Positions 1-39,702 of a stretch of 39,702 bases of DNA are shown here, one piece after another. Source of the DNA: Bacteroidota bacterium (GTDB taxonomy: Bacteria > Bacteroidota > Ignavibacteria > UBA10030); the NCBI GenBank assembly GCA_021813905.1, contig JAKAJH010000029.1, positions 1 to 39,702 on the forward strand, in the 5' to 3' direction. Positions within the stretch are counted from its first letter, which is position 1; each line of letters starts with the position of its first letter. The position numbers and the translations under genes are program-made. The notes beneath the pieces are model-generated. The model did no database searches. It saw nothing but the letters and a program-made list of their open reading frames with translations, and was not told the DNA's origin.

Positions 1-1509
1 CTGATGTACCATCCGAACACGCACAAAGGGCAGATCGAAATCCTCACGACGCCGTACTATCATCCGATCCTGCCGCTGATCTATGATTCGGACCTGGCGA
101 AGCTTTGCCAGCCGAACGATCCGATGCCGAACCGCTTCCACTATCCGCAAGATGCCGAAGCGCAGGTGGAAAAGGCGGTGCATGCGTACACGCGGACGTT
201 CGGCGTCCGGCCCGCGGGCATGTGGCCGGCAGAAGGCTCGGTGGCGCACGATATCGTGCCGGTGCTGGCAAATCAGCGTATTCGCTGGATCGCGACGGAT
301 CAGAAAATCCTTGCGCACTCCCGGCCGGCCGGACAGCCGTGCTACTATCCGTACGCGGTGTCAGCGGACACTATCGGCGGCACGGGGACGGATGGAGTGG
401 TCGTTGTCTTCCGGGAGACGGAGCTGTCGGATAAGATCGGCTTCGTCTACCAGAATTACGCCGGAGAAGATGCGGCGGACGATTTTGTCCGAAGCGTGCT
501 GCGCTTCGTGCCGCAGGACGGTGAACCCGACCGGCTGCTGACGGTGATCCTGGACGGTGAGAATGCGTGGGAGTGGTACCGGTATGACAACGACGGCAAG
601 GCCTTTCAGCACGCACTGTACCGGAAGCTTACGAAGCTGTACGAAACGCGCCAGGTTGTGACCACGACCGTAACGGAGTACATCGACGGCAATCCGGCCC
701 GAGACATCCCGGCGCACCCGGTGAAGAGCTTGCCGAAGCTTGAATGGCTCTGGCCGGGATCGTGGATCAACGCGAATTTCGACACGTGGATCGGCGAGGA
801 CGAAGAGAACAGGGCGTGGAACTACCTGCTCACCGCCCGAAAGGATCTCGGCGCCTCGGGCTTGCCGCAGCCGGACCCTTCCGCGGACGCACCACGCCGG
901 AACACGAAGAAATGGTTCGCCTACAAGGCGTGGGAAGCGCTGTACGCGGCGGAAGGGTCGGACTGGTTCTGGTGGTACGGAACCGATCAGAACGCTCCCG
1001 CAGGCGACAAGCCCTTCGATCTGGCATTCATCACGCATCTCAAGAACATCTACGCATTCGCCAAACAAGCCGGCGGGTCCATGCCGGAGCGCGACTTCCG
1101 TCCCATCATTTCCGACGTTGGCGCTTCTGCGGCGCGGCCGTCCCAGGGAGCGATGGCGCAGAGCACGGAAGATCTCATGACCGTGAAGATCCAGTGCGAT
1201 GCGCGGGGCATGTATGTGCGCAAAGCGATCTACGTCGCGGGAAATCTCGACGCACTGGGACGATGGGTGCCGAACACGGTGCGGATGTACGACGACGGAA
1301 CGCACGGCGATGCGGCCGCCGCCGACAGCATCTGGACCTTCGAGCTGAAGCTTCCCGTCGGCACTGAGGTGGAATACAAGTTCACCAACAGCGGCGCGGA
1401 GGGGAGCTGGAGTCCCGGAGAGGAATTGCCCGGCGCGAACCGGAAGTTCCGGGTGGAGCGCACGCCGGACGGCGTGATGACGCTTCTGGATCGGTTCGGA
1501 ACCTTCTGA
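1..1509 (+). CDS. Glycoside hydrolase family 57 alpha-glucan hydrolase with C-terminal starch-binding domain (5'-truncated)
   Basis: The reading frame is open from the first base, and the visible 502 codons lack the N-terminal GH57 region with its His-containing first motif, so the gene begins upstream of the window. Seen: a GQIE/HPILPL segment, MWPAEG holding the expected nucleophile Glu (about residue 77 from the first Met), and LDGENAWEW holding the expected acid/base Asp (about residue 184). These fit the amylopullulanase-like branch of GH57. Residues ~395-485 look like a CBM20-type starch-binding domain (VAGNLDALGRW, EYKFTN). Known for the family: retaining cleavage or transfer of alpha-1,4/1,6-glucans. 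The gene lies 10 bp before a sugar-binding lipoprotein, so it belongs to an alpha-glucan use operon. Whether it is exported cannot be judged without the N-terminus. Confidence 0.88.
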   Translation: MMYHPNTHKGQIEILTTPYYHPILPLIYDSDLAKLCQPNDPMPNRFHYPQDAEAQVEKAVHAYTRTFGVRPAGMWPAEGSVAHDIVPVLANQRIRWIATDQKILAHSRPAGQPCYYPYAVSADTIGGTGTDGVVVVFRETELSDKIGFVYQNYAGEDAADDFVRSVLRFVPQDGEPDRLLTVILDGENAWEWYRYDNDGKAFQHALYRKLTKLYETRQVVTTTVTEYIDGNPARDIPAHPVKSLPKLEWLWPGSWINANFDTWIGEDEENRAWNYLLTARKDLGASGLPQPDPSADAPRRNTKKWFAYKAWEALYAAEGSDWFWWYGTDQNAPAGDKPFDLAFITHLKNIYAFAKQAGGSMPERDFRPIISDVGASAARPSQGAMAQSTEDLMTVKIQCDARGMYVRKAIYVAGNLDALGRWVPNTVRMYDDGTHGDAAAADSIWTFELKLPVGTEVEYKFTNSGAEGSWSPGEELPGANRKFRVERTPDGVMTLLDRFGTF

Positions 1510-1519
1510 AAGGCGTCCC

Positions 1520-2758
1520 GTGCGACTCGTCGCGTTTGCAGCATGTGTCACCGTTGCCCTCGGCATCGCCGGCTGCGGCCCTGGTACGGACGACGCCCAC
1601 CGCGTGGTCATCTGGCATCAGATGCGGCCGGATGAACGCGATGTCCTTCAGCGTCAGATCGACCGCTACATGTCCACGCATCCGGGCGTGACGGTTGTGC
1701 AGGTGTACAAGGAAACGGAAACGCTCCGCAGCGGCTACATCATCGGATCGATCGCCGGCCAGGGACCGGACATGGTGTACGGGCCGTCGGATCCGATCGG
1801 CGTGTACGAGGCCACTAAGACCATCCGTCCGATGGAAGACCTCTTCACCAGGGACTATCTGGCGGATTTCGATTCGTCCGGACAGGTCTGGTACAAGGGG
1901 CACCTGTACATGCTCGCGGACAAGATCGGCAACCATCTCGCGCTGGTGTACAACAAGAAATACGTCGCGCGTCCGCCGACAACGGATCGTGAGCTGATTA
2001 CGCTGTGTCAGCAGATCCAGAACCGGTACGGCTACACCGCGGGACGGCCGAATGTGTACGGGCTCGCCTGGAACTACACCGAGCCGTTCTTCTTCATTCC
2101 GTTCTTCACCGGCTTCGGCGGATGGATCTTCGGGCCGGACGGCGTCACACCGACGCTGGATACGCCGGCGATGATCCAGGCGCTGCGGTACGTCCGGGAT
2201 CTGCGCGACGTGTACAAGATCATCCCCGGAGAATCGGATTACGAGATCGCGGATGCGTTGTTCAAGGACGGAAAGACGGCGATGTTGATCAACGGGGACT
2301 GGTCGTGGGCGGGATATCGGGAGAAGGGGATGGATATTGGCGTTGCTCCGTTGCCGCTGATTGTCGAAACAGGCCGCTGGTGCGCCCCGATGACGTCGCC
2401 GAAAGGTTACTCGATCAATGTCAACGTGCCGCCGGCGAAGATGGCGCTGGTGCTGGATGTGCTGAAATATCTGTTGTCCGAGCAGAATCAGCTGGAAACG
2501 ACGCGTGCGCTGAACACGGCGCCGACCCGTCGGTCGGTCTATCAGAACCCCGATGTGCGGAATGATGAGATCCTGATGAATTCACTGCTGCAGATTCAGC
2601 GCGGGCGTCCGATGCCGGTCGTGCCGGAGATGCGGGCGATCTGGGATGCCATGCGGCCAAGCTATCAGGCGGTGATGGGAGGGACGGAGCGGCCGGAACA
2701 GGCGGCAAAAGACATGCAGTCGCTCGCGGAGCGCAAGATCCGCGACATGATGGAGTGA
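1520..2758 (+). CDS. ABC transporter sugar-binding lipoprotein (family 1 solute-binding protein)
   Basis: Periplasmic receptor of a carbohydrate ABC importer. The GTG start gives a short signal peptide ending in the lipobox LGIAGC (Cys about residue 19), so the protein should be lipid-anchored. The 412-aa length and segments such as GPDMVYGPSD, ADKIGNHLALVYNKK and LFKDGKTAMLINGDWSW are typical of maltose/maltodextrin-type SBP_bac_1 proteins. It sits 10 bp after the GH57 gene and 18 bp before the first permease gene, in one operon. Maltodextrin is the likely ligand, inferred from the two glucan hydrolases around it, but the sequence does not fix specificity. Two glycines follow the lipobox region closely (GCGPG) and there is no outer-membrane retention signal I can read. 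Confidence 0.9.
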   Translation: MRLVAFAACVTVALGIAGCGPGTDDAHRVVIWHQMRPDERDVLQRQIDRYMSTHPGVTVVQVYKETETLRSGYIIGSIAGQGPDMVYGPSDPIGVYEATKTIRPMEDLFTRDYLADFDSSGQVWYKGHLYMLADKIGNHLALVYNKKYVARPPTTDRELITLCQQIQNRYGYTAGRPNVYGLAWNYTEPFFFIPFFTGFGGWIFGPDGVTPTLDTPAMIQALRYVRDLRDVYKIIPGESDYEIADALFKDGKTAMLINGDWSWAGYREKGMDIGVAPLPLIVETGRWCAPMTSPKGYSINVNVPPAKMALVLDVLKYLLSEQNQLETTRALNTAPTRRSVYQNPDVRNDEILMNSLLQIQRGRPMPVVPEMRAIWDAMRPSYQAVMGGTERPEQAAKDMQSLAERKIRDMME

Positions 2759-2776
2759 TCGGAAGGAGGCTGACCG

Positions 2777-3670
2777 GTGTATACCCGCCGTGACAGAATG
2801 TTCATTGCGTTCCTCGTGGTCCCGTCGTTCATTCTGCTGGGGGCCGTGGTGCTGTATCCGTTCATCTACAATCTCATCCTTTCGTTCGGGAACATGAACC
2901 TGACGAGGATCCGGGACTGGCAGATCATCGGCATCCGGCAATACGTCAAGATTCTCACCGAGCCGATGCAGCCCGGGTTCTATGATATCTTTTTCAAGAC
3001 GATCATCTGGACCGTGGTGAACGTCGTCTTTCACGTGACGCTTGGCGTCTTTCTCGCGCTGCTGCTGAATCAGAAGGTGCGCGGCAAGTCGATCTATCGC
3101 ACGCTGCTGATCATTCCATGGGCCATCCCGCAATACATCGTCGCGCTGACGTGGCGCGGCATGTTCAACTACGAATACGGCGCGATCAATCTCATCCTCA
3201 CGAAGTATCTGAGCCTGCCGGCGGTCGAATGGCTCAAAAGTCCCACGGAAGCATTCATCGCCTGCATTCTGACGAATATCTGGCTCGGCTTTCCGTTTAT
3301 GATGGTAGTGGCGCTCGGGGCGCTGCAGAGCATTCCGCAGGAACTGTACGAAGCTGCGGACATCGACGGCGCGACGTGGTACCACAAGCTGACCAAAGTG
3401 ACGATCCCACTCATTCGTCCGGTCATGGTTCCTGCCATTACCCTCGGCATGATCTGGACTTTCAACAGTCTGAACATCATCTGGCTGGTGACGAACACCG
3501 GAGAGCCGTCCGACAAGACGCACATTCTCGTGTCATTTGTGTACAAAGCCGCGTTCAACTTCTACAATTTCAGTCAGGCCGCGGCGCTTTCCATCTTCAT
3601 CTTCCTGATCCTGCTGACCTTCAGCCTGATCTTCATGCGGCGGTCGAAGGCGACGGAAGCGGCATATTGA
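2777..3670 (+). CDS. MalF/UgpA-type carbohydrate ABC transporter permease
   Basis: Inner-membrane permease of the importer, 297 aa with about six membrane segments. The first is FIAFLVVPSFILLGAVVLYP, so it lacks the long periplasmic loop and two extra helices of E. coli MalF, like most MalF homologues outside enterobacteria. The EAA loop that contacts the ATPase is present (ELYEAADIDGATWYHKLTKV then IPLIRP, about residues 190-220). The start is GTG with a strong GGAGG ribosome site 8 bases upstream. It is followed after 7 bp by the MalG-type partner. Confidence 0.92.
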   Translation: MYTRRDRMFIAFLVVPSFILLGAVVLYPFIYNLILSFGNMNLTRIRDWQIIGIRQYVKILTEPMQPGFYDIFFKTIIWTVVNVVFHVTLGVFLALLLNQKVRGKSIYRTLLIIPWAIPQYIVALTWRGMFNYEYGAINLILTKYLSLPAVEWLKSPTEAFIACILTNIWLGFPFMMVVALGALQSIPQELYEAADIDGATWYHKLTKVTIPLIRPVMVPAITLGMIWTFNSLNIIWLVTNTGEPSDKTHILVSFVYKAAFNFYNFSQAAALSIFIFLILLTFSLIFMRRSKATEAAY

Positions 3671-3677
3671 GGCGGCC

Positions 3678-4523
3678 ATGACAGTCCGATCGAAACGCAC
3701 GGCCCTGCTGGGGCGCTTTCTGACGCACGCGGTCCTGCTGTTGTTTGTGGTGTTCTCGCTGTTCCCGGTCTGGCAGGTCGTGAACATCTCGCTGCGGCCG
3801 GGCAATCAGTTGCTGTCCACATCGCTCGAGCTCATTCCGACGGGCGCGACGTTCGAGAACTACGTGCGATTGTTCACGGAGGCGGATTTTCTTCGCTGGC
3901 TTTGGAACAGCACGTTCGTCTCGCTCGTCGTCACGGTGACGGGCGTGGTGTTCGCATCCATGGCGGGATACGGATTTTCCCGGTTCCGCTTCGCGGGCAG
4001 GAACATTGGCCTGCTGAGCCTGCTGACGACGCAGATGTTCCCGGCGACCATGCTGCTGCTGCCGATGTACATTATGCTGATCAAGCTCGGTCTCATCAAC
4101 AGCTATCTGGGTGTGGTGATCGTCTATTCGGCGACGGCGCTGCCGTTCTGCATCTGGACAATGAAGGGATACTACGATACGATCCCGGTGAGTCTGGAAG
4201 AAGCGGCGCGGATCGACGGCTGCACGCATTTCTCGGCATTCTACCGGGTGATTCTTCCGCTCGCGGCACCGGCACTCGTGATCACGGCGTTGTTCTCGTT
4301 CATGGCGGCGTGGTCGGAGTATCTGGTTGCGGCCCAGATCCTGCAGGACACTCGATTGTGGACGCTTCCGCTGGGCCTGAAGTCCTTCGAGTCGAGCATG
4401 AGCACGGAGTGGGGAATGTACGGCGCAGGATCACTGGTGGTCATGGTCCCGGTGGTGCTGCTCTTCCTCGCGCTGAGCCGGTGGCTGGTCTCTGGTCTGA
4501 CGCTCGGCAGCGTGAAAGGATAG
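3678..4523 (+). CDS. MalG-type carbohydrate ABC transporter permease
   Basis: Second inner-membrane permease, 281 aa with six predicted membrane segments. The EAA motif reads SLEEAARIDGCTHFSAFYRV followed by ILPLAAPAL. The C-terminus (VSGLTLGSVKG) closely resembles the MalG tail that docks into the ATPase. It ends 3 bp before the lipoprotein amylase gene. No MalK/MsmX-type ATPase gene follows, so the importer must use an ATPase encoded before this window or elsewhere on the chromosome, as multi-user MsmX-type ATPases do. That last point is inference. Confidence 0.93.
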   Translation: MTVRSKRTALLGRFLTHAVLLLFVVFSLFPVWQVVNISLRPGNQLLSTSLELIPTGATFENYVRLFTEADFLRWLWNSTFVSLVVTVTGVVFASMAGYGFSRFRFAGRNIGLLSLLTTQMFPATMLLLPMYIMLIKLGLINSYLGVVIVYSATALPFCIWTMKGYYDTIPVSLEEAARIDGCTHFSAFYRVILPLAAPALVITALFSFMAAWSEYLVAAQILQDTRLWTLPLGLKSFESSMSTEWGMYGAGSLVVMVPVVLLFLALSRWLVSGLTLGSVKG

Positions 4524-4526
4524 CGC

Positions 4527-6359
4527 GTGACGGAACGGCGGCATCGCATGCGGTTGGCGGGTACTCCACTGTGCATCGCGGCGGCACTTTCATCCATTCT
4601 TTTCTGGCAGGGATGCATGCAGAAGAAAGAATCACCGATCCGCCTGGATGGCACCTGGCATTTCGCGGTTGATTCGACTGATCGCGGCGTCGCGGAAGGA
4701 TGGTTCCGCACGGACTGGGATCGCCGGGATTGGCGTGAGATCACGGTCCCCGACTACTGGGATCGCTACAATCTCGAGAGCTACGATGGTGTCGGATGGT
4801 ACTGGCGAACCGTCGTCGTGGAAGACACGTCCGCTCCAATGACCCTCTACTTCGCGGGCGTCGATGATGACGCCGATGTCTGGCTGAACGGGGAGCGGGT
4901 GGGCTCGCATGCGGGCTATTCCGATGCGTTCTGGTTCGATGTCACGTCTCATCTCCGAAAAGGGAAGAACGATCTGGTGGTTCGTGTGGTAGATAAGGGC
5001 GGACCGGGAGGCATCTACAAGCCGATCACGCTCGTTCGTTCGGACCGGATCGACGATGTGCTTCGCACGAAATACTCGCGGATGAAGGCGCGCCCGAGCG
5101 CCGAGTGGGTGAAGAACGCCGTGATCTACGAGTTCTACGTGCGGTCATTTTCGCCGGAGGGAACGTTCAGGGGAGTGGAGAAGCGGCTTCCCGAGCTGAA
5201 GCGACTGGGCGTGACAGTCCTGTGGCTCATGCCGATCCATCCCGTCGGAGAGTTGAACCGGAAAGGATCGCTGGGAAGTCCGTACTCCGTCCGTGACTAT
5301 TATGCCGTGAATCCGGAATTCGGGACCCTGGACGACTTCCGGTCGCTGGTACGGGCGGTGCACGCCGCGGGGATGCACATCATCACCGATCTGGTGGCAA
5401 ATCACACGTCATGGGACAGCGTCCTGCTGATGGAGCATCCGGAATGGTTCACGCACAACGCCGAGGGCGCCATTGTCGCTCCCAACGCCGATTGGACGGA
5501 TGTCGCGGACCTGAACTACGATCAGCACGAGCTTCGGAAGTACATGATCCGCATGATGAAGTACTGGGTCGCGGATGAGCACATCGACGGCTACCGATGC
5601 GATGACGCGGAACTGGTCCCGACCGACTTCTGGGAGACCGCGCGACAGGAACTCGATGCGATCAAGCCGGTGATGATGCTTTCGGAGGGTACGTTGCCGG
5701 AGCACCACGTCGAGGCGTTCGATCTGACGTACTCCTGGAATGTGTACGATGTGCTGGGCAAGGTCATCAACGACACAACGTCGGCCACTATCTTTAACGC
5801 CCTGCTTCGCACGGAATCGTATCAGTTCCCCCGGGGATCGCTGCGTCTCCGGTTCAATACGAATCATGATAAGAACGCGTTTGATGCACCGGCCGTGGAG
5901 AAGTTCGGACCCGGCGGCGCGATGGCGAGTGCCGTCCTCGTGTTCACGATGCCGGGCGTGCCGCTGATCTACAACGGAGAGGAGGTCGGTAATCCGAAGC
6001 GCCTGAGCCTGTTCGAACGCGTGCCGATCGACTGGTCCCGGGGCGAGGCATTTCGGACGCTGTATGAAGGATTGACCGCATTGCGTGCGGCTCATCCCGC
6101 TTTGCGTGAGGGCGACGATCAGCCGGTGGAAACGACAGATGCGCCGAAAATCTATGCGTTTGTGCGGTCGACGGGGGCTGACCGTGCACTGGTGGTCATT
6201 AGTTTCGCGCGGACGCAAGTGACGACACTACTGAAGGGAAAATCGGTGGCGGGATCGGTGTGGACGCGGGTCTTCGGAAACGGTCCGGAATCGCTTCCGG
6301 CGGATTCACAGAGGATCACGCTGCCGGCATTCGGTTACGCGGTGTATGTGTCTCGATGA
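4527..6359 (+). CDS. Lipoprotein GH13 alpha-amylase family enzyme with N-terminal beta-sandwich domain
   Basis: Hydrolyses or transfers alpha-glucans outside the cytoplasm. The signal peptide ends in a loose lipobox (LFWQGC). Residues ~35-175 form a GH2-type sugar-binding jelly roll ([34 protein letters not shown]), and ~190-600 are the GH13 barrel. The four GH13 regions are seen: DLVANHT, GYRCDD (nucleophile D359), LSEG (acid/base E387) and NTNHD (D448), so the enzyme should be active. The GTG start has AAAGGA 7 bases upstream; an in-frame ATG at 4548 is an alternative. Its position after the permeases suggests it makes maltodextrins for the importer. Exact specificity (alpha-amylase, neopullulanase or cyclomaltodextrinase) is not resolved. 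Confidence 0.9.
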
Positions 6360-6373
6360 TCACGGAGGCTCCG

Positions 6374-6787
6374 ATGAAGACATTGACGGAATATCTCTGG
6401 TTCAACACGAAGAAGCACCGGGAATACATCAACATCACGGATGAAGTCGGGCAGATCGTCCGTCGCAGCGGCGTGAAGGAGGGGATGGTGCTCGTCTCGG
6501 CGATGCATATCACGGCCGGCGTGTACGTGAATGATGCGGAGAGCGGCTTGCTCGAGGATATCGATGAGCTCCTTGAGCGGCTGGCGCCGTTCCGGGCTGA
6601 CTATCGGCATCACCGGACAGGCGAATCGAACGGCGATTCGCATCTGAAGAGCCTGCTGGTTCACCACGAAGTCATCGTGCCGGTGACGGAGGGCAAACTG
6701 GATTTCGGTCCATGGCAACAAATCTACTATGCCGAATTCGACGGCCAGCGGCGAAAACGGGTGATCGTAAAGGTGATGGGTGAGTGA
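6374..6787 (+). CDS. YjbQ/UPF0047 family protein
   Basis: 137 aa, the usual length of this widespread cytoplasmic family. Conserved segments seen are [16 protein letters not shown], the histidine-rich [17 protein letters not shown], and [15 protein letters not shown] near the C-terminus. E. coli YjbQ has weak thiamin-phosphate-synthase activity when overexpressed, but its physiological role is unknown, so no reaction is assigned here. I chose ATG 6374 because GGAGG lies 5 bases upstream. An in-frame ATG at 6356 overlaps the amylase stop and has no such site. The gene overlaps the next one by 8 bp, indicating coupling. Confidence 0.9.
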
Positions 6788-7733
6788 GCAGATTCACACG
6801 GCATCCGATTCGCCTGTGACGTTCAAGCACCGCGTGGAGTACGTGCTGTTCGTCTGCGCAGGGGCTTTCGTTCGATTGTTCCCTCCGCGGTTCGTGCATC
6901 GCATCGGAGCTGTCTTTGCGTCGATCGGATATCCGATCCTCCGATCGCGGCGCGCAGTCGCTCTGCGGAATCTGCGAAATGCATTTCCGGAACGCACCGA
7001 TGCGGAGCGCGATGCGATCGCGCGGGAATCGTTTCGGTCTGTGGCGACCGCGTTCCTCGAATTTCTCACGTTTGAGCGCCTGAGTCCGAATGATATCCGT
7101 CGGCTCGTTCGTGTTGAAAACGCTGAGATACTGACGGACGTGGACCGACGGCACAAGGGTGCCATCTTCCTCACCGCGCATTTCGGAAACTGGGAGCTGG
7201 CCGCAGCGGCCATTGCGGTGTATTCGGGCCGGCCGCTCCACGTCATCGTCAAGCGTCAGGCGAATCGGCTGGTCGATCGGACCATCGACAGGTGGCGGAC
7301 GAAGTACGGTGCCCAAACCGTGAGCATGGAACATGCACCGCGTGAAGTCATGCGCGCGCTCGGGGAAGCGGCGCTGGTGGGATTGGCGGCGGATCAGGCG
7401 GCCGCGAAAGAAAGCACACCGGTGGAGTTCTTCGGGAGGATGGTGCCGACGTTCGGCGGACCGGCGGTGTTCGGGCTTCGCATGCGCGTTCCGCTCGTCC
7501 TGGGACTCGCCGTGCGCCAGCCGGACGGCACCTACGTGATGCATCTCCGCGAAGTGCCCTCTTCTGATCTGGGGGAATATTCCGATGAAGCGGTCACGGA
7601 ACTCACCCGTCGGCATGTCCGGATGACCGAAGAAGGCATTCGGGAACACCCCGGGCAATGGATGTGGATGCACAAACGCTGGAAGCATGTGCCCGATCGG
7701 CCTGAGTTTCGGGAGGCGGCACGGAACCAATGA
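6780..7733 (+). CDS. LpxL/HtrB-family lipid A late acyltransferase
   Basis: Inner-membrane enzyme that adds a secondary acyl chain to Kdo-lipid A or its precursor. The protein has 317 aa with one N-terminal membrane segment ([15 protein letters not shown]). It carries the catalytic HX4E motif as HFGNWE (H134, E139) and the downstream WMWMHKRWK signature of the LpxL/LpxM family. GTG 6780 is the only start before the conserved N-terminus and overlaps yjbQ by 8 bp. The 3' end overlaps the heptosyltransferase by 4 bp (ATGA), so these LPS genes are translated together. Which acyl position it modifies cannot be read from sequence. Confidence 0.9.
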
Positions 7734-8758
7734 CGGGCGTTGCGCGTATCCTGGTCGTTCAGACGGCGTTCATCGGTGATGTGATCCTTACGCTCCCGTT
7801 ACTGCAGTCACTGAAACGGGCCTATCCGGATGCCGTTATCGATTGCGTTGCGGTTCCACGGGCGGCGGATGTCCTCCGAGGCCATCCCGCCATTGATTCC
7901 GTGGTCGTGTACGACAAGCGGGGAGCTGACAAAGGGGTGCGGGGATTCGTCCGGTTGTGCGCCGCCCTCCGGGCGAATCGGTACGACCTTGCCATCGTGC
8001 CACATCGATCGCTGCGAAGTGCGCTTCTCGTCCGATTGGCCGGAATCCCTGCCCGCATCGGGTTCGACCGGAGTGCGGGATCGATGTTCTGGACGTCGGT
8101 GGTGCGCTACCAAGCCGACAAACACGAGATCGACCGGAACCTCTCGTTGCTGATGCCGTTGGGGATTCCGGTCCCGGCCGCCGAGGTTCCGCAGATCGCT
8201 CCGTCCGCTGAAGATGCGGCGGCGGTGATCGCATCCGTCCCGACGATCACGCGGAAGAGAATCAAGGTCGCGATTGCCCCCGGCACGATCTGGAAGACGA
8301 AGCAATGGCCGCTGGCGTATGTCCGTACGCTGTGTGCCGCGCTGGTTCACGAGGGGGTGGATGTGCTTCTGGTCGGCGGACCTGAGGACCGATCCGGATG
8401 CGAAGAGATCCGCGTCGGTGTCGCCAGTGAGCGCGTCGTGAATCTTGCCGGCAAGCTGACGCTGCGTCAATCTGCCGAAGTGCTGCGCCGATGTCGCGTG
8501 GTCGTCTCCAATGACAGCGCGCCCATGCATCTTGCGGGCGCGGTCGGCACTCCGGTTATTGCGATTTTCGGTGCGACGGTCCCCGCGTTCGGCTTTGCTC
8601 CCCGCGGATCGAGGGACCGGATCCTGGAGATCGGGGGACTCCCGTGCCGGCCGTGTTCCATTCATGGCGGGCCGTCGTGTCCGATCGGGACGTTCGATTG
8701 CATGATGCGGATTGCACCCGAGCAGGTGCTGGAGCAACTTCGTCCGTTCCTCTCGTAG
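7730..8758 (+). CDS. waaF: ADP-heptose:LPS heptosyltransferase-type GT9 glycosyltransferase
   Basis: Cytoplasmic-face glycosyltransferase of the GT9 family, 342 aa, that transfers heptose to the LPS inner core. N-terminal domain: ILVVQTAFIGDVILTLPLL. C-terminal nucleotide-sugar domain: APGTIWKTKQWP, then the family signature SNDSAPMHLAGAVGTPVIAI and FGFAPRG. A cysteine cluster (GGLPCRPCSIHGGPSCP) matches WaaF-like members. It overlaps the acyltransferase stop by 4 bp. The symbol marks heptosyltransferase II-like features; type I or a paralogue is possible. Confidence 0.86.
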   Translation: MTGVARILVVQTAFIGDVILTLPLLQSLKRAYPDAVIDCVAVPRAADVLRGHPAIDSVVVYDKRGADKGVRGFVRLCAALRANRYDLAIVPHRSLRSALLVRLAGIPARIGFDRSAGSMFWTSVVRYQADKHEIDRNLSLLMPLGIPVPAAEVPQIAPSAEDAAAVIASVPTITRKRIKVAIAPGTIWKTKQWPLAYVRTLCAALVHEGVDVLLVGGPEDRSGCEEIRVGVASERVVNLAGKLTLRQSAEVLRRCRVVVSNDSAPMHLAGAVGTPVIAIFGATVPAFGFAPRGSRDRILEIGGLPCRPCSIHGGPSCPIGTFDCMMRIAPEQVLEQLRPFLS

Positions 8759-8922
8759 TCGCTGAGTCGTCCAGCCTCGCCGAAAACCTTCCTCCCATCC
8801 GTCTTCTGCGGTCGCTGCGGAGAAGCAGAATGCCCTTCGCCGCGCACGGTCCGTATGCCCTCCGGATGTGCAGAGCGGTCGCGAGAGTCTGACCGGTGAG
8901 CGAGTGGATGTGGAGCCGAGGC

Positions 8923-8951
8923 TTGCCTTCGCGGCAATAGTTTCATACATT
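8923..8951 (+). promoter_or_regulatory. Sigma-70 promoter for tRNA-Arg and probably the TPR gene
   Basis: TTGCCT (8923-8928), 17-bp spacer, TACATT (8946-8951). The start would fall near 8958, about 20 bases before the tRNA. The 220-bp gap after the heptosyltransferase gene holds nothing else I can support. Confidence 0.7.
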
Positions 8952-8978
8952 GTCAAAGTTGATCCGTCAACGCCAGTT

Positions 8979-9052
8979 GCGCCCGTAGCTCAGCTGGATA
9001 GAGCGACAGCCTCCGGAGCTGTAGGCCAGGCGTTCGAATCGCCTCGGGCGCA
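8979..9052 (+). tRNA. tRNA-Arg (anticodon CCG)
   Basis: A full cloverleaf can be folded. The acceptor stem GCGCCCG pairs with CGGGCGC, the D stem is GCTC/GAGC, the anticodon stem is ACAGC/GCTGT with loop CTCCGGA (CCG at 9013-9015), and the T arm AGGCG/CGCCT has loop TTCGAAT. The discriminator is A and no CCA is encoded. No terminator separates it from the TPR gene 30 bp later. Confidence 0.96.
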
Positions 9053-9082
9053 CAACGTATTCACCGCACGCAAAGGATGTCC

Positions 9083-9772
9083 ATGCTGAATCCACAGAAA
9101 AAAGTCTCTCGCAAAGAAATCAAAGAAGACAAGCTCGTGACCTCGTATTTCGAGGCGCGCGCGTGGGCCGAGGAGAACCGGAAGCTGCTGTCGTATGTCG
9201 CTCTGGCCATTGTGGTTCTGGTCGCCGGCGTGTTCATCTACCTGAACAGACAGTCGGAGGACAACCAGAAGGCCACAACGGAGCTGGCGAAGGTCTTCCC
9301 GCTGTACGATCAGGGCAAGTACGATCAGGCGATTAACGGGGTTCCGCAGGAAGGGACCCACGGTCTCCAGTTCATCGTGGACGAATACGGATCAACGCAT
9401 TCCGGCAACATCGCGAGTCTCTATCTGGCGGACTCCTACTTCGCCCTCGGACAGTATGAGAAAGCGCTGGGATACTACAAGAAAGTCAGTGTGGATGACC
9501 GGATGGTATCAGCCTCCGCGCTGGCCGGTGTCGGCGCGTGCTATGAATCGATGAAGCAGTTCGCGGATGCCGCGTCGTACTACGAACGGGCTGCGTCGAA
9601 GAACATGGTCGCGGGTCTTGCGCCGAACTACCTGCGGCGGGCGGCGGAGTCCTTTGCGGCCGCCGGTGACAAGGCGAAAGCGGTCGAGATCCTCAAAACC
9701 CTCAAGAAAGAGTTTCCCTCCACGCAGGAAGCGCGGGACGCGGATCTGTTCATCGCTCAGTTCGGCGCCTGA
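9083..9772 (+). CDS. Membrane-anchored tetratricopeptide repeat protein
   Basis: 229 aa. A charged cytoplasmic N-terminus is followed by one membrane segment (LSYVALAIVVLVAGVFIYL, about residues 35-55). TPR-like helices then repeat the pattern SLYLADSYFALGQYEKALGYY, AGVGACYESMKQFADAASYY and RRAAESFAAAGDKAKAVEIL, ending in a C-terminal DADLFIAQFGA. The topology resembles YfgM/CcmG-type TPR anchors, but the family is generic and no function is assigned. ATG 9083 is preferred because AAAGGA ends 5 bases upstream, while ATG 9077 overlaps that site. The gene is probably read from the tRNA-Arg promoter. Confidence 0.85.
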   Translation: MLNPQKKVSRKEIKEDKLVTSYFEARAWAEENRKLLSYVALAIVVLVAGVFIYLNRQSEDNQKATTELAKVFPLYDQGKYDQAINGVPQEGTHGLQFIVDEYGSTHSGNIASLYLADSYFALGQYEKALGYYKKVSVDDRMVSASALAGVGACYESMKQFADAASYYERAASKNMVAGLAPNYLRRAAESFAAAGDKAKAVEILKTLKKEFPSTQEARDADLFIAQFGA

Positions 9773-9893
9773 CTGCTGGAGTGACGCGCGTTCCTGATGC
9801 ACGCCGCCGACGATAGCCCCGGTACCAATCGAACGGGACGGTCGCCGGCGGTGTCTGTTTTCTGTCTGCACTCCCATACGATTCTGTTGCCCG

Positions 9894-11237
9894 ATGTCGC
9901 TTTGGCCTGATCGAACGTATTCCCGCCGCATCCTGCAGATCGCAACTCCGGCGATCGCTGGGCTTTCCTCCCAAATGATCGTGTCCATCATCGATACGGC
10001 CATGGTGGGACGGCTGGGCGATACCGACATCGCACTGGCGGCGATGGGGTTGGGGGTACTCGCGACTTGGACGCTGACAAGCTTCTTTTCGAGCCTGGCC
10101 ACGGGCACGCACATCCTTGTCGCACGCCGCTACGGAGAGGGACGGTACCGGGCGGCCGGAATCGTCCTGAACAATTCGTTGCTGCTCAGCTTCATCCTGG
10201 GCACGATCTTTGGCCTTCTGGGATATTTCTTCTCGTATCCGTTCATCCGTCTGTTCTCAAGCGATGATGCCGTAGCCCGCGCGGCCGCGGAGTACATGCG
10301 CTATCGGTCCATCGGGCTGCCGTTCCTCCTGCTGGGCGTTTCCTACCGGGGATTCTTCTACGGGATCGGCCACACGAAGGTCTTCATGTTTTCCGCAATC
10401 ATCTCGTATTTGATCAATATCATCTTCAACTATTTCTTGATCTTTGGCACGTTCGGCTTTCCGCAGATGGGATTGGCCGGTGCGGGGCTCTCGGCGTCGC
10501 TCGGCATGTTGCTCGGCTTCCTGTTCTTCGTCGGCGTGACATTCCTTCCGGCCTACCGTCGGCAGTACCACTACTACCGTGGATCTGCAATCAGCATCCG
10601 TCAGATTCGCCAGATCGTGCGAATCTCATTCCCGGTTTCTCTGCAGAATATTCTGATTCTGCTTGGTTTCTTGATCTTTGTAGCAATTGCCGGCATTTTC
10701 GGCACTGCGCAGCAGGCGGCGACACAGGTCGTCATTACCGCGCTGTTCCTCTCATTCATGCCCTGCTTCGGTTTCGGGATCGCCGCGCAGACGCTTGTCG
10801 GGAACGCGTTGGGGGAGGACAAGCCCGTTGAGGCACGGCGATTCGGCGCGGAGACGGCGAAACTCACGACAATCTTTACGATATTGTTAGGCATCCTGTT
10901 CGTTCTGATTCCCGGCGCTCTTCTCCGCGTGATCACGACGAATGAATCGGTGGTGGAGATCGCAATGCCGCTCCTGATTCTGGCCGGAATTGCGCAAATT
11001 CCGTACGGGGCGGGCATCATCTTCGCCAATTCACTCCAGGCGGCAGGGGCAACGGTCTTTGTGATGTATCTGGAAATCCTGACACACTGGATCATTTTCC
11101 TTCCGATTGCGTATCTATCGGGAAGGCAATGGGGTATCTTCGGTGCATGGATGGCCCTGCCAATCTACATTCTTGCATATTCGCTGATGACCTGGTGGAA
11201 ATTCCGCGGAAGTTCGTGGCTGCGGCTCCGCATCTGA
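9894..11237 (+). CDS. MATE family multidrug/metabolite efflux protein
   Basis: 447 aa with twelve hydrophobic segments. Typical MATE features are seen in both halves: IATPAIAGLSSQMIVSIIDT and MVGRLGDTDIALAAMG at the N-terminus, and CFGFGIAAQTLVGNALGE in the second half. Members export organic cations or other small molecules by Na+ or H+ antiport. The substrate is not predictable. It ends 1 bp before the first SpoIIE-type phosphatase gene, so the exporter and the regulatory module may share a transcript. The 121-bp gap upstream holds no clear promoter. Confidence 0.92.
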   Translation: MSLWPDRTYSRRILQIATPAIAGLSSQMIVSIIDTAMVGRLGDTDIALAAMGLGVLATWTLTSFFSSLATGTHILVARRYGEGRYRAAGIVLNNSLLLSFILGTIFGLLGYFFSYPFIRLFSSDDAVARAAAEYMRYRSIGLPFLLLGVSYRGFFYGIGHTKVFMFSAIISYLINIIFNYFLIFGTFGFPQMGLAGAGLSASLGMLLGFLFFVGVTFLPAYRRQYHYYRGSAISIRQIRQIVRISFPVSLQNILILLGFLIFVAIAGIFGTAQQAATQVVITALFLSFMPCFGFGIAAQTLVGNALGEDKPVEARRFGAETAKLTTIFTILLGILFVLIPGALLRVITTNESVVEIAMPLLILAGIAQIPYGAGIIFANSLQAAGATVFVMYLEILTHWIIFLPIAYLSGRQWGIFGAWMALPIYILAYSLMTWWKFRGSSWLRLRI

Positions 11238-11238
11238 A

Positions 11239-13341
11239 ATGGCACGCATACGCTCCATATTGCCTTGGATCGCGCCCGCGGTCCTGATCCCCATCGCCTT
11301 CGTGTACGACGTAGCCCGCGCCGCAGTGGATCTCGGATCGGGCATCTTGAGCGTGACTCGTGAGCTTGCGCTGCCGATCGCGTTTCTCGCCGTCTATGCC
11401 GGTCTACAGAGTCGCCGGGCGCAGGCGACAACGAACGTGCCGAAAGCCATCGGCCGGTTGCTTATGGTCAACGCGGGTGCGCTGGTCCTCCTGGGCTTCG
11501 TATCGCTGGTGATCAGTTTCCGCCCGGAGAACAGCGGCAGCCTTCCATTCCGCCAGAACAGCATCAATATCCTCGGCGCGTACATCGTCGGCTCGATCCT
11601 GACGGTTGCCTCGATCGTGACGCTGCTGAGCATTCAGGAAATGGTGCTCATCCGGCGCACGGCGAGTGTCCGACGGAATTTCCTTCTGTATCTCGTCGTC
11701 CTCGGCGTGGCCAGCGCCGCAAGCCTTCGCTTCCTCCCCCTCGAAGGCAGCATCGTTGCCACGCTGGCGTTCGTTGTTGCGCTCATCCTTGCCGTGGTCA
11801 ATTCCTTCCGGCAGCCGTGGATCGTCTATCTCTCGCGACGGGAAAAGGTGTACGGCATCATCTACTCGGCGCTCCTCTTTGTCGTGCTGACGATCCTGGA
11901 CGTCGTGCTGGCGCGGCACTCGACGGGGCAGCGGTCCATGCAGGCGTTCAGCTCGTGCCTCCACACCTTCGTGCAAATCAATGCTCTGTTCGCGACGATC
12001 TATTTCGGCATGTCGTTCGTCAGTACGCTGTTTCATTTGCCCACGGCGGAAGTCTTCGAGCGGAAGCAGACGGAGCTCAACTCCCTGCACAATTTGGGAC
12101 GTCTGGTGACCCAGGTGTTCGACTTCGATGACCTTGTCCGCACCGTGACGCAGATGACGATGGAAGTGTGCGATGCCCGGGGCGCGTGGCTGGAGCTGTT
12201 CGAAACCACGGAGAATGAAACCGAGGGAAGCGCACGTCTGGTCGCCCGGCAGCAGGTGGAGGAAGTAGTGATCGCCGGCCTTACCGAGGATCTGAACTCG
12301 CCGATCCGGCGGTTGCTGCGGGATACCCACCGGCCGCTGCTCATCGAAGACATCTGGAACGACCGGCGGACGAAACACCTGAAAGAGCGGGGGATTTCGC
12401 GGGGCGCACTTCTGAGCGTTCCGCTCCTCTCGCAGGGACGGATCATCGGTGCGTTGTATGCGGTGAAGGATCGGTTCCAGTCGTTCGACCAGGACGACAT
12501 CGAGGTGATGACCACATTCGCCGATCACGCGACGATCGCCATCGAGAACGCGCGCCTCATCGTGCGCTCGCTGGAACGGGAGCGCCTCAAGCAGGAACTG
12601 ATGGTCGCGCAGCGCATGCAGCGGCGGTTGCTGCCGCAGACCATGCCGGAACTTCCGGGGATCGAGTTTGCGGCCATTTCCGAGTCATCGGCGGAAGTGG
12701 GGGGCGACTATTTTGACTTCTTCGCGCTGGACGACGGGCGACTGGGCATCGTGGTGGCGGATGTGGCGGGAAAGGGAGTTTCGGCGGCTTTCTACATGGC
12801 AGAGATGAAGGGGATCTTCCTGTCGCTCAGCCGGTTGCCGCTCACGCCGCGCGAATTTCTGGTCCGGGCAAATCAGGCGGTCCTGGAAAGTTTGGAGAAG
12901 AATGTCTTTATTAGTGTGGTGTACGCAATCCTGGATCCCGCAACCGGCGTCCTGCAGCTGTCGCGGGCCGGCCACTGTCCGATCATCCATGCCTCTGCCC
13001 ACCACGCAGAGATGATCCGGCCGACGGGATTGGGACTGGGATTGACGGACACCGAATTGTTCTCGCGCTCGACGGAAGAGCGGGAGCTTTGTCTCGGCCC
13101 GGAAGACGTGTGCGTGCTGTATACGGACGGCATCACCGAATCCCGGAACAGCGCCGGCGAGGAGTACGGCTACGACCGGCTGCTGGCGCTGACACGACGG
13201 CTTTCGTCTGGCGGTGCTGAGGACATCAAAAGCGGGATCTTAAGCGATGTGCGCACCTTCGTGGGCGCCTCGACGTCGGGTGACGATATGACGCTTCTGG
13301 TCATCAAGCGTTCGGCGACTTCCGGGGGCCATCGCGTGTGA
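11239..13341 (+). CDS. Membrane-bound GAF-SpoIIE PP2C-type serine phosphatase
   Basis: 700 aa. The N-terminal ~265 residues carry about eight membrane segments. A GAF domain covers ~285-440, a short coiled segment with RMQRRLLPQTMPELPG follows, and residues ~455-695 form the phosphatase. Metal-binding PP2C motifs are intact: GGDYFDF (~488), VVADVAGKGVSAAF, RAGHCP, YTDGITE and GDDMTLLVI. Family role: dephosphorylates an STAS anti-anti-sigma factor, releasing a partner-switching cascade. The STAS target is encoded 24 bp downstream. The membrane part and GAF are the likely signal inputs; the ligand is unknown. Confidence 0.92.
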   Translation: MARIRSILPWIAPAVLIPIAFVYDVARAAVDLGSGILSVTRELALPIAFLAVYAGLQSRRAQATTNVPKAIGRLLMVNAGALVLLGFVSLVISFRPENSGSLPFRQNSINILGAYIVGSILTVASIVTLLSIQEMVLIRRTASVRRNFLLYLVVLGVASAASLRFLPLEGSIVATLAFVVALILAVVNSFRQPWIVYLSRREKVYGIIYSALLFVVLTILDVVLARHSTGQRSMQAFSSCLHTFVQINALFATIYFGMSFVSTLFHLPTAEVFERKQTELNSLHNLGRLVTQVFDFDDLVRTVTQMTMEVCDARGAWLELFETTENETEGSARLVARQQVEEVVIAGLTEDLNSPIRRLLRDTHRPLLIEDIWNDRRTKHLKERGISRGALLSVPLLSQGRIIGALYAVKDRFQSFDQDDIEVMTTFADHATIAIENARLIVRSLERERLKQELMVAQRMQRRLLPQTMPELPGIEFAAISESSAEVGGDYFDFFALDDGRLGIVVADVAGKGVSAAFYMAEMKGIFLSLSRLPLTPREFLVRANQAVLESLEKNVFISVVYAILDPATGVLQLSRAGHCPIIHASAHHAEMIRPTGLGLGLTDTELFSRSTEERELCLGPEDVCVLYTDGITESRNSAGEEYGYDRLLALTRRLSSGGAEDIKSGILSDVRTFVGASTSGDDMTLLVIKRSATSGGHRV

Positions 13342-13365
13342 CGCATCAGGAAGGAGAGAATCACC

Positions 13366-13725
13366 ATGACTGACTTCAAGGTCCAGCATCGGGACGGGGA
13401 GGGTGTCAGCATCCTCGACCTCAAAGGGTATCTCGATGCACATACGGCGCCGGACCTGGAGACGGCATTTCAAAAACTGCTGAACGACAGGAAGTTCAAC
13501 ATCGTGGTGAATTGCCGCGACCTGTCGTACATCAGCAGTGCGGGACTCGGTGTCTTCATGGCCTACATCGAGGATGTCCGGAAGAACAAAGGTGACATCA
13601 AGCTCACCAACATGTCGCCGAAGGTATATAACGTGTTCGACCTCCTCGGATTTCCCATCCTCTATGAGATCTATAAGGATGAGAAAGAGGCGATCGTGAA
13701 ATTCCGGAACGCACAGAAAGCATAG
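13366..13725 (+). CDS. STAS-domain anti-anti-sigma factor (RsbV/SpoIIAA-like)
   Basis: 119 aa, a single STAS domain. The phosphorylatable serine lies in DLSYISSAGLGVFM (S57/S58), the position used in SpoIIAA and RsbV. Unphosphorylated protein would bind the RsbW-type kinase encoded just downstream and free that kinase's other partner. It has a strong AAGGAGAG site 7 bases before ATG. It lies between the membrane phosphatase and the kinase in a four-gene operon, so it is the shared substrate of both phosphatases (inference). Confidence 0.93.
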   Translation: MTDFKVQHRDGEGVSILDLKGYLDAHTAPDLETAFQKLLNDRKFNIVVNCRDLSYISSAGLGVFMAYIEDVRKNKGDIKLTNMSPKVYNVFDLLGFPILYEIYKDEKEAIVKFRNAQKA

Positions 13726-13740
13726 ATTCGGACGCGCCCG

Positions 13741-14193
13741 ATGCGTCGTGGCCCGGCAACCATATCGAAAACCGTCCTGAGCCGAACGGACAGCCTGTCG
13801 GAGATGCGGGAGTTCATCGCGGCTCTGGCGCGTGAGTCCGGCTTCCCGGATGATGAGGTCGCGAACATCGTCCTGGCCGTCGACGAGGCCTGCACGAACA
13901 TCATCAAGCACGCGTATCAGTACGCGCCGGACAAAGAGATCCGTGTTACCGTGTCCCGGTCGTCGAAGGCCTTCGAAATCCGGATCGAAGACGACGGCCG
14001 CTCGTTCGATCCCTCCGCCGTGCACGCGCCCGACCTGAAGGAGCATCTGACTCACTTTCGTCGCGGGGGTCTTGGGGTCTATCTCATGAAGAAGCTGATG
14101 GATGATGTGGAATACAAATTCCAGCCGGGCAAGAAGAATCAGGTTCGCCTGGTGAAACATCTTCCGTCCAACGCCGCTGCAGCACGCCGATGA
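13741..14193 (+). CDS. RsbW-type anti-sigma serine kinase (HATPase_c_2)
   Basis: 150 aa, a single GHKL ATPase domain. N box DEACTNIIKHAY, G1 box EDDGRSFDP and G2 box RRGGLGVYLMKK are seen, so ATP binding should be intact. Family role: phosphorylates the STAS protein and binds and inhibits a sigma factor or another output. No sigma factor gene is nearby. The start ATG lies 15 bp after the STAS gene, and the stop overlaps the next ATG (ATGA). Confidence 0.92.
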   Translation: MRRGPATISKTVLSRTDSLSEMREFIAALARESGFPDDEVANIVLAVDEACTNIIKHAYQYAPDKEIRVTVSRSSKAFEIRIEDDGRSFDPSAVHAPDLKEHLTHFRRGGLGVYLMKKLMDDVEYKFQPGKKNQVRLVKHLPSNAAAARR

Positions 14194-15962
14194 ACCGCGC
14201 GCTCCGTCCGGCGTCACGACCTTCCCGTGTGGCCCGTTCGGTAGGGGAGGACGCGGCCGCCGATCTTCTCCCGCTCCTCGAATTCAGTACCATCGTCAAT
14301 TCTTCGCTCGATCTCGAGTTCATCCTCAACACCGTTCTGCGCACGCTCATGGGCAAGCTGTTGGTGGCCCGTGGCGTTTTGCTCCTGCGTCAGGCCGACA
14401 ACGCACTGGAAGTGATCGCCGCGAAGGGTGTGGATGCGTCGATCCTGAAGCGAACGATCGACGTGCCGCGCATTCCGCGGGTCCTGCGCATGCGTGCGGA
14501 CCTGGAACGCAACGCGCACCCGCTGACGCCGTTCCTCCGGGAACACGATCTCCACGCGGTCATTCCGATCCTGTCGCAACATCAGACCGTGGGCTGCGTA
14601 CTGCTCGGCGATCGTCCGAATCGCGCTGGCTACAGCGCTGTGGAGAAGCGGCTCGTACAGTCGGTGGTGAATCTGTCGGGATCGGCGATTGAGAAAGGCG
14701 TGATCATTGCGCAGGTGCGCGACGCGAACCGAAACCTTGACCGGAAGATCCAGGAGCTGAATACGCTCTTCGATCTTGGAAAAGAATTCAATATCGGTCT
14801 CGATATGGAGCGGGTGGTGAAGCTGATCTCGTTTGCGCTGATGGGGCAGGTGGGCGTGAAGAGCTACGCAATCTGCCTGAAGGATGAGACGTCGATGCGC
14901 CTGGCGGCGTCGCGGCTCGTCGACGCCGAGAGCGTGAACGGACTCCTGAAGGAGCTGTGTGCCGTCGAACGCGCGGCACGGGTCCATGATCTGCTGCGTC
15001 ATCGTACATTGCGCTTTGCCGCCGCCAACCTGCTGCAGTCCGGCATTCAGGTGGTAGTCCCCATGCAGCTGCAGAATACGACCAAAGGCCTGCTCATGGT
15101 GGGTGAGCGGATGCGGGGAGGAGCGTACACTCACGCGGATCTGGAGTTCCTTTCGTCTCTGGGAAATCTGGCAATCATCGCCATCGAGAACGCCCGACTG
15201 TTCCGCGCCGAACTGGAGAAGCAGCACCTCGAGGACGAGCTCAAGATCGCCCGTGAAATCCAGCAGGGATTGCTGCCGGAATGCCTGCCGGAGATCCCCG
15301 GATTCGACATTGCGGCGGTGAACGTCTCGTCCAAGACGGTCGGCGGAGATTACTATGATCTGATCCGGCGAACACCGATGGAGTACGTCGTGGCGATCGG
15401 TGATGTTTCGGGCAAGGGATCGCCGGCGGCGCTGCTCATGTCCAACGTGCAGGCGGCCCTTCGCGCGTTGGCCCCGGAATCCCGCACGCTGTCGGAAACC
15501 ACGGGTCGCATCAACGACCTGACCTGCGCAAACACCAAAGGGGCGGGGAAGTTCATCACGTTCTTCTGGGGGATCCTCGACGTGGCCACCGCCACGCTCC
15601 GCTACGTGAATGCGGGACATAACCCGCCGATGCTTCGCCGCGCGGACGGATCGATCGAGCGTCTGGAGGAGGGCGGCATGATCCTCGGCGTGTTCCCGAC
15701 CCATCAGCCGTACGCGGAAGCCTCTGTCATCCTGAGGCCGGGCGACCTGTTGGTACTCTTTACCGACGGCGTCAGCGAGGCCATGAATCCCCGATCGGAG
15801 GAATTGACCGAAGAACGCCTGGAGGAGATCGTTCGCGACTGCGGTTCGGACGACGCGGCCACGGTGATCGCGAGGATCCAGGATGCGGTTCAGCAGCACA
15901 TCGAAGGAGCTCCCCAGTCGGATGATATTACGCTGGTCGTACTCCGTGCTGTTCCCCGATAG
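14190..15962 (+). CDS. Soluble GAF-GAF-SpoIIE PP2C-type serine phosphatase
   Basis: 590 aa without membrane segments. Two GAF-like regions (~25-170 and ~190-335) are joined by a predicted coiled linker (RKIQELNTLFDLGKEFNI). A second helical linker containing IAREIQQGLLPECLPEIPG leads to the phosphatase at ~355-588. PP2C motifs: GGDYYDL (~384), IGDVSGKGSPAALL, NAGHNPPML, FTDGVSEAM and DDITLVVL. It is the cytoplasmic counterpart of the membrane phosphatase three genes earlier, so the same STAS switch can apparently be driven by two inputs. It overlaps the kinase stop by 4 bp and ends the operon. Confidence 0.92.
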   Translation: MNRALRPASRPSRVARSVGEDAAADLLPLLEFSTIVNSSLDLEFILNTVLRTLMGKLLVARGVLLLRQADNALEVIAAKGVDASILKRTIDVPRIPRVLRMRADLERNAHPLTPFLREHDLHAVIPILSQHQTVGCVLLGDRPNRAGYSAVEKRLVQSVVNLSGSAIEKGVIIAQVRDANRNLDRKIQELNTLFDLGKEFNIGLDMERVVKLISFALMGQVGVKSYAICLKDETSMRLAASRLVDAESVNGLLKELCAVERAARVHDLLRHRTLRFAAANLLQSGIQVVVPMQLQNTTKGLLMVGERMRGGAYTHADLEFLSSLGNLAIIAIENARLFRAELEKQHLEDELKIAREIQQGLLPECLPEIPGFDIAAVNVSSKTVGGDYYDLIRRTPMEYVVAIGDVSGKGSPAALLMSNVQAALRALAPESRTLSETTGRINDLTCANTKGAGKFITFFWGILDVATATLRYVNAGHNPPMLRRADGSIERLEEGGMILGVFPTHQPYAEASVILRPGDLLVLFTDGVSEAMNPRSEELTEERLEEIVRDCGSDDAATVIARIQDAVQQHIEGAPQSDDITLVVLRAVPR

Positions 15963-15973
15963 GTCCGCAGCCG

Positions 15974-16002
15974 TTGAAATCGCGGCGTCCTTTTGCTACC
16001 TT
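15974..16002 (+). promoter_or_regulatory. Sigma-70 promoter for leuS
   Basis: TTGAAA (15974-15979), 17-bp spacer, TACCTT (15997-16002). The start near 16009 gives a leader of about 40 bases before leuS. No T-box or terminator hairpin is seen in it. Confidence 0.65.
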
Positions 16003-16050
16003 TCTTTTTCGCCGTTCCATCCGCAATCGACGTGACAGGGTATTCTGACG

Positions 16051-18633
<2,583 letters not shown>

Positions 18634-18646
18634 CGGGAGGAGGATC

Positions 18647-19414
18647 GTGCCGACCGTTTCGGTCATCGTGATCACGAAGAATGAGGAGCAGAACCTCCGC
18701 GAGTGTCTGGCCTCCGTGCAATGGGCGGATGAGCTGGTGGTCGTGGATGCCGGCAGCGACGATCGCACGGTGGAGATCGCGCGGAAGTTCACCCCGCATG
18801 TGCACGTGCGTCCGTGGGATGGATACGGAGCGGCGAAGAATTTCGCCTTGTCCTGCTGCACATCCGACTGGATCCTCTGGATTGACGCGGACGAACGAGT
18901 GACGGAATCTATGCGGACGGAGATGGCGGAATCCCTGAAGTCGGTATCCGACGATGTCGCGGGGTTCACGATGCCGCGCCTGGCGAACTTCCTGGGCCGA
19001 TGGATCCGCCATTGCGGTTGGTATCCGGGGCGGGTGACGCGGCTGTTCCGGAAGACCGCAGGACGGTTCTCTGAGGAGCGCGTGCATGAGCGCCTTCTCC
19101 TGGAAGGGCAGACGCTGCCGCTGAAGTCCGATCTGTTGCACTTCACGGACAGGGATTTGGCACATTACTTCGAGAAGTACAACCGGTACACGAGCCTTGC
19201 GGCGGAAGAGCTGAGTGAACGTGGTGCGCGCTTCGGCGCGTGCATGACAATCCTCCGCACCCTCTGGACCTTCCTGCGGATGTACATCCTTCGCCTGGGT
19301 TTCCTCGACGGAACGGCGGGGTTGATCCTCAGCGTTTCGTCGGCTTCGTATGTGTTCACCAAGTACGCAAAACTCTGGGAACGTCAGCAACAGCAACGGG
19401 AGACGCAAGCATGA
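18647..19414 (+). CDS. GT2 glycosyltransferase, LPS core type (WaaE/KdtX-like)
   Basis: 255 aa. GT-A fold signatures seen: VSVIVITKNEEQNLRECL at the N-terminus, VVVDAGSDDRTVEIA, WDGYGAAKNFAL and the metal-binding WILWIDADERV. These and the length match the WaaE/LgtF-like group that adds glucose to the LPS inner core, although GT2 donor and acceptor cannot be fixed by sequence. I chose GTG 18647 because GGGAGGAGG lies just upstream and the family start VSVIVITKNE follows directly. It overlaps the DUF1844 gene by 4 bp (ATGA). Confidence 0.87.
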   Translation: MPTVSVIVITKNEEQNLRECLASVQWADELVVVDAGSDDRTVEIARKFTPHVHVRPWDGYGAAKNFALSCCTSDWILWIDADERVTESMRTEMAESLKSVSDDVAGFTMPRLANFLGRWIRHCGWYPGRVTRLFRKTAGRFSEERVHERLLLEGQTLPLKSDLLHFTDRDLAHYFEKYNRYTSLAAEELSERGARFGACMTILRTLWTFLRMYILRLGFLDGTAGLILSVSSASYVFTKYAKLWERQQQQRETQA

Positions 19415-19698
19415 CTCCGGAAGAGAAGAATGAAGTTCTGTTTGGCAGTCTGGTCATGATGTTTCATGCCGCCGGGATGCAGCAAATGGGTAAGGTGAAG
19501 AATCCTGCGACCGACACGCTGGAGCGCAATCTCGAGGCGGCACAGATGTCGATCGACATCCTGGACATGCTGCAGGCGAAGACCACCGGGAACCTGACGG
19601 ACGAGGAAGCGAAGTTCCTTCAGAATATGCTCAAGGAACTGAAGCTCAACTTCGTGGACGAAGCGGCGAAGGACAAGGCTCCCGGCACACCATCCTGA
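19411..19698 (+). CDS. DUF1844 family small protein
   Basis: 95 aa, cytoplasmic. It matches the DUF1844 pattern: LFGSLVMMFHAAGMQQMGK, then NLEAAQMSIDILDMLQAKT, GNLTDEEAKFLQNML and KLNFVDEA. No function is known for the family; it is common in Bacteroidota-Chlorobiota, Deltaproteobacteria and related genomes. ATG 19411 overlaps the GT2 stop, and the stop lies 8 bp before nadK, so it is the middle gene of a tight GT2-DUF1844-nadK operon. Confidence 0.88.
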   Translation: MTPEEKNEVLFGSLVMMFHAAGMQQMGKVKNPATDTLERNLEAAQMSIDILDMLQAKTTGNLTDEEAKFLQNMLKELKLNFVDEAAKDKAPGTPS

Positions 19699-19706
19699 GG
19701 TGCCAC

Positions 19707-20600
19707 ATGCGATTCGGGATCGCGGGGAATATCGAAAAGCCCGAGATTGGGCAGATCGTGGATGCGCTGGTGACGCGTTTTCGCCGCGAGCACATTCCGT
19801 TTGTGATTCATGACCGTCTGGCGGCGCGCCTGCGCGGGCGTCTGGGCTGGCTCAAGACGGCCCGAATCCGGACGGTGCCGGAGCGGCGTCTGGCGGAGAG
19901 CTGCGATCTTCTGATCTCTATCGGCGGCGACGGGACGATTCTGCGGATGACGCGGCTCGTGAGCGGGCACGGGACGCCGATTCTTGGCGTCAACGTGGGG
20001 AAGCTGGGCTTTCTCGCCGAAGTATCCCGGGAGGAGCTCGACGGCGTGCTGGACGAGATCCTGCGGGGGGAATACGAGATCGAGGAGCGGATCATGCTCG
20101 AAGCCGTTTCCGACGGAAGCCGGAAAAAGAGCTATGCACTCAACGATATCGTGGTGGACCTGAATGTCTCGTCGCGCGTCGTGCAGGTGGATACGTGGGT
20201 GAACGGGGAGTTCCTTGCTTCATTCAACGGCAACGGCATGATCGTGTCCACGCCGACCGGTTCGACAGGCTACGCGCTGTCGAACGGCGGCCCGATCGTC
20301 ACACCGACCAATCGGGTCCTTCTGGTGAGCCCGATCTGTCCTCACACGCTGACGGCACGACCCGTCGTGGTGTCGGATGATTCCATCGTTCGGCTTACGG
20401 TCAAGCAGGCCACCGCGCCCGTCAACGTTGTGGCCGACGGCGAGATGCAGCATGTGCGCAAGGCGCCGTTGACCGTGACGGTGCGGCGGGCGCCGTTCAC
20501 GGCGAAGCTGATCAAAAGACGCAACGTCAGTTACTACGATGTGCTTCGTCGCAAGCTGCATTGGGGTAAGGATCTGCGCAGCAGCGGCAATGGGGGATGA
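19707..20600 (+). CDS. nadK: NAD kinase
   Basis: Phosphorylates NAD to NADP in the cytoplasm. 297 aa. The GGDGT motif (SIGGDGTILRM, about residue 73), GVNVGKLGFLAEV and the glycine-rich NGNGMIVSTPTGSTGYALS are intact, as is the C-terminal PICPHTLTARPVVV. Length and order of motifs are normal for bacterial NadK. It closes the leuS-side operon; the next gene, 18 bp away, faces it on the other strand, and no clear terminator hairpin lies between. Confidence 0.97.
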   Translation: MRFGIAGNIEKPEIGQIVDALVTRFRREHIPFVIHDRLAARLRGRLGWLKTARIRTVPERRLAESCDLLISIGGDGTILRMTRLVSGHGTPILGVNVGKLGFLAEVSREELDGVLDEILRGEYEIEERIMLEAVSDGSRKKSYALNDIVVDLNVSSRVVQVDTWVNGEFLASFNGNGMIVSTPTGSTGYALSNGGPIVTPTNRVLLVSPICPHTLTARPVVVSDDSIVRLTVKQATAPVNVVADGEMQHVRKAPLTVTVRRAPFTAKLIKRRNVSYYDVLRRKLHWGKDLRSSGNGG

Positions 20601-20618
20601 GTCGACCGACGGACGGCG

Positions 20619-21074
20619 CTAGTTATTCACCGCTCCTTCGTCGATCCACTTCTTCACGCCGTCGATCTGGTTTTGCGTCAGCGGTTGGCGGGAAATCGGC
20701 ATTCGGGGCGAGAGTCGTCCGTCCAGCCACCAGAGCAACGGACTGTGTTCGCCGTCGTGCTGTACAACAAGCTGGGGGATGTGGTCAAGCACGGCGTGGT
20801 ACGAGGGGGGCTCAAGATTGAGATTCGCGGCCGGCTCGGCACCGGCGTGGCATCCACCGGTGGCGCACGCCTGCAGGAAAAGGGGTTCGACATACTTGCC
20901 GTAACTGATTCCAGATGCGGGGAACACGATGTCGGGCGGCGGCGCGTTGGTAAGAGAGTCCTGACAGGAAAGGAGAAGCCCGAGTGCTCCGATGATCGGG
21001 ATGAGGAAGAGGGCGATCCTGCCTGCGCGCTGCGGATCCTGAAGCAACTGCCGAACGGATTGCGGACGGTTCAT
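20619..21074 (-). CDS. Lipoprotein mono-heme c-type cytochrome (PSCyt-like domain)
   Basis: 151 aa. The N-terminus MNRPQ leads to a membrane segment and the lipobox LLLSC, so it is a lipoprotein exported by Sec. One covalent heme site is seen as CATGGCH, a CX4CH variant of the usual CXXCH. The downstream RMPISRQPLTQNQIDGVKKWIDEGA gives the likely axial Met and the C-terminal helix seen in cytochrome-c-like domains of Planctomycetota and Bacteroidota. ATG 21074 is preferred over upstream ATGs (21098, 21152) because the promoter at 21097-21125 would start transcription near 21090. It is a single-gene unit with no redox partner beside it, so its role is unknown. Confidence 0.8.
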   Translation of the reverse strand: MNRPQSVRQLLQDPQRAGRIALFLIPIIGALGLLLSCQDSLTNAPPPDIVFPASGISYGKYVEPLFLQACATGGCHAGAEPAANLNLEPPSYHAVLDHIPQLVVQHDGEHSPLLWWLDGRLSPRMPISRQPLTQNQIDGVKKWIDEGAVNN

Positions 21075-21096
21075 GTGTGTACGAGGCTCCGACTCC

Positions 21097-21125
21097 ATGG
21101 TAGGGAAAAGTGACCACCGGTTCAA
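21097..21125 (-). promoter_or_regulatory. Sigma-70 promoter for the cytochrome lipoprotein
   Basis: On the minus strand: TTGAAC (21125-21120), 17-bp spacer, TACCAT (21102-21097). The leader would be about 16 bases. It is back to back with the tRNA-Ala promoter, whose -35 box begins only 12 bp away. Confidence 0.6.
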
Positions 21126-21136
21126 TGGCTTTCCGG

Positions 21137-21165
21137 TTGACTTTCGGAACATGGTTGGATATATT
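21137..21165 (+). promoter_or_regulatory. Sigma-70 promoter for tRNA-Ala
   Basis: TTGACT (21137-21142), 17-bp spacer, TATATT (21160-21165), a near-consensus promoter. The start near 21172 lies about 5 bases before the tRNA. Confidence 0.8.
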
Positions 21166-21176
21166 GATTACACGAA

Positions 21177-21250
21177 GGGCCGTTAGCTCAGTTTGGGAGA
21201 GCGCCACAATGGCATTGTGGAGGTCACCGGTTCGACCCCGGTACGGTCCA
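21177..21250 (+). tRNA. tRNA-Ala (anticodon GGC)
   Basis: The cloverleaf folds fully. The acceptor GGGCCGT pairs with ACGGTCC, including the G3:U70 pair that is the alanine identity element. The D stem is GCTC/GAGC, the anticodon stem CCACA/TGTGG with loop ATGGCAT, and the T arm ACCGG/CCGGT. The discriminator is A and no CCA is encoded. Confidence 0.96.
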
Positions 21251-21260
21251 CGGACAAGCA

Positions 21261-21295
21261 AAGGACAATCACACCGGTTGTCCTTTTTCTTTTTT
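21261..21295 (+). terminator. Intrinsic terminator after tRNA-Ala
   Basis: A perfect 8-bp stem AAGGACAA/TTGTCCTT with a 9-base loop runs into a T-rich tail (21284-21295). It lies between tRNA-Ala and the DUF971 gene, which starts 12 bases later. Confidence 0.85.
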
Positions 21296-21306
21296 CGAGA
21301 GAAGGC

Positions 21307-21657
21307 ATGATCGCGACGCAGATCCGGCTGTCGAGACCGGGGGAAATGGCCGTCAGCTGGGATGACAGACACCAGAGCGTCATTTCGCTGCGTACGCTGA
21401 GGGACCATTGCCCGTGTGCCGGATGCCAGGGGGAGACGGTGCTGCTTCACTCGTATGCGCCGGTGGAGCAGCCTGCACTTCCGGGGAAGTACGATCTGAA
21501 GGGAGCGGAGGTCGTGGGTCACTACGCGCTGCAGTTGAGATGGGGGGATGGTCACGACACGGGTATCTATCCGTGGGAAGTCCTCCGGGGACTTTGTGAA
21601 TGTCCCGAGTGCCTCAATCGCCGGGCGGCCTCTGGAATCGGGCGCAACTTGCCTTAG
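21307..21657 (+). CDS. DUF971 domain protein (GBBH-like N-terminal domain)
   Basis: 116 aa, cytoplasmic. Features of the DUF971 family are seen: LRDHCPCAGCQGE, GHYALQLRWGDGHDTGIYPWEVLR and the C-terminal CECPECL. The paired cysteines (CPCAGC and CECPEC) could bind a metal, as zinc is bound by the homologous domain of gamma-butyrobetaine hydroxylase. Stand-alone members have been linked with Fe-S/Mrp-type genes in other genomes, but no such neighbour is here. ATG 21307 has GAGAAGG upstream. The start follows directly on the tRNA-Ala terminator, so expression may depend on readthrough. The tRNA-Val promoter's -35 box overlaps its last codons. Confidence 0.87.
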   Translation: MIATQIRLSRPGEMAVSWDDRHQSVISLRTLRDHCPCAGCQGETVLLHSYAPVEQPALPGKYDLKGAEVVGHYALQLRWGDGHDTGIYPWEVLRGLCECPECLNRRAASGIGRNLP

Positions 21658-21677
21658 GCTGATCGTTTTCGTATATT
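21649..21677 (+). promoter_or_regulatory. Sigma-70 promoter for tRNA-Val and probably the pyr operon
   Basis: TTGCCT (21649-21654, inside the end of the DUF971 gene), 17-bp spacer, TATATT (21672-21677). The start would be near 21684. I see no convincing promoter between tRNA-Val and pyrR, so this is the likely origin of the pyrRBC transcript. Confidence 0.7.
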
Positions 21678-21686
21678 AAAAATGCA

Positions 21687-21726
21687 GAACAGGTCTCGTC
21701 CCGTGAGTGATGAGACGGACTTGTTC
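21687..21726 (+). other. Hairpin in the leader of tRNA-Val
   Basis: GAACA pairs with TGTTC and, inside them, GTCTCGTC with GATGAGAC (one G-U pair), separated by small bulges; the terminal loop is CCGTGAGT. Its 3' side (GGAC, 21717-21720) could instead pair with GTCC at 21732-21735. It has no U tract. Role unknown. Confidence 0.4.
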
Positions 21727-21749
21727 AGAGGGTCCTCTCCTCATAATAG
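21721..21749 (+). promoter_or_regulatory. Possible second promoter directly before tRNA-Val
   Basis: TTGTTC (21721-21726), 17-bp spacer, TAATAG (21744-21749). The -10 box is weaker than in the other promoters here. A start near 21756 would leave a very short tRNA leader. Confidence 0.35.
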
Positions 21750-21760
21750 CATTAGTCTCC

Positions 21761-21835
21761 GGGCGCTTAGCTCAGCTGGTTCAGAGCGTACGCCTCACAC
21801 GCGTAAGGTCGCTGGTTCGATCCCAGCAGCGCCCA
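21761..21835 (+). tRNA. tRNA-Val (anticodon CAC)
   Basis: The acceptor GGGCGCT pairs with AGCGCCC, the D stem is GCTC/GAGC, the anticodon stem TACGC/GCGTA with loop CTCACAC, and the T arm GCTGG/CCAGC. The discriminator is A; no CCA is encoded. No terminator follows before the PyrR leader structure 33 bases downstream. Confidence 0.96.
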
Positions 21836-21868
21836 CCCGGAAGTGAAGTTCTTTGAGTGTTCCTTTAA

Positions 21869-21969
21869 TTCCTGTCCTGCGAGACAGGAAAGGAGAATCC
21901 AGGCCTCGCGGTCGTCGCGATGGTGCTTGTCGGTGATATGGAGTGTGGCGCGAAGCCCCCTTTCCTGTC
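21869..21969 (+). promoter_or_regulatory. PyrR-binding attenuator leader of the pyr operon
   Basis: Seen: an 8-bp perfect hairpin TTCCTGTC/GACAGGAA (21869-21890) with hexaloop CTGCGA, which fits the PyrR-binding loop consensus CNGNGA; the surrounding GUCCUGCGAG fits most of the published ARUCCNGNGAGGYU consensus. The 3' arm extended by AGG (21883-21893) is also perfectly complementary over 11 bases to 21959-21969, which spans the 5' edge and loop of the terminator just before pyrR. So the loop hairpin (anti-antiterminator), the long-range antiterminator and the terminator are mutually competing. Known logic: UMP-bound PyrR stabilises the loop hairpin and causes termination. The antiterminator overlaps only two base pairs of the terminator stem, fewer than in Bacillus. 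Confidence 0.78.
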
Positions 21970-21986
21970 GGATTGGGGGCTTTTTT
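21954..21986 (+). terminator. Intrinsic terminator (attenuator) before pyrR
   Basis: A 7-bp stem AGCCCCC/GGGGGCT with a 14-base loop, followed by six T. It lies 17 bases before the pyrR start codon and so acts as an attenuator, not as an end of an upstream gene. Its loop contains TTCCTGTC, a second copy of the 5' arm of the PyrR-binding hairpin. Confidence 0.85.
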
Positions 21987-22002
21987 GTTATCGGGAGATC
22001 CT

Positions 22003-22551
22003 ATGAATCAGAATCGCGTATTCGATGCCGACGGACTCAAACGCACAGTCAATCGGCTGGCGCACGAGATCGTCGAGAAGAACAAAGGGGTGCAGGATCT
22101 GGCCCTGGTCGGGATCCGCTCACGCGGTGAGCCGCTGGCCAATCGGATCGCCGACAAGCTCCAGGAAATCGAAGGGGTCCGCGTGCCGGTGGGGATCCTC
22201 GATATCACGCTGTATCGGGACGACCTCCACGGACGGCTGGATCAGCCGGAGCTCAAGAGCACCGAAATTCTGTTCGACATCAAAGGCAAAACGGTCGTGC
22301 TGGTCGATGATGTGCTGTTCACCGGCCGGACGGTTCGCTCCGCGTTGAATGCCCTCATGGACATCGGTCGGCCGGCACGCATTCAGCTGCTGGTGCTCGT
22401 GGATCGCGGTCACCGGGAATTGCCCATCAAAGCCGATATGGTGGGGAAGAACATTCCCACCTCCCACAACCAGAAAGTGCGGGTTCTGATGACCGAAATC
22501 GACGGCGAGGACGGAATCGAGCTCGTCGACGAACCCGACGGAAAGGAATGA
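22003..22551 (+). CDS. pyrR: PyrR bifunctional regulator / uracil phosphoribosyltransferase
   Basis: 182 aa, the standard length. The PRPP-binding loop [19 protein letters not shown] is intact. [10 protein letters not shown] and the C-terminal [20 protein letters not shown] are typical of PyrR. Known roles: RNA-binding attenuator of pyr genes in response to UMP, and a weak uracil phosphoribosyltransferase. ATG 22003 is chosen because GGGAG lies 5 bases upstream; the frame extends upstream only through the terminator. It is the first gene of pyrRBC, behind its own attenuator. Confidence 0.95.
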
Positions 22552-22553
22552 CC

Positions 22554-23489
22554 ATGGCCCTGCAGAGTCGCCATCTTCTCGGTCTGGAAGGCGTCAGCGC
22601 GGAAGATATCACCCTCATCCTCGACACGGCGCGCTCCTTTCGTGAGGTGCTCGATCGCCCGATCAAAAAGGTACCGCCGCTTCAGGGGAAGACCATCGTC
22701 AATCTTTTTTTCGAAAGCTCGACCCGCACACGGATCTCGTTCGAGCTGGCAGAGCGACGTCTGTCCGCTGACGTGGTGAATTTCGCCGCATCAGGCAGCA
22801 GCGTCAGCAAAGGGGAGACGCTCAAAGACACCGCCCGGAACATCGAGGCGATGCGCATTGATATGGTGGTGATCCGGCACGCCTCGTCGGGCGCGCCGCA
22901 CTTCCTCAGTCGCGTCGTGAAGGCGAATGTGATTAACGCAGGCGATGGACAGCACGAACATCCCACGCAGGCGCTGCTCGATATGATGACCCTGCGCGAA
23001 AAGTATGGCGCGCTGAAGGGGCTCCGGGTCTGCATCGTGGGGGATATTCTGCACAGCCGTGTGGCGCGATCGAACATCTATGGCCTGAAGACCATGGGCG
23101 CGGAGGTCTCGGTGTGCGGCCCGGCGACGCTCATCCCGCGGCACATGGAAGAGCTGGGCGTCCGCGTTTATCACCGGCTGGAAGACATCATTCCGCGTGT
23201 CGATGTGCTGAACGTGCTGCGAATACAGCTTGAGCGGCAGAAGAGCGGACTCTTCCCGTCCTTGCGTGAGTATCATCGGTACTTCGGCGTCACTAAAGAA
23301 CGGGTGGAAAAGGCACCGCAGCCGATCACGATCATGCACCCCGGACCGATCAATCGGGACGTGGAGCTTTCGGCGGATCTTGCCGACGGGGAGCACTCGG
23401 TGATTCTCGAACAGGTGACGAACGGTGTCGCCATCCGGATGGCGATCCTGTATCTTTTAGGAACGGCACAATCTTCGGAGCGATCATGA
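22554..23489 (+). CDS. pyrB: Aspartate carbamoyltransferase catalytic chain
   Basis: 311 aa. It joins carbamoyl phosphate and aspartate in the second step of UMP synthesis. The carbamoyl-phosphate site FFESSTRTRISFE, the HEHPTQALLD motif and MHPGPINRDVEL are all present. No pyrI regulatory chain gene is found here, and the gene is followed directly by pyrC, as in organisms with unregulated or DHOase-associated ATCase. ATG 22554 is 7 bases after AAAGG; the earlier ATG 22548 overlaps pyrR's stop and is too close to it. Confidence 0.96.
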   Translation: MALQSRHLLGLEGVSAEDITLILDTARSFREVLDRPIKKVPPLQGKTIVNLFFESSTRTRISFELAERRLSADVVNFAASGSSVSKGETLKDTARNIEAMRIDMVVIRHASSGAPHFLSRVVKANVINAGDGQHEHPTQALLDMMTLREKYGALKGLRVCIVGDILHSRVARSNIYGLKTMGAEVSVCGPATLIPRHMEELGVRVYHRLEDIIPRVDVLNVLRIQLERQKSGLFPSLREYHRYFGVTKERVEKAPQPITIMHPGPINRDVELSADLADGEHSVILEQVTNGVAIRMAILYLLGTAQSSERS

Positions 23490-24772
23490 AACTGCACCTC
23501 AGCAAAGCGCATGTCATCGACCCGGTCACGGGAACGGACGCCATCCTCGATCTGCGCATCGCGGACGGCAGGATCGAGCGGATGGGGCCGGGCCTCCCGC
23601 AGGAGCGCGGATTCGAAGTCATCGATATGACGGGAAAGATCGTCACACCCGGACTGATGGATATGCATGTGCATCTCCGGGAGCCGGGATTCGAACACAA
23701 AGAGACCATTGCCACCGGCTGTGCGGCAGCGGCGGCGGGCGGATTCACCGCCATCGCGTGCATGCCGAACACCAATCCGGCGATCGATGATGAATCGGTC
23801 GCGCGGTATGTGCAGGAGCAGGGGAGACGGGCAGCCAACGGGGTGGTGGATGTTCTTCCGATCGGGGCGGCGACAAAAGGAAGGTCCGGAGAAGAACTGG
23901 CACCCTTCGCGGAGCTCGCCGAGGCGGGGGCGATAGGATTTTCCGACGACGGAGCTCCGATCGCGAGTGCGGAGATTATGCGGCGGGTACTGGAGTACGC
24001 CTCGATGTACGATCTGCCGGTCATCCAGCATGCGGAAGAGCCGACAATGGTTCGGGGCGGATGCATGCATGAAGGATCGGTCTCGCTCCGTCTGGGGCTT
24101 CCCGGAATTCCACGGGTGGCGGAGGAGATCATGATCGCGCGGGATCTGATCCTGCTTCGGTACATTCCGCGCGCACGCTACCATGTCGCCCATATCAGTA
24201 CGGCGGAGAGCGTGGATCTCATCCGTCGCGCAAAGGCGCAGGGATTGAATGTCACGTGCGAAGTGACGCCGCACCATTTCACGCTGACCGATGAAGCGGT
24301 GGAAGGGTATGACACGAACACGAAAATGAATCCTCCGCTGCGGCCGCGTGAGGACGTGGAGGCGCTCAAGGAGGGTCTGAAGGACGGGACCATTGATGTC
24401 ATTGCGACGGATCATGCGCCGCACACGGTGGATGAGAAGGAAGTGGAATATACCGCCGCGCCGTTCGGCATCATCGGACTCGAAACGGCGCTGGGACTCG
24501 CGCTGACCGAGCTCGTCCATACAAAAGTCCTGACGCTCTCCCAATTAATCGGGAAGCTTTCCACCAATCCCCGGCGGATCACCTCAAGGCCTCCGATACG
24601 CCTGGAACAGGGAGCACCCGCGAATCTGACCCTGATCGATCCGGACATCGAGTGGATCGTCGATCGGGGGACGTCACATTCCAAGTCCCAGAATAGTCCC
24701 TTTGGCGGCCGTCGTCTGAAAGGCGGGGCGATCGGCATCATCAATCACGGCATGTATGTATCGGCAGGATAG
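23486..24772 (+). CDS. pyrC: Dihydroorotase (class I)
   Basis: 428 aa, third step of UMP synthesis. Zinc ligands and substrate site seen: DMHVHLREPG (H61, H63), the MPNTNP motif, HAEEP, HISTAES, VTPHH and ATDHAPH. Length and motifs place it with the long class I enzymes of Gram-positives, Thermus and many FCB bacteria rather than the short E. coli type. It overlaps pyrB by 4 bp (ATGA). There is no clear terminator after the stop. Confidence 0.96.
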   Translation: MKLHLSKAHVIDPVTGTDAILDLRIADGRIERMGPGLPQERGFEVIDMTGKIVTPGLMDMHVHLREPGFEHKETIATGCAAAAAGGFTAIACMPNTNPAIDDESVARYVQEQGRRAANGVVDVLPIGAATKGRSGEELAPFAELAEAGAIGFSDDGAPIASAEIMRRVLEYASMYDLPVIQHAEEPTMVRGGCMHEGSVSLRLGLPGIPRVAEEIMIARDLILLRYIPRARYHVAHISTAESVDLIRRAKAQGLNVTCEVTPHHFTLTDEAVEGYDTNTKMNPPLRPREDVEALKEGLKDGTIDVIATDHAPHTVDEKEVEYTAAPFGIIGLETALGLALTELVHTKVLTLSQLIGKLSTNPRRITSRPPIRLEQGAPANLTLIDPDIEWIVDRGTSHSKSQNSPFGGRRLKGGAIGIINHGMYVSAG

Positions 24773-24862
24773 TTCGTACTGTCCAATAATCTGAACGGCT
24801 CAAGCTCGCAGGGAGATGACCATCCGGCATTTCGCGCGATTTGAACCTCCTTCCCATTGCAT

Positions 24863-24877
24863 GAACGTGGCACGTTC
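24863..24877. promoter_or_regulatory. Perfect 15-bp palindrome upstream of an FN3 lipoprotein gene
   Basis: GAACGTG-G-CACGTTC, two 7-bp arms around one base, 40 bases before the next start codon. It could be an operator. As an RNA hairpin its loop is small and no T run follows, so a terminator is less likely. The rest of the 145-bp gap shows nothing definite. Confidence 0.4.
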
Positions 24878-24917
24878 CTTGCCGTTTTGGATTTACCACA
24901 CTGTCGCTGAGGAAACC

Positions 24918-25721
24918 ATGAAGCACGCCATCCCGTTTGTGATCCTTGCGATCCTGTCTCTTGGATGCGAGAAGGTTAATACCGTCGATACCACGCCGCC
25001 GGCGGTTCCGCAGGGCATTCGCACGGTTTCGCTCGACAACGCGATTCAGATCGACTGGCTGCCAAGCCAGGATGCGGATCTGGCCGGCTACAAGGTCTGG
25101 GCAAGCAGTCGTTATGACGGCGCGTACCATTTGCTTGGCACGACCACGGCAACCACGTTCGTGGATGACGGGGCCGTCAATGGTGTCACGACGTTCTACG
25201 CGGTGAGCAGCTTCGATCGCGATCACAATGAAAGCGCGCTGAGTAAGGACGTCGTGTACGATACGCCGCGGCCCGAAGGGTACAACGTCGCACTCGCCGA
25301 ATTTCATGCATCGCCGGCGACCGCTGGTTACGAATTCTCCAGCGGGACGGTGGGTCCATACGACGACGCGTACACGGATTTCTATTTCGACAACGCTTCC
25401 GGCGTGTATCGGCTGGACGTGTGGTCGGACACGGACATCCAGGACATGGGATACACCGCGTCGCTCGATGAAATTTCCAGCGCTCCGGACGCCGGATGGG
25501 CGCCTTCAGGCACGGCGGAAGCGATCGTCGGTCACACCTACATCATCTGGACCAAGGATAATCACTACGCCAAAGTGCGTGTTCGTCAGGCCGGCGCGAG
25601 TGGAATCGTGTTTGACTGGGCGTATCAGACGGCGGTGGGGAATCCTGAACTCAAACGGTCCAGCCCGCGCCCGTCGCGCCCGACGGAATGGCTCTCGGGG
25701 ACTCGCCCGCAAGCGAACTAA
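24918..25721 (+). CDS. Lipoprotein with one fibronectin type III domain
   Basis: 267 aa. The signal peptide ends in lipobox LSLGC (Cys about 17). The FN3 domain covers roughly residues 27-110: PPAVPQGI, then IQIDWLPSQDADLAGYKVW, TTTFVDDGAVNG and TTFYAVSSFDRDHNES. The C-terminal 150 residues are an unrecognised, beta-rich, aromatic domain (YTDFYFDNASGVYRLDVWSD). FN3 lipoproteins of this type are common surface or periplasmic proteins in Bacteroidota-like genomes; no enzyme motif is seen. The frame is open further upstream, but ATG 24918 has GAGGA before it and starts a proper signal peptide. Confidence 0.85.
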   Translation: MKHAIPFVILAILSLGCEKVNTVDTTPPAVPQGIRTVSLDNAIQIDWLPSQDADLAGYKVWASSRYDGAYHLLGTTTATTFVDDGAVNGVTTFYAVSSFDRDHNESALSKDVVYDTPRPEGYNVALAEFHASPATAGYEFSSGTVGPYDDAYTDFYFDNASGVYRLDVWSDTDIQDMGYTASLDEISSAPDAGWAPSGTAEAIVGHTYIIWTKDNHYAKVRVRQAGASGIVFDWAYQTAVGNPELKRSSPRPSRPTEWLSGTRPQAN

Positions 25722-25739
25722 GACGGCGAGGGCGCGCGT

Positions 25740-25768
25740 TTGATTTTTCCCGGGTTTTGAGATATGTT
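25740..25768 (+). promoter_or_regulatory. Sigma-70 promoter at the start of the DUF4783 gene
   Basis: TTGATT (25740-25745), 17-bp spacer, TATGTT (25763-25768). The transcription start would fall near 25775-25776, where the best signal-peptide ATG lies, which suggests a leaderless transcript. Confidence 0.6.
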
Positions 25769-25775
25769 GGGTGTG

Positions 25776-26252
25776 ATGCGGAGGCAGACCGCAATACTGA
25801 TGTCAGCGCTTCTGCTGAGCGGCACTGCCGCCAGCCAGCCTCCGGGCCGCACCGGTCCGGTTCCCTCGGTGCGTGCGGTGATGCAGCACGCGCAGCCCAA
25901 CGCCCGCATCGCCGCGATCCGTGCCTTGTTCGATCGGGTTCAGCGTTCCATGACGTCCGGTTCCGTGGACGGCATGAGCGCGGATCTGGCGCCATTTGTC
26001 GATGTCAACATCGTTGGCGAAGAGCCGGGTCGCTATTCCGCCAACCAGGCGGCATCCATACTCGGCCGCTTCTACCTTGCCCGAAAGCCCATCGCTTTCT
26101 CCTTCACCAGCATTGTGGATACGCTGTCACTCCCGTATGCCACCGGACCGATAAGTTCGATCCGGCGAGGCAATCGGGAGACAGCGCAGGTGTACGTTTC
26201 CCTGCGTCGGATAGGATCCCGGTGGCGGATCGCCCAACTGAACATCTATTAA
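25776..26252 (+). CDS. Secreted DUF4783-like protein
   Basis: 158 aa. The start MRRQTAILMSALLLSGTAASQ is a clear Sec signal peptide with likely cleavage after TAA or AAS. The body matches the DUF4783 pattern of Bacteroidota: SADLAPFVDVNIVGEEPGRYSANQ, AASILGRFYLARKPIAFSF and a C-terminal strand RIAQLNIY, an NTF2-like small fold of unknown role. Three in-frame ATGs exist (25764, 25776, 25800). The first lies inside the -10 box, and 25776 gives the best signal peptide. GGAGG at 25780-25784 is 15 bases before 25800, too far for normal use. Confidence 0.82.
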   Translation: MRRQTAILMSALLLSGTAASQPPGRTGPVPSVRAVMQHAQPNARIAAIRALFDRVQRSMTSGSVDGMSADLAPFVDVNIVGEEPGRYSANQAASILGRFYLARKPIAFSFTSIVDTLSLPYATGPISSIRRGNRETAQVYVSLRRIGSRWRIAQLNIY

Positions 26253-26278
26253 TCCCTGGACACGGTTCGACGTCCGGC

Positions 26279-29200
26279 ATGCCGGCCTCTGTCCGGTGGC
26301 CGGCGCTGGTCGCACTCGTCTGCATCGCGGTGATGGGGGTGGTCTTCGTCGTCGGGATGATTCAGGAACGCCGTGCGGGACTGAATTGGCCGGAGGTCGC
26401 GGCGGAACGCGATGCCGCTCTGGTGCGGTCGGTGCAACAGATCTTCCGGAGTGAATTGGACGATCTGCTTGGAACGGCGGGGGTTGTCCGTGGGCACGCG
26501 GAGCTGTACTCGGACGGGGGCGCGGCCGATCGTGCATCGTCCTTCGCGTGGCTGCGGAATCTGCGAGCGCGCGCGGGAATCTCTGTGGACATCATTGATT
26601 CGACGGGACATCCCGTGCTCTGGGCCGGCCGTTCCGTACGGAGCAAGTACCAATCCCTTCTTCCGGGCGGGGGGATCCACACCGAAGCTTTCATCACCCG
26701 CGATGGGCTGCAGACGTACCTCAGCGTGGAAGTGCGCGGGGACGCGGGGCATGCCGTCGTCGTGAGCCGTCTGCTGGAATCGCGCTTCCCGATCTCAACG
26801 CGATTCCTCCGTCCGGCACACTTTCCGGCAGCGGTGTTCGATGAGACCGGCGCCCGCGTTGGACTTGAACTCGATTCAGCGGGAACGCAGGGTGCGGATC
26901 TGCTCCGAATCCCTTTGATGTCGTTTGACGGTCGGGCCCTGGCTTACGCAGTCGCCCCGGCACCACAGCAGCAGGATGCGATTGTCGGCATCCGGCAACA
27001 GACGCAGGATCTGCTTCAGGTCCTTGGCGGGATCGTTGCAGCGCTTCTGACCTGGAGCGTTGTTGTGCAGGTATCGCGAGGTGTGCGGAAGGAATTGCGT
27101 GTCGTCCTCGCGATGGCAGGCATCTGGGCCGTCCGTTTGCTCTGGATTCGTCTGGCTGTGCCGGCGGCGGTCATGGGGGGGGCGCTTGCCGATGCGTCGC
27201 TGTACGGATCATCGTTCGGCGGGGGGCTGGCGAGTACGCCTGTCGATCTCATACTCAGCGGAGCGTCGCTGCTGTGGAGCGTTCTGCTGCTCGGAACGTT
27301 GTCGATGCGCCCGGCGAGGACCGCATTGGCTCTGGTCCGCCCGGTTCAGATACGCCGTGCAGTGGCCGGGGCGGAGCTCCTCATTGGCGCGTTGGTTTTC
27401 GTCCTGTTCGTGCGGGCGTTTGCGGCTGTCCTTCGAAGTTTCCTGTTTGATTCCACGGCAGCTTACCAGGATCCGACGCGAATCCTCCCGGATGCTTCCA
27501 CGGCGCTCCTCTTGGCGGCAATGGCGCTCGTCGCGTCGGCATTCTACGGTATCTTCTTCGTCCTCGTGGCCGTGATGGATGTTGCGGCGCAGGAGAGCGG
27601 GGGCAACCGGGCCAGCCGCCGGCTGATGGAGGTGGGGTTGAGCGTCGGCGTTTCGCTGGCATTGCTGCGCTGGTCGGAGGAAACACCTCTGTGGCCGTGG
27701 TACATGCCGTTCTACGTCGCGGGCATTGTGCTGGCGCATCGATGGTGGATTTCGCGGCCGCGCGTCGGGACGCGGGCCGGTCGGGTGGAGGGTTGGCGAC
27801 CGACGGTCATCTGGTTGAGTGCGGCCTTCCTTGTCACGGCACCGATGTTCTACGCGCGGGTCGAGGAGCGTGAGCGCGCTCAGGTGGAATCGCTGGCGGC
27901 GGAGGTCCTTCGCCCTGCGGATGCCTGGCTGAGCTACTTACTGACGGATGGCATTCGCACCGTGGCAGGAATCGTTCATGGGTCGGAGGGGGAGAATCCG
28001 TTCGATCCGGCCGTAGCTCCTTCCTCCGCACTGAATGCGTGGGCACGGATGCTCGTGAGCCGTCAGGGATACAATTCCGGCGTGTTCCTTTACGATTCCA
28101 CAGGGCATGAGGTCGACCGGTTCGTGGTCGGCATCGAATCGTATGACCAGCGGGCGATCCTGACAAAGCTGTTCGACTACGGGGAAGAAACGGTTCAAAC
28201 GATCGAGCGGACGAACGGCCGGGACGTGCTGAGCGTGTATGGCATCTGGTCCACGATGCGTTCGTCGGACGGGAGACTACTGGGCAGCGTGGCGATCATT
28301 CTTTCCACGGGTACGGGAATTCTCCCGGGGCGTTCGGCCTCCTTGCCGTTTCGCGGCAGCGGTGGATTGCCGGACTGGCGGGATCTGTATCTGACGGAGT
28401 ATCGGGATTCGTCCGTGGTGTCGACCTCGCGTCCCGACCTTTTCACCGGGATTCGTTTGGGCCCGAATGTGCGCGCTGCGTTGGACCGCCAACCGGAATT
28501 CGGCCACTGGTTCCGCGAGCAGGGGGAGGATCGTCCGTACATGACGCTCTATGTTCGGGATCCCGCCGATGCGCACCATGTCCTCGCGGTGAGCATCACG
28601 GCGCTCGACATCCGCTGGTACGCGTTTACGGTCATGAAGCTTCTGAGCGTCTTTGCGCTGATCGGACTCCTGATCGCCGGTGCGCAGCGCGGATGGGACA
28701 TAAGCAGGGGTCGTCGCATTACACTGACGGTGGGACAGAAACTGTTCGGGGGATTCGCCATCATCGCGGTCATGCCGCTCATCGTGCTCGGGTATTACAA
28801 CCGGGCGGTGTCCACCGAACGGGTGCAGGATCTGATGGAGCGGACGCTACGGCGCGATCTCGAAGTCGTCGAACGGCGGATTGTGACATATGTCGAGAAT
28901 GAGGACGACTTCGTACACGGAGTGACGGACGAGTTCTGCCGCGCTGTGTCGGCCGAATACGGCACGGACTTCACGGTGTATCGCGGTGATTCCCTGCTGG
29001 CTACGTCGCGTCCCGAATTATACCGTGCGGCCCTGTTCGACAGCCGGCTCGATGGCACCGCGTATGCGCACAGCGTGCTGGAAGGCCGGGCGTTCTACAT
29101 GCTTTCGCAGACGGTCGGCAATGTCCCGTACGCCGTGGGATTTATGCCCGTGAACATCCGGGGACAGCGGGCCGGTGTGGTGTCGATCTCCACGCTGTAC

Positions 29201-30154
29201 CGCCAGTCTGACATCGAACGCGAAGTGGCGGAACGAAATGTCAATGTGGTCGGCGTTTATGCGATCGTCGTGCTGCTGGCTCTGGGGGCGGGAGGGTTGC
29301 TGGCGGCGCGGCTGGCGCGTCCGCTGCAGGAGCTCTCTGCGGCAGCGCGCGACGTAGCGCGGGGCGATTTCGATCCGCAGATCTCGTATCGCGGGCGGGA
29401 TGAACTCGGCGACCTGGTGCTGGAGTTCCGCGCCATGGCATCGGAACTGAAACGCAGTCGTGAAGACCTGGCCCATGCCGAACGTGAGCGAGCCTGGAAG
29501 GAAATGGCGAAACAGGTTGCGCACGAGATTCGTAATCCGCTGACGCCGATCAAATTGTCCGTGCAGCACCTTCGGCAGGCGTTCCAGGACCGGGCGGCGG
29601 ATCGGGAGGAAATCCTGCAACGCGTCACGAAGACAGTCCTCGAGCAGATCGAGACGCTCTCGCGGATTGCGCTCGAATTCTCGCATTTCGCACGCATGCC
29701 GGATGCACGAGTCGAGCGTCTGAATATTCATACGCTGCTGGACGAAGCGTTGGCGGTTTTCAGCGAGGTCCAGGGAGTGGAATGTCGGCGTGCGTTCGCC
29801 GACGGAGAAATCGTCGTGCTGGTTGATCATGATCAGATGCAGCGGGTCTTTGTGAATATTGTGCGGAATAGCATCCAGGCGATGCCGAAAGGTGGCGTTG
29901 TCACCGTGACGACCGCTGTCGAGGGCCACGGGTGCCGTGTGCGGATCTCGGACACCGGGCCGGGAATCCCGGCGGGCGTCCGAGCCCGGATCTTCGAGCC
30001 GAACTTCTCCACGAAGACGGAAGGGATGGGCATCGGGCTGGCTATTGCGCGACGGATCGTCGAGGACGCCGGCGGGCGGATCGACTGTGAGAGTGAACCG
30101 GGATCGGGGACAGCGTTCATCATTGATTTGCCTGTGGCCGGAGAAAGTACGTGA
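26279..30154 (+). CDS. Very large multi-sensor membrane histidine kinase (NtrY-like core)
   Basis: 1291 aa, about twice the usual size. One membrane segment (~8-28), an extracytoplasmic region (~30-240), a block of about seven segments (~245-528), a second extracytoplasmic region (~530-780), two segments (~780-845), a third extracytoplasmic region (~845-985), a final segment, HAMP (~1010-1062), HisKA with phospho-acceptor His in VAHEIRNPLTPIKLS (H1082), and HATPase with N box NIVRNSIQAMP, G1 DTGPGIP and G2 GMGIGLAIARRI. The core resembles NtrY. No response regulator is adjacent. ATG 26279 is the first start after the previous gene; its ribosome site is poor. The stop overlaps pgeF by 4 bp. 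Confidence 0.88.
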   Translation: MPASVRWPALVALVCIAVMGVVFVVGMIQERRAGLNWPEVAAERDAALVRSVQQIFRSELDDLLGTAGVVRGHAELYSDGGAADRASSFAWLRNLRARAGISVDIIDSTGHPVLWAGRSVRSKYQSLLPGGGIHTEAFITRDGLQTYLSVEVRGDAGHAVVVSRLLESRFPISTRFLRPAHFPAAVFDETGARVGLELDSAGTQGADLLRIPLMSFDGRALAYAVAPAPQQQDAIVGIRQQTQDLLQVLGGIVAALLTWSVVVQVSRGVRKELRVVLAMAGIWAVRLLWIRLAVPAAVMGGALADASLYGSSFGGGLASTPVDLILSGASLLWSVLLLGTLSMRPARTALALVRPVQIRRAVAGAELLIGALVFVLFVRAFAAVLRSFLFDSTAAYQDPTRILPDASTALLLAAMALVASAFYGIFFVLVAVMDVAAQESGGNRASRRLMEVGLSVGVSLALLRWSEETPLWPWYMPFYVAGIVLAHRWWISRPRVGTRAGRVEGWRPTVIWLSAAFLVTAPMFYARVEERERAQVESLAAEVLRPADAWLSYLLTDGIRTVAGIVHGSEGENPFDPAVAPSSALNAWARMLVSRQGYNSGVFLYDSTGHEVDRFVVGIESYDQRAILTKLFDYGEETVQTIERTNGRDVLSVYGIWSTMRSSDGRLLGSVAIILSTGTGILPGRSASLPFRGSGGLPDWRDLYLTEYRDSSVVSTSRPDLFTGIRLGPNVRAALDRQPEFGHWFREQGEDRPYMTLYVRDPADAHHVLAVSITALDIRWYAFTVMKLLSVFALIGLLIAGAQRGWDISRGRRITLTVGQKLFGGFAIIAVMPLIVLGYYNRAVSTERVQDLMERTLRRDLEVVERRIVTYVENEDDFVHGVTDEFCRAVSAEYGTDFTVYRGDSLLATSRPELYRAALFDSRLDGTAYAHSVLEGRAFYMLSQTVGNVPYAVGFMPVNIRGQRAGVVSISTLYRQSDIEREVAERNVNVVGVYAIVVLLALGAGGLLAARLARPLQELSAAARDVARGDFDPQISYRGRDELGDLVLEFRAMASELKRSREDLAHAERERAWKEMAKQVAHEIRNPLTPIKLSVQHLRQAFQDRAADREEILQRVTKTVLEQIETLSRIALEFSHFARMPDARVERLNIHTLLDEALAVFSEVQGVECRRAFADGEIVVLVDHDQMQRVFVNIVRNSIQAMPKGGVVTVTTAVEGHGCRVRISDTGPGIPAGVRARIFEPNFSTKTEGMGIGLAIARRIVEDAGGRIDCESEPGSGTAFIIDLPVAGEST

Positions 30155-30894
30155 ACAGTACGGGACTTGTGCGGCCGCTCGATCTGAACCGGCTGCCGGG
30201 AGTTCATGCCGTGGTCAGCACAGCGGAGGGCCGATCCGCTGAACGGCCGCTGGCGGGTAATCTGAGTTATCGCGTGGGGGATGATCCGGCTCAGGTCCGA
30301 AAGAATCGGGACGCGCTCTTTGCGCTGATCGGCGCAACGGAAGATGTGCTTGCAACGCCCGATCAGGTGCACTCGGCGTCCATCCGATGGGTCGATCAGC
30401 CGGGGCGCCACGAGGAGTGCGATGGCCTGATGACACGCACGCCGGGCCTGGCGCTCGGTGTCACGATCGCGGACTGTGTCCCCGTCCTCCTGGCCGACCC
30501 CGTGCGCGGTGTTGTCGCCGCCGTTCACGCCGGATGGCGCGGATCGGCGGAACGGATCGTGCAGAAGGCGGTCGCCGAAATGGTCTCAACCGCCGGGAGC
30601 GATCCGCATGAAATCCGGGCATACATCGGTCACGCGGCAGGCGCCTGCTGCTATGAGGTCGGCGGGGAAGTGGCCGATCGTTTTCATGATGGCGTACGGC
30701 ATGTCCGCCAGGGGCGTATTTTTCTCGACCTGAAAGCCGAGAATCGAAATCAGTTGCTCGCGGGCGGACTCCGAGAGTCTCACATCACGCTCGGTCCGGA
30801 GTGTACGATCTGCTCGCCCCGCCTGCATTCCTACCGGCGTGACGGCGCACGGTCCGGAAGAATGATGGCGGTCATTCTGCGTCGGGAGAGGTGA
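30151..30894 (+). CDS. pgeF: Peptidoglycan editing factor / YfiH laccase-domain protein
   Basis: 247 aa, full length. Conserved metal-site segments are all present: ATPDQVHSA, VTIADCVPVLLAD, AAVHAGWRGSAERIV, GHAAGACCYEVG and CTICSPRLHSYRRDG. In E. coli, PgeF is a zinc-dependent amidase that removes peptidoglycan precursors carrying L-serine in place of L-alanine; older annotations call it a laccase. It starts with GTG overlapping the kinase stop (GTGA) and lies 11 bp before glmS, so it is grouped with another cell-wall precursor gene. Confidence 0.93.
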   Translation: MNSTGLVRPLDLNRLPGVHAVVSTAEGRSAERPLAGNLSYRVGDDPAQVRKNRDALFALIGATEDVLATPDQVHSASIRWVDQPGRHEECDGLMTRTPGLALGVTIADCVPVLLADPVRGVVAAVHAGWRGSAERIVQKAVAEMVSTAGSDPHEIRAYIGHAAGACCYEVGGEVADRFHDGVRHVRQGRIFLDLKAENRNQLLAGGLRESHITLGPECTICSPRLHSYRRDGARSGRMMAVILRRER

Positions 30895-30905
30895 CGGAGG
30901 TTCCT

Positions 30906-32738
30906 ATGTGCGGAATCGTCGGCTACGTCGGTACCCGGAATTGCGTTCCCGTTCTGCTGGACGGCCTGCAGCGTCTCGAATACCGCGGTTATGACTCGGC
31001 GGGCATTGCAGTATTGGACGGCGGGTCGTTGTCGGTCCACAAGCGCGCCGGGAAAGTGGCCGATCTCCGCGCGATGATCGATCACGGGACGATCCACGGA
31101 ACTGTCGGGATCGGGCATACGCGTTGGGCGACGCACGGCATCCCGAGCGATATGAACGCGCATCCGCACCTGGATTGCAGCGGCAGCATCGCTGTCATTC
31201 ATAACGGCGTGATCGAGAACTACGCTTCCCTCAAGACCCGGCTTCAAAGCCAGGGGCATGTGTTCCGGTCTGACACAGACACGGAAGTGCTGGCCCACCT
31301 CGTCGAAGAACAGTACGGGCGCTCCGGTCGGTTGGATCACGCGGTGCGCAGTGCGCTGGCGCAGGTGACCGGGACGTACGGCCTGATCGCGATGAGTACC
31401 CGGGATCCGGAAATGCTTGTTGTCGCACGCCGGGGAAGTCCGATCGTCATCGGCTACGGCGCGGAAGAAGTCTTCGTCGCGTCGGATCCTTCGGCGCTGG
31501 TTCAGCACACGCGCTCCGTATCGTATCTGGAAGACGGCGAGGTTGCGGTGGTGCGCCGCGGCGGGGTCGAGACGAAGACGCTGGATGACGTTCAGATCCG
31601 CAAGGAGGTGCAGCAACTGACGTTCGATCTCGAAGAGATCGAAAAGGGGGGATATGCGCATTTCATGCTCAAGGAAATCCACGAGCAGCCGGAGACCATC
31701 GCGAACGCTCTTCGCGGGCGTCTGCTGGCGGAGGAAGGGCAGGCGAAGCTGGGCGGCCTTGACCCGGCGCTCGGGACGCTCGACCGTGCCCGCCGGCTCA
31801 TTCTGACGGCCTGCGGTACGTCGTGGCACGCGGCGCTCATCGGCGAGTACATGCTGGAGCAGTACGCGCGGATCCCGGCTGAGGTGGAATACGCCTCGGA
31901 GTTCCGGTACCGCAATCCGGTGCTCGACGGGAATGATGCGGTGATGCTGATCAGCCAGAGCGGCGAGACGGCGGATACGCTGGCGGCGCTGCACGAGGCG
32001 CGACGACGGGGAGCTGCCGTGCTGGGCGTGTGCAACGTAGTGGGCAGTTCCATCGCACGGGAAACGGACGCCGGCGTCTACGTCCATGCCGGACCGGAGA
32101 TCGGCGTGGCGTCGACGAAAGCATTCACCTCACAGCTCACAGTGCTTGCGCTGATCACCTTGCTGCTGGCGCGTCGGAAGGGAATGTCGCCGTCGGAGGG
32201 ACGTACGCTCGTCGCGGCGCTGCAGCGGCTTCCGGAACAGGCGCGGGAGATCGTGGCTGCGGGCGAAGCAGTGGCTTCGATCGCCCGGGAATTCGCGCAT
32301 GCCCGCAATTTCCTCTACCTCGGCCGCGGATACAATTTCCCGGTTGCGCTGGAAGGAGCGTTGAAGCTGAAGGAAATCTCGTACATCCATGCCGAAGGAT
32401 ATCCCGCCGCGGAAATGAAGCACGGCCCGATCGCTCTCATCGATGAGAATATGCCCGTGGTCTTCATCGCGCCTCACGACGGCACATATGACAAGGTCCT
32501 GAGCAACATTCAGGAAGTGAAAGCCCGCAAAGGGCGAGTGATCGCCATCGTCAACGAAGTCGACGAGCAGATCCGTTCGCTCGCGGATCATGTGATTGTT
32601 GTGCCGCCGACGCTGGATCTGTTGACGCCCATCCTCACCATCATCCCGCTGCAGCTTCTTGCCTACCACATTGCGATTCTGCGCGGATGCAACGTAGACC
32701 AGCCGCGCAATCTCGCCAAAAGCGTTACGGTCGAATAG
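30906..32738 (+). CDS. glmS: Glutamine-fructose-6-phosphate aminotransferase (isomerizing)
   Basis: 610 aa. It makes glucosamine-6-phosphate for peptidoglycan and LPS. The N-terminal glutaminase begins MCGIVGYVG, with Cys as nucleophile after Met removal. GHTRWATHG and the two SIS domains follow (ACGTSWHAAL, SQSGETADTLAAL and YLGRGYNFPVALEGALKLKE), and the C-terminus ends RNLAKSVTVE. ATG 30906 has GGAGG 5 bases upstream and puts Cys at position 2, as required; an in-frame upstream ATG would not. No glmS ribozyme is seen: upstream sequence is the pgeF coding region. Confidence 0.98.
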   Translation: MCGIVGYVGTRNCVPVLLDGLQRLEYRGYDSAGIAVLDGGSLSVHKRAGKVADLRAMIDHGTIHGTVGIGHTRWATHGIPSDMNAHPHLDCSGSIAVIHNGVIENYASLKTRLQSQGHVFRSDTDTEVLAHLVEEQYGRSGRLDHAVRSALAQVTGTYGLIAMSTRDPEMLVVARRGSPIVIGYGAEEVFVASDPSALVQHTRSVSYLEDGEVAVVRRGGVETKTLDDVQIRKEVQQLTFDLEEIEKGGYAHFMLKEIHEQPETIANALRGRLLAEEGQAKLGGLDPALGTLDRARRLILTACGTSWHAALIGEYMLEQYARIPAEVEYASEFRYRNPVLDGNDAVMLISQSGETADTLAALHEARRRGAAVLGVCNVVGSSIARETDAGVYVHAGPEIGVASTKAFTSQLTVLALITLLLARRKGMSPSEGRTLVAALQRLPEQAREIVAAGEAVASIAREFAHARNFLYLGRGYNFPVALEGALKLKEISYIHAEGYPAAEMKHGPIALIDENMPVVFIAPHDGTYDKVLSNIQEVKARKGRVIAIVNEVDEQIRSLADHVIVVPPTLDLLTPILTIIPLQLLAYHIAILRGCNVDQPRNLAKSVTVE

Positions 32739-32743
32739 ACGCG

Positions 32744-32771
32744 TTGATTTTAGCGGAAATTGTGCTATTTT
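32744..32771 (+). promoter_or_regulatory. Sigma-70 promoter for the enoyl reductase / acyl-CoA dehydrogenase pair
   Basis: TTGATT (32744-32749), 16-bp spacer, TATTTT (32766-32771), just after the glmS stop. The start near 32778 gives a 30-base leader containing GAGGAGG before the ATG. Confidence 0.55.
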
Positions 32772-32809
32772 ATGCTTCCCAAAATGAGGAATGAGGAGGA
32801 GTACGACGC

Positions 32810-33655
32810 ATGAAGCAGGACCTTCGGTTCAAGGCGAACGAGTGGGCACTGATCCTGGGAGCCTCGAGCGGATTCGGCGGAGCGACGGCCATTGAGCTGG
32901 CACGGTACGGCATGAATATCTTCGGCGTGCATTTGGACCGCCAGACAACGATGCCGCACGTCCAACAGATCATCAAGGAGATCACCAAGACGGGCTCGAA
33001 GGCGATCTTCTTCAATATCAACGCTGCCGATTCGATCAAGCGGAATGAGACGATCGACGAGATCCAGGAGCGGTTTGCCGGGGACAAGGATGCGACGATT
33101 CGCGTCCTTCTGCATTCGCTCGCGTTCGGGACTCTGAAGCCGTTCATCGCCAAGAAGCCCGAAGAGTCGCTGACGCAAGCGCAGATGGAAATGACCCTTG
33201 ATGTGATGGCGCACAGCCTCGTGTACTGGACGCAGGGCATCGTCAGCCGGCATCTGATGAAGCGCGGCGGGCGCATCTTCGGCATGACGAGCTCCGGCGG
33301 GCACACTGCGATTCCGGCCTATGGAGCCGTTTCGGCGGCCAAGGCTTCTCTGGAGTCTCACGTGCGGCAGCTGGCGATGGAGCTGGGATGCATGGGGATC
33401 ACGGTGAACGCACTCATGGCGGGGGTAACGGATACGCCGGCCCTGCGGAAGATTCCCGGAAATGAAGGAATGATCGAGATCGCATTTCACAAGAACCCCT
33501 CCGGGCGCCTCACGACGCCGGAGGACATTGCGAAAATGGTTGTATTGCTGGCGCAGGAAAGTGCGGGGTGGGTGAGCGGGAATGTCATTGGTGTGGACGG
33601 CGGTGAGGATATCGTCAGCTATATCGGGCAGCGGCATACGCACGAACATCGTTGA
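32810..33655 (+). CDS. Short-chain dehydrogenase of the enoyl-ACP reductase (FabI/FabL) type
   Basis: 281 aa. Rossmann start ALILGASSGFGGATAIELA. The active site reads YGAVSAAK, that is Tyr-x6-Lys, the spacing of FabI and FabL rather than the Tyr-x3-Lys of ordinary SDR enzymes. LHSLAFGTLKPF and the C-terminal NPSGRLTTPEDIAKMVVLL and GNVIGVDGG also fit enoyl-ACP reductases, most like FabL. Likely role: NAD(P)H-dependent last step of fatty-acid elongation. Specificity is inferred. The tail QRHTHEHR is histidine-rich. It is followed 24 bp later by an acyl-CoA dehydrogenase. Confidence 0.78.
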   Translation: MKQDLRFKANEWALILGASSGFGGATAIELARYGMNIFGVHLDRQTTMPHVQQIIKEITKTGSKAIFFNINAADSIKRNETIDEIQERFAGDKDATIRVLLHSLAFGTLKPFIAKKPEESLTQAQMEMTLDVMAHSLVYWTQGIVSRHLMKRGGRIFGMTSSGGHTAIPAYGAVSAAKASLESHVRQLAMELGCMGITVNALMAGVTDTPALRKIPGNEGMIEIAFHKNPSGRLTTPEDIAKMVVLLAQESAGWVSGNVIGVDGGEDIVSYIGQRHTHEHR

Positions 33656-33679
33656 TCCCACTCAAAGGAACCATCCATT

Positions 33680-34825
33680 ATGGCTGCATTCGAGCTGACT
33701 GAAGAACAAACCATGCTCCGCACGATGGTGCGGGATTTTGTCAACGCCGAGATCAAGCCTGTCGCGCGAAAGATCGATGAAGACGAGAAGATTCCGGCCG
33801 ATCTGATTCAGAAGATCAAGGATCTGGGCCTTCTGGGGGCATCCTTCCCGGCGGAATACGGCGGGGGCGGATTCGGCGAGGTTGGGTACTGCGTGATGCA
33901 GGAAGAAATCGCACGGGGATGCATGTCCACAGCGACATTCATCGGTGCGCACCAGTCCATCGGCGCCAATGCGATCTACCTCGGCGGCTCCGAGTTCCTG
34001 AAGAAGAAATATCTCGTGCCGCTGGCGGAAGGAAAGTATATTGGCGGATTTGCACTGACGGAAACGCTGGCCGGATCGGATTCGTTCAACCTGCGGACGC
34101 GCGCCCACAAGGAGGGAAACGAGTGGGTGATCAACGGGGAGAAGCTGTGGATCACGAACGGCGGAACCGCGGATGTGCTTTCGGTCTTCGCGCGAACGGA
34201 CCGCGGCATTTCGGGATTCGTCGTGGAGACGAAGTTGCCGGGATTCAGCGCGGGTCCGGCGGAGAAGAAGATGGGCATCCGGGGCAGCACGACGAATCAG
34301 ATCACGTTCGACAATGTGCGTGTGCCCGCGGAGAACCTGATCGGTGAGGATGGACGAGGATTCCTCGTGGCCATGAAGACCCTCGACGCGGGTCGGCTGG
34401 GACTCGGGGCGGCCTGCCTGGGTACCGCAAAGGAACTGCTCGAAATGTCGGCGAAATATGCCAAGGAGCGGAAGCAGTTTGATGTCCCGATTTCGCACTT
34501 TGAAGCCGTGCAGTTCATGCTTGCGGACATGGCGACGATGGCCTACGCGATGGAATCGATCATCTATCGCACCGCGGCGGACTACGATGCCGGAAAGTCG
34601 ATCTCGCGGCAGGCGGCACAAGTGAAGCTGTACTGTTCGGAGAGTCTGGGCAAGATCACTGATATGGCTGTTCAGATTCACGGGGGGATGGGATATTCCC
34701 GCGAGCTTCCGGTCGAACGATTCTACCGCGATGCGCGCATCAACCGGATCTTCGAAGGGACGAACGAGATCCAGCGCCTCGTGATCGCGCGCGACGTTTT
34801 GAAGCGCAACGGTGTGTTGTTGTGA
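33680..34825 (+). CDS. Acyl-CoA dehydrogenase
   Basis: 381 aa, full length, FAD-dependent and cytoplasmic. Signatures seen: FALTETLAGSDSFNLRTRA, LWITNGGTADVLSVFART, MGIRGSTTNQITFDNVRVP, the FAD/dimer segment VQIHGGMGYSRELPVER and the catalytic base E359 in RIFEGTNEIQRLVIARDVL. This Glu position matches short-chain (butyryl-CoA type) enzymes. The chain-length range is not certain. It has an AAAGGA ribosome site and belongs with the reductase gene before it. Confidence 0.95.
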   Translation: MAAFELTEEQTMLRTMVRDFVNAEIKPVARKIDEDEKIPADLIQKIKDLGLLGASFPAEYGGGGFGEVGYCVMQEEIARGCMSTATFIGAHQSIGANAIYLGGSEFLKKKYLVPLAEGKYIGGFALTETLAGSDSFNLRTRAHKEGNEWVINGEKLWITNGGTADVLSVFARTDRGISGFVVETKLPGFSAGPAEKKMGIRGSTTNQITFDNVRVPAENLIGEDGRGFLVAMKTLDAGRLGLGAACLGTAKELLEMSAKYAKERKQFDVPISHFEAVQFMLADMATMAYAMESIIYRTAADYDAGKSISRQAAQVKLYCSESLGKITDMAVQIHGGMGYSRELPVERFYRDARINRIFEGTNEIQRLVIARDVLKRNGVLL

Positions 34826-34871
34826 CCTGCTGATCAGTACAGCGGTTTCGGATTTGTTTTCGACTCCTGTA

Positions 34872-34900
34872 TTGATTCTGCTGCAATTCTGTCGTATGTT
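34872..34900 (+). promoter_or_regulatory. Sigma-70 promoter for tRNA-Phe
   Basis: TTGATT (34872-34877), 17-bp spacer, TATGTT (34895-34900). The start near 34907 is about 85 bases before the tRNA. The rest of the 165-bp gap shows no other feature. Confidence 0.6.
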
Positions 34901-34990
34901 GTTGTATCCGAACGCCGTGACGAGCGGCGGAAGGATGGTGGACCAATGGTCATAGGGACCACGGCTCCGCGGTGAATTCGGGAGCACGTC

Positions 34991-35066
34991 GGACAGGTAG
35001 CTCAGATGGTAGAGCAATGGACTGAAAATCCATGTGTCGGCGGTTCGATTCCGTCCCTGTCCACCA
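34991..35066 (+). tRNA. tRNA-Phe (anticodon GAA) with encoded CCA; element attachment site
   Basis: The acceptor GGACAGG pairs with CCTGTCC, the D stem is GCTC/GAGC, the anticodon stem ATGGA/TCCAT with loop CTGAAAA, and the T arm GGCGG/CCGTC. The discriminator A (35063) is followed by an encoded CCA (35064-35066), which the other three tRNA genes of this window lack. An integrase gene ends 17 bp downstream pointing at it. Confidence 0.96.
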
Positions 35067-35111
35067 AAGAACCCCATGCAAGTCAAGCACTTGCAGGGGG
35101 TTCTTCTTTTT
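35067..35111 (+). terminator. Strong intrinsic terminator after tRNA-Phe
   Basis: AAGAACCCC pairs with GGGGTTCTT and, after one mismatch, TGCAAGT with ACTTGCA; the loop is CAAGC and the tail is CTTTTT. The integrase stop codon (35083-35085) on the other strand lies inside this hairpin, which may also stop the integrase transcript. Confidence 0.88.
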
Positions 35112-36231
35112 CGGTGTGCGCTTCCAGAGGGGGATGCAGTGGAATTGCAGTATCGAAGATCGGATTGCTGAATATACCGGCGATCTCTCCAGCCGAGAGG
35201 GAATTGTAGTAGTCCATTGTCGTCTGCATGGACTTGTGGTTCGCCAGTATGTGAAGCTGGGGCGCGGACGCGCCGCTGCGGATAGCCCACGATACGAACG
35301 TCTTTTTCAGCGTGTGGGCGCGTTTCTTTGAGTCGGGCATACACTGAGCCATGAATCGCCGGAGACGTTGCGCTACGGTGAAGCTCGTGCGGTATTTGAA
35401 GACGTAGGGGGTATAGGCGCGGGACGTGGATTGCAGGAGCGATCTCAGCGCATGGTGAAGGGGGAAGGCGTTATCGCGGTGTCCCTTCTGGTTGACGTGA
35501 TACAGTACCCCCGCCTCGAATTCAACGTCAGTCCATTGCAGCTTGCACGACTCTCCAGATCGAAACCCTGTCAGCAGCAGGAAGAGCAACTGGTCGCGGA
35601 AGTCGCGGTCGTGCTCGTCGAGGTAGCCGAAAAGCGTCCGCAGTTCGTCGTTCGTGAACGTGGTGGGACGGCTCTTCTTTGGCCGCAGCCGAATCTTGCG
35701 GCTGATCGGATTTGCCTTCATAAGCGGCGGTTCGTGCAAGACCGCCCAGTTGAAGAACGCCGAGAGTTGCCGCAGGCGTTTGGCGACGGTGTTCTGGGAG
35801 AGCTTCTTTGTCACCCCACTTTTCAGCACCCTCGATTCCGATAGCCAGCGCGTCCGAGCTGTGAGGATGGCGCTCTGGTCAATGGCGCTCAGATGGCAGT
35901 TGTCGGTCAGCGCCACCAGAGCTTCCACGGCCAGTCGCGCCTGATAGATACTCCCCTCAGTGAGATCGGGCGATACCTCCGCCAGATACAGATTGAACGC
36001 ATCGGTGAGGCGAACGGGATTGAGCTTCGAATCCTCGATGCCCCACTGGTTCAGGCGTATCTTTGCCTCAAGGCGTTCCTGAAAGTCCACGGCCTCGCGG
36101 GGAAAGACGACCTCTCCGCGCTTGTTCTTTCTAACCTCTGGAACGCGGATACCCGTGGACTCATCCTTGCGAACACCGTTGACGGTGAATCCTATCCAGA
36201 TTGTCTTTCCGCGAAAGTACAGGGAGGACAT
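35083..36231 (-). CDS. int: Tyrosine-type site-specific integrase
   Basis: 382 aa. The N-terminal arm-binding and SAM-like core-binding parts lie at about 1-185; the catalytic domain is at ~195-370. Catalytic residues seen: Arg I in TGFRSGES, Lys in NQKGHRDN, and His followed by Lys-Lys in AHTLKKTFVSW, where the second Arg of the family (HxLR) is replaced by Lys. His is in ANHKSMQTTMDYY, with the nucleophile Tyr in DYYN. It catalyses integration and excision, here into tRNA-Phe. Its ATG overlaps the stop of the secreted-protein gene (TAATG), so its translation is coupled to the lysogeny-type operon. Confidence 0.92.
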   Translation of the reverse strand: MSSLYFRGKTIWIGFTVNGVRKDESTGIRVPEVRKNKRGEVVFPREAVDFQERLEAKIRLNQWGIEDSKLNPVRLTDAFNLYLAEVSPDLTEGSIYQARLAVEALVALTDNCHLSAIDQSAILTARTRWLSESRVLKSGVTKKLSQNTVAKRLRQLSAFFNWAVLHEPPLMKANPISRKIRLRPKKSRPTTFTNDELRTLFGYLDEHDRDFRDQLLFLLLTGFRSGESCKLQWTDVEFEAGVLYHVNQKGHRDNAFPLHHALRSLLQSTSRAYTPYVFKYRTSFTVAQRLRRFMAQCMPDSKKRAHTLKKTFVSWAIRSGASAPQLHILANHKSMQTTMDYYNSLSAGEIAGIFSNPIFDTAIPLHPPLEAHTEKEEPPASA

Positions 36232-36674
36232 TAGTTCAAACGTTTCTTGAGGTACGCAGCGGCAGACTTGGCGAACGCGGCAGCCCGCGTGCTATCACTG
36301 TCATAGAGCCATCGCAAGTCCCAGAAGTTCTGAACCGATGGAAAGATTTGTCTCAGGAGCGCCACCCGTCGAGCCAGCGGTACATAGGACGGGTCGGAGC
36401 CATAGAGCTTCTTTTCATAGTCCTCGTGGAAGGCGTGGAGGACGGCTGGGAGATTATCTGCGTCCGTCGCACCCAGATCAACCCGCTGCAAGAACTCGAA
36501 GGCCGGAACATCCCATCCGCCATAGGCGATTCGATAGATCGGCATGAACGATTCAGGGGGATTCTTCATGTCTGCGTGCAACTGAACCGCCAAGTCAATT
36601 TGTTCCGGCGTGAGGTTCTGAGCGCGACTGGGTGTATTGAGAATGAGCAGAAAAAAAAGGAATAGCGGCTTCAT
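36231..36674 (-). CDS. Small secreted protein of unknown function
   Basis: 147 aa. The signal peptide MKPLFLFFLLILNTPSRA is followed by QNLTPEQ, so the mature protein is periplasmic or secreted, about 129 aa, mostly helical and charged with many aromatic residues (IYRIAYGGWDVPAFEFLQRV, NFWDLRWLYDSDS). It has no cysteine and no recognised motif. It overlaps the XRE gene by 4 bp and the integrase by 1 bp, an unusual place for an exported protein. A lysogenic-conversion or exclusion role is possible but not shown. Confidence 0.72.
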   Translation of the reverse strand: MKPLFLFFLLILNTPSRAQNLTPEQIDLAVQLHADMKNPPESFMPIYRIAYGGWDVPAFEFLQRVDLGATDADNLPAVLHAFHEDYEKKLYGSDPSYVPLARRVALLRQIFPSVQNFWDLRWLYDSDSTRAAAFAKSAAAYLKKRLN

Positions 36675-37027
36675 ACTTCAATCTCCTTCCGAACAACGTT
36701 GTTGAGGCGGTGCATCTGTTCGACCTGTTCGGGCGATGTGATCTGGAGCTTTCGCAGGAGCTTCACCAGCACAAGATCGTTCTCGGTGATCTGGAGTTTG
36801 TTCAGAGCGGCGACGTATGTGATCGTGCTTCGGTCTTCGAAGAAGTCCTGCGGGGCGCATTTGAGCACCTTTGCCATAGCCATCATCAAGTCTGAGTCTG
36901 GGTGTCGCCGTCCGCGCTCGATGTGCGAGATGTACGACGGACTGAGACCCAGCGCCTTTGCCACCTCTCGAAGCTTCAACTTATTCAGAAGCCGGAAGCG
37001 ACGGATGTTGTTCCCGACGATGTTCAT
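36671..37027 (-). CDS. XRE-family transcriptional regulator
   Basis: 118 aa. The N-terminal helix-turn-helix NIRRFRLLNKLKLREVAKAL, then GLSPSYISHIERGRRHPD, is classic XRE/Cro type. The rest (QDFFEDRSTITYVAALNKLQ, LVKLLRKLQITSPEQVEQMH) is leucine-rich and probably a dimer or partner surface. MNIVG at 37027 is taken as the start because the HTH begins directly after it; an upstream ATG (37069) has no better ribosome site. It is the second regulator in this operon. Confidence 0.84.
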   Translation of the reverse strand: MNIVGNNIRRFRLLNKLKLREVAKALGLSPSYISHIERGRRHPDSDLMMAMAKVLKCAPQDFFEDRSTITYVAALNKLQITENDLVLVKLLRKLQITSPEQVEQMHRLNNVVRKEIEV

Positions 37028-37113
37028 GGGCTTGCGTTTCCAGTTTGAGTGCGCGGAGTATTCGCGCACCTATCACTACCCGAATGAAGCCCCGTCGCCG
37101 TACCTCTACGGCC

Positions 37114-37569
37114 TTAGTGTCGAGCACCGCATCCACAACGGGGGAGGGCTTGGGCGATGGCAAAAGCTTCATGCGCTCCGTATCCCATTTCGGCAACGTT
37201 GGCGGAAAGAAATTTCCGCGTCGGGCAGCTTTCGAGAAGCGCCCTATCACAGAAGCGATCTTGGGTAGCAAAGAACCGCGCCAGATCGGTTGACCGCGAC
37301 AGCTTCGGGTCGGCCAGCGCGAAACTTGTGACTTGTTGGAGAATCACAACGGCTTGCTCATGGAGTCCGAGCGACTGGTCGAACAGAAGAATCTTTGCCC
37401 GCTCCGTCACCATGAGCGCTGCGTTTATGCCGTTCGCAACCGGACTCGGAATTGCCGTGATGCCGAGCAGCACAAGCAACTCCCACGGACAAACCCCATT
37501 TTGTAGTTGCTGGATTATCCCAAACTGCGTAAAAAGCTCATACGCCTCTGCAATCCCCAGTCGCCTCAT
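37114..37569 (-). CDS. Unknown protein in the repressor operon
   Basis: 151 aa, not recognised. It starts 12 bp after the repressor stop with a strong GGGGGAAG site 4 bases upstream, which supports it being translated. The N-terminal half is hydrophobic to neutral (IAEAYELFTQFGIIQQLQNG, PWELLVLLGITAIPSPVANG). The C-terminal half has cysteines (RFCDRALLESCP, RCGCGARH) without a clear metal motif. No HExxH or nuclease motif is seen. An opposite-strand frame over the same bases exists but has no ribosome site or context. Confidence 0.58.
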   Translation of the reverse strand: MRRLGIAEAYELFTQFGIIQQLQNGVCPWELLVLLGITAIPSPVANGINAALMVTERAKILLFDQSLGLHEQAVVILQQVTSFALADPKLSRSTDLARFFATQDRFCDRALLESCPTRKFLSANVAEMGYGAHEAFAIAQALPRCGCGARH

Positions 37570-37581
37570 TACTTCCCCCGA

Positions 37582-37998
37582 TCATTGCTTTTTGGATTGC
37601 CTCCCCTCCAAAAATGCTTTAATGATCACATGAAATCGCGGAAGCTCTTCGGGCGGAAGCTTCGAAAGCTCTTTCGCCAGTTCGAGATACCGCCTTCTCA
37701 TTTCTTCCGAAACCCCATCGGGCGCATAGAAGAAGACTTTCGGTTCCGCGCCATCTCTCTCCGCCCGACCCATCATTTCCCCCTTGCCTGTCAGCAGCCA
37801 ATCCCAGTTTAAGCCCAGAGGTTCCAGCCGCAATCGCCACTTTGCACCGATATTTCGATAACCACCTATGTAGAAATTGAGGTTATTCTCGCTTACACCG
37901 ATGGCTTTGGCGAACGTCTTCACGTCGCCGAATTTGGCCTCGATGAAAAGCAGAAGCCGCCTACCCGTCTCTCCAGTTATTTTTCTGCGTCGTCCCAC
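37582..37998 (-). CDS. CI-like phage repressor (HTH protein)
   Basis: 138 aa. The N-terminal HTH is KTFAKAIGVSENNLNFYIGG, and it is followed by LGLNWDWLLTGKGEMMG, a signature of repressors in phages and mobile elements of Bacteroidota and relatives. The C-terminus is a charged helix (EEMRRRYLELAKELSKLPPE). There is no LexA/S24 Ser-Lys peptidase domain, so induction by RecA self-cleavage is not expected. It starts with GTG. It is the first gene of the minus-strand operon and faces the Cro-like gene, with a shared 116-bp control region. Confidence 0.82.
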   Translation of the reverse strand: MGRRRKITGETGRRLLLFIEAKFGDVKTFAKAIGVSENNLNFYIGGYRNIGAKWRLRLEPLGLNWDWLLTGKGEMMGRAERDGAEPKVFFYAPDGVSEEMRRRYLELAKELSKLPPEELPRFHVIIKAFLEGRQSKKQ

Positions 37999-38028
37999 GA
38001 GCCATGTTCAAACAATGATAGAAAGTTC

Positions 38029-38057
38029 TTGACATGATTAAAACAATCGTGTATATT
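38029..38057 (+). promoter_or_regulatory. Early promoter of the element (consensus sigma-70)
   Basis: TTGACA (38029-38034), 17-bp spacer, TATATT (38052-38057), the strongest promoter in the window. It reads into the Cro-like and excisionase-like genes, and the leader is about 50 bases. The repressor's own promoter, on the other strand, is not clear; TATCAT is a weak -10 candidate there. Confidence 0.85.
38032..38052. promoter_or_regulatory. Candidate repressor operator inside the early promoter
   Basis: ACATGATT-AAAAC-AATCGTGT, an inverted repeat with 7 of 8 arm positions matching, spans the spacer and touches both the -35 and -10 boxes. A repressor bound here would block RNA polymerase directly. 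Confidence 0.6.
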
Positions 38058-38114
38058 GCGGGTGCAGCAAAAAATCTTACGCACCCTGAAATATATTGCC
38101 GTGAAAGTCAACTT

Positions 38115-38348
38115 ATGTCTAAGAATCGAAAAAAGCAACAGAAGTCGCGTTTGAAGACATACCTCGACGGGCGCGGTATCAAGCTCTCATGGCTGTCCTC
38201 GACAACCGGCGTGGAATACCACCGGCTTCGCCGCATCGTCGAGGGAAGCACCGCAACCAAAGCCGAAGTCGAGAAGATCGGCAGCGCCCTCAAGATTCCC
38301 ACCAGCGAACTCTTCCGAACCACCGAGCCAATGCACGTTGCCGCATGA
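38115..38348 (+). CDS. Cro-like XRE helix-turn-helix protein
   Basis: 77 aa. A lysine-rich N-terminus (SKNRKKQQKSRLKTYLDGRG) is followed by an HTH (IKLSWLSSTTGVEYHRLRRI, VEGSTATKAEVEKIGSALKI). It fits a Cro-like regulator, divergent from the CI-like gene and first in the early operon. The frame is open further upstream to 38034, but that ATG lies in the promoter's -35 box, so ATG 38115 is the usable start. It overlaps the next gene by 4 bp (ATGA). Confidence 0.8.
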   Translation: MSKNRKKQQKSRLKTYLDGRGIKLSWLSSTTGVEYHRLRRIVEGSTATKAEVEKIGSALKIPTSELFRTTEPMHVAA

Positions 38349-38590
38349 GCGCATCCGACCTCTATATGCTCACCGTCGAAGAGACCGCCGAAGAACTGGG
38401 GGTCGGCGTAACTGCGGTGCGCGAGAAGATCAAGACGAAGGAGCTTGAACCGATCTACTGGGGAAATTCGCCACGGTTTCCCCGTTGGTATATCCGCGAG
38501 TGGCAGCAGCATCAGATTCATCGCAACGCCCAGAGAGTGAGTGAACTTATTGGGGGCAAGTTAGCGGGGGTGTCGGAGACACGCAAGTAG
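38345..38590 (+). CDS. Excisionase-like helix-turn-helix protein (HTH_17/MerR-type)
   Basis: 81 aa. MLTVEETAEELGVGVTAVRE, then KIKTKELEPIYWGNSPRFPRW and YIREWQQHQI, follows the pattern of excisionase/MerR-type winged helix proteins: an HTH, then a wing with aromatic residues, then a helix. It may act as excisionase or as a regulator. Its start overlaps the Cro-like stop, and a 74-bp gap follows in which I see only the ribosome site of the next gene. Confidence 0.78.
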   Translation: MSASDLYMLTVEETAEELGVGVTAVREKIKTKELEPIYWGNSPRFPRWYIREWQQHQIHRNAQRVSELIGGKLAGVSETRK

Positions 38591-38664
38591 AAAAAGTCGC
38601 AGGATACGGAGCGAAGGATTCCACAGAATTGTAGCGCGGCAGTTCACGGGGAAAGGGAATCCAA

Positions 38665-39027
38665 ATGCAGACCATGACGAGAACAGAAATCTACGACAAA
38701 GCAATCGAGCGCTGGACGAAAGCGCACCCCAACCGAAAGGCCGCCGCCGAGATCGCGCAGTTGCTCTTCGTGAGCGAGAAGCAGATATACGCGATCTTGC
38801 GCGGAGAGCGCTACTTCACGCTCGAACAGGAAGAGAGGTTCTTTGTAGTTTGCAATTTCCCAGAAGGACTCATTCTCAAGCAGGAGATGCTGTTCTCATG
38901 GACGATTGCCGCCTCCACGACGCTACCACCGAGTTCCGAATCAATGCAATCACCTATGGATTTGAAAGAACAGAAGTCTGGGATACGCACGACCAGCAGG
39001 CGAAAGAATGGCGCACCGAAACAATGA
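38665..39027 (+). CDS. Small HTH-like protein of the early operon
   Basis: 120 aa. A strong GGGAAAGGG site lies 7 bases before ATG. Residues 1-65 look like a compact helical DNA-binding domain (KAAAEIAQLLFVSEKQIYAI, then LRGERYFTLEQEERFF). The last ~45 residues are low in complexity and basic, and the third-position GC there is lower than in the overlapping frame that begins at 38898, so the end of the protein may not be conserved. No family is recognised. Confidence 0.6.
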   Translation: MQTMTRTEIYDKAIERWTKAHPNRKAAAEIAQLLFVSEKQIYAILRGERYFTLEQEERFFVVCNFPEGLILKQEMLFSWTIAASTTLPPSSESMQSPMDLKEQKSGIRTTSRRKNGAPKQ

Positions 39028-39065
39028 CAATCGCCCCAGCGCTCCAGACGACTCAGCGCCAATGA
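38898..39065 (+). CDS. Possible small overlapping gene
   Basis: 55 aa (starts MDDCRLHDATTEFRINAITY) in another frame over the end of the preceding gene. It has CAGGAG about 11 bases upstream and a third-position GC of about 62%, higher than the other frame in the same stretch. Its stop overlaps an ATG at 39062 (ATGA). It is weakly supported. Confidence 0.3.
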   Translation: MDDCRLHDATTEFRINAITYGFERTEVWDTHDQQAKEWRTETMTIAPALQTTQRQ

Positions 39066-39232
39066 GCGAATGGCGATACGATAGCTCAGGGAGGATGATG
39101 CACTTGATGGATGGCAGATTCTCCGACGACGACGATCATTCAAGTTTCACCATTCTCGGAACAGACCGAATGAAAGGACAGACCGATGGAAACCACGAAA
39201 CTCACCAACCTGACTCAGAAATTCCCGCCTGA
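39008..39232 (+). CDS. Small acidic protein of unknown function
   Basis: 74 aa from ATG 39008, or 56 aa from ATG 39062. The core (MSEWRYDSSGRMMHLMDGRF followed by SDDDDHSSF) is acidic. It overlaps both neighbours, by 20 bp upstream and 47 bp downstream, which is much for a real gene, and the ribosome site is weak. Small acidic proteins are common in phage early regions, but none is recognised here. Confidence 0.4.
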   Translation: MAHRNNDNRPSAPDDSAPMSEWRYDSSGRMMHLMDGRFSDDDDHSSFTILGTDRMKGQTDGNHETHQPDSEIPA

Positions 39233-39702
39233 GCAATTCAACCTTCTCTACCCCTCGGAAACGGTGATGGAGATTTCACCGTTGCAGCGGGTGAGCTTCG
39301 AGACGATCAAGATTGACCCCGAAAAGGAGCACGGGGAAGTCTATCCCGTCGCCGGTGGCAAGCTGGCACTGAGCAAGACGGCGCTCGACCGTCTGGCGCA
39401 CACGGCGGGAATCATCTACGACCCGCACCTGACTGGCCGCGTGCCCACCAGCGACATGAACACCATCGAGTATCGCGTGCGCGGTGCGGTGCAGAAGCCC
39501 GATGGAAGCTGGGTGGATGCGAACAAGAGCGTGAGCGTTGATCTGCAAGTGCTGGCCGAGAAGGTCGCCATCGAGATCGAAGAGAAGGCGAAGAGCGGAA
39601 AGCTTGGCCGGTGGGAAGGTCGCAACTTCGTCGCGTACAAGTGGGGAACGGACGAGTGCAAGCGTGAAATGGAGGCGAAGATTCGCACCGAAACCGTGAA
39701 CG
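39186..39702 (+). CDS. Unknown element protein (3'-truncated by window end)
   Basis: 172 codons are visible with no stop; an AAAGGACAG site lies 5 bases before ATG. The sequence is well mixed and protein-like: PPEQFNLLYPSETVMEISPL, HTAGIIYDPHLTGRVPTSDM, EYRVRGAVQKPDGSW, then VAIEIEEKAKSGKLGRWEG. This strand-rich first part and helical second part sit where early phage operons carry recombination or replication functions, but I recognise no family and assign none. The complete gene is needed to classify it. Confidence 0.8.
   Translation, partial: METTKLTNLTQKFPPEQFNLLYPSETVMEISPLQRVSFETIKIDPEKEHGEVYPVAGGKLALSKTALDRLAHTAGIIYDPHLTGRVPTSDMNTIEYRVRGAVQKPDGSWVDANKSVSVDLQVLAEKVAIEIEEKAKSGKLGRWEGRNFVAYKWGTDECKREMEAKIRTETVN

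Follow-up and report, generated by a model that had tools for sequence, protein, structure and literature searches.

The window analysed here, a stretch of 39,702 nt, carries at 26279..30154 on the forward strand a gene for a sensor histidine kinase of 1291 aa (the window protein); frame, domain search, hydropathy and model together give it 12 predicted TM segments and three domains of Cache-like type. A lipoprotein gene (24918..25721, +; fn3 by eye) and a gene for a DUF4783 protein whose N-terminus looks signal-peptide-like by eye (25764..26252, +) precede it, the latter directly, and pgeF (30151..30894, +) and glmS (30906..32738, +) follow. In translation the kinase gene is a single uninterrupted frame, and we dropped the possibility that it represents two genes, which the earlier sequence-only reading had raised against itself, as all 33 loci from the window's taxonomic order (hereafter the order) carry one frame each. 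At one of them (L057) the single printed stop is the gene end, giving a frame of 1280 aa. Long matches were found in 34 of 41 genomes, own genome counted, and long relatives of 1074-1480 aa are spread across the phylum. The kinase is a genuine membrane sensor of very large size that many bacteria of one phylum have in common; among the matches listed from the open-licence literature, no paper dealt with this family.

Structure prediction supported the three outer domains proposed earlier, all of them as Cache-like. The first, D1 (residues 29-244; 26363..27010, +), is modelled as a long helix followed by a double PAS-like fold, i.e. a dCache-type fold resembling that of dCache/CHASE4 sensors (KinD, DctB, LuxQ, PA2072) at identities of 5-15%; the fold match spans residues 32-236, with Z 12.8, rmsd 3.1 and 184 aligned residues against 2p7j, and Z 12.7, rmsd 3.0 and 170 aligned against 4jgq. 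Searched up to E 10, the window protein had no match to the Pfam family dCache_1, which did match one of 32 kinase members (E 0.0061). D2 (529-781; 27863..28621, +) appears Cache-like in its own model (pLDDT 82.1) and is the least certain of the three. D3 (841-989; 28799..29245, +) is a single Cache-like domain by Pfam and model comparisons, with a fold like the extracytoplasmic Cache domains of WalK and CitA (7dud: Z 12.3, rmsd 3.2, 136 aligned; 8biy: Z 11.6, rmsd 3.2, 117 aligned), although the overall architecture differs and identity in the matched rows is 7-13%. On D3, sCache_3_3 scored 18.5 bits, below the Pfam gathering score of 28.8, and it matches 7 of 32 kinase members at E 0.01 or better. 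A structural comparison of the whole kinase model (VIA) covered mainly residues 32-236 and 847-980. Pfam returned nothing above cut-off on D1 and D2, nor anywhere N-terminal of HAMP in the window protein. Domain search placed HAMP at 1007-1058 (29297..29452, +), followed by HisKA (1073-1140), with H1082 in the translated motif AHEIRNPLTP, and HATPase_c (1183-1286), which together occupy 29495..30136 (+).

The membrane part agrees with the earlier reading in its first segment, its pair of segments and the three outer domains, but its central block has eight segments rather than seven. Hydropathy averaged over 144 sequences gave 12 main peaks, eight of them in the block, where the structure model likewise has eight helices; the layout is 1+8+2+1. 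Counts from single sequences range from 7 to 13 (12 in 54/144, 11 in 53/144), and the window protein by itself yields 10 segments at the hydropathy threshold used; the figure of 12 is based on the averaged family profile and the model, together with the requirement that the number be even. TM1 lies at residues 10-28 (26306..26362, +) and the block, TM2-TM9, at 245-528 (27011..27862, +), both from hydropathy and model. The block has no Pfam match and contains two conserved outer loops, EL1 (294-323; 27158..27247, +; order consensus FPxxxxGGxLFDPxxYASPFG) and EL2 (386-407; 27434..27499, +; order consensus RSFVFDSTLxYxDP).

No receiver domain is encoded on the whole 39.7-kb contig, and no adjacent receiver gene was seen at any of 144 kinase loci. 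Together with the three Cache-like domains, this agrees with the proposal of an orphan kinase that senses several envelope inputs. A receiver gene within four genes of the kinase occurs at only two of the 144 loci (L126 and L266), two and three genes away. Both were rejected as partners, being single cases: the gene at L126 has a phosphatase-like output by eye and its product resembles the NtrX-like candidate described below in the receiver only (33% over 122 residues), and that at L266 is LuxR-like by eye. The earlier statement that the kinase has no partner thus narrows to the absence of a partner beside it, since one unlinked NtrX-like sigma-54 regulator of the genome (G000:C20:77294-78670) tracks the kinase.

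In the same 296 genomes searched for both proteins, kinase and regulator occur together in 141 and are both missing from 110, raw counts that partly reflect shared ancestry. A short, weak or partial kinase accompanies the regulator in another 41, and mismatches are confined to four, one with the kinase only (G209) and three with the regulator only (G186, G236, G255). In a regulator tree of 44 rows, our candidate and the orthologues of kinase-bearing lineages form one clade of 13 rows (100/98), which also holds the three regulator-only genomes; the remaining kinase-less genomes in the test lie outside, G132 (f9) as a long branch next to it. The candidate contains receiver, sigma-54 AAA+ and Fis-type HTH domains by domain search, and in many phylum members the orthologues align only as far as about residue 375. 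Among five of the genome's sigma-54 regulators compared with NCBIfam, it alone has NtrX as best model (456.4 bits, under the equivalog cut-off of 600); AtoC is best for the other four. Judged from these sequence patterns, the partner of the kinase is probably this distant NtrX-type gene-switching protein. We therefore consider it fairly probable that the kinase supplies the sensor half of the phylum's split, enlarged NtrYX-like two-component system, in which both the pairing and the regulation are inferred.

The alternative that deserves most weight, though we regard it as unlikely, is that another regulator receives the kinase's signal and that the NtrX-like one co-occurs only since both genes are old and were lost in the same lineages. 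Few groups account for the double absence (f26 supplies 64 of the 110 genomes), and the own genome offers 72 receiver matches, several of them unlinked to kinases. Such passive loss fits poorly with the joint absence of kinase and regulator from single genomes whose families otherwise have both (G055 and G211 by tree, G150 by E-value only). Moreover, two other unlinked regulators serving as controls, the orphan NtrC (C4:40131-41582) and PorX, do not match the distribution of the kinase and were rejected as partners, and the double-absent families f5 and f8-f13 retain PorX and some sigma-54 regulator.

Very improbable, by comparison, is the initial view that the kinase is a cell-wall sensor functionally tied to pgeF and glmS. 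The gene order is indeed kept within the order: pgeF comes directly after the kinase in all 30 of 33 loci where it could be seen, the remaining three running out at contig edges, and in the window the two genes overlap by 4 bp at the kinase stop; glmS, the less constant of these order-specific neighbours, is present at 24 of the 33 loci, lacking at six and not assessable at three. At one of the six (L065) only 0.8 kb of sequence is left. Outside the order set, however, pgeF was found at one of 110 loci and glmS at none, and elsewhere in the phylum the kinase adjoins pyrBC, UbiA/DUF420, mnmG or TrkA/TrkH-like genes, which argues against a cell-wall link. Least probable of all is that the kinase controls type IX secretion by feeding PorX, an orphan regulator of the same phylum: porX lies in the own genome between sprA-like and tsaE-like genes (by eye) with no kinase tagged in the surrounding 17 kb, but PorX was found in 229 of the 296 genomes, among them families without the kinase (f5, f8-f13, f19, f20, f24 and f39) and the single genomes G055, G150 and G211.

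The DUF4783 and lipoprotein genes are kinase neighbours of deeper conservation than pgeF-glmS. A DUF4783 gene is present at 43 of the 110 outside loci, at 40 of these on the same strand and within about 1 kb upstream; the family is not named in the open-licence literature searched. The lipoprotein, which has no Pfam match above cut-off, is preceded by 34 bp by a predicted sigma-54-type promoter, TGGCACGTTCCTTGCC (24868..24883, +), with GG at -24, GC at -12 and ten bases between, as in the sigma-54 pattern; in many relatives the -12 pair is GA or GG. In the 150 bp before the lipoprotein gene, the strict motif TGGCAYN5TTG occurs at 24 of 26 order loci; it precedes 0/11 other neighbour genes there, and stands before the lipoprotein gene at all 23 further loci (class and Ignavibacteriales). 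Four order loci (L046, L051, L056, L058) have no lipoprotein match and keep DUF4783 and the kinase; since the strict site is absent before DUF4783 at these loci, the predicted promoter follows the lipoprotein gene and not the kinase. With a looser weight matrix (score at least 9), sites elsewhere were found in 2 of 31 upstream regions of pgeF and once each for pyrR, DUF4783, glmS and SDR. A genome-wide scan allowing one mismatch gave 19 matches against 47 in the backward control and is, with fewer matches than the control, no evidence by itself, while a variant pattern gave 83 matches against 38 in six genomes; genes downstream of the variant sites include Hsp20-, FliL- and kinase-like ones (names by eye). 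Any of the 13 strong sigma-54 activator matches of the own genome could use the promoter.

Under the split NtrYX-like reading, signals from the periplasm or the membrane, which the DUF4783 protein might present, would shift the kinase/phosphatase balance through D3 and HAMP, and the kinase would phosphorylate the unlinked NtrX-like activator. Together with sigma-54, the latter would act on targets probably including the -24/-12 promoter of the lipoprotein-DUF4783-kinase cluster, whose activation may feed back on envelope genes. More tentatively, and with somewhat less than even confidence, we propose a phylum-wide split three-component system, in which a 12-TM kinase with the eight-segment block as a new membrane sensor bearing EL1 and EL2 would act together with DUF4783 as a secreted modulator and with an unlinked NtrX-like regulator, often without a DNA-binding domain, to control an envelope lipoprotein operon via a class-conserved promoter. 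A partner can seldom be assigned to an orphan kinase from sequence; in this case a phylum-wide family gains a specific candidate regulator, along with candidates for a periplasmic third component and for a target promoter. If true, the NtrYX theme of envelope control with a secreted third component reaches beyond proteobacteria, and its split form offers a new eight-segment sensor module.

Among known systems, PorXY likewise has an unlinked regulator in the same phylum, PorX, also present in the own genome by NCBIfam, but its distribution departs from that of the kinase. The closer comparison is with NtrYX. NtrY has a core of HAMP, HisKA and HATPase_c with a PAS domain between HAMP and HisKA, and NtrX consists of a receiver, a sigma-54 AAA+ domain and a Fis-type HTH. 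The PAS of NtrY is also named in PMC7240162; in the window protein no PAS matched between HAMP (ending at 1058) and HisKA (starting at 1073), unlike in NtrY. HAMP, HisKA and HATPase_c are shared with NtrY, and the proposed NtrY-like character of the core has indirect support from the NtrX-like regulator and the TrkA/TrkH-like neighbours. Relative to NtrY, the kinase has two extra outer domains and the eight-segment block, and lacks an adjacent ntrX; the candidate regulator, NtrX-like and of the sigma-54 type, is unlinked. In the NtrYX family, including PlrSR of Bordetella, the HAMP-HisKA-HATPase core stands behind a periplasmic Cache/PDC domain, as it does here. Furthermore, NtrYX has a small, probably secreted DUF4390 protein encoded just upstream, where the kinase has DUF4783, a different Pfam family. 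At 8 of 144 kinase loci, TrkA/TrkH-like genes occupy positions +1 to +3 downstream of the kinase, and PMC13001219 reports trkAH next to proteobacterial NtrYX; downstream trkAH-like genes in some lineages are common to both systems.

Our analysis revealed a conserved, enlarged histidine kinase family whose members lack an adjacent receiver gene. The window's kinase (26279-30154, +) lies in one unbroken frame of 1291 residues, and a tblastn-type search found long matches in 34 of 41 genomes, its own included, and the frame is one gene, as the sequence-only reading had assumed. Identity in relatives is 26-39%, and some matches start only at query residue 76-159; the seven genomes without a long match are G001, which is 55% complete, and six genomes of the family groups f4 and f5. 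The kinase evolves fast, with 32-38% identity between loci of the same family versus 82-89% for the nearby pyrB. A sensor-only profile built from the order UBA10030 matched in 135 of 296 phylum genomes, and a broader profile found long frames more widely, many of its weaker matches being other kinases. Among named relatives, long members occur for example in Ignavibacteriales, Rhodothermus, Mucilaginibacter, Pontibacter, Hymenobacter, Algoriphagus and Flammeovirga, and also in some Acidobacteria and in bacterium HR33. In 13 Flavobacteriales loci inspected the kinases are short (478-498 aa with two transmembrane segments in 12, e.g. L122, L134, L139 and L144; the 13th, L137, holds a 305-aa fragment) and retain only a domain like the third outer domain, HAMP and the core.

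In the window protein Pfam recognizes a C-terminal core of HAMP, HisKA and HATPase_c, with no match over cut-off before residue 1007. Across 32 members, the Pfam matches with an E-value of 0.01 or lower belong to five families: HAMP, two types of sCache_3 and, in one member each, PAS_8 and dCache_1. Mean hydropathy over 144 aligned members has its chief peaks at about 10-28 before the first outer domain (D1, 29-244), eight times in the following block (245-263, 275-293, 324-342, 367-385, 408-433, 451-465, 475-492 and 508-528), at 782-800 and 822-840 after D2 (529-781), and at 990-1008 after D3 (841-989). The family average is therefore 1+8+2+1, or 12 segments, which leaves both termini in the cytoplasm, as 1+7+2+1 does not. 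The seven-segment block of the earlier layout becomes one of eight, also seen as eight helices in an AlphaFold2 model that covers residues 1-1065 (built from 32 sequences; mean pLDDT 75.3, pTM 0.68). Counts from single sequences vary (12 in 54, 11 in 53 and 10 in 28 of the 144), and the window kinase alone shows 10. All three outer domains appear Cache-like in the models: D1 matches sensors of the dCache/CHASE4 type (2p7j, Z 12.8, rmsd 3.1, 184 aligned; KinD 4jgq, Z 12.7) and D3 the sensor domains of WalK and CitA (7dud, Z 12.3, rmsd 3.2, 136 aligned). D2, modelled by itself (pLDDT 82.1), is similar to PAS/Cache domains (3cwf, Z 10.0, rmsd 3.2, 104 aligned) and reaches Z 8-10 against double-Cache chains but at an rmsd of about 6-9, which makes it the weakest of the three assignments. 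Two loops of the block, EL1 (294-323) and EL2 (386-407), which the 12-segment topology would place outside, have mean entropies of 2.54 and 2.59 versus 3.29, 3.18 and 2.85 for D1, D2 and D3; TM11, TM12 and HAMP are equal to or below them. R286 at the end of TM3, P295 in EL1 and S392 in EL2 belong to the small set of sensor positions with at least 80% conservation over the 144 sequences.

A long family member is present in 144 of the 194 loci examined. In two of the 144 a receiver gene is found no more than four genes away, and in none is one directly beside the kinase, as judged from heuristic gene calls and a profile of eight own-genome sequences in loci of which some are truncated by the end of a contig. 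In its own genome the unlinked kinase is a minority case but not unique (of 49 HATPase_c matches, hybrids counted, 34 are less than 3 kb from a receiver and 15, among them some at contig ends, are not); what is notable is its persistence across the family. The absence of a neighbouring response regulator was thus borne out, yet the kinase is not without any candidate partner. The own genome gives 72 matches to receivers and 13 strong ones to sigma-54 activators; an unlinked activator of 459 aa (contig C20:77294-78670; receiver, AAA+ and Fis HTH) co-occurs with the kinase. Its top NCBIfam model is NtrX (456.4 bits, below the cut-off of 600), and that of four other own-genome regulators is AtoC.

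We searched for this regulator in the same 296 genomes. Full kinase and regulator occur together in 141 and neither in 110; one genome (G209) has the full kinase without the regulator and three (G186, G236 and G255) the reverse. A short kinase accompanies the regulator in 30 genomes, and all 11 genomes with a weak (8) or partial (3) kinase have it. Kinase classes follow profile E-value and listed frame length, 18 of the 29 genomes of f30, for which no frame was listed, being counted as short like the 11 listed ones. With one count per family group the numbers are 31 for both, 1 for kinase only, 3 for regulator only and 15 for neither (Fisher p 5e-9, ignoring phylogeny). Regulator presence was set by E-value and amended by a tree of 44 rows, its bootstrap not fully settled, comprising the own regulators and loci from 34 selected genomes (30 loci in all; G058, G065, G145 and G150 gave none). 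One clade of 13 rows, of which 12 differ in sequence (support 100/98), groups the own regulator with G186, G236 and G255 and with members of f25, f27, f30, f34 and f37. Five f26 matches, f5, f8, f10, f12, f16 (G209), f19, f24, f39, f48, G055 and G211 fall outside, and G132 (f9) adjoins it on a long branch. The remaining genomes of f26, f27 and f30 were assumed to follow the tested members of their families, with E-values that overlap between families (f26 up to 2.5e-124, f27 about 1e-112). Other genomes with short kinase frames like those of Flavobacteriales also possess the regulator. In many phylum members (L283, L286, L288, L289 and others) the orthologue is about 390-400 aa long and its match ends near residue 375; the Fis DNA-binding domain therefore seems to be missing. 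As controls, an orphan NtrC (C4:40131-41582) is strong in the kinase-less G270, G299 and G307, mostly strong inside the window's class, and reaches about 1e-124 at best in kinase-bearing genomes outside it, f29 excepted; PorX occurs in 229 of 296 genomes, and most kinase-less families have it, though f26 and f48 do not. In the own genome PorX (NCBIfam far over cut-off) lies on C4 (L275:1-5992) between a sprA-like gene (by eye) and a tsaE-like one, which points to the probable presence of type IX secretion genes in this organism.

The proposed coupling of the kinase to the cell-wall genes pgeF and glmS held within the order only. The cluster in its 33 loci reads pyrR-pyrB-pyrC-lipoprotein-DUF4783-kinase-pgeF, often with glmS next, although some loci gave no lipoprotein match. 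The kinase has DUF4783 before it in 31 and pgeF after it in 30, the exceptions being contig edges. In 110 loci outside the order set pgeF was found once and glmS never, and among 34 clustered loci the genes that precede the kinase are of the UbiA and DUF420 families in 10, which we take to be a cytochrome-oxidase cluster, and mnmG and a methyltransferase in 3, so that the wall genes are not its constant partner. The same 110 loci contain DUF4783 in 43 (40 on the same strand within about 1 kb upstream), pyrC in 23 and lipoprotein profile matches in 27, four of them spurious matches downstream of the kinase. DUF4783 is the commonest neighbour beyond the order, yet absent from most loci outside the class. 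The lipoprotein (24918-25721) shares 44-60% identity within the order and has no Pfam match over cut-off and no NCBIfam match; its N-termini show, by eye, a hydrophobic stretch ending in Cys (strict lipobox pattern in 20 of 27). Elsewhere on the contig are a tyrosine recombinase (35083-36231, -; Phage_integrase PF00589) and a small HATPase_c match (13867-14151, +) in a 155-aa open frame, possibly an anti-sigma-type kinase.

Moreover, a sigma-54-type promoter motif is conserved at the kinase cluster. In the window it is TGGCACGTTCCTTGCC (24868-24883); the lipoprotein start follows 34 bp downstream, its ATG preceded by GAGGA. The pattern is not above chance in the window alone (9 matches at two mismatches versus 6.5 expected), and the argument for a putative promoter comes from conservation rather than from this count. 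Of 26 order loci, counting the window, 24 carry TGGCAYN5TTG no more than 150 bp ahead of the lipoprotein gene; the other two, L067 and L069, retain TGGCAC with a different -12 element. None of 11 other neighbour genes, each represented by 2 to 32 loci, has the motif upstream, and 569,410 bp contain only 31 plus-strand matches. With a weight matrix, the region ahead of the lipoprotein gene reaches a best score of 11.3 on average versus 1.7 for backward-read sequence; scores of at least 9 also occur upstream of pgeF (2 of 31) and of pyrR, DUF4783, glmS and SDR (one each). In 26 class and Ignavibacteriales loci (415,615 bp) the motif occurs 23 times in total, before 23 of 23 lipoprotein genes upstream of the kinase and 27-62 bp from starts estimated by homology. 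Four order loci without a lipoprotein match (L046, L051, L056 and L058) keep the kinase and have no strict site upstream of DUF4783, which counts against simple autoregulation. Four order genomes (L399, L388, L353 and L350) also show sigma-54-like sites ahead of genes that look Hsp20-like by eye, the L350 site being inside an opposite-strand long frame.

We infer that the kinase would sense a signal and phosphorylate the NtrX-like regulator, which might use the lipoprotein promoter, and that the DUF4783 protein may have a role in the system. The kinase was not filed as NtrY because, unlike NtrY, it has neither the PAS feature nor an adjacent ntrX. The system may nevertheless work like NtrYX, which is reported to have a direct cell-envelope role in Rhodobacter sphaeroides (PMC7240162). 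In the NtrYX-family system PlrSR of Bordetella, the DUF4390 protein PlrP, predicted to be periplasmic and encoded just upstream, modulates PlrSR, and trkAH lies downstream (PMC13001219). Similarly, a DUF4783 protein with a signal-peptide-like start is encoded upstream of the kinase here, and TrkA/TrkH-like genes, named by eye and found by similarity to those of locus L104, follow at positions +1 to +3 in 8 of the 144 loci.
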